This document shows positions 1-64,000 of a stretch of DNA of 64,000 bases, in pieces. The DNA is taken from contig NC_012997.1 of NCBI RefSeq assembly GCF_000023025.1, positions 1,658,764 through 1,722,763 on the forward strand, read 5' to 3'. Both the position numbers and the translations under genes were made by a program. Origin of the DNA: Teredinibacter turnerae T7901. GTDB taxonomy: Bacteria > Pseudomonadota > Gammaproteobacteria > Pseudomonadales > Cellvibrionaceae. The first letter of the stretch is position 1. The number at the start of each line of letters is the position of its first letter. The notes beneath the pieces were generated by a model. That model saw nothing but the letters and a program-made list of their open reading frames with translations, had not been told where the DNA came from and did not search any database.

Positions 1-797
1 GTGCGAATGTCGCGAATGTTGGGAATCTGCGAACCGAGGTGGTAGTGCAGCAGCTGCAAACAATCGAGCATGCCTTCTGCTTTCAGTGTGTCGACAACCT
101 CTACCAGCTGCGTGATAGACAAGCCGAAAATGCTGCGATCGCCGCTGGTGGCGGTCCAGTGCCCGCCCACCATAGATGCGAGCTTAACGCGTACACCAAT
201 AAGTGGCTTGATGTTAAGGGCGCGACTGCGTTCAATAATGATCGGCAGCTCTGTAGGCGTTTCCACAACAAAGAAGCAGCTGTAACCCATTTTGCATGCA
301 TGCAGGCCAAGGTCGATAAACTCTTGGTCTTTATAGCCATTACATACAATATGGGCGTCTGGAGATTCCAGGTGAGCGAGCGCAATAATCAGCTCTGGCT
401 TGGAGCCAGCCTCCAGCCCATGCCCAAACTGAGCGCCGACGTTGCAGATTTCCTCCACCACGTGACACTGCTGATTCACCTTGATCGGGAACACGCCACG
501 GTAGGGCGCCTGATACCCTGTATCCGCGATCGCTTTGCGGAATGCGTTGTTTAATCGCCCAATCTGCTGTTCCAGCAAGTCTTCGAAACGCACCAGCACG
601 GGCATATCCATGCCTCGCTCGCGAATCTCCTGAACGATATCAAGCAATGGCAGTGCAACCTTGTTGCCGGCGCGTTCTGGGGTAACAGTAAGCAGCCCCT
701 TATCTGAGACATCGAAATATCCGGCACCCCAATCACGGATGCCGTAAAGATCGGCTGAGTCGGCTGAAGTCCATTGCTTATTTAACAGTTTGTTCAA
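1..797 (-). CDS. speA: Biosynthetic arginine decarboxylase, N-terminal part (cut by window start)
   Basis: PLP-dependent enzyme that converts arginine to agmatine, the first step of the agmatine route to putrescine. The reading frame runs off the left edge, so only about 265 N-terminal residues are visible. They carry the conserved VFPIKVNQQ segment, whose lysine is the PLP-binding position in this family, then GLEAGSKPEL, IVCNGYKDQEF and LLHYHLGSQIPN near the edge, all in the order of SpeA and not of the shorter diaminopimelate or ornithine decarboxylases. A TGA lies seven codons upstream of the chosen TTG start at 797, and no ATG or GTG lies in between. A purine-rich GAGAGA stretch precedes the TTG. 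The resulting N-terminus (MNKLLNKQWTSADS) resembles that of pseudomonad SpeA as recalled. Identification is firm; the TTG start is likely. Confidence 0.93.
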   Translation of the reverse strand, partial: MNKLLNKQWTSADSADLYGIRDWGAGYFDVSDKGLLTVTPERAGNKVALPLLDIVQEIRERGMDMPVLVRFEDLLEQQIGRLNNAFRKAIADTGYQAPYRGVFPIKVNQQCHVVEEICNVGAQFGHGLEAGSKPELIIALAHLESPDAHIVCNGYKDQEFIDLGLHACKMGYSCFFVVETPTELPIIIERSRALNIKPLIGVRVKLASMVGGHWTATSGDRSIFGLSITQLVEVVDTLKAEGMLDCLQLLHYHLGSQIPNIRDIR

Positions 798-1438
798 TTC
801 TTGTTCTCTCTCGGTTCACAAGGTGGGATGTATTACCGCAAGCATAGCGCTTACTGCGGGGGTGAACAGACCCACAGGTAAATTGTTGGAAGTTAGGGAT
901 TTTGTCGAAGCCGGGGTAGCGCCGGAAGGCGCGAACTATCGCAGATATGTAGCGGAAATACTAGGGTTCAGCCGCATAATTACTCCCAGTTGTTACAGAA
1001 TATCGAGCGATCCAAAGCAGGGCTCAATTTAAGTCTCATACCGCTGGTTCGTAGTCGCTACCATTCTGCGTGCTGGCCTGCTTTCCTGATCAGCACTATG
1101 GCTGGCGAAGCGGTCATTTGGCTTGGAGTCAGCTGTAAACCGTTGACGCAGCCTACCCCGTTAACACAACACGTGGGTGGCAAATTAGTGCCTCATCGGG
1201 TGTTTGGTAGTACTGGACATTGATTGACTAGAACAGCGACTAATTATGACAGCAATTGCCTGTGTTAATTCAACACAGATACGGCCATACAATCGAACAT
1301 AGGGGCTCTTGGATCAAACATCGACGGTTGGATGTGGGTATTGTCCTCCCCCAGCGATGGGGTACGCAGTTCGCTGGGGGCCGCATGCAGCTCATGACCG
1401 GGCATGCGGTGACTTGGCTGTATTGAAGTGTGTGAAGT
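798..1438. other. Intergenic region between speA and hpf, with tandem hairpins
   Basis: No convincing gene is seen in these 641 bases. The open frames at 790-1032, 990-1223 and 1270-1560 lack family resemblance and good ribosome binding sites. The speA promoter should lie in the left part (minus strand). The right part holds two perfect stem-loops that abut each other (1348-1380 and 1381-1409), listed separately. Confidence 0.6.
1348..1409. repeat. Two abutting perfect stem-loops downstream of hpf
   Basis: The first hairpin pairs CCCCCAGCGA (1348-1357) with TCGCTGGGGG (1371-1380) around a 13-base loop. The second pairs CCGCATGC (1381-1388) with GCATGCGG (1402-1409), also around a 13-base loop. 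No base separates them. Neither strand has a U-tract after the stems, so they are not standard intrinsic terminators. They could stabilise the 3' end of the hpf transcript, or be a REP-like element or part of a small RNA. The pairing is read directly; the role is unknown. Confidence 0.6.
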
Positions 1439-1756
1439 CTAGTGACGAGTCGACTTCTTGCGATTGGACTCCTCTTTGAGCTTGCGTTCACAGGTTGCGA
1501 AGGCTTCGCGAACTGCGATATGAACGGAAGGGTCGTCGCTGGTGACTGTGATAGGAGCACCTTTTATGCCAAGTTCTATTGATGCGCGGTACATTTTGCC
1601 TTTGTGTTTGTGATTGTGCGGGCTATCCAGTACGACGCGGCTGTGAATGATGGAATCTGAAAAACGATGTAGTTTTTCAATTTTCTTAGAGATGATGTCA
1701 TTTAACGCAGGGGATGCGTCAAGGTCGCGATATACAACATCGGCGTTGGACTTCAT
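1439..1756 (-). CDS. hpf: Short-form ribosome hibernation promoting factor (HPF/RaiA family)
   Basis: Binds the decoding centre of the small ribosomal subunit and helps ribosomes go dormant in stationary phase or stress. The 105-residue product is a single S30AE-type domain. It has the early ALNDIISKKIEKL helix, the middle KGKMYRASIELGIKGAPITV strands, and DDPSVHIAVREAFATCERKLKEE with a basic tail (NRKKSTRH). It lacks the extra C-terminal dimerisation domain of long HPF. The ATG at 1756 follows a good GGAGG site. It stands alone rather than in the rpoN-hpf-ptsN cluster common in proteobacteria. Family assignment is solid; whether it acts as HPF or as RaiA/YfiA cannot be told from sequence alone. 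Confidence 0.85.
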   Translation of the reverse strand: MKSNADVVYRDLDASPALNDIISKKIEKLHRFSDSIIHSRVVLDSPHNHKHKGKMYRASIELGIKGAPITVTSDDPSVHIAVREAFATCERKLKEESNRKKSTRH

Positions 1757-1837
1757 AGGCGTACCTCCATCAGTGGTTACGATGAAATAAATGTTTAGAA
1801 AGGTGGGCCCACGCCTTAATCATCGTCTTTTCAGATT

Positions 1838-2065
1838 TTATTTCAAGTATTTTTTAATCATATCCAAAGGGTGTTTTATAAATAAATGGTAATAAAAACG
1901 AGGTTGCTTTACACCCTTTAGCGATTTGAAAGCGTATCCAAGTGCTTTGAGGTGCTGAACGTCGTGGAGGTGGTTTTTGTCTCCTATACTCTGGGGCATC
2001 CGCTGATGCTTAATTCTCGACTTGAGAAAAGCGCCGCTCCGCAGTGATCTCGTGGTGGTGATCAC
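1838..2065 (-). CDS. Possible small basic protein of unknown function
   Basis: A 75-codon frame from a GTG, or about 53 codons from the internal ATG of MPQSIGDKNH. The C-terminal half (LKALGYAFKSLKGVKQPRFYYHLFIKHPLDMIKKYL) is rich in lysine and aromatic residues and looks protein-like. However, no family is recognised, there is no clear ribosome binding site, and the GTG end of the frame lies inside a tandem repeat array. It may be a real small protein, a gene remnant or chance. Confidence 0.25.
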   Translation of the reverse strand: MITTTRSLRSGAFLKSRIKHQRMPQSIGDKNHLHDVQHLKALGYAFKSLKGVKQPRFYYHLFIKHPLDMIKKYLK

Positions 2066-2121
2066 GCGTAGTTATTACGCGCAGTTAACAATCGTATTTA
2101 ACAAGCGTAGTTAACACGATA
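2057..2121 (+). repeat. Five in-phase 13-bp tandem repeats upstream of the TIGR01777 gene
   Basis: Consecutive 13-mers are GGTGATCACGCGT (2057), AGTTATTACGCGC (2070), AGTTAACAATCGT (2083), ATTTAACAAGCGT (2096) and AGTTAACACGATA (2109). The last three are the most alike, with consensus AGTTAACAANCGT, and the first two are degenerate. The array ends 31 bases before the ATG at 2153. It could be a cluster of regulator sites or a decayed repeat. The repeats are read directly; the role is inference. Confidence 0.55.
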
Positions 2122-2152
2122 ACAGTTGTCCGAAAGCCCGGGGAGAAGCCCA

Positions 2153-3079
2153 ATGTTACCGAGGACGATATACATTTCCGGAGGCACTGGCTTTGTCGGT
2201 AGAGCGCTCTGCGCTCATATACTTAAGAGCGCCCCGCACATCTCAGGCAGTGAATCAGCGGGCGTAACTCTATACGTTCAGACTCGACGGCCGGAACATC
2301 ATCGGCATCGCGTCATTAAATTCGTCAAAAATTACCAACAGCTGCCGGAAGCTGTAGCCCCGGATGCGATTATTAATCTCGCGGGAGCGCCGATTGCTGA
2401 TGAACGTTGGTCAAACAAGCGCAAGCAAATGCTGCAGGATTCCAGAGTGGCTGCGACTGAGGCCTTGCTGGCTTCGGTGGAAGCAGCAGGGCACATGCCT
2501 GATACCCTGCTGAATGCGTCTGCCGTCGGCTTTTACGGGTCAAATACAACCGGTGAAATAGACGAAAATGCTGGCCGGGGTGAGGGTTTCGCCGCTGACT
2601 TATGCGCGAGCTGGGAAACGGCGGCGATGGGATTCTCCAGGCTGGGCACGCGTGTTTGCTTGATGCGGATTGGTGTTGTACTTGGCGATGGCGGCGTACT
2701 CGCCAAATTGCTGCCCCTGTTTAAAATGGGATTAGGTGGCCCAATTGGGCATGGCAAGCAGGGAATGTCCTGGATTCATATCGACGATCTTTGTCGGCTG
2801 TTTATGACGGCTCTCTTTAACCCCGAATACACAGGGGCACTTAATTGCACGGCTCCCCACCCCGTTCCACAGCGTGTGTTTGCTCGCGAACTCGGTCGCC
2901 AGCTGGGGCGTCCTGCCTGCTTGCCAACGCCAGCATCGGTATTGCGCCTGGTTTACGGGCAGATGGCGGAGGAACTGCTGATCGGAGGGCAATATGTTTT
3001 GCCAGGATGTGTATCTGCCGCGGGCTTCAAGTTTGAATATGACAGGTTGGAGACTGCGCTAAAGTCAGTATTAAATTAA
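2153..3079 (+). CDS. TIGR01777 family epimerase-like NAD(P)-binding protein (YfcH/SDR39U1 type)
   Basis: Extended short-chain dehydrogenase of about 308 residues. It has the N-terminal Rossmann signature ISGGTGFVGRAL, then AIINLAGAPIADERWSNKRK, the NASAVGFYG segment with the YxxxK region altered as is usual for this family, and a C-terminal DUF1731-like end (PTPASVLRLVYGQMAEELLIGGQYVLPG). The substrate of the family is not established. The upstream TTG at 2126 adds nine residues that look unrelated, whereas ATG 2153 lies behind a GGGGAG site and begins directly at the Rossmann strand, so 2153 is chosen. It is transcribed towards the hsp20 gene, which has its own promoter. Confidence 0.88.
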   Translation: MLPRTIYISGGTGFVGRALCAHILKSAPHISGSESAGVTLYVQTRRPEHHRHRVIKFVKNYQQLPEAVAPDAIINLAGAPIADERWSNKRKQMLQDSRVAATEALLASVEAAGHMPDTLLNASAVGFYGSNTTGEIDENAGRGEGFAADLCASWETAAMGFSRLGTRVCLMRIGVVLGDGGVLAKLLPLFKMGLGGPIGHGKQGMSWIHIDDLCRLFMTALFNPEYTGALNCTAPHPVPQRVFARELGRQLGRPACLPTPASVLRLVYGQMAEELLIGGQYVLPGCVSAAGFKFEYDRLETALKSVLN

Positions 3080-3097
3080 AATTTTTTCTTGATCACA

Positions 3098-3125
3098 CTT
3101 GAAGCCAGAAAACTGGCCCTTACAT
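3098..3125 (+). promoter_or_regulatory. Sigma-32-like heat-shock promoter of the hsp20 gene
   Basis: CTTGAA at 3098-3103, a 13-base spacer, then CCCTTACAT at 3117-3125 match the heat-shock consensus CTTGAA / CCCCATNT closely. This leaves a leader of about 200 bases before the start at 3335. The match is read by eye; use by sigma-32 is inferred from the downstream small heat-shock gene. Confidence 0.6.
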
Positions 3126-3309
3126 TGGTTATCAGAGCAGGTATATATGCGGCTCTAACCGAAACAAGTGAGCACCTTAGTTGTTTTTTTCGAAAGTTTA
3201 CACGTTGCACACGCTGAAAGTTATCAGGTGTGGAGCAGGCTTCGATAATAAAACTGGCTAGTGCGTGGCTCGCTTACATTGCCCGATCTGCGGATGGGCT
3301 ACCCAAAAT

Positions 3310-3328
3310 ATTGCTCAATTATGAGGAT
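3310..3328 (+). promoter_or_regulatory. ROSE-like RNA thermometer hairpin covering the hsp20 ribosome binding site
   Basis: The last leader hairpin can pair UUGCUC (3311-3316) with GAGGA (3323-3327) around AAUUAU, leaving a G opposite G in the stem. This is the UYGCU/AGGA arrangement known for ROSE elements in front of small heat-shock genes. The covered GAGGA is the Shine-Dalgarno sequence, 7 bases before ATG 3335. The outer hairpins of a full ROSE element were not worked out. Confidence 0.55.
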
Positions 3329-3334
3329 AGAATT

Positions 3335-3859
3335 ATGCGTAACATCGACTTTACTCCCCTTTACCGTTCTGCGATTGGTTTTGACCGCATGGCAAATATG
3401 CTGGATGCGATTTCCCGATCTGAACAGAGCCAACCAAGTTATCCACCGTACAATATTGAATTGACCGGTGAAGACAAATACCGAATTTCGATGGCAGTGG
3501 CCGGATTCTCCGAGCAAGAACTGTCGATTGAGACGAAAGAAAATACCTTGTCCGTCACCGGGAAAAAATCTACTGACGGGCAGGCAGAAAGAAAATTCCT
3601 GCACCAGGGAATTGCCGCAAGAAATTTCGAGCGCCGCTTTCAGCTCGCGGATTATGTGATTGTCACCGGAGCGTCTCTGGAAAATGGTTTACTCCATGTC
3701 GAGTTAGTTCGCGAGATACCCGACGCGATGAAACCGCGAACCATATCGATCTCCGGCAACAGAAAGCAAGAAGTGATCGATCAGCACGCGAGCGGTAGCC
3801 AATCTGAAACCGTGATTGAGCCGAGCCACAACCAGCCGGCACAACACAAAGTCGCTTAA
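3335..3859 (+). CDS. Small heat-shock protein of the Hsp20/IbpA family
   Basis: ATP-independent holdase that binds unfolding proteins and passes them to DnaK/ClpB. The start MRNIDFTPLYRSAIGFDRM is typical of IbpA proteins. The alpha-crystallin domain follows (YNIELTGEDKYRISMAVAGFSEQELSIE to about LLHVELVREIPDAMKPRTI), where the usual GxLxVxL strand appears as NGLLHVEL and the C-terminal IxI-type anchor as ISI. A longer tail (VIDQHASGSQSETVIEPSHN) goes beyond typical IbpA. The frame is open from 3230, but homology and the ATG behind GAGGA select 3335, giving 174 residues. Upstream lie a sigma-32-like promoter and a ROSE-like hairpin; downstream lies a strong terminator. Appears monocistronic. 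Confidence 0.93.
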   Translation: MRNIDFTPLYRSAIGFDRMANMLDAISRSEQSQPSYPPYNIELTGEDKYRISMAVAGFSEQELSIETKENTLSVTGKKSTDGQAERKFLHQGIAARNFERRFQLADYVIVTGASLENGLLHVELVREIPDAMKPRTISISGNRKQEVIDQHASGSQSETVIEPSHNQPAQHKVA

Positions 3860-3891
3860 GTTGTAAAATCGTCTGTACTAATTGACGCAGG

Positions 3892-3921
3892 AACCGGGGC
3901 CTTAAAGGCTCCGGTTTTTTT
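3892..3921 (+). terminator. Intrinsic terminator of hsp20
   Basis: An 11-bp stem from AACCGG (3892) to CCGGTT (3916), with one G-U pair and a TAA loop, is followed by T residues to 3921. The next base begins the ATG of the methyltransferase gene. Confidence 0.85.
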
Positions 3922-4560
3922 ATGAATAAATGTCCTCTCTGTTCGTCCAACTCCAACGTGGTTTTTTACCGGGATTCTCGGCGACACTACAAGCGTTGTT
4001 TTAATTGCTGGCTGGTTTTTGTGCCAGACCAATTTCATCTGAACCACACCGATGAGCAAGCCGAGTACGACAAGCACGAAAACGATCCTCAGGACGCAGG
4101 CTACGTTAATTTTTTAAGCCGACTGGTAGTGCCTCTGCAGGCGCGTTTACAGGAGGGTGCCCGCGGTTTGGATTTTGGGTGTGGACCTGGTCCAGCTGTA
4201 GCATCAATGATGCGAGCGAACGGATATAACGTAAAAAATTACGATCCGATTTACGCAAACAACCCGATTTTTTTAAGCGAGCAATTCGATTTTGTTATCG
4301 CGACCGAGGTTATAGAGCATTTCCGTAATCCAGCAGTATCTTTAGCGCAGGTTTGGCAGTGCGTCAAACCAGGTGGTCATTTTGGTGCTATGTCCAAGCT
4401 CGTAATTAGCCAGCAGGCTTTTGCAAACTGGCATTACAAAAACGATCCTACACACGTCGCGTTCTTTTCTCGCGAAACTCTGCAGTGGGTTGCTTCGCGT
4501 TGGAATGCGACACTGGTATTTTTCGCGGCGGACGCATTTGTTTTTATTAAAGGTTGCTAA
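3922..4560 (+). CDS. Class I SAM-dependent methyltransferase with N-terminal zinc-binding CxxC pairs
   Basis: A 212-residue protein. The N-terminus carries CPLC (residues 4-7) and CFNC (about 32-35), a likely structural zinc knuckle. The SAM-binding motif I is LDFGCGPGPAVASMM, the acidic strand is VKNYDPIY, and FVIATEVIEHF plus CVKPGGHFGAMSK match motifs of the Methyltransf_23 group. The C-terminal KNDPTHVAFFSRETL is shared with related proteins of unknown substrate. The ATG directly follows the U-tract of the hsp20 terminator, so there is no Shine-Dalgarno sequence in the usual place. In-frame upstream codons reach a stop (TGA at 3883) without another start. Enzyme class is clear; substrate is unknown. 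Confidence 0.85.
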   Translation: MNKCPLCSSNSNVVFYRDSRRHYKRCFNCWLVFVPDQFHLNHTDEQAEYDKHENDPQDAGYVNFLSRLVVPLQARLQEGARGLDFGCGPGPAVASMMRANGYNVKNYDPIYANNPIFLSEQFDFVIATEVIEHFRNPAVSLAQVWQCVKPGGHFGAMSKLVISQQAFANWHYKNDPTHVAFFSRETLQWVASRWNATLVFFAADAFVFIKGC

Positions 4561-4675
4561 ACCCTTGCACGACGCTTGAATCGCTCAGTGCATTCCTGCC
4601 CAAACTATTCCGTGCGTTCATTAATTCAGGCCCGGGCACCAGCGACTTCTCTCTGAATCGGATAAATCTGGACGA

Positions 4676-5665
4676 TTAATCTGCTGAAAAAAGTTTTGCC
4701 CTCACGGTCACCCGGTACTGGGTGGGAGTAAGCCCCAGTATTCGCTTGAACAGACGCGTGAAGTGGGCGATGTCCTGGTAGCCAACGCGAAACATGATTT
4801 CCGAGAGATTCAGATTGGTACTCTTCAATAGTTCTTGTGCGTTTTTTACGCGAAGATCCTGTAAATAGCTGAGCGGCGTGGTGTCCGTCGCCAGTTTGAA
4901 TCGTCGGTTGAACGTGCGCACGCTCATATCAAATCGAGCAGCGAGCTCACTCACGTTGACATCGGTGTGATAGTTTTCGCTCAGCCAGTGGACCGCCTGC
5001 ACTATCACCTCATCCGGATGCATTTTGGCTATTTGGTCGCCTGCATGTGCTGTTTCATACAGTCGCCGTATTTCGTGAAAGAAATGCCGTTCCACATGGT
5101 GAGCGACGGACTGCCCGAAATGTTGCTGAATAAAGTAGACGGTGAGATCAGCCAGCGAGTTGACGCTGCCAGCACAAAATATGTTGTCTGCCTGGGTAAT
5201 GAAATTACTTCGTTTTAGCTGCACTTTTGGATAACGGGCCTGGAACCGGTCGAAGTAGTACCAGTGAGTTGTCGCGGCTTTACCGTCGAGCAGTCCGGCT
5301 TCAGCGAGAAACCAGCAGCCGGTTCCAACCGCAGCGAGAGCAGCGCCTCGCTGCTGTTCGCGCTGCAACCAAGGGAGTAGCTCACGCTGTTTTGCGATAA
5401 CCGGCTCGGGGTTTCGCCACAGCGCGGGTAGGTAAACGATATCTGGGGGCGGTACTGCATCGAGCGGGCAATCGGGTGTTAGTGTAATTCCCGTATGGGT
5501 CACCACCGCTTTGCCATCCAACGATGCCAGGGTTATCTCTATGTGCTCGCGCTTGCGGGGGTGTTGTGTCTTTGCCAGAGCGGTCGCTGACGCCAGCAGC
5601 TCCATGGGCAAAGTCGTGCTGGTTGCCAGCATATTAGGGTAGAGCAGAAAGCAAATTTGTAGCAT
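4676..5665 (-). CDS. GlxA-family transcriptional regulator (DJ-1/PfpI domain plus AraC HTH)
   Basis: A 329-residue regulator. The N-terminal part (about 1-190) is a DJ-1/PfpI-like glutamine amidotransferase fold. It contains DIVYLPALWRNPEP and GTGCWFLAEAGLLDGKAATTHW, where the cysteine sits at the nucleophile-elbow position, although these regulators are generally thought to be non-catalytic sensors. The C-terminal part (about 225-320) has two AraC helix-turn-helix motifs (VSELAARFDMSVRTFNRRF and LSEIMFRVGYQDIAHFTRLF) and the closing LTPTQYR. It is divergent from fabY, with about 156 bases between the start codons, so fabY control and autoregulation are both possible. The ligand is unknown. 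Confidence 0.92.
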   Translation of the reverse strand: MLQICFLLYPNMLATSTTLPMELLASATALAKTQHPRKREHIEITLASLDGKAVVTHTGITLTPDCPLDAVPPPDIVYLPALWRNPEPVIAKQRELLPWLQREQQRGAALAAVGTGCWFLAEAGLLDGKAATTHWYYFDRFQARYPKVQLKRSNFITQADNIFCAGSVNSLADLTVYFIQQHFGQSVAHHVERHFFHEIRRLYETAHAGDQIAKMHPDEVIVQAVHWLSENYHTDVNVSELAARFDMSVRTFNRRFKLATDTTPLSYLQDLRVKNAQELLKSTNLNLSEIMFRVGYQDIAHFTRLFKRILGLTPTQYRVTVRAKLFSAD

Positions 5666-5821
5666 CGGAGGTGCTCAGTCGAATTAGTGGTCAGCTTGAT
5701 TAATTGTACGACTGCGTGGCCAAAATGGCATCATTTGGTGTCCAAAAAGGCTTGTGTGTTTGGGGAAGCTGGGCAATACACTGTGCGCAAAAACCCTGAA
5801 GCTATTTTCGAGCCCTTTTTT

Positions 5822-7675
5822 ATGCCTACTCCGTTACCTCTTATTGTTGGATTTGGTGGATATAACGCCGCCGGTAGAAGCTCCGGTCACCAGGCGTACC
5901 AGCGGATGATTTTCGAGAGTCTTTCAGCAGGCGACAAAGCCGCAACACTGGACTCGCTTGCCCACTTGATGGGGAGCCCGGACCTAGACCCTCAATCGGT
6001 GTTGGACGGAACCCTGATTCGAAGAATCGAATCGTCGTTTTTCGATGTGGACAACACCGCGATTGGTAAAAATATCACCTTAAAAGCCGAGTCGACATCG
6101 CCCGTGAGCTTTGATATTGCCGGTCGCGATTTGCCGCACCCGATCCCCGAGCACTGGCGTGCAGACCCGCTTGATGAAGGCGGGCGACGCTACAAAATCA
6201 CTATCGACTCTGATCAGACACTGTTATTGAAGTGCCGCAGTAAAATGGCGGTTCAATCCGCTGGCCAGCTTCCTACTGGTTTCGATCCTGGCTCCCACTA
6301 TCGTTCACAGCATCATCCCCGTGGCTTGCAGCTCGCTATTTTGGCTGCGAGCGATGCGGTTCAATCGATGGGTATCGATTGGCAGCGTATTGTCTCGGCG
6401 GTTGCGCCAGATGAGATTGGTGTTTACAGCAGTAGTGTAATGAGTCAGTTAGACAATACTGGCTTAGGTGGGATGATGCAGTCGCGCGCGCTTGCGAGTC
6501 GGGTGACGTCAAAGCAGCTGGCTCTCGGGTTAAACACCATGCCAGCAGATTTTATTAACGCTTATGTACTGGGTAGTGTGGGTATCACTGGCGGTATGAC
6601 GGGCGCCTGTGCCACTTTTTTATATAACCTTAACCAGGGCGTTGCTGAAATAAAGTCAGGTCGTCGCAAGGTTGTGGTTGTAGGCTCCGCTGAGGCGCCT
6701 ATTATTCCAGAAATTATCGACGGCTATGCCGCAATGAGTGCGCTCGCGACCGATGCTGATTTATGCAAATTGGATGGTCTTGCTGTCGGTGCAAGCCCTG
6801 ATTTTCGCCGGGCCAGTCGTCCCTTTGGCGAAAACTGTGGCTTTACTCTGGCGGAATCGGCTCAGTATGTGGTGTTGATGGCGGATGACCTGGCCGTGCA
6901 GCTGGGCGCGCAAGTGTTTGGCGCGGTTCCCGGCGTTTATATCAATGCTGACGGGTTTAAAAAGTCTATTTCTGCGCCGGGCGCAGGTAATTATCTGACG
7001 ATGGCAAAAGCAGTTGGTCTGGCGCGTTCGCTGTTAGGTGACGAAGCTATACAACAGCGGAGTTTTGTGCAGGCGCACGGCTCCAGTACACCGCACAACC
7101 GCACTACCGAATCCAAAATATTCGATCAGGTCGCGCGAGCATTTGGCATTGAGCATTGGCCTGTCGCAGCGGTGAAGTCATACCTTGGGCATTCCTTGGG
7201 CCCCGCCAGTGGCGATCAAATGGCGGCCACGCTCGGTGCCTTCGCGCAGGGCGTGGTGCCCGGCATCAAAACAATTGACGGTGTGGCAGACGACGTTTTT
7301 GGGGCGCGGCTACACATCTCCAACCAGGATATTGACCTGGGATGCGGTAACATCGACGTTGCGTTCCTGAACTCGAAAGGTTTTGGTGGAAACAATGCGA
7401 CTGCCACAGTGCTGTCACCGACTGTTGTTAACCGCTATCTAGAGCGCCATTATTCCGGTGGTCAATGGACCGCTTTTCAGGATAAACAGGTGCAGAGCCG
7501 AGACGATGCAGCACGCTATTTAGCCGCGGCCGACAAAGGTGATTTACGCCCGATATACGAGTTCGGGACTCGGGTGATCGATGAAGAGGAAATCTCGATC
7601 AGCAATACCGAAATAACACTCCCCGGTTTCGCTAATCCCGTCAGCTTGGGAGATAACGAGGGGTATGACTTTTAA
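5822..7675 (+). CDS. fabY: Beta-ketoacyl-ACP synthase FabY (initiating condensation)
   Basis: Long thiolase-fold condensing enzyme. In Pseudomonas aeruginosa, FabY (PA5174) joins acetyl-CoA with malonyl-ACP to start fatty acid synthesis, replacing FabH. The window protein begins with the same hallmark (LPLIVGFGGYNAAGRSS), followed by SAGQLPTGFDPGSHYRSQHHPRGLQ, the active-site cysteine in TGACATFLYN (residue 263), histidines in VQAHGSSTPHN (419) and SYLGHSLGPASGDQ (457), and NSKGFGGNNA near the end. The frame is open from 5687, but the extra 45 residues have no counterpart in the recalled family; ATG 5822 gives 617 residues, close to the family size. The ribosome binding site is weak. The XRE-cupin gene follows after 9 bases and is probably co-transcribed. 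Confidence 0.93.
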   Translation: MPTPLPLIVGFGGYNAAGRSSGHQAYQRMIFESLSAGDKAATLDSLAHLMGSPDLDPQSVLDGTLIRRIESSFFDVDNTAIGKNITLKAESTSPVSFDIAGRDLPHPIPEHWRADPLDEGGRRYKITIDSDQTLLLKCRSKMAVQSAGQLPTGFDPGSHYRSQHHPRGLQLAILAASDAVQSMGIDWQRIVSAVAPDEIGVYSSSVMSQLDNTGLGGMMQSRALASRVTSKQLALGLNTMPADFINAYVLGSVGITGGMTGACATFLYNLNQGVAEIKSGRRKVVVVGSAEAPIIPEIIDGYAAMSALATDADLCKLDGLAVGASPDFRRASRPFGENCGFTLAESAQYVVLMADDLAVQLGAQVFGAVPGVYINADGFKKSISAPGAGNYLTMAKAVGLARSLLGDEAIQQRSFVQAHGSSTPHNRTTESKIFDQVARAFGIEHWPVAAVKSYLGHSLGPASGDQMAATLGAFAQGVVPGIKTIDGVADDVFGARLHISNQDIDLGCGNIDVAFLNSKGFGGNNATATVLSPTVVNRYLERHYSGGQWTAFQDKQVQSRDDAARYLAAADKGDLRPIYEFGTRVIDEEEISISNTEITLPGFANPVSLGDNEGYDF

Positions 7676-7684
7676 GGAGCCATC

Positions 7685-8287
7685 ATGGAAGAGCAATCTC
7701 CGCAAGCAGTTCTGTCGGAGCAAACGGCGGTTTCCGCCAACAATCGACTCGGCGAGCGGCTGCAGGCGGTTCGCAAGCAGCACGGACTTTCCCAGCGGGA
7801 GTTGGCGCGTCGGGCAGAGGTGACTAACAGTACTTTGTCAATGATCGAGCAGGGCAAGGTGAGCCCGTCGGTCGCATCTCTAGAGAAAGTGCTTTCTGCA
7901 ATCCCCATGACTCTGCAGGAGTTTTTTTCAGATACATTGGAGATTTTGCCGCCTATTTACCGGGCGGCGGATTTTCTTTCTATTCGCAAAGATGGCACCG
8001 AAAATCTTATTATGCCGCTGCCGGAGGCGGGGCATGATGGGGTTTACCTCTCGCGCCAAACATACAGCCCTGGCAGCCAGATTTCGACTGAATGGATGAT
8101 CCGCAAGGGATTCGTCGGCGGTATTGTTGTCGAAGGTGAATTGGTATTGCGCCTTGACGGCAATGAATATCAGTTGGGTGTTGGCGAAGGCTTCCACTTT
8201 TCACTTCATCGCTCACACAGTCTGGCCAATCAGTCTGCCCACGACTGCGTTGTTATTACGGTATCTTTTAGCGATCGCCGAGCCTAG
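7685..8287 (+). CDS. XRE-family regulator with C-terminal cupin domain (PuuR-like)
   Basis: A 200-residue regulator. Residues about 22-77 form an XRE helix-turn-helix (LGERLQAVRKQHGLSQRELARRAEVTNSTLSMIEQGK). The C-terminal half (about 100-197) is a cupin barrel (GVYLSRQTYSPGSQ, IVVEGELVLRLDGNEYQLGVGEGFHFSLHRSHSLANQS), the usual sensor for polyamines, amino acids or other small molecules in this group. The ATG follows AAGGAG, and the gene starts 9 bases after fabY, implying one transcript. PuuR-type proteins often control polyamine catabolism, but no such genes are adjacent; the neighbours are fatty acid genes, so a role in lipid metabolism is possible. That is inference. Confidence 0.9.
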   Translation: MEEQSPQAVLSEQTAVSANNRLGERLQAVRKQHGLSQRELARRAEVTNSTLSMIEQGKVSPSVASLEKVLSAIPMTLQEFFSDTLEILPPIYRAADFLSIRKDGTENLIMPLPEAGHDGVYLSRQTYSPGSQISTEWMIRKGFVGGIVVEGELVLRLDGNEYQLGVGEGFHFSLHRSHSLANQSAHDCVVITVSFSDRRA

Positions 8288-8320
8288 CACACTCCCCGGC
8301 AACCCGCCGGTGGGGGTGCT
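8286..8320 (+). terminator. GC-rich hairpin after the XRE-cupin gene (terminator-like)
   Basis: AGCAC (8286) pairs with GTGCT (8320), and inside it CCCCGGC pairs with GCCGGTGGGG. The hairpin overlaps the stop codon of the regulator and has no U-tract, so it is at best a weak or factor-dependent terminator before fadB. Confidence 0.4.
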
Positions 8321-8421
8321 ATGATCGTTTACGACAGACGTTTCAAGCGAATTTTTCACTGCACGGTGCTACCAGCGAATTTAAGGTATGGCACTGCAGC
8401 AACTACCTGTTCGAGGTGAGC

Positions 8422-11764
<3,343 letters not shown>

Positions 11765-11771
11765 CCCCACC

Positions 11772-11852
11772 TGCGGGTCGATTTTGGCCCGCATCACAGT
11801 CCAAAACAGTTTTGTTGTTGAACCCCTTAATGGACTGTGGCACAATTGCCAC
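11772..11852. promoter_or_regulatory. Cluster of inverted repeats between fadA and tRNA-Leu
   Basis: Three elements overlap or adjoin. TGCGGG/CCCGCA spans 11772-11793 with a 10-base loop. CACAGTCCA/TGGACTGTG spans 11795-11839 with a longer loop. The short palindrome GTGGCA-CAAT-TGCCAC is at 11837-11852. They may terminate fadBA transcription or control the tRNA-tig side. No long U-tract follows. Pairing is read directly; function is unknown. Confidence 0.4.
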
Positions 11853-11949
11853 CCTTCAAACTGACCCACCTCAAGAAACCGTTTAATTGTCCTTTAAAAA
11901 CAATAGCTTACGGAAGTGAGGTCAGAAAAATTGTAGCTTGTGAAGCAAC

Positions 11950-12034
11950 GCGGTCGTGGCGGAATTGGTAGACGCGCTGGGTTTAGGTTCCAGTGCCGCA
12001 AGGTGTGAGAGTTCGAGTCTCTCCGACCGCACCA
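11950..12034 (+). tRNA. tRNA-Leu (anticodon UAG)
   Basis: An 85-base class II tRNA with CCA encoded. The acceptor arm GCGGTCG (11950) pairs with CGACCGC before ACCA. The D-arm has GGCGGAATTGGTAGACGC, and the anticodon stem CTGGG/TCCAG encloses loop TTTAGGT with TAG as anticodon. There is a long variable arm, and a T-arm with GTTCGAGTC. It lies 43 bases upstream of tig, an arrangement seen in other gammaproteobacteria. Confidence 0.95.
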
Positions 12035-12077
12035 CACTCTATTTTGAAATCTATCTGCAAATTGTAAGAGGAACGAA

Positions 12078-13403
12078 ATGCAAGTTTCTATCGAAACGAC
12101 TTCCGGTTTGGAGCGTCGATTAACTGTTGGTATTCCCGCCGAGATAATCGATCAGGAAGTAGAAAAGCGTCTTAAGCAGGCCGCTAAAACCGTCAGAATC
12201 AATGGTTTTCGCAAAGGCAAAGTTCCTTTTAAAGTTGTCAAGCAGCGTTTTGGTGAAGGCGTTCGTCAGGAAGTGTTGGGCGATACCATCCAGCGCAGCT
12301 TTTACGACGCGGTTCGCCAGGAATCTGTGCGCCCTGCCGGTCAGCCTAGTATCGAGCCAAAGCAGATGGATGAAGGTAAGGATGTTGAATACATCGCCAC
12401 CTTCGAAGTCTACCCAGAAGTTGAGTTAAAAGAACTCGACAACATCGAAATTACCCGCTACGACGCGGAAATCACCGACGCAGACATCGACAAAATGGTC
12501 GAGACACTGCAAAAAGGTCAGTCCTCTTGGGAGCCCGTTAAGCGCAAGTCGAAAAAAGGTGACAAAGTCACTATCGATTTTCTGGGCAAAATTGATGGCG
12601 AAGCCTTTGATGGCGGAGAAGCAAAAGGGCATCAATTGGAGCTTGGTTCCGGCAGTATGATTCCTGGCTTCGAAAAAGGCATTACTGGCATGAAGGCTGG
12701 CGAAACACAGCCGATTAACGTGACTTTTCCAGATGATTATCACGTCGAAGATTTGCGCAGTAAAGATGCAGAGTTTGAAATCACCGTTCACGAAGTGCTC
12801 GGCGAAAAGCTGCCTAAGCTCGACGAAGAATTTTATGCCAAATTTGGCGTAACCGAAGGTGGAGAAGAGAAGTTCCGCGAAGAGGTTAAGTCTAATATGG
12901 AGCGTGAGAAGCAGCGTGCTATCAAGGCTAAAGTAAAAGAGCAGGTAATGAATGCGTTGCTCGAGTCAAATTCGGTCGATCTGCCCGCTGCGTTGGTACA
13001 GAGCGAAATTGGTGCAATGCGTCAACAGATGGTTCAGCAATACGGTCAGAGCGCGCAGAACCTGGATCTTCAGGCGCTGTTGCCGGACGATATGTTCAAA
13101 GCTCAGGCTGAGCGACGCACAGCGCTGGCGCTGATTGTTTCCGAAGTAGTGAAAAAATATGAAGTGAAGGCAGACAAGGATATTGTTCGCTCCTTGATCG
13201 AAGAGGCCGCTTCGACCTATGAAGACCCTCAGGAAGTGATCAACTACTACTACAGCAACGAGCAACTGTTGGCGAATGTCGAGGCTGCTGCGCTGGAAGA
13301 GAAGGTTGTTGAATTGCTGCTCGAAAAAGCGACTGTTACGGATGCAACAGTGAGCTACGACGAAGTGATCAAGCCGCAAGAGCCTCAAGCAGAAGAAGCC
13401 TGA
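12078..13403 (+). CDS. tig: Trigger factor
   Basis: Ribosome-associated chaperone that meets nascent chains at the exit tunnel. The 441-residue product has the N-terminal ribosome-binding domain with the signature NGFRKGKVPFKVVKQRFG, the central FKBP-type peptidyl-prolyl isomerase domain (KGDKVTIDFLGKIDGEAFDGGEAKGHQLELGSG, about 150-245), and a long helical C-terminal domain ending in an acidic tail. The ATG follows AAGAGGAACGAA. A strong terminator at 13417-13448 separates it from clpP, which has its own leader. Confidence 0.97.
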   Translation: MQVSIETTSGLERRLTVGIPAEIIDQEVEKRLKQAAKTVRINGFRKGKVPFKVVKQRFGEGVRQEVLGDTIQRSFYDAVRQESVRPAGQPSIEPKQMDEGKDVEYIATFEVYPEVELKELDNIEITRYDAEITDADIDKMVETLQKGQSSWEPVKRKSKKGDKVTIDFLGKIDGEAFDGGEAKGHQLELGSGSMIPGFEKGITGMKAGETQPINVTFPDDYHVEDLRSKDAEFEITVHEVLGEKLPKLDEEFYAKFGVTEGGEEKFREEVKSNMEREKQRAIKAKVKEQVMNALLESNSVDLPAALVQSEIGAMRQQMVQQYGQSAQNLDLQALLPDDMFKAQAERRTALALIVSEVVKKYEVKADKDIVRSLIEEAASTYEDPQEVINYYYSNEQLLANVEAAALEEKVVELLLEKATVTDATVSYDEVIKPQEPQAEEA

Positions 13404-13416
13404 TCTGTAACGATCT

Positions 13417-13448
13417 AAAAAAACCCCTCCTCGGAGGGGTTTTTTTTT
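13417..13448 (+). terminator. Intrinsic terminator of tig
   Basis: ACCCCTCC (13423-13430) pairs with GGAGGGGT (13433-13440). The stem is preceded by A residues and followed by a run of T residues to 13448, so it could work in both directions. Confidence 0.9.
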
Positions 13449-13455
13449 GACTGGG

Positions 13456-13484
13456 GTTGAAATAAGGCATTGCGCACTCCAAAT
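13456..13484 (+). promoter_or_regulatory. Possible sigma-32 promoter of clpP
   Basis: GTTGAAA (13456-13462), a 14-base spacer and CTCCAAAT (13477-13484) agree well with CTTGAAA / CCCCATNT. clpP is a heat-shock gene in related bacteria, which supports the assignment. It is a by-eye match only. Confidence 0.45.
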
Positions 13485-13752
13485 TTAGTGCTGATAGGTG
13501 GGCGTGAAACGCTCATTCTGGCGGTTTTGTAGGCGTTTTCAGGATTTTTTTGCGTCGCCGTGGAATCAAGGCGTTGTAACCGAGTTAACTCGCCTTATAA
13601 TGAATTTTAGCTAAGAAAACAGGTATGCCTGCTGTCACCGCCTCGTTTGTTCGCTGACTCAAAGTTTGTCGGCAGTACCAAATAATTGTTGTCGGCCGTT
13701 TTTCCATGGGCCCGCATACCGATCCAAATCATAATTGTCACGGAATTCTCTG

Positions 13753-14397
13753 ATGTCTCAATTTAATCCTATGGGTGGACAATCCACTACAATTCAAAGC
13801 TCCCTGGTGCCTATTGTTGTAGAACAAACTGCGCGGGGAGAGCGCTCCTACGATATCTATTCCCGACTGCTCAAAGAGCGGGTCATTTTTCTGGTGGGGC
13901 AGGTCGAAGACCATATGGCCAACCTGGTAGTGGCGCAATTGTTATTCCTCGAGGCGGAAAATCCCGATAAGGATATCCACCTTTATATTAATTCTCCGGG
14001 CGGCTCCGTCACTGCGGGCATGTCGATATACGACACTATGCAATTTATTAAGCCCGACGTTAGTACTATGTGTATTGGTCAGGCGTGCAGCATGGGTTCA
14101 TTCTTGTTGTCTGCTGGTGCCACTGGCAAACGATTCTGTTTGCCCAATGCGCGCACCATGATTCACCAGCCGTCTGGTGGCGCTCAGGGGCAAGCGAGCG
14201 ATATTCATATCCATGCCCAGGAGATCCTGAAAATCCGGGCTCGCCTGAACGAGATCATGGCGAAGCACACCGGCAAGTCGGTCGAAGAGGTCGCTCGCGA
14301 TACCGAGCGGGACAACTTTATGAGCGCGGAAGAGTCGAAAGCCTATGGTTTGGTTGACGACGTACTCTATCAGCGCGTACCTGAGGAAAGTAAGTAA
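13753..14397 (+). CDS. clpP: ATP-dependent Clp protease proteolytic subunit ClpP
   Basis: Serine peptidase that forms the tetradecameric chamber of ClpXP and ClpAP. The catalytic triad is visible: serine in [11 protein letters not shown] (about 113), histidine in MIHQPSGG (about 138) and aspartate in [10 protein letters not shown] (about 187). [19 protein letters not shown] is also typical. A TTG at 13735 extends the frame, but ATG 13753 gives the normal propeptide-like N-terminus and a 214-residue protein. clpX follows after 209 bases, as in most proteobacteria. Confidence 0.97.
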
Positions 14398-14606
14398 ACC
14401 TTGTTGGCTGATTAATTGCATTGGTCTTTGCTCAGTTGACACTCACGCTAAACCGTGGACACAATAAGCTCAGACCTTCAGCCGCAAGGCTACTTTAGCC
14501 AAATTTGCGCTAGACTTTGCTAGACAAGGGCGACGGCTTGGGTCTGTCGCCAACAAGTGCAGTTTTGGCGTTAAGACGAAGAACAAGATTCAGTTGGAGA
14601 CGATGA

Positions 14607-15896
14607 ATGTCCGACAATGGTAATGACAACGAAGATAGCGGCAAACTGCTGTATTGTTCGTTTTGTGGCAAAAGTCAGCACGAAGTTCGCAAGCTGATCG
14701 CAGGGCCATCAGTATTCATTTGCGACGAATGTGTGGACTTGTGTAACGACATCATTCGCGAAGAAATTCAGGAAAACACACCAGAAGGGAACGGTGACAA
14801 GCTGCCCGTACCTATCGATATCTCTGCGACACTGGACGAGTACGTGATCGGTCAGCAGGACGCAAAGAAAGTGCTCGCGGTAGCGGTTTACAACCACTAC
14901 AAGCGGCTGCGTGTTGGTGACAAGAAAAAGGGTAAAGACGAGGTTGAACTGGGCAAGAGCAACATTCTTTTGGTCGGACCAACCGGTAGCGGTAAAACGC
15001 TTTTGGCTGAAACCCTAGCCCGCTTGCTCAATGTGCCTTTCACTATCGCAGATGCGACGACACTTACCGAGGCAGGGTACGTTGGTGAGGACGTTGAGAA
15101 CATCATTCAGAAGCTTCTTCAGAAGTGTGATTACGACGTCGAAAAAGCGCAGCAGGGCATTGTTTATATTGATGAAATCGACAAGATTTCACGTAAATCG
15201 GACAACCCCTCCATAACGCGCGATGTGTCTGGTGAGGGCGTTCAGCAGGCGTTGCTGAAGCTGATTGAAGGCACAATTGCATCTGTCCCACCGCAAGGTG
15301 GCCGTAAGCATCCACAGCAAGAGTTTTTGCAGGTAGATACCTCCAATATTCTGTTTATTTGCGGCGGTGCATTCGCGGGTCTCGACAAGATTATTCGTGA
15401 TCGCTCCGAAAAGGGTGGCATTGGCTTCAGCGCTGAAGTCAAAAGTAAAGATGGCAGTAAAAATGTTGGTGAAACGCTCAAAGACCTCGAGCCGGAAGAT
15501 TTGGTGCGCTATGGGTTGATTCCAGAGTTTGTCGGTCGTTTACCTGTGATAGCCACCTTGGACGAATTGGACAAAGAAGCGTTGGTAACCATTTTACGGG
15601 AGCCGAAGAATTCGCTGGTTAAACAGTACGCCAAGCTGTTTGAAATGGAAAATGTCGAAGTCGATTTTCGTGCGGATGCCTTGGAAGCTGTTGCGGAAAA
15701 AGCCATGGTTCGGAAAACCGGAGCACGTGGTTTGCGATCTATTATGGAAAATGTACTGTTAGATACCATGTACAAACTGCCATCCGAAGAGAATGTAGTT
15801 AAAGTGGTTGTCGACGATTCGGTAATACGCGGAGAATCCGCGCCGCTATTGGTATATGGGAACTCTGAGTCGGCGGTCGCTGTACCAGAAGACTGA
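14607..15896 (+). CDS. clpX: Clp protease ATP-binding subunit ClpX
   Basis: AAA+ unfoldase that recognises substrates (for example SsrA-tagged proteins) and feeds them to ClpP. The N-terminal zinc-binding domain has four cysteines at 17, 20, 39 and 42 (CSFC and CDEC). Walker A GPTGSGKT is at 124-131, Walker B is in [10 protein letters not shown], and the ClpP-binding loop IGF is present in [10 protein letters not shown]. Sensor 2 lies in [12 protein letters not shown]. The start at ATG 14607 has TTGGAGA upstream. The 210-base gap after clpP contains a GGCGAC/GTCGCC hairpin (14528-14551). A terminator follows at 15937-15961, so lon is a separate unit. Confidence 0.97.
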
Positions 15897-15936
15897 TCTT
15901 TTTCGGGTTTCCTAGTGGATTGGAATGTAGAGAAAG

Positions 15937-15961
15937 GGCGCTTTTAGAGCGCCTTTTTTTT
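15937..15961 (+). terminator. Intrinsic terminator of clpX
   Basis: GGCGCT (15937-15942) pairs with AGCGCC (15948-15953) and is followed by eight T residues. Confidence 0.9.
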
Positions 15962-16158
15962 GCTGGGCTTGTTTTTCTGGTGAATTGCCCAAAATACTGT
16001 TCGGTAAAGTTGTACAGAGTAGTGCTGAGACCGGTCACTAATAACGCTAAAAAAGACATAACAATATTATGTCAGTGCGCGACCTGCCTTTTTTATTCGC
16101 CGCTCGACTGCATCGCTACAGGTGTTACGACCTGTTCATAGATTATTCGAGGTCCATT

Positions 16159-18579
16159 ATGGAAATATCAGACGAAAAAACCACCGAGAACATGCTGCCG
16201 TTATTGCCGCTTAGAGATGTGGTTGTCTACCCACATATGGTGATACCGCTGTTTGTTGGCCGAGCCAAGTCCATCGCTGCGCTCGAGCGCGCAATGGCCG
16301 AAGACAAGCAAATCCTGTTAGTGGCTCAGAAGCATGCGGCTGTTGATGAGCCGGGAATCGACGATCTCTACAGCTTCGCTACTGTCGCCGCTGTGCTGCA
16401 GTTATTGAAGTTGCCTGATGGTACGGTAAAGGTACTAGTGGAAGGGCGACAGCGCGCAGAGGTGTTGTCAATAAACGAGGTGGAGGACTATTTCTCCGCA
16501 GAAATTTCGGTGGTTGATGCCGGCGAGGAAGATGGGCGCGATGTTGATGTTCTTACCCGTTCGCTGTTATCCCGCTTTGAACAGTATGTGAACATCAGTA
16601 AAAAAGTACCTGCTGAGGTGATGACCTCGCTGAGTGGTATAGACGAGCCCGGGCGGCTCGCCGATACGGTTGCGGCTCATATGAGCCTTGAACTTGCTCA
16701 GAAGCAGGAAATCCTCGAAATCGCCTCTGTACGTGATCGGCTTGAGCATCTGATTGGTCTCATGGAAGCTGAGGCCGACCTCTACCAGGTTGAGAAGCGC
16801 ATCCGCGGCCGCGTTAAGAAGCAAATGGAGAAGAGTCAACGTGAGTACTATCTGAATGAGCAAATGAAAGCGATTCAGAAAGAGCTCGGGGAGATGGGTG
16901 AGGAAGTCAGTGAAGGTGAAGAGCTAGAGCGAAAAATCGCTGATGCTGGCATGACCAAGGAGGCCGAAGAGAAGGCGAAGGCCGAGCTGAACAAGCTGAA
17001 AATGATGTCGCCAATGTCGGCTGAAGCTTCTGTAGTGCGCGCGTACATTGATTGGATAGTAAATCTTCCGTGGAAAAAACGCAGCAAAGTTCGACACGAC
17101 CTTGAACGAGCATCAGGCATTCTGGAGGCTGATCACTACGGATTAGACGAGGTGAAAGAGCGAATCCTAGAATATCTGGCTGTTCAAAAAAGAGTCAAAA
17201 AAGTGAAGGGCCCGATACTTTGTCTCGTTGGTCCTCCCGGTGTAGGTAAAACCTCATTGGGAGAATCTATCGCTCGGGCTACCAATCGCAAATTTGTACG
17301 TATGGCGCTTGGGGGCGTGCGGGATGAAGCTGAAATCCGCGGGCATAGACGAACTTATATCGGCTCTATGCCGGGCAAGCTTATTCAAAAAATGTCCAAA
17401 GCAGGCGTTTCCAACCCTCTATTCTTGTTGGACGAAATTGACAAGATGGGGATGGATCACCGGGGAGATCCTGCCTCGGCCCTGTTGGAAGTACTAGACC
17501 CTGAGCAGAATTCCCACTTCAACGATCATTACCTTGAGGTTGATTACGATCTATCTGACGTAATGTTCGTGTGCACGTCAAATACGATGAATATTCCTGG
17601 CCCTTTGCTTGATCGTATGGAAGTGATACGAATTCCGGGCTATACAGAAGATGAGAAAGTTAACATTGCTTCGCGTTACCTGTTGCCGAAGCAGATGAAA
17701 AACAACGGTCTCAAGAAAGACGAAGTCGCACTGGATGACGCTACTATTCTCGATGTCATCCGTTATTACACCCGTGAAGCGGGGGTAAGGGGCTTGGATC
17801 GCGAAATTGCAAAAATTTGCCGCAAGGTGGTCACCAAAAATGTGAAGGCGAACTCTCACGATGTGAACACTGTTTCGCCAGATCAACTGGAAGACTATTT
17901 GGGTGTACGCAAAACCGATTACGGTAAAGCCGAGCAGGAAAACCAGATTGGTCAGGTGACGGGTTTGGCTTGGACTCAAGTGGGCGGTGAGCTGCTTACG
18001 ATTGAGGCAAGTGCAGTCAAAGGTAAAGGGCGTTTGGTGAAGACAGGTTCGCTTGGGGACGTTATGCAGGAGTCTATTCAGGCCGCAATGACGGTGGTTA
18101 GGTCCCGAGCGCAGTTTTTAGGGATTCCCCCAGAATTCAATGAAAAACGTGATTTACACATTCATGTGCCAGAAGGGGCAACCCCAAAAGATGGCCCAAG
18201 CGCAGGTATTGCTATGTGTACCGCGTTGGTTTCTGTATTCACCGATATTCCAGTGCGCGCGGACGTGGCAATGACCGGGGAAATTACCCTGCGGGGAGAA
18301 GTATTAAAGATTGGTGGTCTAAAGGAAAAGCTGCTAGCAGCGCATCGCGGCGGAATTAAAACCGTGATTATTCCAGAGGGAAATGCGGCTGATTTACGAG
18401 ATATTCCAGACAATATTAAAGAAGATCTAACTATCAAGCCCGTTAAGTGGATTGACCAGGTTTTGCAGGACGCGCTCCAGTATATGCCCAAGCCCTTTAG
18501 TGACGAAGAGTACAAAGAGCTGGAAGAGGCGCAAGCAAGTAAGGATGCGAATAAAGAGAGCCGTATTAGTACACATTGA
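16159..18579 (+). CDS. lon: ATP-dependent protease Lon
   Basis: AAA+ serine-lysine protease that removes misfolded and regulatory proteins. The N-terminal substrate-binding domain starts MLPLLPLRDVVVYPHMVIPLFVGR. Walker A is GPPGVGKTS, Walker B is in FLLDEIDKMG, and the C-terminal protease domain has catalytic Ser681 in PKDGPSAG and Lys724 in GGLKEKLLAA. The frame is open from 16069, but ATG 16159 behind CGAGGT gives 806 residues and the family N-terminus. A weak heat-shock-like promoter candidate (CTTGTTT at 15968, GCCCAAAA at 15987) lies in the leader, with poorer agreement than the one before clpP. Confidence 0.97.
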   Translation: MEISDEKTTENMLPLLPLRDVVVYPHMVIPLFVGRAKSIAALERAMAEDKQILLVAQKHAAVDEPGIDDLYSFATVAAVLQLLKLPDGTVKVLVEGRQRAEVLSINEVEDYFSAEISVVDAGEEDGRDVDVLTRSLLSRFEQYVNISKKVPAEVMTSLSGIDEPGRLADTVAAHMSLELAQKQEILEIASVRDRLEHLIGLMEAEADLYQVEKRIRGRVKKQMEKSQREYYLNEQMKAIQKELGEMGEEVSEGEELERKIADAGMTKEAEEKAKAELNKLKMMSPMSAEASVVRAYIDWIVNLPWKKRSKVRHDLERASGILEADHYGLDEVKERILEYLAVQKRVKKVKGPILCLVGPPGVGKTSLGESIARATNRKFVRMALGGVRDEAEIRGHRRTYIGSMPGKLIQKMSKAGVSNPLFLLDEIDKMGMDHRGDPASALLEVLDPEQNSHFNDHYLEVDYDLSDVMFVCTSNTMNIPGPLLDRMEVIRIPGYTEDEKVNIASRYLLPKQMKNNGLKKDEVALDDATILDVIRYYTREAGVRGLDREIAKICRKVVTKNVKANSHDVNTVSPDQLEDYLGVRKTDYGKAEQENQIGQVTGLAWTQVGGELLTIEASAVKGKGRLVKTGSLGDVMQESIQAAMTVVRSRAQFLGIPPEFNEKRDLHIHVPEGATPKDGPSAGIAMCTALVSVFTDIPVRADVAMTGEITLRGEVLKIGGLKEKLLAAHRGGIKTVIIPEGNAADLRDIPDNIKEDLTIKPVKWIDQVLQDALQYMPKPFSDEEYKELEEAQASKDANKESRISTH

Positions 18580-18858
18580 GAACTATCTGCTGGTTAGTAA
18601 ATCGTAGATAGTCAAGCAGTTTATGCTGGTTTGTACGATTTGCAGCCATATAAACCCTTGATTGGCAAATAATGTATTTGATTCTTGACCGGTCAAGGGG
18701 CAGTTGGTATAAATCGCAATTCTTCGCGAAACGTCGCAAGGTCCCAAAAATAGCGGGCTGGCGGGAAGTTTAGGTGGAAACCGACTACCCTTCATAAGCG
18801 AATGCGTAGGAACGAATTTGAGTTGTAATTTGAAACAAAATATAAAGAGGGGATAAAA

Positions 18859-19131
18859 GTGAATAAATCTGAACTGGTAGAAGCGATTGCAGCGTCTGCA
18901 GATATTTCTAAAGCAGCAGCTGGCCGAGCACTAGACGCTGTAACGGAATCTATCGCAAATGCCCTCAAAGAAGGCGACCAGGTTGCTTTGGTAGGTTTCG
19001 GTACCTTTTTGGTGAAAGAGCGCGCAGCTCGCACCGGCCGTAACCCACAGACTGGTGACCCAATTGAGATTGCTGCCGCAAAAATCCCAAGCTTTAAAGC
19101 GGGTAAAGCGCTTAAAGACGCAGTAAACTAA
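18859..19131 (+). CDS. hupB: DNA-binding protein HU (beta type)
   Basis: A 90-residue histone-like dimer that bends and compacts DNA. The fold is complete: [27 protein letters not shown] helices, [21 protein letters not shown] with the DNA-intercalating proline arm (RNPQTG), and the closing [15 protein letters not shown]. The start is GTG 18859 behind GAGGGG. The position between lon and ppiD is the conserved one for hupB. The 279-base upstream gap is expected to hold its promoters; none was assigned with confidence. Confidence 0.96.
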
Positions 19132-19338
19132 GAAACCAAAATAACTACAGTTCCAAAACTCTATCGATATTGTCAATTGCCGGCCTTAATATTTTCTGTA
19201 TTTGTGAGTTCAAAGCGATAGATCACTCGGTCTTATAACGCTGCACTTAAAGACTGTTGGGGCAAACAGGAATTGTAAAAAAATAATTAGAAACAACACA
19301 TCTAGGTGCGGTTAAATTTGGAAACTGTAGAACAATAA

Positions 19339-19365
19339 AGGCGCGGTAAACTAGCGCCTTTTTTT
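19339..19365 (+). terminator. Intrinsic terminator between hupB and ppiD
   Basis: AGGCGC (19339-19344) pairs with GCGCCT (19354-19359), with T residues to 19365. It lies about 210 bases after hupB and 34 bases before ppiD. Confidence 0.85.
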
Positions 19366-19398
19366 GTGTGTGTTTCAGCGTAATTTTCGAGGTTGGTT

Positions 19399-21267
19399 AT
19401 GCTTCAGAGTGTTAGAGACAATCTAAAGGGAACGATTGTCAGTGTGATCGTTATCCTGTTTTTTATTCTCCCGATGGTGATCACCGGCGTGGGTAGCTCG
19501 TTTTTGGGGTCAGTTGCTGGCACCGATGCGGCTGTTGTGGATGGACGCTCAATTACAAAGAAAGAGTTGAGTCGTGAAATATATATGCAGAAACAGCGTT
19601 TACTCGCGCAACAGGGAGTCGACCCTTCTGCAGACTATTTAAAAGATGAAAACCTTGCCCAGCCAGTGTTAGAGCGATTGACTCGCAAAGCAGCAGTTCT
19701 GGCAGCGGCTGAAAAAGGCGGTATGGCCGTTTCTGAGAAGTCCATCAACGGGGCTATTGTTGGCCAAGAGGAATTCAAGGTAGACGGTAAGTTCAGCTCG
19801 CAGCAGTATCGCTCGCTTCTCGCCCGGGTGGGGCTTACCCCTGCGGCCTATAAAGCCGCGACCGCAGAAGAGATGATGCTGGGGCAATTGAATAAAGGTT
19901 TGGAGCTATCGAGCTTTGTAACTGAAAAAGAGAAAAGCGAAATCATTGCCATTATTAACGAAAAGCGTTCGTTTTTTACTGTAAAAATTCCTGCTGATGA
20001 CCTCGCTGACTCAATTGAAGTTACCGATGCAGAGATAGCTGCCTACTACCAGGCAAATGAGGCCGAATTCCGCGAGCCGGAAAAACTCTCTGTGGATTAT
20101 ATCGAGCTCTCTGTTAATAGTATTGCAGCGACAGTTACAGTGGACGAGGCAGATGTTCGTTCGCAATACGAACAAGAAGCGGAAAGCTTTGATGCAACCC
20201 CAGAGCTAACCGTGGCTCATATTCTGCTTGAGGAAGATTCTTCCGCGAAGTTGACCGAAGTGCAGGCAAAACTTGCTGCCGGTGACGAGTTCGCCGATGT
20301 GGCTAAGGCCTACTCAGACGATGCCGGTTCTCGAGATCAGGGCGGTGAATTGGGTGTCTTGGTTGCTGGCGCTTTTCCTGAGGCTTTCGAGTCTGCGGCA
20401 CGTGAACTCGGCGAGGGCGAGGTGTCAGGTCCTGTTAAGACCGATTCTGGTACGCACTTCATTAAAGTATTGAAGAAAGACGTTCCCGAAGTACCCAGTT
20501 TTGAATCCCGTAAGGCTGCTATCGAGCGTAGCTTGAAAGTAGCAAAGGCAGAGGGAATCTATCTTTCTGAGATGGAAAAACTTGACGAACTTACATTTGG
20601 TGCGCCCGATTTGTCTGGTGCTGCGAAAGAGTTGGGTATAGAAGTCAAAACCACTCAGCCCTTCCAGCGCAATACCGGCCTTGGCGTTGCTGGAAACCCC
20701 GAAGTTCGCAACGCAGCGTTTGGTGATGAGGTTTTGATCGATAACCGAAATAGTCAAGTTATTGAACTGGCCGGCAATAGGGCGCTGGTCGTGCGTAAGA
20801 ACACGCATTCGCCTGAACATATCAAGCCGTTGGAGGAGGTAAAAGAGCAGGTTGTTAGCAAGCTTACTGAAAGCAAGTTGAACGATCTACTCGAGGAAAA
20901 AGCTGAGACGTTTATTGCAGAGGCGAAATCGTCCGAGGATCTTAATGCGCTAGCGGAGAGTTCTGGCTACGCTTACGCAATGTTTGAAGATGTCTCTCGC
21001 TCGGATCCAGTCAGTGACCCAGCTACCCGAAACACGGTTTTTTCCATGCCACTGATAGAAGGTGAGACCGCGTTTGACGCAAGCCCGGTTCGCGATGGAG
21101 GCTACCAAGTCGTAGGCGTGGTGAAAAAGTCTGCTGGTACTGCCGATGATATGGAGCCAACGCAAGTCGCGGGTTTGGCTACACAGCTCTCTAGAGAAAA
21201 CAGTCGCTTCGAAGGCAGTGCTTTTGAATCAGAAGTTGTCGCCAACGCAGATATAAAAATACATTAA
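19399..21267 (+). CDS. ppiD: Periplasmic folding chaperone PpiD (SurA/parvulin family)
   Basis: Inner-membrane-anchored chaperone located at the Sec translocon exit. The 622-residue protein has a short cytoplasmic end (MLQSVRDNLKG), one membrane anchor (TIVSVIVILFFILPMVITGV, about 12-32), a SurA_N-like chaperone region (AAVVDGRSITKKELSREIYMQKQ), a parvulin domain (about 265-355, VAHILLEEDSSAKLTEVQAKLAAGDEFADVAKAYSDD and GGELGVL), and a second chaperone region. ATG 19399 is preferred over TTG 19393 because CGAGG is well spaced from it. The order hupB-ppiD is conserved in gammaproteobacteria. Confidence 0.95.
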   Translation: MLQSVRDNLKGTIVSVIVILFFILPMVITGVGSSFLGSVAGTDAAVVDGRSITKKELSREIYMQKQRLLAQQGVDPSADYLKDENLAQPVLERLTRKAAVLAAAEKGGMAVSEKSINGAIVGQEEFKVDGKFSSQQYRSLLARVGLTPAAYKAATAEEMMLGQLNKGLELSSFVTEKEKSEIIAIINEKRSFFTVKIPADDLADSIEVTDAEIAAYYQANEAEFREPEKLSVDYIELSVNSIAATVTVDEADVRSQYEQEAESFDATPELTVAHILLEEDSSAKLTEVQAKLAAGDEFADVAKAYSDDAGSRDQGGELGVLVAGAFPEAFESAARELGEGEVSGPVKTDSGTHFIKVLKKDVPEVPSFESRKAAIERSLKVAKAEGIYLSEMEKLDELTFGAPDLSGAAKELGIEVKTTQPFQRNTGLGVAGNPEVRNAAFGDEVLIDNRNSQVIELAGNRALVVRKNTHSPEHIKPLEEVKEQVVSKLTESKLNDLLEEKAETFIAEAKSSEDLNALAESSGYAYAMFEDVSRSDPVSDPATRNTVFSMPLIEGETAFDASPVRDGGYQVVGVVKKSAGTADDMEPTQVAGLATQLSRENSRFEGSAFESEVVANADIKIH

Positions 21268-21282
21268 TTTTAATGTTTCCTA

Positions 21283-21316
21283 AAAACCCCTGGTGGACTT
21301 GTTCACCGGGGGTTTT
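21283..21316 (+). terminator. Intrinsic terminator of ppiD
   Basis: AAAACCCC-GGTG pairs with CACC-GGGGTTTT around GACTTGTT. The stem lies between ppiD and the convergent murI, so it may serve both. Confidence 0.85.
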
Positions 21317-21335
21317 CTATTTTAGGTGGTGTAGT

Positions 21336-22187
21336 TTATATCAGCGGTAAATGGAGTATGTCGTACTGTGGCAATGCCTCTTGCAGTAAGTAGCTGGCGT
21401 AGGTCTTGTATGGCGGTGCGTCGTTGGCGGAATGTGCTGCTATGAAAGTAATTTTTGAATGGCTGTGGTCACGCTGTCCGAGCTTTTGCAGTAAGTGATG
21501 AACGCGATTAGCGATAGCCGATCCAGAGTCGACCCAGGAAATGGACTCGCAAGAGGGAAGCGCTTTAAAGTAAGGCAGGAGTAGAGGAAAATGAGTGCAC
21601 GCAAGTACTATTGTATCGACAGATCCAGCTGTTGATTTAGTTCTGAGCTTGCCTAATTCTTCTATGAGTATGCCCGTATCGGGTTTTGTGCCTTGTAGCA
21701 ATTGTTCAGCGCATACCACCAGGGGGTTACTCCCGTGGGTGACGACTTCATGATTACCTGCGAAATCCTCGATCAACTGCCGTGTGTAGTCGCGGTTTAC
21801 AGTTGCCGGCGTGGCTAACAAGCCGATAACTCCTGTGCGGGTAATTGATGCTGCGGGCTTTATCGCCGGTACGACTCCCACAAACTCTACGGTGGGATAG
21901 CGCGCTCTAAGTGCGCGTAGAGCGAGTGTACTGGCTGTGTTGCAAGCGAGTACGACTATGTCTGGTTGCCGTTGGCTGAGGCAGTTACCAACAAGAGATA
22001 CCAATCTGCGGATTAAAACATCGTCTGGCATGGTGCCGTATGGAAAACCAGCAATATCGGCGAAGTAGTCCATACTCACATCCGGGTTGCGGTGCAATAT
22101 CTCGCGCGCCACGGTGAGCCCGCCAGCACCAGAGTCCAGAACGAGTATACGAGCGTTTTTAGAGGCAAGCGTGGGTTTTACTGGCAT
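21336..22187 (-). CDS. murI: Glutamate racemase
   Basis: Makes D-glutamate for peptidoglycan. The 283-residue protein shows LVLDSGAGGLTVAREI near the N-terminus, the two catalytic cysteines in VVLACNTAST (82) and IVLACTHFPLLLP (197), and FPYGTMPDD between. The start is ATG 22187; no clear Shine-Dalgarno is present because a CTGGGG/CCCCAG hairpin (22195-22212) occupies the upstream position. It is convergent with ppiD and divergent from rmuC. Confidence 0.95.
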   Translation of the reverse strand: MPVKPTLASKNARILVLDSGAGGLTVAREILHRNPDVSMDYFADIAGFPYGTMPDDVLIRRLVSLVGNCLSQRQPDIVVLACNTASTLALRALRARYPTVEFVGVVPAIKPAASITRTGVIGLLATPATVNRDYTRQLIEDFAGNHEVVTHGSNPLVVCAEQLLQGTKPDTGILIEELGKLRTKSTAGSVDTIVLACTHFPLLLPYFKALPSCESISWVDSGSAIANRVHHLLQKLGQRDHSHSKITFIAAHSANDAPPYKTYASYLLQEALPQYDILHLPLI

Positions 22188-22194
22188 GGAACCG

Positions 22195-22212
22195 CTGGGG
22201 TTTTTACCCCAG
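22195..22212. promoter_or_regulatory. Short hairpin directly upstream of the murI start
   Basis: CTGGGG-TTTTT-ACCCCAG forms a tight stem eight bases before the murI ATG on the minus strand. It occupies the place where a ribosome binding site is expected, so it might affect murI translation. It might also be fortuitous. Confidence 0.35.
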
Positions 22213-22270
22213 TCATGTAGAATATCAACGATCTCAAATCATACCAAAACCTAGAGTACAACCCTACTTA

Positions 22271-23704
22271 ATGTTCGATATTTCTCAACCGCAGTTTCTT
22301 CATCTTTTATATGCGTTCCTTGCTGGCATCGCATTTGTTATGCCGCTGTCCGTTTTGGTTTTCTGGGTTCGGCTCGCCGCGCGCGAAAAATCAATAGTTG
22401 AGGAACTGCAGCTGTCAAAAGACGCTGATGAGCGAGCCCAAATTGATTCTCTCCACCAAAAAGATATCGCGATTGCACGCCTGGAAGCCGAGCTGGAGAG
22501 TACTCGCCTGTCCGTCGGAGCCCTGCGTGAAGAACTGAGTGAAGCGAAGGAATATCGAAGTAAATATGTGCAAATGGAAACGCGGTTTGAGGAGCAACGA
22601 GAGCGTCTTGACAAGGAAAAATCGTTGTTGGAAGAAGCGCGAGAAAAGTTGTTCCGCGAGTTTGAATTGTCCGCAAATAAGCTTTTCGAGACTAAGCAGG
22701 AAAAATTCACTGTTAATACACGCCAAAATATGGAATCTATCCTTTCGCCGTTCAAAGAACAGCTGAAGGCTTTCAACCAACGGGTAGAGGATGTATATCA
22801 CAAAGAAAATTCGCAGCGAAACCAGTTGGTAGGACAGATAGCAGAGCTACAGAAGCAGACGCAAAAAATCAGTAGTGAAGCAAATAACCTTGCGGCCGCG
22901 CTTAAGGGAGACAATAAAACTCAGGGTAATTGGGGCGAAATTGTTCTGGAGCGACTTCTCGAACAATCTGGCTTGCAAAAAGGTAGTGAGTACGAAACAC
23001 AACGCCAATATTCAAGTGAAGAAGGACGGCGGTTTAGGCCTGATGTGATCGTTCACCTGCCGGAAGGCAAGGATATTGTTATTGATGCGAAAGTTTCGCT
23101 AACCGACTATGAGCGCTACTGTCAGCTGGAGGATCGTGCAGAGCAGGAAAGTGCGTTAAAAAAACATGTGGATTCATTGCGTGCTCATATAAAGGGGTTG
23201 TCGCTCAAAAATTACGAGCAACTGGAAGGTGTTCGCACGCTGGATTTCGTTTTTATTTTTATCCCTATTGAAGCTGCATATATAGCAGCAATGCAATTCG
23301 CACCTGGCTTGTTCAAAGAGGGGTACGACAGAAATATTGTGCTCGTCAGCCCTTCCAGCTTAATGGTTGCATTACGCACAGTGGAAACTCTTTGGCGATA
23401 CGAAAAACAAAACAAAAACGCGGAAAAAATTGCCGAAAGTGCTGGCAAGCTTTACGACCAGTTTGTGCTGCTTATCAGCGCAATGGAAGAAGTCGGTCAG
23501 TATATTGGTAAAACCTCTCAGTCGTATGACAAGGCGATAAAGCGCTTGAGCACAGGGCGCGGTAATCTTGTAAAACGGGCAGAAGATTTACGTGTGCTAG
23601 GTGCGAAAACCAGCCGCCAGCTTCCAGATCATTTAAAAGATGACGCAGGAGATTCTGCACTGGAGCTTGAGAACAGTCCGGGTAACACATCGAAAGAGGA
23701 GTAA
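22271..23704 (+). CDS. rmuC: RmuC family DNA recombination protein
   Basis: RmuC limits inversion/recombination at short repeats and is predicted to hold a nuclease-like fold; its biochemical activity is not well defined. The 477-residue protein has one N-terminal membrane segment (LLYAFLAGIAFVMPLSVLVFW, about 11-31), a long coiled coil (about 40-215), then the RmuC core. The core shows GNWGEIVLERLLEQSGLQKG, RFRPDVIVHLPEGKDIVIDAKVSLTDYERY, and the LVSPSSLMVALRTVETLWRYEKQ block. The start is ATG 22271. The next gene follows after 3 bases, so they are one operon. Confidence 0.93.
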   Translation: MFDISQPQFLHLLYAFLAGIAFVMPLSVLVFWVRLAAREKSIVEELQLSKDADERAQIDSLHQKDIAIARLEAELESTRLSVGALREELSEAKEYRSKYVQMETRFEEQRERLDKEKSLLEEAREKLFREFELSANKLFETKQEKFTVNTRQNMESILSPFKEQLKAFNQRVEDVYHKENSQRNQLVGQIAELQKQTQKISSEANNLAAALKGDNKTQGNWGEIVLERLLEQSGLQKGSEYETQRQYSSEEGRRFRPDVIVHLPEGKDIVIDAKVSLTDYERYCQLEDRAEQESALKKHVDSLRAHIKGLSLKNYEQLEGVRTLDFVFIFIPIEAAYIAAMQFAPGLFKEGYDRNIVLVSPSSLMVALRTVETLWRYEKQNKNAEKIAESAGKLYDQFVLLISAMEEVGQYIGKTSQSYDKAIKRLSTGRGNLVKRAEDLRVLGAKTSRQLPDHLKDDAGDSALELENSPGNTSKEE

Positions 23705-23707
23705 ATT

Positions 23708-24151
23708 TTGGTTTTTTTGTTCATTGTCGCAGGTGCCATTATCGCTGTGCTTACAGGTATCGCGATTTACTATCACGTATTGCTGCGACGGCAGCGCCAG
23801 AAAGAAATCGAACTGGCAGCGGATATCGCCAGGGCGCAGGAAAGAGCGCGCAATAGTATTCGGGTGTTGGCGTCTGCGATGCTGGAAGGGCAGGTGACCT
23901 ATACTGAGGCCAGTATTCGAATTAGCGTACTCTTGAGTGGTGCGGGTCTGGATGAGACTGAGTTGGCAGACTATAGCGTCTTCGGTCAACTCGCCGCAGC
24001 GACAGCTCATATTCCGATACTCGACGCGTGGAAAGCGTTGCCGAAAAAAGAAAAACGCGCTTATGATGTTGAGCGTGAAAAACTAGAAGCCAAGTACAAA
24101 GATTTTATTGATCCCGTCGCCAGTAGACTCATAGCGCGGCTTTCTGACTAA
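23708..24151 (+). CDS. DUF2489 family membrane-anchored protein
   Basis: A 147-residue protein of unknown function. An N-terminal hydrophobic segment (FLFIVAGAIIAVLTGIAIYYHVLL) is followed by a charged helix and a conserved region (RVLASAMLEGQVTYTEASIRISVLLSGAG) and DAWKALPKKEKRAYDVEREKLEAKY, typical of DUF2489. The start is TTG 23708 with AGGAG overlapping the rmuC stop, indicating translational coupling. It is convergent with trmA. Family recognition is fairly certain; function is unknown. Confidence 0.8.
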   Translation: MVFLFIVAGAIIAVLTGIAIYYHVLLRRQRQKEIELAADIARAQERARNSIRVLASAMLEGQVTYTEASIRISVLLSGAGLDETELADYSVFGQLAAATAHIPILDAWKALPKKEKRAYDVEREKLEAKYKDFIDPVASRLIARLSD

Positions 24152-24217
24152 GGGGGCGCTGGGGATATATATAGAGTGCAGAATATACCCAGCTCCTCGG
24201 TGATGATGCCTTTGAGT

Positions 24218-25312
24218 TTATCTTCGACGCAGGATAACACCACATTCACGGTGCTCGGTATAAGGAAATTGGTCGAATAAGGCGAGCCGTGTGACTTCGT
24301 GAGTTGTGGCAAGGCTTGCCAAGTTATCAGCAAGTGTGTCCGGGTTACAGGAAATATAAATAATGTTGTCAAATCGACTCGCCAGTTTGACTGTGTCCGT
24401 GTCTAGCCCTGCCCTGGGAGGATCAACAAAGATCGTTGAAAACTGGTAGCTGTCCAGGTCAATGTTTTCGAGCCGGCGGAAACGTCGAACTTTATTCATC
24501 GCTTCGGTGAATTCCTCACTGGAGAGCCGCGCGATGGCAATGTTGGTCGCGCCGTTCTGTTCGATATTATAGAGCGCCGACTTTACAGATGTTTTGGATA
24601 CTTCGGTCGCCAGAACGCGAGAAAAATTCTGTGCGAGAGGTAGCGTAAAGTTGCCGTTACCGCAATAGAGTTCGAGTAAATCTCCGCCGATGTCGGCACT
24701 TACCGTCTGAGCCCATGTGAGCATTTTTTGGCATACTGCAGCATTGGGTTGGGTGAATCCGGTTTCCACTTGTTGGTAGGTGTAGCTTTTATCGTTTACC
24801 AGGAGAGTCTCAAGCACATAATCTCTGCCGAGAGCGATTTTTTGTTTGCGGCTGCGACCAATTAATTGGCACCGAAGCGTGGATTGCAGTTGTTCCGCTT
24901 CCGCTTGCCATTGTTCGCTGAGCGGTCTGTGATAAATGAGTGAGACGACGGCGTCTCCGCTTGTTGCAGTGAGAAATTCGATTTGAAAAAGTTTTTGCTT
25001 CAGTAGCGTCGAGTTGTTCACTGCAGCCAAAACATCGGGCATCAATTCTCTAATTCTGGCTGAGCCAATCTCAAAATCCTCAATGGGGATAACCTGGTTT
25101 TTTACTTTTGGCTGGTGCATCGCGTAGCACGCGCGTCCTGTGTCCTTATCGTGCCAGATTTTGAATTCGGCACGCATTCGGTATTCGCTGGCAGGCGAGC
25201 GAAAGGCGTCGATTTCACCATTGAAAAAGTCTTTGAACTGGTCCCTTGTACGCTCAATTTTTTCAGAAAATTGAACATCGTAGGTTTCGGTGGGCGCACT
25301 GCCAGGTTGCAT
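24218..25312 (-). CDS. trmA: tRNA (uracil-5-)-methyltransferase TrmA
   Basis: Forms m5U54 in the T-loop of tRNAs using SAM. The 364-residue protein aligns from end to end with E. coli TrmA as recalled: EYRMRAEFKIWHD, KLFQIEFLT, VETGFTQPNAAVCQKML, SAM motif LLELYCGNGNFTLPL (about 212-226), FVDPPRAGLD, catalytic cysteine in ISCNPDTL (322) and general base glutamate in HRECGV (356). A TTG at 25360 extends the frame into tusB, but ATG 25312 comes one base after the tusB stop and gives the family N-terminus. It is therefore translationally coupled to tusB, an unusual partner. Confidence 0.94.
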   Translation of the reverse strand: MQPGSAPTETYDVQFSEKIERTRDQFKDFFNGEIDAFRSPASEYRMRAEFKIWHDKDTGRACYAMHQPKVKNQVIPIEDFEIGSARIRELMPDVLAAVNNSTLLKQKLFQIEFLTATSGDAVVSLIYHRPLSEQWQAEAEQLQSTLRCQLIGRSRKQKIALGRDYVLETLLVNDKSYTYQQVETGFTQPNAAVCQKMLTWAQTVSADIGGDLLELYCGNGNFTLPLAQNFSRVLATEVSKTSVKSALYNIEQNGATNIAIARLSSEEFTEAMNKVRRFRRLENIDLDSYQFSTIFVDPPRAGLDTDTVKLASRFDNIIYISCNPDTLADNLASLATTHEVTRLALFDQFPYTEHRECGVILRRR

Positions 25313-25313
25313 T

Positions 25314-25601
25314 CTAATACCAACTTTTAATCTTTGGGGACTGGGCGCACAGCAGGACAAGATCGTCCACTGTAATCTTTTCTGTCTCAGGTGCAGGGTT
25401 CCTACTGTCCGAGTGCGCGAGAATATAAACCCTACAAGGGTAGTGGTTCAAATCTAATTCCATTTTAGCTAACACACCTTCTGGCGGATGCATAACAACG
25501 AGAGTGTCTCGCTCGTCGCATAAGTCCAGGGTGTACATTAGCCGGTCCCTCAGGGTTATTGAGGAGACGGAGCCTTCCATGTTAAAGAGGTGGAGTGCCA
25601 T
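25314..25601 (-). CDS. tusB: Sulfur relay protein TusB (DsrH family)
   Basis: Third subunit of the TusBCD complex that passes sulfur from TusA towards TusE/MnmA for 2-thiolation of U34 in tRNA. The 95-residue length equals that of E. coli TusB. The family pattern is seen in a short N-terminus (MALHLFNMEGS), DTLVVMHPPEGVLA, RVYILAHSD and the terminal VDDLVLLCAQSPKIKSWY. It follows tusC with a 1-base gap and precedes trmA. Sequence is divergent, and the call relies partly on the tusDCB order. Confidence 0.82.
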   Translation of the reverse strand: MALHLFNMEGSVSSITLRDRLMYTLDLCDERDTLVVMHPPEGVLAKMELDLNHYPCRVYILAHSDSRNPAPETEKITVDDLVLLCAQSPKIKSWY

Positions 25602-25602
25602 A

Positions 25603-25926
25603 TTAGAAATCCAGGTAGTGGTCGGTGGTCGCGGCTATTTCGCTAAACTGGCCTGGAGTCAGTGGCGGGCGAGGGAAAGGGTTGATTAAAGCGGGCTCGA
25701 CATGCGTGGTTGCCCAAACCCACTCAAAGGGTTTATCCGCTATTTCACCACAGCGTTCGACAACGTATTTCACATTGGCGTGAGAGGTTGGCTCAGTGTT
25801 GCAGAAGAACACTAAATTGGCGTTGATCCCGAAGATTTCACAGGTTACAAACGCGTCTACAGCCGCTGCGACTTGATTTCTCGGTGCGCTCAGAGATGCA
25901 GTAATAAGCAAGTGTTTATTGTTCAA
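25603..25926 (-). CDS. tusC: Sulfur relay protein TusC (DsrF family)
   Basis: Subunit of the TusBCD sulfur relay for s2U34 synthesis. The 107-residue protein has a DsrE/F-like fold: LLITASLSAPRNQVAAAVDAFVTCEIFGINANLVFFCN. It is somewhat shorter than the usual 115-120 residues. Its ATG overlaps the tusD stop by four bases (25923-25926), showing translational coupling. Confidence 0.85.
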   Translation of the reverse strand: MNNKHLLITASLSAPRNQVAAAVDAFVTCEIFGINANLVFFCNTEPTSHANVKYVVERCGEIADKPFEWVWATTHVEPALINPFPRPPLTPGQFSEIAATTDHYLDF

Positions 25927-26285
25927 GGAGGCGCGTGTCCTGTGCGCGTGCCGAAGGTAACGCAGCGTTCGGCATCTACGGCGGCGGTCGTGGTTAGTTG
26001 AGCAATACCACCGATTTCAAAGCCGGCTGTGAGTGAGCCTGCGCTGGTTAATGCGTGCTCGGCAGCTGAGTTCGAGCAGCAAAGGGCGGTTAATGAATAT
26101 TGGCTGATGAGCGCAGCCCAGCGCGCGGATATCGCACTGCCAGAATCTGCATTGCGAACGCCATCCGCGTAGAAAAATAGTAGGGTTATTGTGTGATTAG
26201 CCTGCAAAAGGCGCTCTGTAAACTCGAGAGACGTCTGCGCTGTTGCGGACTCTGGAGCTGCGTTGATAGAAACAAGAAATCTCAT
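25923..26285 (-). CDS. tusD: Sulfurtransferase TusD (DsrE family)
   Basis: Catalytic subunit of TusBCD; it accepts persulfide sulfur from TusA on a conserved cysteine. The 120-residue protein starts MRFLVSINAAPESATAQTSLEFTERLLQANHTITLLFFYADGV, typical of TusD. Cysteines 69-70 in ALCCSNSAAEHAL stand at the position of the active-site cysteine (Cys78 of E. coli). GFEIGGIAQLT near the C-terminus also fits. It is the first gene of tusD-tusC-tusB-trmA. No strong ribosome binding site is seen. Confidence 0.88.
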   Translation of the reverse strand: MRFLVSINAAPESATAQTSLEFTERLLQANHTITLLFFYADGVRNADSGSAISARWAALISQYSLTALCCSNSAAEHALTSAGSLTAGFEIGGIAQLTTTAAVDAERCVTFGTRTGHAPP

Positions 26286-26375
26286 ACGTATTCTGTGCGC
26301 AGGTTACTGACGACCCTCTAAAAAAGTTTCTTTACCTGTTTTGCTAGGCTCATTTGGCGTGTGTTGCTCCCAATA

Positions 26376-26402
26376 TAAAACGGCCCCATCAGGGGCCGTT
26401 TG
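26376..26402 (-). terminator. Intrinsic terminator of yccA
   Basis: On the minus strand, AAACGGCCCC pairs with GGGGCCGTTTT around TGAT, followed by a short T-rich stretch. It separates yccA from the tus operon. Confidence 0.75.
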
Positions 26403-26425
26403 GAAGCGTAGCTGCGAACTGACTA

Positions 26426-27109
26426 TCAATCGTCGTTAGAGAAGGCGCCGATCAAATGCAGCAGACTGGTAAACAGGTTCAAAATGTCCAGGTAGAGTGC
26501 TGTGGTCGCCATCAAATAGTTGGTCTCACCGCCATGGATGATCCTGCTGGTGTCGAACAAAATAAAGCCAGACATCAACAGCACAATCAGGGCATTAAGT
26601 GCGAGCGCGAAACCGGAAATCGCTACCCCAAACAAGCCAGCTACCACCATACCCAGGCCAGATATCAACGCGACAATCAGGCCGACAAACAGGAAGCCGC
26701 CCATGAAACTGAAATCTTTACCAGTAGTGAGTACGTAGCCGGACAACGCGAGGAATACCAGCGCTGTTGCCCCCAGTGCTTGCATTATGATTGCACCGCC
26801 ATTAGCCATTGCCAGGTAATGGTTGAGCATAGGGCCCAAGCCCGCGCCCAGTAGCCCGGTAAAAGCGAATACCACGAGAATTCCCGAGCTGGAATTCGCT
26901 GTTCGCGGCAGCACAAACCAAAGCAGGCCTAAAGCGACCAAGTCCATCACTAACGCCATGCCATGGCCAACACCAGCAGCCATTGATACAAACGCAGTGA
27001 CTGCACTCCAGGCGAGGGTCATCGCCAGTAGGGCATAGGTATTGCGCAACACCTTACTAGCGTTGAGTGACGCGCTATGCGTTGCAGTTTGAGTATATAG
27101 CTCTTGCAT
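26426..27109 (-). CDS. yccA: Bax inhibitor-1/YccA family membrane protein
   Basis: A 227-residue inner-membrane protein with about seven hydrophobic segments (YALLAMTLAWSAVTAFVSMAAGVG, LVMDLVALGLLWFVLP, ILVVFAFTGLLGAGLGPML, and so on) and the family ending DTSRIIHGGETNYLMATTALYLDILNLFTSLLHLIGAF. E. coli YccA is a substrate and modulator of FtsH. The ATG follows GGAGAT. The same yccA-tusDCB order is known in Pseudomonas aeruginosa (PA2604-PA2607, recalled), where tusE follows; here trmA takes that place. Confidence 0.93.
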   Translation of the reverse strand: MQELYTQTATHSASLNASKVLRNTYALLAMTLAWSAVTAFVSMAAGVGHGMALVMDLVALGLLWFVLPRTANSSSGILVVFAFTGLLGAGLGPMLNHYLAMANGGAIIMQALGATALVFLALSGYVLTTGKDFSFMGGFLFVGLIVALISGLGMVVAGLFGVAISGFALALNALIVLLMSGFILFDTSRIIHGGETNYLMATTALYLDILNLFTSLLHLIGAFSNDD

Positions 27110-27273
27110 TGATTATCTCCGGATTAAGAATTACTCTCATCTTACAAAGCCCCCTGAAAAAAGCAAGAGGCTGTGATGAGAGCGTTAACGCTAATTTTTT
27201 AGGCAATACGAATTGCTAAAAGTTTAGGCTCCACCGGATATTTGGGGTGGCAACTGCCGATTTAAACCCCAAT

Positions 27274-27966
27274 CTAGCCACATTTCGAGTTGCCGCAGCT
27301 CAGACACGTCATACAGCCGTCCATCAGGATCATCGCCTTGGTGTAGCACTTCATACAGAGCTGGGCTCCCTCAGGAAAGTCCTCGGAATCCGTAGGCTTT
27401 TTCCCTTGGGATTGCTCGTACTCTGAACGCTTCTCCGCAAGTATCTGTTTTTGTGCATCGGTAAGCTCTTCCTCTTGAATCAAACCAATGGTTTTCAGGT
27501 GAGACTCGATGGCTTCACCGATCTCAGCCACCAGGGATGGCATAAAGCGTCCGCCACTCTTGAAATATCCGCCTTTAGGGTCGAATACGGCTTTCAGCTC
27601 TTCGGCGAGAAAGGTGACGTCACCGCCTTTACGGAATACCGCTGAAATTACCCGAGTCAAAGCAACAACCCACTGGAAATGGTCCATATTTTTGGAGTTG
27701 ATGAATATTTCGAACGGGCGGCGAACCTCATGATCGGTATTTGGATTGAGGATGATGTCATTTATGGTGATGTAAAGCGCGTGATCCGACAGGGGGGTTT
27801 TGACCTTGTAGGTAGCACCCACCAGCATCTCCGGACGGCTTACGTTTTCGTGCATGTGCTCGATAGCCGGCTTTGCGCTTTCTTCTTGTCTAACTTCTGT
27901 TTCAGCAGCGCCATTCTTTTGAATGGCGTAACCCGTGATTTTCTTGTCAATTTTTACAACGCTCAT
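27274..27966 (-). CDS. nrdJb: Class II ribonucleotide reductase, C-terminal subunit NrdJb
   Basis: Second half of a split adenosylcobalamin-dependent ribonucleotide reductase. The 230-residue protein contains the TSCPD-like region (HALYITINDIILNPNTDHEVRRPFEIFINSKNMDHFQWVVALTRVISAVFRKGGD) and a cysteine-rich C-terminus (CMKC, then CMTCLSC and a final cysteine) that probably acts as the redox shuttle re-reducing the active site in NrdJa. The ATG lies 10 bases after the nrdJa stop, behind GAGGAA. The split resembles PA5496/PA5497 of P. aeruginosa. Confidence 0.93.
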   Translation of the reverse strand: MSVVKIDKKITGYAIQKNGAAETEVRQEESAKPAIEHMHENVSRPEMLVGATYKVKTPLSDHALYITINDIILNPNTDHEVRRPFEIFINSKNMDHFQWVVALTRVISAVFRKGGDVTFLAEELKAVFDPKGGYFKSGGRFMPSLVAEIGEAIESHLKTIGLIQEEELTDAQKQILAEKRSEYEQSQGKKPTDSEDFPEGAQLCMKCYTKAMILMDGCMTCLSCGNSKCG

Positions 27967-27976
27967 AACATTTTCC

Positions 27977-30136
27977 TCAAAGCTTACCGTAGTAGCCTTC
28001 TTTTAAGGCGTCGTACAGGTTGGCGGCAGTGTGCTGCTCGCCATCATACTCGATCATTTCGTTACCTTTTACGGCCAGCGTGGTACCGTCGTCCAGACTG
28101 AACTCGTAAGTGGTGTTGGCCAGATCTTCTTCTTTAACCAGCACTCCCTGAAATGCCTCTGGGTTGAAGCGGAACGTGGTGCAGCCTTTTAAACCCTGGT
28201 CATACGCATAGAGGTAAATATCCTTGAAGGCTTCATAACTGATATTTGTGGGTACGTTGATCGTCTTCGATATTGAAGAATCCACCCATTTTTGCGCTGC
28301 GGCCTGTACATCGACATGTTGGCTTGGGGCTACGCTGTCGGCGGAAACAAAGTACTCGGGGAGATCGCTTGGGCCTGCTTCAGCGTCAATCAAGTGGCGG
28401 TACGCCAGAAGTTCGTACGAGAATACATCCACCTTTTCTTTGGACTTTTTACCTTCGCGGATAATATTCCGTGAGTAGTGGTGCGCAAAACTGGGTTCGA
28501 TGCCGTTGCTCGCGTTGTTTGCAAGAGATAGTGAAATTGTCCCAGTAGGCGCTATCGATGAGTGGTGGGTGAATCGACAACCATGCTCCGCCAGATCGGC
28601 CAGCAGCTGAGGGTCCTCTTCCGCTAACTTGCTCATGTAGTTACTGTACCGACTGAATAACACGCTGCCTTTAACTTTATCACCCGCCTTCAACCCATCC
28701 GCCGCCATTGCCGGACGCATGCGAAGCATCGCCTCGGTAACGTCGTACTCGTCGGCAAGCGCCGGAGCCATACCCTTCTCTTTGGCAAGGCTTAACCCCT
28801 CCCGCCAGCCGGTAATCGCCAGCTCGCGGCTGACTTGCTCCGTGAACGCGATGGACGCAGAGCTGCCGTAAGGAATTCTGAGTAGCGCAAGCGTGGAGCC
28901 CAAACCAAGAAAGCCCATGCCGTGGCGTCGTTTACGTGTGATTTCGTCGCGCTGCTGTTCAAGCGCGAGGCCATTTATCTCGACCACGTTGTCGAGCATA
29001 CGGGTGAAAATAGCAACAACTTTACGGTATTTTTCCCAGTTAAAGCGGGCGTTTTCTGTGAAGGGTTCTTCGACGAACACAGTCAGGTTTACCGAGCCGA
29101 GTAAGCAACTCCCGTAGGGAGGGAGCGGCTGCTCACCACAGGGGTTTGTGGCTCGAATATTCTCACAAAACCAGTTGTTGTTTTGGTCGTTAACACGGTC
29201 GATCAGGATAAATCCGGGCTCGGCGAAATCGTAAGTGGAACTCATTATTTGGTTCCACAATCGCTTGGCCGGAATCGATTTATAAATACGACAGGCAGTT
29301 AGCCCTTCTTCATTGGTGATGTACTTGTCTTTAGCAGGCACACGGCGCCAAACGACCTGAGTGCTGTCATTCAAATCGACTGGTTTGTGTTCCATATCGC
29401 GCTGGGAGAGTGGGAAGGACAGCGCCCAGTCGGTGTCCTCTTTGACCGCACGAATAAAATCGTCAGTGATCAGGAGGCTAAGGTTGAACTGACGTAGCTT
29501 GCCATCTTCTCGTTTTGCACGGATAAAATCCTGAACGTCTGGATGGTGTACATCAAAAGTGGCCATTTGTGCCCCGCGCCGTCCACCAGCAGACGACACG
29601 GTAAAGCACATCTTGTCGAAAATATCCATGAAAGAAAGCGGACCCGAAGTATAAGCTCCAGCGCCAGATACATAAGCCCCTTTTGGGCGTAAAGTGGAAA
29701 ACTCATAGCCAATTCCACAGCCTGCTTTCAGGGTAAGCCCAGCTTCGAGGTTCTTTTCGAGAATGCCATGCATGGAGTCGTTGATGGTGCCAGAGACTGT
29801 GCAATTAATAGTCGAAGTGGCTGGTTTATACTCTTGCGCTCCAGCGTTGGAGATAATTCGGCCTGCAGGTATAGCACCATTGTCTAATGCCCAAATGAAC
29901 TCCTTCTCCCAATGAGCTCGTTTTGACTTTTCAACCGACGACAGAGCCTTTGCAACCCGCTTGCGTGTGGCGTGTATTGACTCGTCTACAGGCGTCCCGT
30001 GGCTGTCTTTAAGCCGATACTTCTTATCCCAGATGTCCTCTGAAGCCGCTTGAAGCGGCGGGATATCACTGGCGTGGTTGTTTTTTGAACTCGCGCCATT
30101 CTCATGGGAATGCCTATTGGTAGTGGTTTGATTCAT
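27977..30136 (-). CDS. nrdJa: Class II ribonucleotide reductase, catalytic subunit NrdJa
   Basis: Adenosylcobalamin-dependent reductase making deoxyribonucleotides with or without oxygen. The catalytic barrel shows INCTVSGTI (first redox cysteine, about residue 112), LKAGCGIGYEFSTLRPKG, GGRRGAQMATFDVHHPDVQDFI, and the NPCGEQPLPPYGSC loop with catalytic cysteine and glutamate. Later come RRHGMGFLGLGSTLALL and APTGTISL. The start ATG 30136 follows GGGGTATAGG; the TTG at 30148 is less likely. The length is 719 residues. No cobalamin riboswitch was recognised upstream; a candidate NrdR box is at 30143-30158. Confidence 0.95.
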   Translation of the reverse strand: MNQTTTNRHSHENGASSKNNHASDIPPLQAASEDIWDKKYRLKDSHGTPVDESIHATRKRVAKALSSVEKSKRAHWEKEFIWALDNGAIPAGRIISNAGAQEYKPATSTINCTVSGTINDSMHGILEKNLEAGLTLKAGCGIGYEFSTLRPKGAYVSGAGAYTSGPLSFMDIFDKMCFTVSSAGGRRGAQMATFDVHHPDVQDFIRAKREDGKLRQFNLSLLITDDFIRAVKEDTDWALSFPLSQRDMEHKPVDLNDSTQVVWRRVPAKDKYITNEEGLTACRIYKSIPAKRLWNQIMSSTYDFAEPGFILIDRVNDQNNNWFCENIRATNPCGEQPLPPYGSCLLGSVNLTVFVEEPFTENARFNWEKYRKVVAIFTRMLDNVVEINGLALEQQRDEITRKRRHGMGFLGLGSTLALLRIPYGSSASIAFTEQVSRELAITGWREGLSLAKEKGMAPALADEYDVTEAMLRMRPAMAADGLKAGDKVKGSVLFSRYSNYMSKLAEEDPQLLADLAEHGCRFTHHSSIAPTGTISLSLANNASNGIEPSFAHHYSRNIIREGKKSKEKVDVFSYELLAYRHLIDAEAGPSDLPEYFVSADSVAPSQHVDVQAAAQKWVDSSISKTINVPTNISYEAFKDIYLYAYDQGLKGCTTFRFNPEAFQGVLVKEEDLANTTYEFSLDDGTTLAVKGNEMIEYDGEQHTAANLYDALKEGYYGKL

Positions 30137-30819
30137 CCTATACCCCAATATATGGTGTTTTTTTCGATAGCGTATTGAAGCGCGTATTGTGCCCTCTAAG
30201 GTTGATATGAATCAATGGGTTTAGTGCTTGGGGCGCGGGGAATGTCTACCGCGTCGATTGGCGCATAGATCGTTGTTGTCAGTTAAAAAATATGTTTTAT
30301 GTGCCAGGTCGCATGCTTTCTCGACCGAAAAGTGCTGCGGGTAGCCATTGGGTAGGTGGTTGCAATTGTGAGCGCTCAGACTTGCACAATAAATTAAATG
30401 TGACTCCAAACTAATGAAAACTACGTAGTTTTATAAATATAAAAAATTCATTAATCGTAAAGCTATTAAAGCCACTATAAAACGAGAAAAATCTAAAAAA
30501 TAATGTGAAGGTAATCACGCCACAAGCGCTTGTTTGAATGAAAAATAAATGCCCCGCGTTACACTCATTTTTAGTTTTATCCAGCTTGCTGCATTCTTGA
30601 ATATTATGTGAATTTCGCACGTTGTTTATAGCGTCTTTATCAGCTAACATTTCGGCTTTCATGAGCAATTGCGATAATTATTGCCAGAAAGGGATATTAC
30701 TAAAACCGCTTCGATGGCATTTGTAATGTTTGTTGCGCCAATACGAAATTCAGGTGCCAGCTAGTAGCATCGAAGAATCATTGTGGTAATGATTCATCTT
30801 TAACAACAGGAGAAAGTTA
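30137..30819. other. Intergenic region between nrdJa and hcp
   Basis: These 683 bases separate divergent genes. A candidate NrdR box lies next to nrdJa. The middle (about 30410-30700) is AT-rich and has only a doubtful minus-strand frame (30411-30668). The right end carries the hcp leader with AGGAGAAAG before ATG. No cobalamin riboswitch and no convincing sigma-54 promoter were found by eye. Confidence 0.5.
30143..30158 (-). promoter_or_regulatory. Candidate NrdR box upstream of nrdJa
   Basis: On the minus strand the sequence ACACCATATATTGGGG resembles the NrdR consensus ACACWATATATWGTGT. A weaker CACAATA half-site is at 30185-30191, 34 bases away, where a pair of boxes would normally be about three helical turns apart. 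No nrdR gene is in the window. Confidence 0.45.
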
Positions 30820-31302
30820 ATGGCAATTTACATTGAGTGGGAAGGCATTGAAGGTAATGTAACTGCAGACGGTTACGCAAAGCATATGTCTGTAGACACA
30901 TTTAGCTTCGGTGTTGGTCGTTCAATTACCATGGAAGTTGGTAATTGCGCGAACCGTGAAGCTAACCGACCAGCTTTCAGCGAAATCACTCTAACCAAGC
31001 TGGCCGACAACTCATGCACTTCAATTTTCCAGGAAGCCACAAGTGTTTCTGAAGGCAAAAAAGTCGTAATCAAGTTTGTTCAAACCGGTTCTGACAAGGT
31101 CACTGAGTTTATGACCTACACACTGACTGAGTGTTTGGTTAGCGGTTACAGCGTTTCTGCGAACTCAGAAGGCGACCCTCTCGAAAGCATCACCGTTAGT
31201 TTCTGTGGTATCGAGGTTAACTATCTCGACTTTGACGCAACCAATAAGAGCGCAAGCCCACAGCGTGTTGGTTACGATCTTAAGGCTGCCAAGCCCCAGT
31301 AA
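30820..31302 (+). CDS. hcp: T6SS tube protein Hcp
   Basis: Forms the hexameric inner tube of the type VI secretion system and can carry effectors. The 160-residue protein has the Hcp pattern: [34 protein letters not shown], then EITLTKLADNSCTSIFQEATSVSEGKKVVIKFV, TYTLTECLVSGYSVSA and DPLESITVSFCGIEVNY. The ATG follows AGGAGAAAG. A terminator at 31336-31367 lies before vgrG, so much of hcp mRNA may be monocistronic, which fits the large amount of Hcp needed. No toxin extension is present. Confidence 0.96.
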   Translation: MAIYIEWEGIEGNVTADGYAKHMSVDTFSFGVGRSITMEVGNCANREANRPAFSEITLTKLADNSCTSIFQEATSVSEGKKVVIKFVQTGSDKVTEFMTYTLTECLVSGYSVSANSEGDPLESITVSFCGIEVNYLDFDATNKSASPQRVGYDLKAAKPQ

Positions 31303-31335
31303 GCTTTCATCGAAACTTGCCGTTTTGGAAATAAT

Positions 31336-31367
31336 CCCTGGGCAGTGCTTTTCTGTCCAGGGGTTTT
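31336..31367 (+). terminator. Terminator after hcp
   Basis: CCCTGG-CAG pairs with CTG-CCAGGG around a T-rich loop, followed by TTTT. It probably gives strong hcp expression relative to vgrG. Confidence 0.7.
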
Positions 31368-31437
31368 GCATTGGCAGTATTCTCTGCGCTCTCTTGGCGC
31401 GTAGCTACTTTGCTAGGGACTGTACAAATGTAGCGAC

Positions 31438-31468
31438 CGCTTGGTCTAAGCGTAGACGCGTGCGCGTC
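31438..31468 (+). promoter_or_regulatory. Two small hairpins in the hcp-vgrG gap
   Basis: CGCTT-GGTCT-AAGCG (31438-31452) is followed two bases later by GACGCG-TG-CGCGTC (31455-31468). They lie about 50 bases before the vgrG start and could be mRNA structure or operator sites. No function is assigned. Confidence 0.3.
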
Positions 31469-31515
31469 CTATCCTAGGCTTGGGAGCAAAGTCCACATGG
31501 AGTCTTTAACGCAAT

Positions 31516-33510
31516 ATGGGCCAGTTCAGTCAAGGCAACCGCTTAATTCAAATTAGTCAGTTTTCGCTGGCCGACGACACTCTTTTACTTACTGACTTTA
31601 GTGGCCAGGAGCTGGTATCCGGGCTGTTCGATTTTCATATCACTTGTATTTCCGAAGATCTCGAAATAAATCCGGATGATATTGTCGGGAAGGCATGTAC
31701 GGTTACCATTAACGACAAAAAAGGTCGCGATTTTAACGGCTTTATCACCTCATTTGTATACGGAGAAGTACTTGGTCAAGGTGCCAGCGCCACTTTTCGC
31801 GAATACAGAATGCAGCTTTCTCCGTGGTTGTGGTTTCTTTCTCAAACGAACGACCATCGGATTTTCCAGGAAAAGAACACCAAGGAAATTGTTACCGCAA
31901 TATTTGCGGATCTCGGGTTTTCCGACTACGAGTTCAAAGCAGAAGGCGGCAGTGCTCGCGAATATTGTATTCAGCACAATGAGAGTGATTTTCACTTTAT
32001 ATCCCGCTTGCTTGAAGAGGAGGGGATTACTTACTACTTTAAGCACGACTCGGCGAAGCATACTCTCGTTCTTGTAGATCAAAAAAATGCCTTTGATGCG
32101 GTGAAAGAATCGGATGCTGAATACTCGCGTGGTACGACCGGAGATACCCATATTCACCAGTGGCAACACTTGCATCAGTTCAGGAAGGGGCAGTGGACGC
32201 TGAACGACTACAACTTCAAAGAGCCCACCAAAGACCTGACGGCGAATACCATTTCGGCGAGTAAATTTGCTAAGAACAAAAATTTCGAGCACTACGAATA
32301 TCCGGGTGTATATGATTTTGCGAAAGGGGCCGATCTAGCAAAAATTCGGATGGACTCCGAAGAGGCAGGCAAAAACGCCGTTCAAGGCGCCAGCAATTGT
32401 GCCAGCTTTTATGCTGGCGGGAGATTCACGCTGGGTAAGCATGAGTCGGCAACGGAAAAAGGCGATTATGTTCTTACAAGCGTTATCGTTCAGGCCCATG
32501 ACCACAGCTATGGGCTGCATGGTAGTGCGAGTTCGTCATACCGAAATCAGTTCACTTGTATTCCTGCTGATATACATATTCGGCCAGCGCGAGTTCATAC
32601 TCGACCGGTAATGCGTGGCCCGCAGTCTGCAGTGGTTGTGGGGCCATCGGGGGAAGAAATATACCTCGACGAATATAACCGTGTGAAAGTCCAGTTTATT
32701 TGGGATCGGGAAGGTAAGAACGACGAAAATAGCTCTTGTTACTTGCGCGTAATGCAAGCTTGGGCCGGTAACCAGTGGGGTGCTTCGTTTGTTCCGCGTA
32801 TCGGGCACGAGGTTATCGTCGATTTTTTGGATGGCGATCCTGATCGGCCGATAATTACCGGCTCTGTTTACAACGGTAAAAACAAACCGCCATTTAACTC
32901 AAAAACCCAGAGCGGGTTCAGGACACGGTCGTCTAAAAACGGCACGGGTTCCAATTGTAATGAATTAAGGTTCGACGATAAAAAAGGCGCGGAGCAGATA
33001 TATATTCATGCGGAGATGAATCTCGACACTGAAGTGGAAAACGACGAGACTCACACAGTAGACCACAACCGCACGAAGAGCATCGGTGATAACGAAAAAT
33101 CGAGTATAGGAAAAGACCGCTCGAAGACTGTTGGCAAGAATGAATCTGAATCCATTGGTGAGAATAAGGATATTTCCGTAGGTAAAAATCACACTGAATC
33201 CATCGGCGAAGACAAAAAGCTGGAAGTCGGTGCGAACCACACCGAGACTATCGGCAAGAATATGACGATCAGTGTGGCGAAAGACCTTAAAGAGAGCGTA
33301 GATGGGGCCTATGTAGAGAAAGTGACCAAAGAGTATGGGCTCTCTGCAAAAGAAATAACGCTTAAGGCGGATAAAAAAATTACGCTACAAACAGGCTCTG
33401 CGAAAATTGTCATGTCTTCTAATGGCGATATCCAGATCTCCGGAAAAAACATTACCGTGAAAGGGTCTGGCAAAGTCGTTATCAAGGGAAGCAAAACGGA
33501 AATTAACTAA
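31516..33510 (+). CDS. vgrG: T6SS spike protein VgrG
   Basis: Trimeric spike at the tip of the Hcp tube. The 664-residue protein has the gp27-like part (about 15-375: LLLTDFSGQELVSGLFDFHI, FREYRMQLSPWLWFLSQTNDHRIFQ, FHFISRLLEEEGITYYF), the gp5 OB-fold (RVKVQFIWDREGKNDENSSCYLRVMQAWAGNQWG, then PRIGHEVIVDFLDGDPDRPIITGSVYNG), and a C-terminal beta-helix. The helix is built of ten octapeptide repeats of the kind xxSIGxNx (residues about 520-599). It ends ITVKGSGKVVIKGSKTEIN with no toxin domain. The ATG has GGAG upstream at a slightly long spacing. Confidence 0.96.
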   Translation: MGQFSQGNRLIQISQFSLADDTLLLTDFSGQELVSGLFDFHITCISEDLEINPDDIVGKACTVTINDKKGRDFNGFITSFVYGEVLGQGASATFREYRMQLSPWLWFLSQTNDHRIFQEKNTKEIVTAIFADLGFSDYEFKAEGGSAREYCIQHNESDFHFISRLLEEEGITYYFKHDSAKHTLVLVDQKNAFDAVKESDAEYSRGTTGDTHIHQWQHLHQFRKGQWTLNDYNFKEPTKDLTANTISASKFAKNKNFEHYEYPGVYDFAKGADLAKIRMDSEEAGKNAVQGASNCASFYAGGRFTLGKHESATEKGDYVLTSVIVQAHDHSYGLHGSASSSYRNQFTCIPADIHIRPARVHTRPVMRGPQSAVVVGPSGEEIYLDEYNRVKVQFIWDREGKNDENSSCYLRVMQAWAGNQWGASFVPRIGHEVIVDFLDGDPDRPIITGSVYNGKNKPPFNSKTQSGFRTRSSKNGTGSNCNELRFDDKKGAEQIYIHAEMNLDTEVENDETHTVDHNRTKSIGDNEKSSIGKDRSKTVGKNESESIGENKDISVGKNHTESIGEDKKLEVGANHTETIGKNMTISVAKDLKESVDGAYVEKVTKEYGLSAKEITLKADKKITLQTGSAKIVMSSNGDIQISGKNITVKGSGKVVIKGSKTEIN

Positions 33511-33521
33511 ACGGAACTGAT

Positions 33522-34082
33522 GTGACGAATTTTTTTTCGAAAGATACCGATGAAACTTCAAGCAATGAAGTATTTCAGAGCACAGTACAAAACCTGGGGC
33601 TCGGAGAAGTTGTTTTGGGTACTTATGTTGGCGCAGGCCGAGATGGCCATCCAGAGGTTGCTTTCGAAGTTGATGGTTTTGCATTCCAGCAAACATCAAA
33701 GTCCACAGTCGCCTTAGAACCAAAGGATATCGGGCGCCAAGTGGTACTTATGTTTTTGCAAGATTCGGATCGCCAGCCAGTGATAACTGGGATTGTTCAT
33801 AATAATCTTGATGCTGTGCTAGCGTTCGTTGGTCCTGACGAAGATACGCTAAGCCCGCGAAATTATCCGCTTTCGCCAGTGGGGGGGCAAGGTGAGCTTC
33901 AAGTTGATGGCGAGGCTGTAGAGAAAAGGCTGATAGAGGGGCAGGACGAAGTCGTTCTGAAATGTGGTGAAGCGAGTATAACGCTAACCAAGAGCGGCAA
34001 AATTGTTCTGCGTGGAAAATACATATTAAGCCGCTCCAGCGGGGTGCAAAGAATACTGGGCGCTTCCGTTCAAGTGAATTGA
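33522..34082 (+). CDS. DUF6484 domain protein of the T6SS tip islet
   Basis: A 186-residue protein with a middle region VVLGTYVGAGRDGHPEVAFE and DIGRQVVLMFLQDSDRQPVITGIVHNN, like the OB-fold of VgrG, and an end (EVVLKCGEASITLTKSGKIVLRGKYILSRSSGVQRILGASVQVN) resembling the beta-helix end of spikes. Proteins of this type (DUF6484) sit between vgrG and DUF2169 genes in many T6SS islets and may help load or assemble the tip; the role is not established. The start is GTG 33522, 11 bases after the vgrG stop; same transcript. Confidence 0.75.
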   Translation: MTNFFSKDTDETSSNEVFQSTVQNLGLGEVVLGTYVGAGRDGHPEVAFEVDGFAFQQTSKSTVALEPKDIGRQVVLMFLQDSDRQPVITGIVHNNLDAVLAFVGPDEDTLSPRNYPLSPVGGQGELQVDGEAVEKRLIEGQDEVVLKCGEASITLTKSGKIVLRGKYILSRSSGVQRILGASVQVN

Positions 34083-34091
34083 CGAGTCAAT

Positions 34092-35072
34092 ATGTTTGCC
34101 CTTCTGAACAGAACGCCGTTTTCTGTCTCCCATACTATTTACCCTAATGCTGAAGGTGTTGATACCCTCCAAATAGTCGTTCGTGCACGTTTTGAATTGG
34201 GGGGAGCTCTCACTCTTACGGAGCAGCAGCCCGAGCCGATCGATAAAGACGTGTATTGGGGGGAGCCAGATTCCAGTAGTATGCGCTTTTCGTCGGATTA
34301 TCTATTACCCAAGGTATGTACTGATATTCTCATAAATGGAAATGCCGTTGCGCCAGATGGCATAGAAACTCGGAGCATGAAGGCTCGGCTTCGAATAGGC
34401 GCAATTAGTCACGAGATATCAGTGGTTGGAGATCGCTTCTGGGAGGCAGGAGAGATCACATCAGCGGCCCCGTTTGTTACTATGCCTCTTTGCTATGAAA
34501 ATAGTTTTGGTGGACTTTGTTCTGGGGCACCCGAAGAGCGTTTTGCTAGCAATCCTGTAGGTAAGGGGTATTTTCGCGGAAAGCACCCTCCCGATGGCCT
34601 ACCTCTGCCAAATATTGAACGTGTCGGCAGTGAAATCACGGAGCCCAAGCACAAACCAGTACCTGCGGGTTGCGGTGCGATTGCACCGGGTTGGGAGCCT
34701 CGGGCTTCGTTGGCGGGCACTTTTGATGAGTGCTGGCAGCGCGAGCGAGCGCCCTTCTTACCTTTGGATTATGACCCCCGATTCGCCAATGTGGCGATAC
34801 CTGATCTTAGATATCCAGGGTTTATATCCGGAGGCGAGCCAATTGAACTATGCGGCCTCACCGCTAACGGAGTCATTGCTGCGCAAATCCCTTTCGTGAA
34901 GCTGTCGGCTGTTCTGGAACTGGCAAGAGGCCAAGAAATCTTGCCTTTTAATTGCGAAACTATCCATATAGAAGCGGATGAATACCGTTTTTCATTAGTG
35001 TGGAAGGCCGTTTATGTGGCACCGAGGTGTCAGGAATACATCCGGTCCGCGGAAGTAAAAATGGTTAAATAG
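34092..35072 (+). CDS. DUF2169 family T6SS adaptor protein
   Basis: DUF2169 proteins are known as chaperone/adaptors that help attach PAAR-linked cargo to VgrG. The 326-residue protein has the family N-terminus FALLNRTPFSVSHTIYPNAEGVDTLQIVVRARFEL, then YWGEPDSSSMRFSSDYLLPKVCTDILINGNAVAP, NSFGGL, FEPNPVGKG-like FASNPVGKGYFRG, and the ending typical of the family. It starts 9 bases after the previous stop and is followed 10 bases later by the PAAR-like gene, its expected partner. Cargo is not identified here. Confidence 0.88.
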   Translation: MFALLNRTPFSVSHTIYPNAEGVDTLQIVVRARFELGGALTLTEQQPEPIDKDVYWGEPDSSSMRFSSDYLLPKVCTDILINGNAVAPDGIETRSMKARLRIGAISHEISVVGDRFWEAGEITSAAPFVTMPLCYENSFGGLCSGAPEERFASNPVGKGYFRGKHPPDGLPLPNIERVGSEITEPKHKPVPAGCGAIAPGWEPRASLAGTFDECWQRERAPFLPLDYDPRFANVAIPDLRYPGFISGGEPIELCGLTANGVIAAQIPFVKLSAVLELARGQEILPFNCETIHIEADEYRFSLVWKAVYVAPRCQEYIRSAEVKMVK

Positions 35073-35082
35073 GAGATACCCT

Positions 35083-35463
35083 TTGGCTCAGACAACATTT
35101 GCAAATTCGCGCGGAATTGCTCACAAAGGTAGTGGGGGGCAGAGTATCGTGTTCCCTGATGTATGCAAAACTCCTGTCGGCCCATCGATCGTGCCTATTC
35201 CATATCCTAACATCGGCTTCGCTTCGGATACCGATAAAGGACCCAAGTCGGTTAAAACAGATAAAAAAATGCCGATGGTTAAGGGTGCTGTTTATAAAAA
35301 AAGTACTGGCGATGAAGCCGGGGTTCAGAAGGGCATCATCAGTGGTAAAACCAAAGGAGAATGTGAATTCATGATGTACTCCTTTGACGTAAAATTTGAG
35401 GGCAAGAATGTGTGTAGAATGGGCGACCCACTATTTCACAATAAGAAAAACATTATGGGGTAG
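35083..35463 (+). CDS. PAAR-like protein (DUF4150)
   Basis: A 126-residue PAAR-like tip protein that would sharpen the VgrG spike. It matches DUF4150: FANSRGIAHKGSGGQSIVFPDVCKTPVGPSIVPIPYPNIGFASDTDKGPKSVK, then KKSTGDEAGVQKGIISGKTKGECEFMMYSFDVKFEGKNVCRMGDPLFHNKKN. The start is TTG 35083 with AGGAGA well spaced. There is no C-terminal toxin, so any effector must be recruited from elsewhere. Confidence 0.9.
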   Translation: MAQTTFANSRGIAHKGSGGQSIVFPDVCKTPVGPSIVPIPYPNIGFASDTDKGPKSVKTDKKMPMVKGAVYKKSTGDEAGVQKGIISGKTKGECEFMMYSFDVKFEGKNVCRMGDPLFHNKKNIMG

Positions 35464-35492
35464 CGCCCAGCAAGCCCGCGGATCGACCGACA

Positions 35493-36722
35493 GTGAATCC
35501 TTTCAGAAAAGTACTAGAGCAGCATGTAGAAGATGCTGCTTTCCTCTGGGTGTTGCGTTCAGCCGCCGTAGACCAGCCCCACTATCTCACGAGCGATATT
35601 GAAGCTTTAGAACAAAGATTGAATGCGAACCTGGACGGCATAGTGGCGTCACTGCAACGCAGCTGGCCGCTCTGCTGTGAAGCGACGAGCTTCGAGGAGG
35701 GGGGCGAAGCTTTCGTGCTCGCCGTTACTGCGTTCCGAAGTTTAGAGTTTGAAAAAATTAAATTTGCCGTGGACTTCGGTGTATCCAACCCTAATACCTT
35801 TCGAGGTTTGGTGTCGGCGCTCGGCTGGTTGCCGGGATCGCTTTGTCATGAATGGGTGAAAAAGTTCTTTTCTAGTAAGGAGCTCGTTCATAAATATCTT
35901 GCGATAGCCGCATGTAGCGTGAGGCGGGAAAACCCGGGCGATTACTTGATTCGGATTTTAGAGCGTGATGATTGTTGCGCACACGATCTGCTTTATTGTA
36001 GAAGCCTGCGTTTAATCGGTGAACTGAAGTTATCGCAATGCGTTCCCTTTTTAGAAAAGGGTCTTGAGGCGGACAGTAAGAGTGTGCGATTTTGGTCAAT
36101 CTGGTCCAGCATACTAATTGGGAGACGCCATCTGGCGGTATTGCTAGAAGATTATGTTATGAGCGATAACCTCTTTCGGGCCCAGGCCCTCCAGCTAGCG
36201 TTCAGAACACTTCCCTTAGAGGTTGCAAAGACTTGGATATCACGTCTTTCCCAGGATGAGGCTAACTTGCGTTGGGTTATTCAGGCGACAGGAATTTTGG
36301 GTGATCCTCATGTAGTGCCTTGGTTGCTGGAAATGTCCAAAAATCCCAGGTATGCCAGAATTGCAGGTGAAGCCTTTGGTCATATAACGGGTATAGATCT
36401 GGAAAGTCACGATCTGTCTATTACAGTTCCGGATATTACCGAGTTTGAAGCTGATGCTGAGCCAGACGAGATCAATGCCGATGAAAATTTACCTTGGCCA
36501 AGTTACGAAAAACTTTCCGCAGTGTGGCAAAAGTATGGCCACAGTTTTTCTGTTGGGAAGCGGTTTTTTATGGGAAAGGCCCTGGAGAAATGCGATTTTC
36601 GTGACACGATTATTAGCGGCTATCAGCGCCATCGACAGGCTGCAGCGCTCGAGCTTGCGCTTGCCAATCCAGAGCAGTTGTTAGTGAACACCTCCGCGCG
36701 GATTCTGGCCCATATTGATTAG
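35493..36722 (+). CDS. TIGR02270 family protein (HEAT-like repeats), T6SS-associated
   Basis: A 409-residue protein of the TIGR02270 family, found near vgrG/DUF2169/PAAR genes in many T6SS loci; its role is unknown. It begins NPFRKVLEQHVEDAAFLWVLRSAAVDQPHYLTSDIEALEQRLNANLDG and shows helical repeats (LVSALGWLPGSLCHEWVKKFF, LRLIGELKLSQCVPFLEKGLEADS, TGILGDPHVVPWLLEMSKNPRYARIAGEAFGHITGIDL). The C-terminal part includes LPWPSYEKLSAVWQKYGHSF and RHRQAAALELALANP. The start is GTG 35493, 29 bases after the PAAR-like gene. It could be an adaptor, or an immunity-type protein in a partner role; neither is shown. Confidence 0.82.
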   Translation: MNPFRKVLEQHVEDAAFLWVLRSAAVDQPHYLTSDIEALEQRLNANLDGIVASLQRSWPLCCEATSFEEGGEAFVLAVTAFRSLEFEKIKFAVDFGVSNPNTFRGLVSALGWLPGSLCHEWVKKFFSSKELVHKYLAIAACSVRRENPGDYLIRILERDDCCAHDLLYCRSLRLIGELKLSQCVPFLEKGLEADSKSVRFWSIWSSILIGRRHLAVLLEDYVMSDNLFRAQALQLAFRTLPLEVAKTWISRLSQDEANLRWVIQATGILGDPHVVPWLLEMSKNPRYARIAGEAFGHITGIDLESHDLSITVPDITEFEADAEPDEINADENLPWPSYEKLSAVWQKYGHSFSVGKRFFMGKALEKCDFRDTIISGYQRHRQAAALELALANPEQLLVNTSARILAHID

Positions 36723-36737
36723 GGTGATTTTGTATGC

Positions 36738-37031
36738 CTAGTTATTGCTTTCGGGCGCGGTTACTTGGGTGTCAGGCGGTAGAGGTAGGCTTGGGTCGAA
36801 CAAGTCGCCAAATAAACTGTGCAAGCGCAGCTTTTGTTGCTCATGTGCTTTTCCGTCAATTTCCTTCCAAGGAACTACATACAGAATTTTTGGCAATTCC
36901 TTATTGCCTTTAATAAGGGTTGTATCGAGTTCGACTCTATCTTCTGCATATGTAATTTCTGTTGCGCACAATGCGAAGAGCACGAGCGAGCTTATTGCAA
37001 TAAACTTGCATGTTCTGATATTGCCTACCAT
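36738..37031 (-). CDS. Small exported protein at the end of the TPR operon
   Basis: A 97-residue protein with a clear signal peptide (CKFIAISSLVLFALCATEITYA, cleavage likely after ITYA), leaving a mature part of about 67 residues (EDRVELDTTLIKGNKELPKILYVVPWKEID and a proline-rich end). The ATG follows GAGGGAAA. It lies 20 bases after the stop of the 206-residue TPR lipoprotein, so it is the fourth gene of that operon. No family name is recognised. It is convergent with the T6SS islet, with 15 bases between stops. Confidence 0.7.
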   Translation of the reverse strand: MVGNIRTCKFIAISSLVLFALCATEITYAEDRVELDTTLIKGNKELPKILYVVPWKEIDGKAHEQQKLRLHSLFGDLFDPSLPLPPDTQVTAPESNN

Positions 37032-37051
37032 ATGTCAGATTTCCCTCTATT

Positions 37052-37672
37052 TTAATCTTGATTTATCGAATATTTGAGTTGGTCGACCCACTCGAGTGTT
37101 TGTTTATCCTCAAAATCAATGAGAGCCAAGTATTTGAGGTAGTGTGCATATGCGCTATCGATATCCTGGTAATAAATATCATAGAGTATTGCCAGATTAT
37201 AGTGCGCTAGCGCGTAGTCGCCGTTTAGCTCCAGCGCTTGCTTGAAAAACTTTTCTGCAGTTTGAAAATCCCGCAAATCTAAACTTATTGTACCTGCGAG
37301 ATTGTAGGTTTGTGCCTGATCGGGTGCGCCTTGTATTGCCTTTCTTGCAAAAATGTCGGCAGATTCAAGATCTCCTAGCTTGTAATAAGTAAGTGCAAGA
37401 TTTGACAAAACCGAAGTGTTGCTAGTGCTTCTTTGAATTTGCAACAATAATTTTTTCGCGTCATCGTAATCACCATTATTTAGGTGAACTATTGCTTGTG
37501 CAAGTTGGTCTGCTTGTTTGGCGCTGAGCTTTTTTAGGCTGGATTCTGTGGCAGCTTGCTCGAGCTCTGTTGCTGGGCCAGATTTTTCAGGCGGTGACAT
37601 ACATCCGTGGAGTGTGATTGTAAGTAACGAAGCCAAAAGTGATCGAATGTAATAACTCTGCCAGTTAATCAT
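37052..37672 (-). CDS. TPR lipoprotein, third gene of the TPR operon
   Basis: A predicted lipoprotein of 206 residues. From ATG 37672 the N-terminus (MINWQSYYIRSLLASLLTITLHGC) ends in a lipobox cysteine. Then come at least three tetratricopeptide repeats (AQAIVHLNNGDYDDAKKLLLQIQ, SNLALTYYKLGDLESADIFARKAI, AHYNLAILYDIYYQD). The frame is open to 37726, but the start inside the end of the upstream gene (8-base overlap) gives the signal peptide, so 37672 is chosen. It probably sits in the periplasm as a protein-interaction platform. Function unknown. Confidence 0.8.
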   Translation of the reverse strand: MINWQSYYIRSLLASLLTITLHGCMSPPEKSGPATELEQAATESSLKKLSAKQADQLAQAIVHLNNGDYDDAKKLLLQIQRSTSNTSVLSNLALTYYKLGDLESADIFARKAIQGAPDQAQTYNLAGTISLDLRDFQTAEKFFKQALELNGDYALAHYNLAILYDIYYQDIDSAYAHYLKYLALIDFEDKQTLEWVDQLKYSINQD

Positions 37673-40466
37673 CGAAGCTGGATTCCAGTTTGGGGGATTT
37701 ATTGAATCGTGCGGGGAATAACTCAATCAGTTTTTTATGGCTTTCTTCAATCCACTGATCGTAGACACCGCTTTTGACGCGCGAAAGATTTGTCTCGTAA
37801 AATTCAATAGACTTCTCTTCGAATGGAAAAGCCTGATCTTCAAGCAAAATGATGTATTGCTCTAGTTCAGCTGCATCGAGATTTTTGGGGCGTTCTGACG
37901 TTAACAGCGATTGGCTGAATTCGCGGTAAATTTCCCCAATGTTGTACGTGGCCTGCGTGGTTATTTCGGTAACATTATAACCGGAGGCTTGCCCGAATAG
38001 ATTTATGGCCTCCTGCATGGCAGATTTCTTCTTTTTAAGATTGACGGCAAGCGGCTCCTGCAGGCGAATTTTTGAAAATTCCGCCTGTTTTTGCAAAGCC
38101 AAGTCCAGCACTGTAGTAGATGCAATAAATACCGTGCGTTCTGTTTTTTTTGTAGAACTCACCCGCTTGTCGCGCGCGCGAATTTTATTTTGCCAGTAAT
38201 ACCGTTTTTGCGGCTCATTTTGCTCTTCATAGAGTTGTGTGAGTCGGTACATCGCTTCAATATTTTGCGGATAAGGTTCACGATAATTGTGGGCGTAATC
38301 TCTATAGCTTCTGATTGCGCCCGCGGTATTTTTTTTCTCATCATATAGTTGCGCTGCTTGCCAAAGTGCTGTCATTTTTACTTCATTGGTGTCATCAGAA
38401 TTTGCAAGTGCTTCGAACTGGGAGGCGGCTTTGTCTGTTTGCTTGGCATTTAAATAGGCGACTGAGAGTTGTCTGGAGGTCTCCTTTGCATATTTTTGGC
38501 GAGGGTAATTACTCTGCAATTTCTCCAGGAAAAAAATGGCTGCTTGCCACGATTTGTCTTTAAGCGCAAGGCTGGCTGCATCGTACAACGCAGTAGGAGC
38601 GAGTTCTGATCCAGGTATCGTGTCGCTAACCCTGTTAAATAAATTTTGCGCTAGAGCCGTGTCTCCGGTGTCTCGTGCATTTTCCGCCTGCCGGTATATC
38701 GAAAGAGCGATGCTGCTTTCCAGCTTCGCCCGTTGTGATGAAGTGATCCCTTCGAGTGCCAGGGTGTCTGTAAATGCAGCTTCAGCTTCGCTAAATTGGT
38801 TTGTGTTGAGGTACGATCTGGCGCGTGTGTTCAAAATGTTGAAAGACTGTTTCGCACTAGCGGGAAGCGAAATTAAATCGGAAATTTCTATCGCTTTTTC
38901 GTATTGCTTTTCGGCAAAGCACAGCGCTGTAGCATTGGTGACTAAGCCCAAGGACTCCGTGTCCGTAGGGTAAAGCGTTACGTATCGTTGCACGTAGTCA
39001 AGATGATCTTTCATCCAAGTCGTTTTTGCATATCCGTTGGCGCTTTTGTATAGCTCATTCGTAATCGCGATAGCGGCATAAGCCGATTTTTTGTCCAAGA
39101 CCAGGTCGCCATCAAATGCCGCGATGGAATATTGGGCGAGCGCTGCCTCATTACGACCGGCTGCGGATAGCAGGTCTCCGTAGCGAGCGCGTATTTTGTC
39201 TTGTTTTGCAAACTTGGCGTAGCTCTCAAGATAGCGTTGATACCAGAGCTGGCTCTTCTCAAAATTTTTGGTGGTAGGTTTTTTTTGATACTCACCATGG
39301 TGGAATAAAGCTAGCTCAGTGATATAAGCACGAAGCGCACTTGACGTTCGCTCTAATGTCGCTTCGTTATTGTGTTCGCGCCAGTATTCGGCATTTGGAC
39401 CCAATTTTTGATAAATTTCCTCAACCTCAGCATGTAGTTGATCGATAAAGTTACCACGCCGCCAAATAGAGACAATTTCCAAGTATGCGTCAGGCAATGA
39501 GGCCGAGTAAGAATGAGCTGAGATAAATTGATCCAGTGTCGTCGCCGCATCGCTGTAGCGCTGTTGCCCGACATAGATATCGGCAACCACTTTGTACGTG
39601 TGATACAAATACGGAAAATTTGGCTTGTCCGAAAAGTAGTCAGTCAGGCTTTCCGCTCCGTTTAAATGGGCGAATACTAAGCCGATCGCGCGAAAGTATT
39701 CGTCAAATAGCTCTTTCTCCGTCGTGTCTAGCTGTTTCTCCGGTGAAAACCCATGGAAGGTTAGGGCCTGAAGATAGTCGTCCACAGCTTCGCGATACAG
39801 TTCTTGCTTGTATCTGGTCCAGCCTCGTTTAAACAGTGACTTCTCGTAGAACCTGTCGCTTGTTGGTGTGAGTAGAACTTCGGTATAGGCGTCTTCGGCA
39901 CTCAAGTAATCACCGCGGGTAAATGCATTTTCGGCGATTCGAAATTGAGCTTCTGCGTATAATTCAGAATCCGGGTGCTTTTCAACCAGTGTGTGTAAGG
40001 CTTCGACGGCTTCGCCACCACGCCCGAGTTGATCCAGTGTGCGCGCATACTGGTAAAGTGTATTGTCATTATTTGGCGCATCTGGAAAGTCGTGTAGGGA
40101 GGTGGAAAGTAGGTTAGCGGCCTTCTCCAGAGATTGTAAGTACACTTGGTCTGCCAAGGCTTCGTCGCTACTACTGGATTTTTCCAGGAGCTTATTCGTT
40201 AGCTCCAGCTCCAGTGCAGCAATGCGGTTTATCGCAGCCTGGCGGGAACTGTCCGCTTTCGCAGCATTTCTAACGTAATTGTAATAAGCTTCTTTGATCT
40301 CAGCATCCGATTTGGGTTTTACGAATACCTCAACTTGGTTGGCGTGACTGCCACTGATGTCAATATCACCAACTGTCGCGTTTTGCGAATTTGTCGTACA
40401 GCCTGACATCCCTATGAGGGATATCAGAGAGATAAAGAGTACCGCGTAAGGATGATGTTTTGTCAT
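37665..40466 (-). CDS. Large TPR lipoprotein, second gene of the TPR operon
   Basis: A 933-residue predicted lipoprotein (YAVLFISLISLIGMSGC signal with lipobox) composed almost wholly of tetratricopeptide-like repeats, such as LYQYARTLDQLGRGGEAVEALHTLVEKHPDSELYAEAQFRIAENAFTRGDYLSAEDAYTEVL. The repeat DAASLALKDKSWQAAIFFLEKLQSNYPRQKYAKETSRQL is of the same type as outer membrane assembly lipoproteins. It overlaps the first gene by four bases (ATGA, 40463-40466) and the third by eight. It is similar in kind to TPR proteins found beside ExbB/ExbD/AgmX-type motor genes (recollection), but no motor gene is present here. Function unknown. Confidence 0.82.
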   Translation of the reverse strand: MTKHHPYAVLFISLISLIGMSGCTTNSQNATVGDIDISGSHANQVEVFVKPKSDAEIKEAYYNYVRNAAKADSSRQAAINRIAALELELTNKLLEKSSSSDEALADQVYLQSLEKAANLLSTSLHDFPDAPNNDNTLYQYARTLDQLGRGGEAVEALHTLVEKHPDSELYAEAQFRIAENAFTRGDYLSAEDAYTEVLLTPTSDRFYEKSLFKRGWTRYKQELYREAVDDYLQALTFHGFSPEKQLDTTEKELFDEYFRAIGLVFAHLNGAESLTDYFSDKPNFPYLYHTYKVVADIYVGQQRYSDAATTLDQFISAHSYSASLPDAYLEIVSIWRRGNFIDQLHAEVEEIYQKLGPNAEYWREHNNEATLERTSSALRAYITELALFHHGEYQKKPTTKNFEKSQLWYQRYLESYAKFAKQDKIRARYGDLLSAAGRNEAALAQYSIAAFDGDLVLDKKSAYAAIAITNELYKSANGYAKTTWMKDHLDYVQRYVTLYPTDTESLGLVTNATALCFAEKQYEKAIEISDLISLPASAKQSFNILNTRARSYLNTNQFSEAEAAFTDTLALEGITSSQRAKLESSIALSIYRQAENARDTGDTALAQNLFNRVSDTIPGSELAPTALYDAASLALKDKSWQAAIFFLEKLQSNYPRQKYAKETSRQLSVAYLNAKQTDKAASQFEALANSDDTNEVKMTALWQAAQLYDEKKNTAGAIRSYRDYAHNYREPYPQNIEAMYRLTQLYEEQNEPQKRYYWQNKIRARDKRVSSTKKTERTVFIASTTVLDLALQKQAEFSKIRLQEPLAVNLKKKKSAMQEAINLFGQASGYNVTEITTQATYNIGEIYREFSQSLLTSERPKNLDAAELEQYIILLEDQAFPFEEKSIEFYETNLSRVKSGVYDQWIEESHKKLIELFPARFNKSPKLESSFDD

Positions 40467-41812
40467 AGCTTGTTATCAAACAATTTGGCTTGACCGTATT
40501 GCGACTGGCTTAAATAGCTGGTCAGTATTTTTATATTATCGTTTTTTGCGCCTTCTTTAATTTTGTGTAAGTAGACTTCGTAACGGCCACGTAAGGCGAG
40601 TATGCGTGGGCTATATGTCGAGAACTCAGCTGCCAACCGTTCCAGTGTCTGTATTTGCTGCTCCACAAAACCCCGGTTCCCTTCTGTGTACTCAAAAGCT
40701 ATCCCAGGGTCCAGCGGCTTGTCATTGGCGCTCGCTGCGAGTAATCGCCCGTTGTAGTAGGCTATCGCAGCCTCATATTGTGCGGACGCGAGAGCTTTCT
40801 CGCCCATCTTTTCATGAGCGTAAGCATAGAGCAGGTGTGCTTCGGCGACTGAAATTGTATTTTCGCTTTTTTGCTTGAGGTACCCAAAAGCGTTAATAGC
40901 ACCTACAATATCGCCCTGATTCAGAGCGCATAAGCCAATTCCCAGCATGGCACGATTACTATAATGGCTTTCGAGGCTTATTTTTCGAAATGCATCTCGT
41001 GAGTCGCGGTAGAACTCGTTCTTGAGGCGATTGTAACCCAGCATTAATAGCAGGCGATTGCGCAGTTCTGGGTCATTATTTACTGCTTTACTCGAAAGGG
41101 CATTGTTGATCGCGAGTTGGGCATCTGTCCACCAGCCCTGCCTTATATAGGCGACCGCAATATTCATCTGAGCGTGAGAAAAGTATGTGGACTCTGGTGA
41201 GATCGACTGATAATACTTAACGGCTTCACGGTGTTTTTTGTTATTTTGCAAAAGCGTCCCGAAAAGTAGTGTGGCGTAATCACTTTGTTGCTCGCTCAGC
41301 GCGTTACGTGCTTCTATTTTGCTTAAATGTTGCAATGCCCGCTCGGGCTGACCTGTACGATGCGCATAAACAGCTATACGATAATGCAGCTGCGCAAGCG
41401 TGTATGTATCGGAAATTTCTTCTGCATCGTCGAGTAAAGAGTTTGCAACGCCACCTAAATTAGCGTCTAAAAGGGCTTGAAAGGCCTTGATCAATAAGCT
41501 CGGATTGGTGCTATCTAACAGGTTGTCCTGATAGCTAGCTATGAATTTTAACAGCGCTCCACTGGAAGTTCTGCTTTCATCTAGTGTCTTCTCAAGATCT
41601 GTCGCACCAGGTACGCTGGTATTCGGTGCGATGGCTAAATTATCGCGGTAGGTCACCACTATTTCTTCTGTAAGTTTATCGAAATCAGCGTTTAATGTGT
41701 CTGGCGCTTGCGCCACGGAAGCGTCAGGAAATAAGTAACCTATTATTAAAATAAGGGAGGCAAGCTGGCGAATTACAATTTTTGCTCTTATTGGGTAGGT
41801 TCGTGAATTCAT
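40463..41812 (-). CDS. Exported TPR protein, first gene of the TPR operon
   Basis: A 449-residue protein with a signal peptide (IVIRQLASLILIIGYLFPDASVAQA, cleavage likely after AQA) and many TPR-like helices (AVYAHRTGQPERALQHLSKIEARNALSEQ, AVAYIRQGWWTDAQLAINNALSS, IGLCALNQGDIVGAINAFGYLKQ). It is expected in the periplasm. It lies 227 bases downstream of clpV on the same strand, so it may be transcribed with the T6SS operon or from its own promoter. Function unknown; context suggests an envelope-associated assembly. Confidence 0.8.
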   Translation of the reverse strand: MNSRTYPIRAKIVIRQLASLILIIGYLFPDASVAQAPDTLNADFDKLTEEIVVTYRDNLAIAPNTSVPGATDLEKTLDESRTSSGALLKFIASYQDNLLDSTNPSLLIKAFQALLDANLGGVANSLLDDAEEISDTYTLAQLHYRIAVYAHRTGQPERALQHLSKIEARNALSEQQSDYATLLFGTLLQNNKKHREAVKYYQSISPESTYFSHAQMNIAVAYIRQGWWTDAQLAINNALSSKAVNNDPELRNRLLLMLGYNRLKNEFYRDSRDAFRKISLESHYSNRAMLGIGLCALNQGDIVGAINAFGYLKQKSENTISVAEAHLLYAYAHEKMGEKALASAQYEAAIAYYNGRLLAASANDKPLDPGIAFEYTEGNRGFVEQQIQTLERLAAEFSTYSPRILALRGRYEVYLHKIKEGAKNDNIKILTSYLSQSQYGQAKLFDNKL

Positions 41813-41887
41813 ACATCCATACTCTAGTATCCTTGTTTTAATCTGAGTTGCGCTCCCTGCAACTCGAGTGGCTCGATTGTGATGGGT

Positions 41888-41963
41888 ATCCGCCTGTGAG
41901 TCGGTTCATCTGAATTTACAATAAATATCCTTTCTACTATTTGCTAAAACCAGACAGGCGGAT
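41888..41963. promoter_or_regulatory. 10-bp inverted repeat between clpV and the TPR operon
   Basis: ATCCGCCTGT (41888-41897) and ACAGGCGGAT (41954-41963) are perfect inverted copies with a 56-base spacer. They could be a looped transcript structure after clpV or a binding site pair before the TPR operon. Confidence 0.35.
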
Positions 41964-42039
41964 CTGGCATCATCACGTGCCGATTATATTTATCTGCTTC
42001 TGCAGGCGCGCTACGTATGACCGTGTTAGCGCGTGCACC

Positions 42040-44775
42040 TCAGTCGATTTGGTACGTGAAATTTCCATCTTCGTCGACAGATATATGTACGGCATCAATT
42101 GGCTGACTCTCAGCTAACCGTGCAAGGCACTGCGTTGCTAATGCGGGTAGCATCGATCTCGAGATGATGTTTTCAATATTTCTTGCCCCTGTGTCGTTGT
42201 CCTGGCAACGCGCTACAAGATGAAGCAGTAGATCGTCATCGTAGGAAAAGCGTGCGTTGTACTGGGCTTTTAAACGCTTTTCAATGCGATTCATATTGAT
42301 TGCGCATATTTTTACAAGTATCTCATCGTCAAGCGGGTAATAGGGGATGATATTTGTCCGCCCCAAAAAAGCGGGCTTGAAGTAATTTAGCAGCTGTGGC
42401 CTAAAATTATCGAGCAGAACGTCCGGTTCCGGCTTATCCTCACATGCCGCACACATCGCCCTGATGTGTTCTTCTCCTGCATTGGAGGTCATAATAATGA
42501 TGGTATTTCTAAAATCGATATCACGGCCTTCTCCGTCTTTTATCGTGCCTTTATCGAATAGATTGTAGAATATGTCCTGCACGCCAGGATGCGCCTTTTC
42601 CATTTCGTCCAGCAAGACCACGCTATAAGGCTTGCGGCGAACGGCTTCGGTGAGTACGCCTCCCTCACCGTAGCCGACGTAGCCGGGAGGCGACCCGAGC
42701 AGTATGGAAACTTTATGCTCCTCTTTAAATTCGGACATGTTAATTGTTGTAATATTATGTTCTCCGCCATAGAGAATATCTGCAAGTGCGAGAGCTGTTT
42801 CAGTTTTACCAACACCACTTGGTCCCACCATAAAAAACACACCGATGGGCTTGCGAGGGTCTGTTAGTCCTGCGCGTGAGGTCCGAATATTTTCGGCGAT
42901 TGCGGACAGGGCGTGATCCTGACCAATCACCCGCTTCTGCAGTATTTCACCCAGTTTGAGCACGGATTGAATTTCGTCTGATACCATTTTACCAACGGGT
43001 ATTCCGGTCCAGTTTGCGACAACCTCCGCTATCGCCTGACTATCCACGTTGACCTGTATCATTGGCGTTTCGCCTTGAATTTCTGAAAGTCTGCTCATCT
43101 GCTCTTTCATTTGCGCTTGGATTTCCTGCGCATCCTCAATGGATAATGCCGTATTTTTGGTCTCTACTTCTGCCGCGTCTGGCGCAGGTGATGAAAATTC
43201 ATCGGACGAATCAAGACCTGTGGGCTGTAGTTTTGCGTGAAAGTCGTCTTCTATTTTTTTCTGTAGATCGTGAATAACCGTTACGACTTCTTGCTCAGCG
43301 GCCCACTGATTTTCCTGAATTTCCAGTAGGGCGGTGAGGGACAATTTTTCTTTTTCCAAGTCTGCAATATGTTCTGCACAGTTCCCTAGCGTAGCGTGTT
43401 CACGCTGCAGTGAGAGCAGATTAGTTTCGCATAAAGTTATGCGTCTACGGGTGTCTTCTATTGCTGCGGGAGTTGCGCTTTGACTAAGTGCCACGCGCGC
43501 GCAGGCTGTATCGAGGAGGCTGACGGATTTGTCCGGCAGCTGTCTCGCAGTAATATAGCGGCTTGAAAGTTTAACCGAGTCGACGATGGCTTCGTCCATA
43601 ATACGTACTCCGTGGTGTATCTGGAGCATTTCGGATATAGCACGCATCATGTTTATGGCTTTGTCTTCACTCGGCTCCTCCACTTTTACCACCTGAAAGC
43701 GCCGTGTTAAAGCCGGGTCTCTCTCAAAATATTTTTTATACTCCGCCCAGGTTGTAGCTGCGATGGTGCGCAGTTCGCCGCGCGCTAGCGCGGGTTTTAA
43801 CAAGTTCGCTGCATCCCCTTGCCCCTCTTTGCCGCCCGCGCCTATGAGCGTGTGAGCCTCATCGATAAACATAATAATCGGGTCTGGTGAAGCTTTAACT
43901 TCAGCGATCACAGACTTGAGACGATTTTCGAATTCGCCTTTGACACTTGCGCCAGCTTGCAGCAGCCCCAAGTCCAAGCTTCGAATGGTGACACCTCGTA
44001 GTGGCGCGGGTACGTCTCCGGACGCGATTCGGAGGGCGAATCCCTCTACAACTGCCGTTTTGCCCACACCCGCTTCGCCGGTGAGGATGGGATTGTTTTG
44101 GCGGCGGCGGATCAAAATATCTATAATCTGACGAATTTCGTCATCTCGACCCAGTACTGCATCGAGCTTACCCGCTTTCGCTGCATCAGTGAGGTTAACG
44201 GTGAACTTGTCTAACGCGGGCGATTTACTCGGTGCGGCGATTTCTCCGCTCGCGTTTGACATTGTTCGCGCGGAATCTTCCGCGTAGAGATTTTCTGACT
44301 CGGGAGTACTGCCAACTACCGCACGCACCAGATCACGAAGCGACTCGGGTAGGATTTTACTTAGTTCGCCAGAGCAGACATTAGTTGATCTGCGAAGATT
44401 CTCGTCTAGAAGCAATGCTGCTATTAGATGTGCTGATGTAGCGATTGGGTGGTTGTATTCGACTGAGGCAAGTATCCATGCGTTTTTAGCCAAGTCTACA
44501 ATTGCAGGTGATAGGGCTGCGCGTCGCGAGTTGCCTGATTTTATCCGATCGAGTTCGTTATTGAGCTCCTGATTAAGCTTACCACGGCTAATTTCGAACT
44601 TGTCGAGTATAAGATTAAAATCGTTATTGGGTATCTCAAGTAGTTTCAGCAACCAATGCTCTATCTCCACATTGTAATGGGTGCGTGACATGCAAAGGCC
44701 TGCCGCTCCCTCCAAGGCGTTCCGAGTTTGATCATTTAATTTTCCAACTAACGATTTTAAGTCGATTGATATCAT
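42040..44775 (-). CDS. tssH (clpV): T6SS AAA+ ATPase ClpV
   Basis: Disassembles contracted TssBC sheaths so the subunits can be reused. The 911-residue protein has the N-domain (LKSLVGKLNDQTRNALEGAAGLCMSRTHYNVEIEHWLLKLLE), the first AAA+ module (Walker A GEAGVGKTA, Walker B IIMFIDEAH), a coiled-coil middle domain (about 440-560) with an insert rich in acidic and small residues (SSDEFSSPAPDAAEVE), and the second AAA+ module (GPSGVGKTE, VVLLDEMEKAH). The NIISRSMLPALATQCL end is typical of ClpV and not of ClpB. ATG 44775 follows AAAGGAC. It is 30 bases after tssG. Confidence 0.95.
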   Translation of the reverse strand: MISIDLKSLVGKLNDQTRNALEGAAGLCMSRTHYNVEIEHWLLKLLEIPNNDFNLILDKFEISRGKLNQELNNELDRIKSGNSRRAALSPAIVDLAKNAWILASVEYNHPIATSAHLIAALLLDENLRRSTNVCSGELSKILPESLRDLVRAVVGSTPESENLYAEDSARTMSNASGEIAAPSKSPALDKFTVNLTDAAKAGKLDAVLGRDDEIRQIIDILIRRRQNNPILTGEAGVGKTAVVEGFALRIASGDVPAPLRGVTIRSLDLGLLQAGASVKGEFENRLKSVIAEVKASPDPIIMFIDEAHTLIGAGGKEGQGDAANLLKPALARGELRTIAATTWAEYKKYFERDPALTRRFQVVKVEEPSEDKAINMMRAISEMLQIHHGVRIMDEAIVDSVKLSSRYITARQLPDKSVSLLDTACARVALSQSATPAAIEDTRRRITLCETNLLSLQREHATLGNCAEHIADLEKEKLSLTALLEIQENQWAAEQEVVTVIHDLQKKIEDDFHAKLQPTGLDSSDEFSSPAPDAAEVETKNTALSIEDAQEIQAQMKEQMSRLSEIQGETPMIQVNVDSQAIAEVVANWTGIPVGKMVSDEIQSVLKLGEILQKRVIGQDHALSAIAENIRTSRAGLTDPRKPIGVFFMVGPSGVGKTETALALADILYGGEHNITTINMSEFKEEHKVSILLGSPPGYVGYGEGGVLTEAVRRKPYSVVLLDEMEKAHPGVQDIFYNLFDKGTIKDGEGRDIDFRNTIIIMTSNAGEEHIRAMCAACEDKPEPDVLLDNFRPQLLNYFKPAFLGRTNIIPYYPLDDEILVKICAINMNRIEKRLKAQYNARFSYDDDLLLHLVARCQDNDTGARNIENIISRSMLPALATQCLARLAESQPIDAVHISVDEDGNFTYQID

Positions 44776-44805
44776 ATTTCGGGTCCTTTGGGTTTGGCCG
44801 CTGGT

Positions 44806-45921
44806 TTAACAGCTAGACGATATTCTGATGTCCATGATAGAGGTTTGTTGATCTGTGCCTTGCTCCGTGGAGGCGAGCCAAGTGCTCCAACCCATTATCG
44901 GTGCGTTTTGGTTTCCTAACTGGATTTTGTCTCTAATGTGGGAACGCTTTACTTTAAGTACAAATTCGAAATCCCGCTCCATTCCTAGATAAAATCGGCA
45001 AAGCTCGTTTAGTGCTGTAAATGTTCGGCTGCCGGGTGCGAAGCTACGGTGCTGTTCACTGGTTAGGGGGCCCAAGTGAATCTGTATTTTGCCCTGTGCG
45101 AACCAACCTTGGTTCCCCAGCATGCAACTTTTACCGAGGCAGGCATTTTGTCCCTCTGGCATCCCGGGAGATGGCAGTCTTGTTCGTACATCGTCAATTA
45201 GTGGTTGCCATTGACCGACAAACTCTTTGATTGACACGGGTATGGAAAAATAATGGGAGAGTATTTGTTGTAGCCCACTGGCAGTTTTAACCTGCTGTGC
45301 CAAAAGCCCGGCGTAAAAGATCAGTGTTTCGTCGTGGATCGAGTGTCGGTCAGTAAGATGTTTTCCGCCCAATCCAATTAAAGCGAGAACCGATTGGGTT
45401 ATCCTATCGTCATGCTTCTCCAGCGTTTTTTGTTGGGTCCGACTTAGCTGGCTTAGCTCGTAGTTGAGGGGCAATCTATATTTGATTGAAGCCTGATAAA
45501 AAATGGACAAGATCCGGTGGTTAAAAAGGTCCAGAAAATTTTGTAAGTGTTTGTCCCGTTTTTTACTTCGCTGGATTGCCAGTTCGCTATAGTGATAGGG
45601 CAGAACCCCCATGCTTCCTGTTAAGCCCAAAAAATTTGTTGTTACTTTGAAATAGTGTGACTGCTGCTCATTGCTTAGCTGTTCGATGGATTCGATTTCT
45701 GACTCAGGAAATCCGAGCGAGGGATTGCCCTTAAACCTAACCACTTCCTGATAGGCAGGCGAATACTTACCCGCTTGCTGAGTGTTCACTTTTTGGTCTG
45801 GTTTTCTGTAGGCGGCCGACCTTTCAAGCAAACGAACTGCCTGTGCGAATGCAAACTCTCCGGTATTCGTCAGTAGGCGACGAATTACAGAAAGACTTTT
45901 TGACCTGCTCTTGGTGGGCAT
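44806..45921 (-). CDS. tssG: T6SS baseplate protein TssG
   Basis: Baseplate wedge subunit that works with TssF and TssE and contacts TssK. The 371-residue protein has FAQAVRLLERSAAYR near the N-terminus, VRFKGNPSLGFPESEIESI, then TTNFLGLTGSMGVLPYHYSELAIQR, a hallmark of TssG, and FLDLFNHRILSIFYQASIKYR. Near the C-terminus, LGNQGWFAQGKIQIHLGPLT also fits. It overlaps tssF by 37 bases (45885-45921). Confidence 0.95.
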   Translation of the reverse strand: MPTKSRSKSLSVIRRLLTNTGEFAFAQAVRLLERSAAYRKPDQKVNTQQAGKYSPAYQEVVRFKGNPSLGFPESEIESIEQLSNEQQSHYFKVTTNFLGLTGSMGVLPYHYSELAIQRSKKRDKHLQNFLDLFNHRILSIFYQASIKYRLPLNYELSQLSRTQQKTLEKHDDRITQSVLALIGLGGKHLTDRHSIHDETLIFYAGLLAQQVKTASGLQQILSHYFSIPVSIKEFVGQWQPLIDDVRTRLPSPGMPEGQNACLGKSCMLGNQGWFAQGKIQIHLGPLTSEQHRSFAPGSRTFTALNELCRFYLGMERDFEFVLKVKRSHIRDKIQLGNQNAPIMGWSTWLASTEQGTDQQTSIMDIRISSSC

Positions 45922-47720
45922 TTTTTTAGGTAATCTTCTCGGTTTTTCAATTTAACTAGCACGCGCGTAAACGAGTTAACTGAGCAGTACGCGGCGAAAA
46001 AGTGCTCCAGCACACTTGCGTAGAGGTAGGAGCTGCTGCCCGTAAGTAGCGCGTTGTCCAAGGTAATTTCAATTTCAACGCCTCGGCACATAGTGGTATG
46101 TCCGTTGATAGGCAGTGGCGCGCTGATCGCATGAGCATTGACTTGCATGATTGAATCAACCAACGCGCGTGACACTGACGTTTCTGTGAAGTCGTATAGT
46201 CTTAAAATCTCTTTTAAAGCCTCTGTCGCTTTTGATCCGCCAATTAACGATAAGTGATTTAAATTTAAATGTGATAGTAATCGCCAACGGGCACCATCTC
46301 GAAGTGGTGGTCGGATAGTTGCCGTTGGGCGTAACAAGCAGCGTATGGCCTTAGTGGGTGGTGAGCTATGTGCGCATTGCAGACGAGGTTGGTCTACGCC
46401 GAACGGCAATTTTCGCGGTAGGTCCCGGTTGCTACAGATCGCACTTATCGTAAGTGTTCTGTCGTCCGGGATGTTGGGGTTAAATTCCAGATCCACCAGG
46501 CTTATGTAAACATCTGTACCGTCATCTCTTTCGGCAAAACCTGATCTCGCGGGTCGGCGTGTGGCATACCAATAGGCATGTTCCGTCGGGTCTTTATGTT
46601 CATGCTTGATTCCGTAAAAAGGCAGAAATGGAGCCTTTTCGCCGCTCGAAGTGGAGGCGATTACTTCGTCCACCGCTTGTATTTCATAGCCTTTCGGGCG
46701 CCGTGAATCCGCCAGTAATAGGTATTCCGCATGGTTGTGGTTGAGCTTTATTGGATCGCATTTGTGCTTAAACGTGTTTATGATCGGCGTCGCACCAAGT
46801 ACGAAAGTGTCGATGTTAATATTGTGTTCAAGCTCGACTTCGCTATTGGTGAGGTACAAATAAATATCCAGCTGATTCTGGGCAGAAGCCGGCAGGTGTT
46901 CACCAAGATTACATATATCGATGAACATAAATTTTTCGGCAAATGCAAAATATTCCGTCAATAGCCGGTAGCCCAGGAAAGAATTAGGTGGGTATGGCAA
47001 TAGTCCTTCATCTTCCCCAAATCCTACGGCTTGGATGTGGCTGCTTTCCATAAACGTCGGGTGAAGCTCATCAGTGCAACCCCCCAGTGCGATTTTCTGA
47101 CATTCTTTTAGCAGCATTCGGTAGAGCGGATGAACATGCTGCGGCTGGCCTCGCAGATAGAGACGCAATTTGTCGAGCCCAATCTCTTGGATATTAATGT
47201 CATTATTAAACGTTTCCAGGCTGATTTTTAGTACGCCTGCACAGCTTGCCATTTTTTCAGCGCCGGGAGTCAAAAATGGTCTGCCAATAAGATTTGCTGA
47301 GGTAATTTTAAGGGGGTACATATCCACCGGATATGCAGTGGTGAACCGACAGTTTTCGCCCTGAAAATATTCTGTCTCTAACTCGGTGTTTCGATCTACC
47401 GTATATTTGCTATCTAACTGATCTTCGTCCGGCTCGAAGGTGACAATCGACATGGAAGGAATCGGACGCAGGTAGTGAGGAAACATCACATTGAGAAGAG
47501 CGTCAGTTAGTTCAGGAAAGTCGTCGTCAAGCTTGTGTTGGGTGCGCGCATTAAGGTAGGCAAATGCTTCGATTAATCGTGATACATGTGGGTCTTCAAT
47601 GGTATCCGCATTAATGCCCAAGCGCCCCGCAATTTTTGGGTTTTCACGTGAAAACTCGGCCCCCATTTGGCGAATGAAAGCGAGTTCTTTTTCATAGTAG
47701 GGCAACAATTCATCAGACAT
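45885..47720 (-). CDS. tssF: T6SS baseplate protein TssF
   Basis: Main wedge component of the baseplate, found as TssF2-TssG-TssE. The 611-residue protein starts DELLPYYEKELAFIRQMGAEFSRENPKIAGRLGINADTIEDPHVSRLIEAFAYLNARTQHKLDDDFPELTDALLNVMFPHYLRPIPSMSI, the canonical TssF N-terminus. The C-terminal GVEIEITLDNALLTGSSSYLYASVLEHFFAAYCSVNSFTRVLVKLKNRE is also standard. It overlaps tssE by eight bases and tssG by 37, showing tight coupling. Confidence 0.96.
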   Translation of the reverse strand: MSDELLPYYEKELAFIRQMGAEFSRENPKIAGRLGINADTIEDPHVSRLIEAFAYLNARTQHKLDDDFPELTDALLNVMFPHYLRPIPSMSIVTFEPDEDQLDSKYTVDRNTELETEYFQGENCRFTTAYPVDMYPLKITSANLIGRPFLTPGAEKMASCAGVLKISLETFNNDINIQEIGLDKLRLYLRGQPQHVHPLYRMLLKECQKIALGGCTDELHPTFMESSHIQAVGFGEDEGLLPYPPNSFLGYRLLTEYFAFAEKFMFIDICNLGEHLPASAQNQLDIYLYLTNSEVELEHNINIDTFVLGATPIINTFKHKCDPIKLNHNHAEYLLLADSRRPKGYEIQAVDEVIASTSSGEKAPFLPFYGIKHEHKDPTEHAYWYATRRPARSGFAERDDGTDVYISLVDLEFNPNIPDDRTLTISAICSNRDLPRKLPFGVDQPRLQCAHSSPPTKAIRCLLRPTATIRPPLRDGARWRLLSHLNLNHLSLIGGSKATEALKEILRLYDFTETSVSRALVDSIMQVNAHAISAPLPINGHTTMCRGVEIEITLDNALLTGSSSYLYASVLEHFFAAYCSVNSFTRVLVKLKNREDYLKKCPPRAGQKVFL

Positions 47721-48210
47721 GGGGGGATTCTTCTACGTTGACTGCGCGTGAAACGGGTTCAAGAACTGAATCGAATACAATGACTTCCGGGGATGGATCT
47801 GCGTACAAAGTTGCGTCTATGCGAAATCGCAGGGTGCGATCCGTGGTGTCTGAATTGTCCTGATAGCTAACGTGTACTGTCTTAAAACGCGGTTCGTACG
47901 TTTTAAGTAACTGCTCCAGTTCTCGCGTAAAAGCGCGCCGTTTTTCAATATCTGACACATTGACTGTTGCAAGATCGGGCATGCCGTAGTTGAGAATGGA
48001 GTTTTCCAATTGTTTCAGATTCTCGGGTGGCGACACAATGCGATAACGAGTGTTCAATAGGTTTTCAAGGTCACGTTTCACGCTTGCTCGCAGGTTACGT
48101 AATTGCTGGTGTTTTGTTACTTCTGGTTCCCGGGGCGAGCGCGGGTCGTCATCCAATAGTCGATCCAGGATAGAGGGGCGCAGGTTTTTTGTTTTTTCTA
48201 CACGGGCCAT
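47713..48210 (-). CDS. tssE: T6SS baseplate protein TssE (gp25-like)
   Basis: Phage gp25-like subunit thought to start sheath polymerisation on the baseplate. The 165-residue protein has PSILDRLLDDDPRSPREPEVTKHQQLRNLRASVKRDLENLLNTR, LENSILNYGMPDLATVNVSDIEKRRAFTRELEQLLKTYEPRF and a C-terminal strand LRFRIDATLYADPSPEVIVFDSVLEP, as in the family. It starts 11 bases after tssC2 and overlaps tssF by eight. Confidence 0.95.
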   Translation of the reverse strand: MARVEKTKNLRPSILDRLLDDDPRSPREPEVTKHQQLRNLRASVKRDLENLLNTRYRIVSPPENLKQLENSILNYGMPDLATVNVSDIEKRRAFTRELEQLLKTYEPRFKTVHVSYQDNSDTTDRTLRFRIDATLYADPSPEVIVFDSVLEPVSRAVNVEESPHV

Positions 48211-48221
48211 GGGCTAAAACT

Positions 48222-49715
48222 CTAGTTGGATTGAACCAATTCTGTAACCAATTCGAGTTCAGACACCATCTGATCGATCTGGTAGTGAGGTACAAGGTGA
48301 ATCACACAGAGGTATTGGCCCGGTTTTTCCGGATGCTCTCGCACCGTTACATTAGCTTCACGCAGCGGGTAGCGAGCCTGTTGTTCCCACTCCAGGTCGT
48401 GACGCCCGGTGGTGTAACGGCGGAGCCAAGTGCCGAGGTAAACCTGGCATTCCTCAGCGGACAAAAACGACCCGACTTTATCGCGTATCATCACCTTGAT
48501 GTAGTGTGCTACGCGAGAGGCGCATAGCACGTGTTGCAGCATAGTAGAAAGCTTGTAGTTAATTGCCGTCGTAGAGTTAGACGCGCGATTAACAGATTGC
48601 ACTGACTGGTTACTGTAAAACGCCGCAAAAGGTGTGTTGTAACAATGACAGAGAGGGACCATTCCCAACTCACTAATTTCTCGCTCCAGCGCATCTGTAA
48701 TAAGAATGTCGGTTGCGGGTTTGAATGCGACACCGGTTTTGTCCGTGTCGAAAGAGTCCATCGGCAAATTGGTAACAAGTCCACCACCCAGCAAATCGCG
48801 AGGTACGCCTCGGATGTGACCAAACCAGCCCACGGCCGCAAATTCCCGAATCAGTATGCCGCCGAAGGCGTAGGCGGCATTTCCCCATAGGTAGGCTTCC
48901 TGATTGGCGTTGCCCGGTAGTTCGCGAAATCTCAGGCCTTTGTAGCTGCCCGTTGTTTTGCGATAGGGTGTCCGCATAAGAATACGCGGCAAAGTCAAGC
49001 CAACGAATCTGGCTTCAGGCTTTTCTCTGAGGCTACGCCAGCGGATATATTCAGACTGCGAGAATACATCGCCAAGTCGGCTCCCCTGACCCAGCTCTGT
49101 AAAATTATTGCTGCCGAGGAGCTGAGGCGAGGCACCTAGGATAAATGGCGTGAAGGCCGCGGAGCCAATGTCGGCAAGGCCGTCTAGAGTGGATATATCA
49201 TCGGGGTGCTGTGCATTCGGTTTATGGTGAATATCATAATCACCAATAATCACGCCGTAAGGTTCACCGCCGGGTGTGCCATATTCTTCACTGTAGATTT
49301 TTTGATAGAGCTGGCTTTGGTCGAAATCCAGTGCGCGTTCAATATCCTTCGTGACCTCTAGCCAATTCGCATTTAGCAGTTTGATTTTTAGATTTCGTAC
49401 ACCTTCGGCCTGTACCACGAGATACCATAACCCACGCCAGGACGCTTCGATTTTCTGAAAGTTTGGGTGATGCAAGATCGCGTTGAGCTGTGATATCACC
49501 AGTTCATCAATAGACGCAATAATTTGATCAATTTCGCAGTACAACTCTTCTGCGGTTGCGGGCGGCTCAATGAAATAGGTATTTACAAAAGAGACGAGGG
49601 AGTCGAACGAAGCTGGTGAGGCCAAAAATTTATCGAGGGTGGTTAACGTGCCTACCACTGACGTAGTCGTCGCGGTTCTATCGGCTGATTCCTCTGCAAA
49701 ATCTGACGTTAACAC
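48222..49715 (-). CDS. tssC2: Second TssC-type sheath protein (ImpD-like paralogue)
   Basis: A 497-residue TssC-family protein, paralogous to the neighbouring tssC. Shared family segments are LNAILHHPNFQKIEASWRGLWYLV, DFDQSQLYQKIYSEEYGTPGGEPYGVIIGDYDI, ARFVGLTLPRILMRTPYR and SRVAHYIKVMIRDKVGSFLSAEECQVYLGTWLRRY. In the Rhizobium imp locus two such genes (impC and impD) are adjacent. The start is probably GTG 49715 (AGGAAAGG upstream at long spacing). It is separated from tssC by 438 bases but is tightly linked to tssE. Whether it enters the sheath or has another role is unknown. Confidence 0.9.
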   Translation of the reverse strand: MLTSDFAEESADRTATTTSVVGTLTTLDKFLASPASFDSLVSFVNTYFIEPPATAEELYCEIDQIIASIDELVISQLNAILHHPNFQKIEASWRGLWYLVVQAEGVRNLKIKLLNANWLEVTKDIERALDFDQSQLYQKIYSEEYGTPGGEPYGVIIGDYDIHHKPNAQHPDDISTLDGLADIGSAAFTPFILGASPQLLGSNNFTELGQGSRLGDVFSQSEYIRWRSLREKPEARFVGLTLPRILMRTPYRKTTGSYKGLRFRELPGNANQEAYLWGNAAYAFGGILIREFAAVGWFGHIRGVPRDLLGGGLVTNLPMDSFDTDKTGVAFKPATDILITDALEREISELGMVPLCHCYNTPFAAFYSNQSVQSVNRASNSTTAINYKLSTMLQHVLCASRVAHYIKVMIRDKVGSFLSAEECQVYLGTWLRRYTTGRHDLEWEQQARYPLREANVTVREHPEKPGQYLCVIHLVPHYQIDQMVSELELVTELVQSN

Positions 49716-50153
49716 AATGGCTCACATGCCTTTCCTGATTAGCTGGCTGGTAAAAACCAACTTGGTTTGATTCGCGGTTTAGCTGACGGAACAAAAATCG
49801 CCGTCAGTTGTATTGATTTTTTTGTTTAAATCCAGTGGATTCACTGGTAGTGCTGCGCTCGTAAAATACAAATATTCAACACTGAAAGACAACAATTTGG
49901 AAAATGGGTCAAACAGTCTGCGAAGCGCTAACAAAGCCAAAGTGGCTGTATGCTATTCTTAAACTCAATTGACCCGTTTTGGAATGATCCAGTTGTTTTT
50001 TTGGTTCACTAATTTCCTTGCTCTGGGGCTCTGACACTTTCGGCGCGTGGGCCACGACAGAACACAAGTGGTGTCGCTACTTGCAATTTCTGTGACGCGG
50101 CCTAGGCAACTGATAAAATTACTTACCCTTTTTACCAAAGCGCTCTGTAGAAC
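49716..50153. other. 438-base gap between tssC and tssC2 with an inverted repeat
   Basis: No gene is seen here, although the imp locus type often has impE/tagJ nearby. An inverted repeat of 12-base arms with one mismatch, AAAATGGGTCAA (49901-49912) and TTGACCCGTTTT (49969-49980), may be an operator or transcript structure. The gap probably holds a promoter for tssC2-EFG-clpV and a terminator or processing site after tssC. Confidence 0.5.
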
Positions 50154-51650
50154 TTAACCCGCTTTAGGAATATTGGCGACGAGCCTCAGCGACGCGGTCA
50201 GTTCCTCCACTTGGAGCCAGGGTCGCAAATAGGCTACTGCGTTAAATACTCCTGGCTGACCTGGGACTTCTTTCACTTCCACGCGGGCTTCTGCTAAAGG
50301 ATACTTCGCTTTCATTTCTGCGCTAGCGCCCGGTGTTCCATTCACATATTGACTCAGCCATTTGTTTAGCCAGCGCTCGGCTTCATCGGCTTCCATAAAG
50401 GAGCCAATTTTGTCCCGTGCCATAACTTTGAGAAAGTGGGCGATACGGGAAGTGGCCATGATGTAGGGCAGGCGCGCAGATATGGCAGAATTGGCAGAGG
50501 CATCAGGGTCGTCGAATTTCTTCGGCTTTTGCGTAGTTTGCGCGCCGAAAAATACCGCAAAATCTGTGTTCTTGTAATGACACAGCGGCAGAAAACCAAG
50601 TTTACTCAGTTCTGCTTCACGGCGATCTGTGATGCCTATTTCGGTTGGGCATTTCTGATCGGTATCGCCATCATCACTTACGAAAACGTGACTGGGTAGA
50701 CCTTCTACCTTACCGCCACCCTCAGCACCTCGAATACTGGTGCACCAACCATAACTGGCGAAAGCTTTGCTCAGTGTTGCACCTAACGTATAAGCCGCGT
50801 TCATCCAGCAATAGGAATCGTGCTCATTCTCGAGATGCTTACCGTCGGCGGTAACGTTACCTTCTTCGAAATTGAACTCTTCTACCGGTTTTGTGGCTGC
50901 GCCATACGGCAGGCGTGCGAGCGTGCGGGGCATGGTCAGGGTTACAAAGCGGGAGTCTTCACTTTCGCGGAAACTCCGCCATTGAATGTACTCCGCAGAT
51001 TCGAATATTTTTTCCAGGTCGCGAGGTTTAGAGAGCTCTGTAAATGATTCGAAACCAAACATTTGTGGTGCTGCTGATGAAACAAATGGGCAGAAACCAG
51101 ATGCGGCGATATTCGACATTTTGGTGAGCAGAGAAATATCATCGGGGTGAGATGAAAAGTCGTAGTCGCCGACGAGAGCGGCGTAGGGTTCTCCACCCGC
51201 AGTGCCGAATTCGCTTTCGTACACTTTCTTGAATATCTGGCTTTGGTCGAATTCGACCGCCTTTTCCAAGTCGCGCTTGAGCTCTTTTTTGCTGATATTC
51301 ATCACTCGCAGTTTAAGGTGCGAGCTTGTTTCAGAATTCATCACCAGGTACTGCAAGCCACGCCATGAACCTTCCAGCGTTTGAAACTTTTCATGGTGCA
51401 TGATGGCCCGCAACTGATTAGACATTGCCTCGTCGATCGCGTTAATCGCAGCGTTGATTGTTACGCTGAGGTTTTTGTCCCACTTTACAGTGCCTTTCGT
51501 TGCTTCACGAGTGAGTGTCTTCAACAGCTCTTCGGTTTCATCGCGTGGCGTTTGTTTGGTTGCGTCAATCGCTTGTTCGAGGAAGCTCAGGTCCGTGGCA
51601 ACTTCTGTTGCACTCGCCTGGCCTTCCATTAATTCTTCATTATTCGCCAT
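50154..51650 (-). CDS. tssC: T6SS sheath large subunit TssC
   Basis: Forms the contractile sheath with TssB around the Hcp tube. The 498-residue protein contains [79 protein letters not shown] and [36 protein letters not shown]. The listed GTG 51659 gives three extra residues, but ATG 51650 behind GAAGG is the likely start. It overlaps the end of tssB by 11 bases. It is the canonical TssC, adjacent to tssB. Confidence 0.96.
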
Positions 51651-52161
51651 CTTTTTCACCTTCGTTTTCTACACCCAACTCACCGGAGAGATTTGCCAGG
51701 GCTTCGGTATTGCTCAGAACTTCTTCCAGCACGTTTTCCAGTTGTTCGGAGCGGTCCGCTTTGGTGAGCAGATCACGCAGCTTGTTTCTGGTTTCCATCA
51801 GCTTCCGCAGCGGTTCCACCTGGTCGACGAGCTTTTGTGGCTCAAAATCTTCCATGCTGTTAAAGCTCAGATTTACAGCCATCTCAGAGCCGTCATTGTC
51901 TACGGTGTTTTCTACCTTCATGTTTAGCTGCGGATTGATTTTCGCCATCAGCTCGTTGAAGTTATCGCGGTCGACCTGTGCGAACTTGCGGTCTTTTAAT
52001 GGTTTTTTCTCATCGGCGTTGTCACCCGAATAATCTCCCATTACGCCCATTACAAAGGGAATTTCTTTTTCCATTACCTGGCCATTGGTTTCGAGGTCGT
52101 AGGTAATGTGTACGCGGGGTTTGCGGACTCTTCCGAGTTTATCTTGCATACTTTCTGACAT
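51640..52161 (-). CDS. tssB: T6SS sheath small subunit TssB
   Basis: Small subunit of the contractile sheath. The 173-residue protein begins [46 protein letters not shown], the standard TssB N-terminus, followed by [22 protein letters not shown] and [34 protein letters not shown]. It is 29 bases after tssA. Only one tssB is present although there are two tssC genes. Confidence 0.97.
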
Positions 52162-52190
52162 GTGGCATGTTCTCCAAGTGACGTTGGGTG

Positions 52191-53312
52191 TTATTCATCT
52201 TCGGCTAGCACGCCGGTTATCTCACTAAAGTGACTTCTCGAAGATGTGTCGGGTATCAATTCCTGCATCAATTCATTTAGCGGCATACGACCCCACTTTA
52301 CTGCCTTTTGGAGCATGTAGGATACGGGGGAGTGGGGTTCGTTTTTGCGGAAAAACTCAGCGATATCAACCAATTGTCGAAATGCGGCTTCTCGATTTTC
52401 TAAATGGGTTGGAGCGGAAATCTGTACTTGTTGCGGTACATTGGCCGCTTGCTCCTCCGCCTGATGCGGTTCCTCGACGGGTGTTTCCTGAGGGGTTTCC
52501 GGAAGTGGAAGCTTGTCCTTAGCAAGGTGATTGATTGCGCCAAGACATTCTTCCAGAACCTCGATTATGGTTCGTGTGGGCGGCGCGTCGTAGGTCCCGC
52601 AGTGTTCATCCAGAAGTTGACTAACCTTTCGGTAGTTTGTGATCGCGTCCGTCAAATCATCCCGAATGTTTTCAAAAAAGAGGTTGTCCGTTTCTCGTAT
52701 TGCAGTTTCTATATTGTCTAGGCTGAAACCGAGCTTGGCAATTTTTGCCTGCTTGGACTTTTCATCAGCAACTTTTTGGCAATCCAGTGCCTGTTGGTAC
52801 TCCCAGTAGGTGAAAGGGCCAATTGTCGAGCCTTCTGTAATTTCTGTACGTCGAATCGGGGCGATCAACACACCTTCAGCACCCTCGCCGTTAAGACCGG
52901 CCAGGCAGGCCACGCGCGTCTCAATGCCATCTTCATCGGGCATTGGGTATAAATTTGGCCAAAAATTTTCTATCAGCCCCAGCATGAGCCGAAACCCATC
53001 TCTCAGGCCTTGAAATCCGTTTGAGCGGAGCAGTGCCTCTGTATACCAACAGGCGACTTCCAGATCTTTTGCCTGCGCCGCGATAAGCTCAGGCGCTAGA
53101 TTTTTGATAACTCGCCAGTGATCGTCCGCTTCGTTACTGTGGCCATCATGAATACTATTGCGTTCGGCAGCACGCGCTGCGCTGCGCGCCGCTTTAATGG
53201 TCTGATACGTGGATGTTGGCGAGGGGTCCGTGCGCACATCGACACCCGTGTCGACTTCGCCTGGAATAGGCGACAATATTTGCTCTATATCGAAAAGACT
53301 AGCTGAGCTCAT
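52191..53312 (-). CDS. tssA: T6SS assembly protein TssA (ImpA domain)
   Basis: Coordinates baseplate and tail assembly and caps the growing sheath. The 373-residue protein has the ImpA_N region (about 10-150: [72 protein letters not shown]) and a C-terminal segment ([48 protein letters not shown]) characteristic of the shorter TssA class. It is first in the minus-strand structural operon, divergent from tagH. Confidence 0.95.
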
Positions 53313-53918
53313 TTATATTCCTTTATCGCTTTAAGACTAATGTCCTAAACGAATAGTGTTTATTTCTTCCTTGGCGCATTTTCTATTAATTCTGTCGAGA
53401 AATGCAAGGATCAACCCGGCTCTCTTTTCTCTAATCTTTAAATTTTAAAAAAATCTCTAATTGGTTCGCATAAATCCTTGGCTTGGCGGCTTATGCGTTT
53501 TAGCTGATTCACACAACTTTTTAAAACTAGTCGGTAGTACTATTGAACCCGAGGCGAGTGGTGCAGACAATAGCATCTGTCACATTAATAGGATGTGCGC
53601 GAATTAAGGGTTCGGCATGTGAATTGTTAACATACTTTTTTATGTTTATTGATCAATAATGATGATGCGTGCGCCACAAAAATAATCCATCAATAAATTT
53701 TGTCGAATTTATTGTATTTTTAAAAATGAATTGCATTGGCGGCGAACTTCGCTTTGAATCGCTCATCGGCAAAGAATATACTGGCCTGAACATTGTGCAG
53801 CGATGGACGCGGGTGGCGATGGATGTGTGATCTGTGTCACGGCATATTTACTAAAACTCGTTTGTGGTGCTCGGAAAACTTGAACGTTTTCCTGAATGGT
53901 TAAAACGGAACTTGTGAA
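53313..53918. promoter_or_regulatory. Divergent T6SS promoter region with two palindromes
   Basis: These 606 bases, AT-rich in the middle, separate tssA and tagH and must carry the promoters of both structural operons. TTATTGA-TCAATAA at 53646-53659 is a perfect 14-bp palindrome. CAATAAATT (53691-53699) and AATTTATTG (53706-53714) form a perfect 9-bp inverted repeat with a six-base spacer. These are candidate operator sites. No gene is seen. No clear sigma-54 element was found by eye. Confidence 0.5.
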
Positions 53919-55556
53919 ATGGTATTAAAAGTGGAAGTGTTGCAGTCGCCGCAGGGAGTTGCCATGGCTGAGGCGAGCAAGTCCATTTCTGAGCAGGGTG
54001 GCTCATTAGGGAGAGGCGAAAATAATACCTGGGTATTAGATGACCCAGAGCGTTTTCTTTCGAGCCGACATTGCGAATTCGACTGTGACGGCAGCACGTA
54101 CTATCTTACCGACGTTAGCACTAACGGTACTTTTGTGAATGGCTCTCCAGATCCACTCGGCCGAGGTGTCCGCGTCGCTTTGTCTGGCGGAGATACCATC
54201 GAGATAGGCGAGTACCAGTTTCGCGTTGCTATAGAAGGCGATACAGCCCATTCAATGCCACTCGAACCCGTGGCTGGAAGCCCTGTACTTGATCCTTTTG
54301 CCTCGCCTTCATCTCCGTTCGATCAGCCGGTGTCATCTATACCTGCAGATTTGGACGATCCACTCGCCGAATTTGGGAGTGGTTTGAGTTCAGGTGGCGG
54401 ACTCTTGCCCGATAGCGATTTGGCATTAAATGAGACAGATCCTCTGGCAGCGCTGGATAAAGCCGCAGCTGATCCGTTTACTGCGTCGTCTGATCCGTTT
54501 GGTATTTCGGAAACCAACGACTTCGGCACAGAGAGTTTTCCATATGGCCAGAACACCTACAGCGACAATAGTGACCCCCTCAGCGGTTCGTTTGATGCAC
54601 CCAAAAGCAGTGGAGCCGGCCTAATACCCGAAGATTGGGAAGACGACCTTCTCGGGGCAGAGCCTTTGCCCACGTTCGACGAGCCTCCCAAGCCGGCGGC
54701 GCCTCCTTTAGTTACCGCCGCTGACGAGCTGGTTGCAAAGCGGCCCAACCCGAGACCAACCCCCAGGTCGCGGCCCGCTGAAAACAATGCGCGTCGTGAT
54801 TTGTCGCAGCCCAACCGTGTTATACGCAAAGCTTCGCGTCCCGCGACAACAGAAAAGCGCACTCCGCTGGATCGTTCATCCGCAAATGACACTGTCGAGC
54901 AAGCTGCTGTTCCCAAGAGCAAGCCCAGCCCAAGGCACGCGAGCACATCCGAAGTTGCAATTAACTCAGCATTGTTTGAGTCAATGGGGCTGGATGTCAG
55001 CCAGCTGTCGCAGGAAGAGCAGCAGGAGGTAGCTTGCGCAGTTGGTGAACTCATGCCAGTAGTCGTAGAGGGGATGATGCGGGTGTTGCGTTCACGTGCG
55101 AGTATCAAAAACGAATTCCGCATGAGCGTTACTACCATGCAACCGATAGAAAACAACCCGCTAAAGTTTTCCGCCGACAAAGGCGAGGCACTCGACATTA
55201 TGTTTGTACGAAAAAGCAAGGCTTACAAGGCTCCGGTTGCCGCTTTTTCCGAAGGTTTCGATGCTATTGCCGAGCACCAGGTTGCCATCATCGCTGGCAT
55301 ACGTGCTGCTTTCACAAAAATGGTGGAACATTTTGACCCTGCGGCTTTAGAGCAGCAATTCGACAAGCAAAACAAAGGCGTGAATATTCCAGGAATGCAG
55401 AAATCTCGCTACTGGAACAGCTACACGGCCTATTTTCAAGGGTTTATGGATAACATGGAACAGTCCTTTCAAAACTTGTTTGGGGACGAGTTTGTACGCG
55501 CATACGAAGATCAGTTATTTAAGCTGATGACAGCGAGAAATATATCCGAAAAGTAA
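53919..55556 (+). CDS. tagH (fha): T6SS forkhead-associated protein TagH (Fha/ImpI)
   Basis: FHA-domain regulator that binds phosphothreonine and controls T6SS assembly. The 545-residue protein has an N-terminal FHA domain (GRGENN at about 31-36, SSRHCEF at 48-54, STNGTFVNG at 67-75). A long linker (about 110-330) has six DP[F/L] motifs (125, 147, 174, 185, 192, 219) and many Ser/Pro residues. The C-terminal T6SS-specific domain (about 345-535) includes NSALFESMGLDVSQLSQEEQQEVACAVGELMPVVVEGMMRVLRSRASIKNEFRMS. It is the first gene of the plus-strand operon and probably works with ppkA and pppA. Confidence 0.95.
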   Translation: MVLKVEVLQSPQGVAMAEASKSISEQGGSLGRGENNTWVLDDPERFLSSRHCEFDCDGSTYYLTDVSTNGTFVNGSPDPLGRGVRVALSGGDTIEIGEYQFRVAIEGDTAHSMPLEPVAGSPVLDPFASPSSPFDQPVSSIPADLDDPLAEFGSGLSSGGGLLPDSDLALNETDPLAALDKAAADPFTASSDPFGISETNDFGTESFPYGQNTYSDNSDPLSGSFDAPKSSGAGLIPEDWEDDLLGAEPLPTFDEPPKPAAPPLVTAADELVAKRPNPRPTPRSRPAENNARRDLSQPNRVIRKASRPATTEKRTPLDRSSANDTVEQAAVPKSKPSPRHASTSEVAINSALFESMGLDVSQLSQEEQQEVACAVGELMPVVVEGMMRVLRSRASIKNEFRMSVTTMQPIENNPLKFSADKGEALDIMFVRKSKAYKAPVAAFSEGFDAIAEHQVAIIAGIRAAFTKMVEHFDPAALEQQFDKQNKGVNIPGMQKSRYWNSYTAYFQGFMDNMEQSFQNLFGDEFVRAYEDQLFKLMTARNISEK

Positions 55557-55587
55557 ATTCCTGGACATTAATATCCTTGGGGGGCGC

Positions 55588-56076
55588 ATGAAATACTGTT
55601 TGAAGGTCTGTCTGCTGGTCGCGGGCCTGGTTTTGCTATCGGCTTGCGATTCGATGAACAACAAAGTAGGTGGCGTATTAAATCTGGATACCGACCTTAA
55701 GCTGGTTGTAATTGCCGCCGAGGATGTCAACCCCGATGAAGGCGGCCATCCTTCTCCTGTATTTGTTCGTCTTTATGAATTAAAAGACACGGCAACATTT
55801 ATGAAGTCGGATTTTCTGTCGATCTACGAGCGCGATACTGAAGTATTGGGAAATGAGCTGGTTGCGCGTCAGGAACTAAAACGTCTTGCTCCAGGAGACA
55901 GCCGGGAAGAACGTTTTGTTCTGAATCCGGAAACACAATATGTCGCCCTGTTTGCCGAATTTTTCGATTACAAAGACGCACGCTATAAAGTTATGTTTGC
56001 GGTAACAACAAATAATATAGTCCGCAACCGCATGGAAGTAAGACTGACTAAAAATAATATCTATTTGGAAAAATAA
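55588..56076 (+). CDS. tssJ: T6SS outer membrane lipoprotein TssJ
   Basis: Outer membrane lipoprotein of the TssJLM complex; it contacts the periplasmic end of TssM. The 162-residue protein has a signal sequence ending in a lipobox (LVAGLVLLSAC). The mature part has typical features (LVVIAAEDVNPDEGGHPSPVFVRLYELKDTATFMKSDFLSIYERDTEVLG, then FALFAEFFDYKDARYKVMF-like VALFAEFFDYKDARYKVMFA). The ATG lies behind a GGGGGG site, 31 bases after tagH. Confidence 0.95.
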   Translation: MKYCLKVCLLVAGLVLLSACDSMNNKVGGVLNLDTDLKLVVIAAEDVNPDEGGHPSPVFVRLYELKDTATFMKSDFLSIYERDTEVLGNELVARQELKRLAPGDSREERFVLNPETQYVALFAEFFDYKDARYKVMFAVTTNNIVRNRMEVRLTKNNIYLEK

Positions 56077-56091
56077 TTAAAGAGAAGGACT

Positions 56092-57426
56092 ATGTCACTA
56101 GAGAGTAAAGTTGTCTGGAAAGAGGGGATGTTTCTTAATCCTCAGCATTTTCAGCAGCAGGAGCGGTACCTGGAGCGATATGTTCACGAGCGGTGCGCCG
56201 CCGCTGCGGAGTATGAGTGGGGTATGCAGCTCTTCGACATAGACCAGCAGTTACTTAAACTGGGGAAAATATCTGTCACTAAGGCCAAGGGTATATTTCC
56301 TGATGGAACGCCGTTCAATGCTCCAGATGTAGATGACGTTCCGCCGGTGCTGGATGTACCGGAGAACACGCTTAATGCGCGCGTTTACCTCTCGGTTCCG
56401 CTGCGCAGGCCCGGTGCGGTAGAGGTGCAAGCAGAAGATGGGTTGCAAGGTCTTGCCCGCTTTTTAAGCTGCGAGCACGAAGTCCGCGATGTAACGAAAG
56501 AAGGCGGAGATGCACACAAACTAAGCCTAGGCAAATTGCGGCTGAAGTTGTTGTTGGATTCAGATGATCGCAGCGGCTATGCATGTATTGGCGTACTTAA
56601 AATTTCCGAGATCCGTAACGATCGCGAGATAGTTCTCGATGACAAGCATATATTGAGCTGTCTTGATTGCCGTGCCTCGTCTAAATTAACCGGTTTTTTA
56701 ACGGAGGTTGTTGGGTTGCTAACCCAGCGGGCTCAAGCGATCGCCGGGCGACTTGCCGATACCGCGCGGGGTGGTACTGCAGAAGTTGCTGACTTTATGA
56801 TGTTACAGTTTTTAAACCGGATGGAGCCGTTCATGAAGCACCTGTCCCAGTTACAGGGTGTTCATCCCCTTCAGCTCTATCAGCACATCATTCAATTGGC
56901 CGGTGAAATTAGTACGTTTGCGAGCCCGACGAAACGCGCCGCCGAATACCCACCTTATTTACATCACGAGTTGCAGTCATCGTTTTTGCCAATAATGAAC
57001 TCGTTGCGTGCCAGTTTATCGATGGTGTATGAGCAAACTGCAGTTTCATTGCCCCTGGTGGAAAAAAAGTACGGTATCCGTGTTTCTGAAATTAATGATC
57101 GCACTCTAATAAGCACTGCTGTTTATGTATTGGCGGTGAGGGCCGATATCTCCGAGGAAGCCGTGCGCGCCCGCATTCCTGCGCAAATTAAGATCGGACC
57201 AGTGGAGCGAATCCGACAGCTGGTGAATGCGGCAATGCCCGGTATTCAGATAAAGCCGCTTCCTGTGGCTCCTCGCCAAATTCCTTTCCGCGCGGGTTAT
57301 ACCTATTTTCAATTAGAAAAACAGACACCACTATGGCGGGAATTGGCGTCCTCGGGCGGATTTGCACTGCATATAGGTGGTGAATTCCCTGGAATAGAGA
57401 TGGAATTCTGGGCCATTAGACAATAA
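56092..57426 (+). CDS. tssK: T6SS baseplate protein TssK
   Basis: Trimeric adaptor that connects the baseplate to the TssL/TssM membrane complex. The 444-residue protein begins VVWKEGMFLNPQHFQQQERYLERYVHERC, the TssK signature, and has HPLQLYQHIIQLAGEISTFA in the middle and the ending FALHIGGEFPGIEMEFWAIRQ. It is 15 bases after tssJ and 12 before tssL. Confidence 0.97.
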   Translation: MSLESKVVWKEGMFLNPQHFQQQERYLERYVHERCAAAAEYEWGMQLFDIDQQLLKLGKISVTKAKGIFPDGTPFNAPDVDDVPPVLDVPENTLNARVYLSVPLRRPGAVEVQAEDGLQGLARFLSCEHEVRDVTKEGGDAHKLSLGKLRLKLLLDSDDRSGYACIGVLKISEIRNDREIVLDDKHILSCLDCRASSKLTGFLTEVVGLLTQRAQAIAGRLADTARGGTAEVADFMMLQFLNRMEPFMKHLSQLQGVHPLQLYQHIIQLAGEISTFASPTKRAAEYPPYLHHELQSSFLPIMNSLRASLSMVYEQTAVSLPLVEKKYGIRVSEINDRTLISTAVYVLAVRADISEEAVRARIPAQIKIGPVERIRQLVNAAMPGIQIKPLPVAPRQIPFRAGYTYFQLEKQTPLWRELASSGGFALHIGGEFPGIEMEFWAIRQ

Positions 57427-57438
57427 ACAGGGCGAATT

Positions 57439-58347
57439 ATGTCTAACAACGATCGAACGGTTTTCAGGCAGCCAACTCCCGGCGGCGAACGGGGCGGTGA
57501 TCGAACCGTTATGCGTCCTCGCAGCTCGGCAGCCAGGCCGTCATCACGGGGTTCGCAGAGCGCTGCACCGCAACGTCATCAGCCGGCAACAGTCGCCAGC
57601 GATCCACACGCGGCGCAATTCGCAAATGGCCGGGGCCTCAACACCTTGGTGAGTCTGGCGGCAACGCTCCTTGCAGTGTATGAAAAAACCCGTCATTCAA
57701 TGACGCATGCGGATACCGCCGGATTGCATAAGCGTCTGTGTAATGAGATCCGCAATTTTGAGGTTAACGCTCGCGATGCGGGTATTCGTCAGGAGGTCGT
57801 TATTTCCGCGCGTTACGTGCTTTGCTCAATTCTGGACGAGGCGGTTCTCAATACACCCTGGGGCAGCGAAAGCGCTTGGGCACAGCGATCTCTGTTGTCG
57901 GTTTTTCACAATGAAACCTCAGGCGGAGAAAAGTTTTTCTTAATTTTGGATCGTGTGCGTCAGTCGCCTTCAGAAAATCTCGAGATGTTGGAGTTATTTT
58001 ATGTCTGCTTAAGTATGGGGTTTGAGGGCAAGTTTCGGTTGATGTCGCGCGGAAGAGACGGAATAGAGGAAATTCGCGACGACCTATTCTCAACGATTCG
58101 ACGATATCGCGGTGAATATGAGCGAGATCTCTCGACACATTGGCAAGGGCTGGGGCGTACCAAAAAAACCCTGGCAGAGTATCTCCCCGTATGGGTCGCA
58201 GTTGTTGTCGTGGGTGCAATATTGCTGTTCGGCTTCTCTGGTTTCCGTTATTGGCTTTATGAGCGCGCGACCCCCGTGGTTGAGCAGCTCAATGTCATCG
58301 CATTGCCGCCAGAATCCGCCGAGCCTGAGAATGGAACTTTACGTTAA
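57439..58347 (+). CDS. tssL: T6SS inner membrane protein TssL (DotU family)
   Basis: Inner membrane protein that binds TssM and TssK. The 302-residue protein has an unusual basic, disordered N-terminus with two copies of DRTV followed by a hydrophobic residue and Arg (Thr7 and Thr23). The DotU domain follows (NTLVSLAATLLAVYEK, ARYVLCSILDEAVLNTPWGSESAWAQRSLLSVFHNETSGGEKFF, LELFYVCLSMGFEGKFRL, YRGEYERDLSTHWQG). A single transmembrane segment is near 250-266 (LPVWVAVVVVGAILLFG). No OmpA-like domain is fused. Agrobacterium TssL is phosphorylated on an N-terminal threonine by PpkA and then binds Fha (established), so the DRTV motifs are candidate sites. Confidence 0.95.
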   Translation: MSNNDRTVFRQPTPGGERGGDRTVMRPRSSAARPSSRGSQSAAPQRHQPATVASDPHAAQFANGRGLNTLVSLAATLLAVYEKTRHSMTHADTAGLHKRLCNEIRNFEVNARDAGIRQEVVISARYVLCSILDEAVLNTPWGSESAWAQRSLLSVFHNETSGGEKFFLILDRVRQSPSENLEMLELFYVCLSMGFEGKFRLMSRGRDGIEEIRDDLFSTIRRYRGEYERDLSTHWQGLGRTKKTLAEYLPVWVAVVVVGAILLFGFSGFRYWLYERATPVVEQLNVIALPPESAEPENGTLR

Positions 58348-58401
58348 TCCTGAGCTGGACCCGCGTTAATCATTGCCATAGGGACATCGACAGTAAATTT
58401 T

Positions 58402-61400
58402 ATGAAAAAACTTAAAGCATTTTTCACCAATCCGCACGTTATTATCGGGTTGGCGTTTATTTTTGTGGGATTACTTATTTGGTTTGCCGGGCCGCACACC
58501 AAATTCGGTGACGACAATACTGCGCCACTTGCCAGTACAACGTCGCGTCTGATCTGTCTGATAGTGTTATTGGCGATTTGGGGAGCCAACAACTTGCGCT
58601 CCCAGTGGCTGACGCGAAAAAATAACGACAGTCTTGTTGACGATATTACAAAAAATCAAAAAGAAGCCCCCAAGGGGGTATCCCCTCAAGTCACGGAAGA
58701 AGTTCAGCAAATCAATGCCCGTTTCACCGAAGCGTTAACCACACTAAAAAAGCTGAAATTTGGCGGCGGTGGCAAAAAAGCGCTGTACGAATTGCCTTGG
58801 TACATCATCGTGGGTCCGCCAGGTTCGGGTAAAACCACCGCCCTGGTAAACTCCGGGCTGGATTTTCCGTTAGCCGAAAAGTTTGGCAAGGGCGCGTTGC
58901 AGGGGGTAGGCGGTACCCGAAATTGCGACTGGTGGTTCACCAATGATGCGGTGCTTATTGATACCGCAGGACGATACACAACGCAGGACAGTCATCGCGT
59001 TGCAGACGGAGGCGCCTGGGAAGGCTTTCTAAGTCTGCTGAAGAAAAATCGCCGTCGCCGCCCTATTAATGGTGCCGTCGTTGCGATTAGCCTTCAGGAT
59101 CTGCTGATGCAGAGTGAGGACGAGCGCGCACAAAATGCAAAAGTCATTCGTGCACGTCTTGATGAACTGATGGAAAAGCTTCAAATCCGATTTCCTATTT
59201 ATCTGATGTTCACTAAAACCGATCTGGTATCTGGTTTTTCAGAGTTTTTCGAAGACCTTAATCGGGACGATAGAGATCAAGTGTGGGGGTTATCGCTTCC
59301 CAACGCCCCAAAGGCGAACCAAAGCCCGGATTTTAATTTTTTAGAGGAACAGATGGGGAGCCTGATTAGTCGGCTCTATGATCGCGTGCTCTGGCGTATG
59401 CATCAGGAGCGAGACCCAAAACGCCGGGGGGCTATTTATGGGTTCCCGCAACAAATGGAGAATCTGCAGGCAATTGTTACAGGTTTTGTACAGCAGGCGT
59501 TCGCAGAAAATCGTTATCAGTTTCAGCCGTATTTGCGCGGCGTTTATTTTTCCAGCGGTACCCAAGACGGAACACCCATAGATCGATTAATGTCATCCGT
59601 TTCCGCTAACTTCGGCTTCCCTCGTGACGTGGCTCATTTGGCAACACAGCAGGGTAAAAGCTTTTTCCTTTCCCGCTTGTTTCTGGATGTGATTTTTCCG
59701 GAATCGGAATTGGTTGGCTCCAATGTTCGCTACGAGCGGTTCATTCGCTGGGCTCAGCGCGCAACCTACGCGGCCTTGGCTCTCGTTACCCTCGGTACAG
59801 GGTTGATTTGGAGCGGTGCACTCACTCGGCAAACAATGTCAATGGGGGAAGTTCAGCAGCATGTGGACGAATACACCCAAGAGCGCGAAAAAGTCAAAGA
59901 TTGGAACAAGGATTTACGTGTTGTACTGCCCCCGCTGAATGCGCTATTTCAGGCAAGCCGCGTTTACGATCAAGAGGCGCATCCCTGGTTGAGCGGAATG
60001 GGTTTGTATGATAATCGGGTAGATGCGCAAGCGGATGCCGCCTATAAAGAACAGCTGAAGGCGTTGCTGCTGCCTCGTTTAATTGATGCACTTGAGCGGT
60101 CGCTTAAGCAGGGCTACGAAGGCGGCGATCTTTATAATACATTTCGTATTTACATGATGTTTGGCAAGGTAGATCGTTTAGAACCCACTTTGGTCGAGCA
60201 GTGGTTTAATGACGAGTGGGAAGTTGCCTTGGAAGGGGAAGCAACTCGCCGACAGGAATTGAAACTGCATTTGGAAAACCTGTTGGCACTGTCTCTCGCA
60301 CCTTTAGAATTGAACCCTCGGATAGTACGGGATACGCGGACGACGTTGCTGCGTGTTCCTGTTGCGCAACGGATATATCAACGGGTTAAAAATAACGCCG
60401 AATACAATTATCCCGTGGATATGCTCAATGAGTTTGGTGAGTCAGTTCGTGAAAATTTCCAGTTGGAGGGCAAAGATCTCTCTATGTCTGCCCTCTATAC
60501 CATAGATACCTACGAACGTTTGGATCTATCTGAGGGCGCGTCGTTAATTGGCGATGTGGAAAACGAACGCTGGTTGCTGGCAGACGATAAGGACGAGAGG
60601 GTGGATTTTGTTGGCGAAGATCTTGAAGAAATCAGTGAAGATGTTAAAGAGCTTTATCTAGCAGATTACGCAGCAAACTGGTCGCGTTTACTGCGAAACT
60701 TAGAGGTGAAAAACTACACCAGTATCAATCAGCTAAACGACGGGCTCATGGTTTTTTCTGACGCTATTTATTCGCCGTTAAAAGCCATTTTGCAGGTCGG
60801 TAAAGAGCATACGCAATTGACTATGCCGCTGGTCCAGGACGTAACTGCGCAAGAAGATAGTAATAGTAAAAGTCGACTGTCTCGCGCTAAGCGGCTCGCA
60901 GCTGCAAATATCGAAACTACCAGGGTCGACAAACAGTTTAGCGAACTCCACGCGATGTTACGTGAGTCGCGCAGCGGTTTGGCGCCGGTGGATGGTGTGA
61001 TGCAAAAGCTGCAGCAATTGCAGGAATTTGTCGCTGAGATTTCTATGTCTCCCGATCCCGGTAAAAAGTCGTTCGACGTTGCGAAAGCACGATTCCAAGG
61101 CGGCGGCGGAAATCCGATTACCTCGCTGCGCAGCTACGCGCAAACACAACCTGAGCCAATAGAGCGCTGGCTAACAAGCCTGGCGGATGAAACATGGCGA
61201 CTGGTGTTAGCCAACGCGCGTCAGTACGTGAACGTGGAATGGCGGGCGCAGGTTTACAACCCTTATCGGCAAGGTTTGTCCGGGCGTTACCCGTTGGCAG
61301 GTAACAGTCGCGATGAAATGGCAATGTACGATTTCTCCGCTTTTTTTAAACCCTCTGGAACATTGGATGTGTTTTATCAACAGTATATTTCGCCGTTTGT

Positions 61401-61935
61401 CGATTCGCGAAATAATCTGGCAAATCGCGTTGTTGATAAATACAGTATTGGGTTTAATCGCACCACCATGAACCAAATACAAAAAGGTTTAACGATTAAA
61501 AACATTTTGTTCAGGGCGAACCCGGAGGCTCCCAGTATCCAGTTGGAATTGCGGCCCTACAAAATGGACGAGCGTCACGCGCGTTTTACCCTTGAACTTG
61601 GAGATGAACGGTTGGTATACAATCACGGCCCCAAATTCTGGAAAGATGTTTCCTGGTCGGGTACCGGCGATAACAACCGAATTCGGGTTATTTTCCAGGA
61701 CTTGAACGATAGAACGGTTGACCAGTCATACGGTGGCCCCTGGTCCTGGTTCCGTCTGCTAGATGCATCCAGCGTCACTCAGACAAACCAGGCCAACGTT
61801 TATAACGTAGCGTTTAAAGTGGTTGCTGCCAACGGGGAAGAGCACAGCATTTTATATCAGGCGAAAACCAAAAGTATTCACAACTCGATGGATCGCTCCT
61901 GGTTGACATCGCTCAGTTTGGCGGAGTCACTTTAA
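58402..61935 (+). CDS. tssM: T6SS membrane complex protein TssM (IcmF family)
   Basis: Spans the inner membrane and periplasm and binds TssJ. The 1177-residue protein has two N-terminal membrane segments (about 13-30 and 49-62), a cytoplasmic NTPase-like domain with Walker A GPPGSGKT at 138-145 and DTAGRYTTQDS, the IcmF-related region (FPQQMENLQAIVTGFVQQAF, FRPYLRGVYFSSGTQDGTPIDRLM-like), a third membrane segment (about 452-470, YAALALVTLGTGLIWSGAL), and a long periplasmic part. The final LLDASSVTQTNQANVYNVAFKV resembles the TssJ-binding end. It shares one base with the tagF start. Confidence 0.95.
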   Translation: MKKLKAFFTNPHVIIGLAFIFVGLLIWFAGPHTKFGDDNTAPLASTTSRLICLIVLLAIWGANNLRSQWLTRKNNDSLVDDITKNQKEAPKGVSPQVTEEVQQINARFTEALTTLKKLKFGGGGKKALYELPWYIIVGPPGSGKTTALVNSGLDFPLAEKFGKGALQGVGGTRNCDWWFTNDAVLIDTAGRYTTQDSHRVADGGAWEGFLSLLKKNRRRRPINGAVVAISLQDLLMQSEDERAQNAKVIRARLDELMEKLQIRFPIYLMFTKTDLVSGFSEFFEDLNRDDRDQVWGLSLPNAPKANQSPDFNFLEEQMGSLISRLYDRVLWRMHQERDPKRRGAIYGFPQQMENLQAIVTGFVQQAFAENRYQFQPYLRGVYFSSGTQDGTPIDRLMSSVSANFGFPRDVAHLATQQGKSFFLSRLFLDVIFPESELVGSNVRYERFIRWAQRATYAALALVTLGTGLIWSGALTRQTMSMGEVQQHVDEYTQEREKVKDWNKDLRVVLPPLNALFQASRVYDQEAHPWLSGMGLYDNRVDAQADAAYKEQLKALLLPRLIDALERSLKQGYEGGDLYNTFRIYMMFGKVDRLEPTLVEQWFNDEWEVALEGEATRRQELKLHLENLLALSLAPLELNPRIVRDTRTTLLRVPVAQRIYQRVKNNAEYNYPVDMLNEFGESVRENFQLEGKDLSMSALYTIDTYERLDLSEGASLIGDVENERWLLADDKDERVDFVGEDLEEISEDVKELYLADYAANWSRLLRNLEVKNYTSINQLNDGLMVFSDAIYSPLKAILQVGKEHTQLTMPLVQDVTAQEDSNSKSRLSRAKRLAAANIETTRVDKQFSELHAMLRESRSGLAPVDGVMQKLQQLQEFVAEISMSPDPGKKSFDVAKARFQGGGGNPITSLRSYAQTQPEPIERWLTSLADETWRLVLANARQYVNVEWRAQVYNPYRQGLSGRYPLAGNSRDEMAMYDFSAFFKPSGTLDVFYQQYISPFVDSRNNLANRVVDKYSIGFNRTTMNQIQKGLTIKNILFRANPEAPSIQLELRPYKMDERHARFTLELGDERLVYNHGPKFWKDVSWSGTGDNNRIRVIFQDLNDRTVDQSYGGPWSWFRLLDASSVTQTNQANVYNVAFKVVAANGEEHSILYQAKTKSIHNSMDRSWLTSLSLAESL

Positions 61936-62699
61936 TGTCTGTCGGTGCAGCGGGTTTTTTTGGCAAGCTACCCACGCACGGTGATTTTATATCGCGGGAT
62001 CTTCCCTCCCATTTTATCGATATTTGGGACAACTGGTTGCAGCTGTTCGTATCCACCACACAGGGCCAGCTCGGCGAGGAGTGGTTGGACATCTATCTGA
62101 CGAGCCCGATTTGGCGATTTGTTTTCAGTGAGGGTGTTGTCGATGAACACGTGTGGGCAGGCGTTATGTTGCCAAGCGTGGATAAAGTCGGACGCTACTT
62201 TCCGTTTTCCATCGTCGCGCCGCTGGCTGGTTCGGCAAATGGTTTGGAGCTGCTCACGGAACACCAGGCATGGTTTGAAGAAATAGAGGATATCGCTCTG
62301 CAAGCCTTAGATGGGCAGTACGACCTGGACAGCCTGCTCGATGCAATAAATATGGTCGCGGATATCCAGTCTTCGGCCTATGAAAAAGATCCCTCGGTGC
62401 TGGGTGGTGGGGCTCCCACATCGCCTTTACTGGTTCGAACGGCATCGCCGACTCAGGGGCTTCAGGCGGCGATGCCTGCGCTCTTGGATGCGGCACTTAA
62501 AAACAGTTACGCGAGCTACAGTGCTTGGGCGACATTGGGCTCAGATTATGTCGAGCCATGTATCTTTGTTGCCCGTGGCCTGCCGACCACCAGCGGTGCG
62601 AGCAGCTTGCTTGAAGGGCGATGGGACGAGTGGGGGTGGCCCGAGCCATACCTGCTTCTGACGCAGCCGGATCAACCGGAAGATTCCGAGAATGAGTGA
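61935..62699 (+). CDS. tagF: T6SS-associated protein TagF (ImpM)
   Basis: TagF acts as a post-translational repressor of T6SS in Pseudomonas, through the Fha protein. The 254-residue protein has the signature GFFGKLPTHGDFISRDLPSHFIDIWDNWLQLFVSTTQ, then YLTSPIWRFVFSEGVVDEHVWAGVMLPSVDKVGRYFPFSIVAPL. It lacks a fused PppA domain, unlike some homologues. Its ATG overlaps the tssM stop (TAATG), and its end overlaps the pppA start by eight bases. Confidence 0.93.
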   Translation: MSVGAAGFFGKLPTHGDFISRDLPSHFIDIWDNWLQLFVSTTQGQLGEEWLDIYLTSPIWRFVFSEGVVDEHVWAGVMLPSVDKVGRYFPFSIVAPLAGSANGLELLTEHQAWFEEIEDIALQALDGQYDLDSLLDAINMVADIQSSAYEKDPSVLGGGAPTSPLLVRTASPTQGLQAAMPALLDAALKNSYASYSAWATLGSDYVEPCIFVARGLPTTSGASSLLEGRWDEWGWPEPYLLLTQPDQPEDSENE

Positions 62700-63441
62700 T
62701 ACAGAGTTTCGCCCCATAGATTGGCGCAGCGCGTGCGAGACCGATGTGGGGACCGTAAGAGAGGTCAACGAGGATGCCATCTTGTTACGCCCAGATATTC
62801 ATTTATGGGCAGTGGCCGATGGTATGGGTGGCCATTCTGTTGGTGATATTGCCTCGCAAACTGTGGTCGCAGCGCTGGAGTCCATTGACGGTGCCGATTT
62901 ACTAAGTGAATTTGTTGATCAGGTCGACGATGCGCTGATAAAAGCGAACAGTGAGATCATTGCATATTCCGAAAATTACCTGAACAGTGCCCCGATGGGT
63001 ACAACGGTAGTTTCCTTAATTACCCGTGGCCGCGTTGGCGTTTGCCTCTGGGTTGGGGATTCAAGGTTATACCGGTTACGTGGCGGTGAGCTGTCGCAGT
63101 TAAGTCGTGATCACAGCCAGGTGGAAGAGCTTGTTCAAATGGGGGTGATCACGCCTGAACAGGCGATTGATCACCCGGATAGTCATGTTATAACGCGGGC
63201 TGTGGGCGGTGAAACGGACGTCTATGTGGATATAAATCTCTTCAGCGTCCAAATCGGCGACACGTTTTTACTGTGCAGCGATGGCCTATATAACGCTGTA
63301 GAAATCGAAGATATCGCCGATTGTCTGGCGGTGCGCGAGCCTGATGACGCCAGTGCTGAACTAATGCGGCGGGCACTGGGTAATCATGCCAAAGATAATG
63401 TTTCACTGGTTGTGGTTCGAGGTGAGGCGGGGAACTGTTAA
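62692..63441 (+). CDS. pppA: T6SS serine/threonine phosphatase PppA (PP2C family)
   Basis: PP2C phosphatase that reverses PpkA-dependent phosphorylation. The 249-residue protein shows the metal-binding motifs: REVNEDAI, ADGMGGHSVGDIASQ, GTTVVSLI, GDSRLYRLRGGELSQLSRDHS, CSDGLYNAVE and KDNVSLVVV. It overlaps tagF by eight bases and precedes ppkA by six. Confidence 0.94.
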   Translation: MSDTEFRPIDWRSACETDVGTVREVNEDAILLRPDIHLWAVADGMGGHSVGDIASQTVVAALESIDGADLLSEFVDQVDDALIKANSEIIAYSENYLNSAPMGTTVVSLITRGRVGVCLWVGDSRLYRLRGGELSQLSRDHSQVEELVQMGVITPEQAIDHPDSHVITRAVGGETDVYVDINLFSVQIGDTFLLCSDGLYNAVEIEDIADCLAVREPDDASAELMRRALGNHAKDNVSLVVVRGEAGNC

Positions 63442-63447
63442 CAGGTT

Positions 63448-64000
63448 ATGGATAATCAAGACAATAAGGACAGCAAAACCCCGGCAACGAGCCCGGGGAA
63501 AAAACCTTTGGAAGCGCCATCCGACGCGACGGTAATAAAGCGAGCTGAGCCAAGCCGTGCGCCCGCACAGGAGGGCGACGATAAAACCCGTATTGCTAAA
63601 AATGTGCGCCAACAGAAGCACATTAATGCCGCGCTGCAAAAGAAAACGACTCCACAGGCGCCTCCGGCGGATAAGACGCGTTTACAGTCGCGCCGGCCTG
63701 CGGTGAATATTGAACCTAAAAAAGCAGCACCGAGTGATAAAACCAGTATCCGCTCCTCCGGCCCGCAGGCGCAGGGCGATAAAACACAATTTAATCCGCG
63801 TGCTCGTGCTACGGGTCAAATGCAGGCCAAACCAGCCCGTTCGCGAGCAGAAGGTGGACGCGCATTGGAGCCGGGCCAGCCTGCAAAAAAGGCATCTGGC
63901 GGTGCGGTACCTACACTAAAAAACCGGTTTATCTTTGAAGAAATGCTTGGTGCTGGCGGCATGGGGATGGTGTATAAAGCCAAAGACATGCTTAAAGTCG
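63448..64000 (+). CDS. ppkA: T6SS serine/threonine protein kinase PpkA, N-terminal part (cut by window end)
   Basis: Eukaryotic-type kinase of the threonine phosphorylation pathway of T6SS. Only about 184 residues are in the window. Residues 1-157 are a disordered, basic and Pro/Gln-rich leader that holds five motifs of the form D-(K/A)-T-x-hydrophobic, at Thr28, Thr47, Thr77, Thr99 and Thr113. The kinase domain begins at NRFIFEEMLGAGGMGMVYKAKD with the glycine-rich loop at 168-176. The catalytic part lies beyond the edge. The long N-terminal leader before the kinase domain is unusual. ATG 63448 is 6 bases after pppA. Identity as a T6SS kinase rests on context as well as motifs. Confidence 0.9.
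   Translation, partial: MDNQDNKDSKTPATSPGKKPLEAPSDATVIKRAEPSRAPAQEGDDKTRIAKNVRQQKHINAALQKKTTPQAPPADKTRLQSRRPAVNIEPKKAAPSDKTSIRSSGPQAQGDKTQFNPRARATGQMQAKPARSRAEGGRALEPGQPAKKASGGAVPTLKNRFIFEEMLGAGGMGMVYKAKDMLKV

Follow-up and report, generated by a model that had tools for sequence, protein, structure and literature searches.

The TssL protein of the T6SS encoded in the window (the whole 64,000-nucleotide stretch of Teredinibacter turnerae T7901 DNA analysed here) and the PpkA kinase of the same locus share one threonine-specific motif, D-[K/R]-T-x-hydrophobic, which relatives keep while the surrounding residues diverge. This shared threonine tag suggests that the active kinase hands one phospho-reading protein on to the machine. 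With a probability of roughly 0.55, PpkA uses one threonine signature for both autophosphorylation and phosphorylation of TssL, and the FHA domain of Fha reads it, which would form a kinase-to-TssL recruitment relay. We base this reading on the motif, its excess, its threonine specificity, its conservation, its copy in the activation loop and its co-occurrence with the kinase. The cluster contains a PpkA-type Ser/Thr kinase, the PP2C phosphatase PppA and an FHA protein, which is the gene set of the T6SS threonine phosphorylation pathway (TPP). The relevant features (window positions) are as follows.

53919..55556, + strand: tagH/fha, with an FHA domain at residues 29-97 (PF00498, E 1.2e-14) and T6SS_FHA_C (PF20232)
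55131..55133, + strand: TagH Thr405 in the segment EFRMSVTTMQPIENNPLK, which aligns with the Pseudomonas Fha segment; putative equivalent of Thr362
57439..58347, + strand: tssL, DotU/IcmH family, 302 aa (PF09850, E 8.6e-71, residues 70-272)
57451..57465, + strand: TssL motif 1, DRTVF, Thr7; pentapeptide identical to that of the PpkA activation loop
57499..57513, + strand: TssL motif 2, DRTVM, Thr23; copy also kept in the sister clade
61935..62699, + strand: tagF (PF09867, E 1.6e-49)
62692..63441, + strand: pppA, PP2C-type phosphatase (PF13672, E 1.8e-13; also matched by PF00481)
63448..63999, + strand: start of ppkA, a 597-aa ORF with a leader and then a kinase domain (PF00069, E 2.9e-39 from residue 163); the ORF extends past the window to genome position 1724004
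63523..63537, + strand: PpkA leader motif DATVI, Thr28
63580..63594, + strand: PpkA leader motif DKTRI, Thr47
63670..63684, + strand: PpkA leader motif DKTRL, Thr77
63736..63750, + strand: PpkA leader motif DKTSI, Thr99
63778..63792, + strand: PpkA leader motif DKTQF, Thr113

The initial annotation had described five motifs in the PpkA leader, two DRTV motifs in TssL followed by a hydrophobic residue and Arg, an intact FHA domain in TagH and a phospho-acceptor common to kinase and TssL; the motifs and the domain were all found, and the common motif proved threonine-specific upon comparison of relatives. In the PpkA leader (157 residues as cut for analysis), four of the five motifs are D-K-T and one is D-A-T, and 2000 residue shuffles gave a mean of only 0.021 motifs (p 0.0005, the lowest value this test can give). 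Across 31 leaders (our own and 30 from the 40 relatives fetched), D[KRA]T.phi (phi, hydrophobic) occurred 93 times versus 1.0 expected in composition-keeping shuffles, with p <0.05 individually in 29 leaders; here, the leader start was set at the last ATG before the first motif, a rule that can shorten leaders and raise density. Furthermore, these leaders contained 108 D.T.phi versus 2 D.S.phi matches, although serine is the commoner residue (360 Ser, 317 Thr), a preference that could come from the kinase alone. Compared with near relatives, our motifs were identical in 13/15 comparisons at the D, 10/12 at the T and 12/15 at the hydrophobic position, versus 66/138, 50/134 and 37/129 elsewhere in the leader, respectively.

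The motif is likewise enriched in the low-complexity N-terminal tail that precedes the DotU domain of TssL. The results showed 83 D.T.phi matches in the tails of 89 kinase-bearing loci (our own included) versus 4.1 expected and a maximum of 11 in 500 shuffles, and TssL tails across many Proteobacteria retain D-x-T-x-hydrophobic. The near clade conserves motif 1 (D[KR]TVF), and the sister clade has motif 2, mostly as DRT[VI][MIL]; in addition, the TssL of loci from another class (L137, L141, L143-L145) carries LPTI(I/V)EL. P and G residues often come after the TssL motif (e.g. R-P-x-P-G, I-P-T-P-G). Genome-wide, the D-x-T-V-hydrophobic-R DNA pattern has 5 matches, of which the TssL pair makes up 2 (a reversed control pattern has 8), and the other 3, as far as they were read, are all outside the reading frame of any sense ORF of at least 120 aa; one of them is antisense to a hisA-like ORF. 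Two similar elements elsewhere, DRTVD in TssM (Thr1105; D[KRA]T.phi 3 vs 7.9 expected) and DRTLI in TssK (Thr338; 8 vs 2.0 expected, an excess), were set aside; neither protein prefers threonine over serine, each having 23 serine versions in 41 loci.

Beyond the window, the activation loop of PpkA carries a sixth motif, DRTVF at Thr331, identical to TssL motif 1. The activation loop is a usual autophosphorylation site in Hanks kinases, and the PpkA kinase domain has the HSDFKPGN and DFG sequences. The loop Thr, Phe(+2), Asp(+3) and Ala(+4) are invariant in 11/11 aligned kinases. The hexapeptide DDRTQF is common to TssL and the kinase loop in three Pseudomonas-like loci (L101, L103, L109), and DRTQF in a fourth (L105). 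In 80 named Pseudomonas loci, the TssL tails contained DRTQF in 78, ERTQF in 1 and none that was found in 1, and DRTQFT was present in 79/79 loops read. Two points here count against the relay. Judged by eye only, the residue match between TssL and loop holds for the TVF and TQF lineages and breaks down at +1 in a third lineage, the sister clade, in 4 of the 7 loci whose loop has T-x-F; and a review places PpkA autophosphorylation on a conserved serine rather than a threonine (PMC10482370).

The reader of these sites is presumed to be TagH/Fha, whose FHA domain has all of the GR (31-32), SxxH (48-51) and NG (69-70) blocks named in PMC4238996, and whose closest relatives among FHA sequences of known structure are GarA and TB39.8/FhaA. 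TagH also keeps the P. aeruginosa-type Thr362 segment, in which Thr405 (within VTTMQPIENNPLK) is the probable counterpart of Thr362, a residue stated to be conserved in T. turnerae Fha (PMC2699552). Among the 93 loci where this segment was found, it has T-x-hydrophobic in 75/78 loci with a kinase and 8/15 without. One T-x-hydrophobic core is common to the TssL/PpkA motif, the Agrobacterium site DLPpTVVEI and the putative Thr362 segment of Fha. In 12 related loci of the sister clade, Fha itself has the motif 10-23 residues past the FHA domain, and TssL there has only one; a 13th locus (L072) has a weaker match further on. Whole FHA linkers of 105 FHA proteins showed no threonine bias (D.T.phi 23, D.S.phi 18), and the claim of an Fha copy is restricted to the motif 10-23 residues after the domain in the 12 loci. 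Across 37 related loci, TssL and the post-FHA region of TagH together have two motifs in 29, one in 5, none in 2 and three in 1 (the tail of locus L055, motif-negative elsewhere only via the start rule, was read without that rule for this sum), and two motifs in TssL together with one in TagH were seen in 0/37. On the tree, this swap amounts to 3 and 4 changes with 2 supported pairs; with so few independent changes, the phylogeny-aware test of the swap had no power. A tentative and rather doubtful extension is that the cluster maintains a small, constant number of non-kinase threonines as FHA ligands, on TssL or Fha, which work with the leader dock and the TssL loop mimic, so that Fha would be handed to the machine or locked on itself via one pocket in a rewirable phospho-relay whose substrate evolved to imitate the activation loop of the kinase.

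We also compared the occurrence of the TssL motif with that of the kinase. TssL was found in 104/396 genomes, and 120 places were picked, of which 100 were fetched. D.T.phi was present in TssL in 55/88 other loci with a kinase versus 12/52 without, where kinases were identified with a custom profile in stretches no longer than about 20 kb and "without" means none in the fetched stretch; the 33/88 kinase-bearing loci whose TssL has no D.T.phi count against the relay. In 15 genomes (12 with D.T.phi in TssL) we searched for a kinase encoded elsewhere. Among order-level relatives, 8 had the TssL motif while their fetched stretch showed no kinase, and each of these 8 encoded a PpkA-type kinase elsewhere in the genome (338-464 bits), with leader motifs in 7. 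These 8 kinases lie in close relatives and their presence could be expected. Weaker kinases (117-139 bits) lay on the TssL contig 20-32 kb off in loci L096, L097 and L135, and one of 215 bits lay on a different contig (L160). The search profile was built from near relatives, so distant PpkA-like kinases score low and may be present despite a low score; 3/17 control genomes, motif-negative in the fetched TssL locus, had a kinase of 57-68 bits 21-24 kb from TssL, which counts against the relay. After recoding 16 loci as kinase-elsewhere, D.T.phi was found in 67/105 loci with a kinase versus 1/36 without (141 loci, own included), but the recoding drew only on the genomes searched in this way and we rely on the uncorrected 55/88 versus 12/52. 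A phylogeny-aware test of kinase against motif yielded 4-6 supported independent pairs, most of them uninformative, and had no power; the association may reflect no more than shared ancestry.

Based on these data, we infer the following phosphorylation at each site, FHA binding and order of events. D-[K/R]-T-x-hydrophobic would be a single phosphothreonine signature reused within one pathway. PpkA would phosphorylate Thr331 in its own activation loop (DRTVF) and also, acting in cis or trans, its leader threonines, making the leader a multivalent docking site for TagH/Fha via the FHA domain. PpkA would also phosphorylate TssL Thr7 and Thr23, near-copies of its loop site. Fha, concentrated at the active kinase, would next bind phospho-TssL so that assembly starts, and PppA would undo the phosphorylation. 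The TssL tail would thus be a mimic of the kinase autophosphorylation site, with one FHA pocket reading both "kinase on" and "machine licensed". Against the relay, pT+3 is described as the centre of FHA recognition (PMC3953482), and this position varies in these motifs.

The same motifs may instead reflect the kinase consensus only, the leader sites being autophosphorylation by-products or autoinhibitory pseudo-substrates that no FHA domain reads. We give this a real but minority chance: the activation loop has the motif, the putative Thr362 segment of Fha has its T-x-hydrophobic core in nearly all kinase-bearing loci, and the affinity of Fha7-309 for the Agrobacterium pT14 8-mer is weak (printed as 2.15 mM; PMC3953482), which also speaks against the relay. 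Yet an array of 1-9 copies, gained and lost in otherwise diverged leaders, suggests selection for a reader, and FhaA, close to the TagH FHA domain, binds the phosphorylated juxtamembrane region of PknB (PMC12077195). The initial annotation had favoured titration with a threshold, in which the phosphorylated leader would be a sink keeping Fha from TssL until enough TssL is phosphorylated. Its shared motif stood, being commoner near the kinase and having a core like that of the published phosphosite, but the threshold was not supported, and we regard it as unlikely. Leader sites do outnumber TssL sites in 23/28 related loci (1 to 9 motifs in the kinase, mostly 1 or 2 in TssL); leader motifs are seldom within 12 residues of each other (9/78 vs 26% expected), which would leave room for several FHA domains at once; and killing by Acidovorax citrulli fell on PpkA induction (PMC12607579). 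Nevertheless, the predicted co-variation of motif numbers between TssL and PpkA is not clear in these 28 loci (rho 0.37, p 0.053), where the leader count tracks leader length (rho 0.61). A sink also predicts that an active kinase gives less assembly, whereas normal A. citrulli Fha foci need active PpkA and TssL foci are stimulated by PpkA expression (PMC12607579). The activation-loop copy and the Fha copy in the sister clade are more in keeping with a relay or scaffold than with plain titration. It is very improbable that D-R-T-V-(M/F)-R-P docks another T6SS part independently of phosphate: the trailing P and G residues would suit such a short linear motif, but serine almost never replaces threonine in the leaders, the motif also occurs in the kinase leader and loop, and it is missing from TssL in two same-family loci (L076, L077) whose best genome kinase match is 141 bits, far below PpkA-type. 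Chance or low-complexity bias in disordered tails, which do look of low complexity by eye, is rejected by the leader shuffles (93 vs 1.0; 29/31 leaders) and has a negligible probability.

To our knowledge, the ligand of the Fha FHA domain and the way kinase activation leads to localized assembly are unsettled in most T6SSs. The relay would name predictable sites on all three proteins (TssL, PpkA, Fha) in a wide range of organisms, Pseudomonas H1-like systems among them, and would turn the Fha-ligand question into one of peptide binding and site removal.

Among known systems, the PpkA / TagF-PppA / Fha pathway of A. tumefaciens is alike in having a phospho-Thr near the TssL N-terminus with a T-V-V core, PpkA-dependent pT14, which is bound by Fha (PMC3953482, PMC5995506), and TssL Thr7 and Thr23, as putative phosphorylation and Fha-binding sites, have the same T-x-hydrophobic core near the N-terminus. 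It differs in its single site, DLPpTVVEI, which is not D-K/R-T, in its fused TagF and PppA, and, in the accessible text, in the absence of a leader array from the published description (PMC3953482, PMC5995506); according to Lin et al., distant TssL proteins do not conserve T14, which counts against the relay (PMC3953482). The TagQRST-PpkA-PppA-Fha1 system of the P. aeruginosa H1-T6SS has equivalents of the kinase, the phosphatase and Fha, but its published substrate is Fha1, with TssL phosphorylation unmentioned in the available portions (PMC10482370, PMC5995506); in related Pseudomonas loci, DRTQF occurs in both TssL and the kinase loop, and the H1-like kinases seen have no leader motif, unlike T. 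turnerae PpkA. In the TssW-PpkA-Fha system of A. citrulli, kinase activity promotes the PpkA-Fha interaction (Fha binding is reduced for kinase-dead PpkA) and Fha foci depend on active PpkA and not on the phosphosite Fha T640, while the substrate is that same T640 and the accessible text mentions no leader motifs (PMC12607579). Rv1747-PknF condensates likewise combine FHA domains and a disordered linker in phosphorylation-dependent clustering, but the FHA domains are in an ABC transporter and the kinase, as described there, is without an array (PMC9312465). Finally, in mycobacterial PknB-FhaA (PMC12077195) and PknQ-MupFHA (PMC4238996), autophosphorylated loop or juxtamembrane residues recruit an FHA adaptor, although these are not T6SSs and the PknB segment joins the kinase domain to the membrane instead of forming a leader. 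TagH, with its GR, SxxH and NG blocks, has the FHA domain that a putative kinase-FHA complex of this kind would need. GarA docks on the phosphorylated PknB loop, and we know of no motif common to kinase and machine part in mycobacterial FHA docking. Overall, the pathway is known, and the multisite leader array and the activation-loop mimicry would be its new elements, the N-terminal array being an additional possible route of FHA adaptor recruitment by a bacterial kinase.

The window ends inside a T6SS operon which, from ORF calling, comprises tagH/fha, tssJ, tssK, tssL, tssM, tagF, pppA and ppkA; TagH (Fha), TssL, PpkA, PppA and TagF were assigned by Pfam, and TssJ, TssK and TssM by eye. In its accessible text, the 2009 T. 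turnerae genome paper reports these regulators in a T6SS cluster and a conserved Thr362 in Fha (PMC2699552). In the genome, a single contig of 5.19 Mb, PpkA is complete (locus L002, which reaches past the window end), with 597 residues, a leader of about 156 followed by the kinase domain, and likely a transmembrane stretch near residue 438. Neighbouring ORFs are as follows.

Window 48222-49715, - strand: TssC (sheath protein)-like ORF, by eye
Window 50154-51659, - strand: second TssC-like ORF in tandem, by eye
L002:11956-12957 (genome 1723955-1724956, just past the window end): FGE-sulfatase-domain ORF, overlapping the ppkA ORF by 50 bases in a different frame
L002:13229-15877: one ExbB-like, two ExbD-like and one TonB-like ORF after ppkA and the FGE-sulfatase ORF, by eye

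In the near relatives L038-L055, a single ORF matches both PpkA and the FGE-sulfatase domain; the split here could stem from recoding, a frameshift or an error in sequencing. The ExbB/ExbD/TonB-like ORFs are possibly linked to the T6SS, or are chance neighbours.

The initial annotation had placed five D-(K/A)-T-x-(I/L/F) motifs in the PpkA leader (Thr28, 47, 77, 99, 113) and two DRTV motifs in TssL (Thr7, Thr23), and all seven threonines are present at these positions. With phi standing for I, L, V, M or F, the leader contains five D[KRA]T.phi motifs, compared with 0.021 expected from 2000 shuffles. At the DNA level, the pattern D-x-T-V-phi-R occurs at five places in the whole genome compared with eight for a reversed control and is thus not enriched genome-wide; the TssL pair, 48 bases apart, makes up two of the five. 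Beyond the window, the PpkA activation loop reads EDRTVFDAG and carries, at Thr331, the same pentapeptide as TssL Thr7. Across 11 aligned PpkA kinase domains chosen from diverse sources, the loop Thr, Phe(+2) and the following Asp-Ala do not vary. The activation loops (read by eye) of the four other Hanks-type kinases assigned by Pfam in this genome had no such motif. Two more ORFs of the genome (L005, L007) appear by eye to be fusions, in which a PP2C-like phosphatase forms the N-terminal part and is joined to a Hanks-type kinase domain.

TssL was present in 46 of 97 genomes from the genus, family and order (our own included); 40 loci were fetched, and for 30 of them the stretch obtained included a kinase; together with our own this gave 31 leaders (4178 residues). 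These leaders held 93 D[KRA]T.phi motifs compared with 1.0 in shuffles, and no D[KRA]S.phi; D.T.phi was counted 108 times and the serine version D.S.phi twice, although Ser (360) outnumbers Thr (317) in these leaders. The loci are related and not independent of one another, but 29 of the 31 leaders reached p < 0.05 individually, and the remaining two (L072, L075) are short (48 and 31 residues). Among same-genus leaders, our motifs kept their D, T and phi residues in 35 of 42 aligned cells, summed over the three positions, versus 153 of 401 elsewhere. Copies have been gained and lost (seven in L039, five in our leader), and they are spaced apart, with 9 of 78 neighbouring pairs lying within 12 residues versus 26% if random (minimum spacing 5). 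The array is not limited to the window's family, because three loci from another class of the phylum (L165, L171, L175) have the motif in TssL (DKTVFG, DRTVIG) and one to four D.T.phi in the kinase leader.

The resemblance between loop and TssL recurs in Pseudomonas-like loci, where the kinase loop is DDRTQFTQAG in all four (L101, L103, L105, L109) and TssL starts with ...DDRTQFMP (...NDRTQFMP in L105); judged by these sequences, they appear to be a second lineage with loop-TssL mimicry. Across 80 named Pseudomonas loci, which are mutually close (91-100% in the query region) and do not include P. aeruginosa, the TssL tail had DRTQF in 78 and ERTQF in one, with no such site found in the last, and all 79 readable loops had DRTQFT. 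Within the window's family, the sister clade has seven loci with a T-x-F loop, and in four of them TssL and loop do not match at +1. Eight loci (L087-L091, L110, L116, L117; genus codes g70, presumably Pseudomonas, and g77) have a different kinase loop (DFGLG...) without the motif; their TssL nevertheless has D- or E-x-T-V-hydrophobic.

A phylum-wide search with a DotU-domain profile that excluded the tail detected TssL in 104 of 396 genomes, and 100 further loci were fetched. Over 140 loci (our own left out), the TssL tail carried D.T.phi in 55 of the 88 where the fetched stretch includes a kinase versus 12 of the 52 where it does not, and D.S.phi in 6 and 3, respectively. The converse rule fails, as 33 of the 88 kinase-bearing loci lack the motif. 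Tests on trees gave too few informative independent pairs to set the association apart from shared ancestry. Eight order-level relatives carry a TssL motif although their fetched stretch shows no kinase; in all of them a PpkA-type kinase (338-464 bits) lies elsewhere, and seven of the eight leaders have D.T.phi. Given how closely these genomes are related, the result serves as a check rather than as strong independent evidence. In 17 motif-negative T6SS genomes the kinase score was 141 bits at most, although in G230, G300 and G320 a kinase with a low score lies 21-24 kb away from TssL. In L052 and L053, the second TssL motif has serine (DRSSM) and the first is still DRTVF, hinting that the first site may carry the function there.

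In Fha, the conserved segment ahead of NNPLK has a single threonine in two Pseudomonas proteins (QTMIRP), which we take to be Thr362. T-x-phi was found there in 75 of 78 kinase-bearing loci versus 8 of 15 others (93 loci with the segment; eight more had the domain without it; kinases elsewhere in the genome included). A further D[KR]T(T/E/Q)(F/I) lies 10-23 residues past the FHA domain in 12 related loci, each with one TssL motif; among the 37 loci compared, it is absent from all that have two TssL motifs. The TssL and post-FHA motifs sum to two in 29 of 37 loci, which is a pattern and not a tested rule, because the tree holds only 3 and 4 changes.

The threonine phosphorylation pathway itself is already known. 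According to the accessible parts of the sources, A. tumefaciens TssL is phosphorylated near its N-terminus in a PpkA-dependent manner and read by Fha, whose measured affinity for a short TssL peptide is weak (PMC3953482); a review also names V. alginolyticus TssL, and it places PpkA autophosphorylation on a serine (PMC10482370). In A. citrulli, PpkA and Fha each form condensates, and normal Fha foci require active PpkA but not the Fha phosphosite (PMC12607579). FHA proteins bind phosphorylated segments of mycobacterial kinases (PMC12077195, PMC4238996, likewise from partial text), and, among solved structures, GarA and TB39.8/FhaA are the nearest in sequence to the TagH FHA domain. We infer that the PpkA leader would be autophosphorylated and serve as a multivalent dock for Fha, that TssL would be the second acceptor to carry this signature, and that Fha may move from the leader to TssL. 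A titration of Fha setting a firing threshold, as the initial annotation proposed, is possible, but the motif numbers give it no support. Neither the leader array nor the identity of loop and TssL sites was found described in the accessible open-access literature, which leaves most subscription journals outside; this is weak evidence that both are new. In five loci from another class, presumably the Alphaproteobacteria, TssL carries LPTI(I/V)EL in place of D.T.phi, resembling the proven Agrobacterium TssL site DLPpTVVEI.
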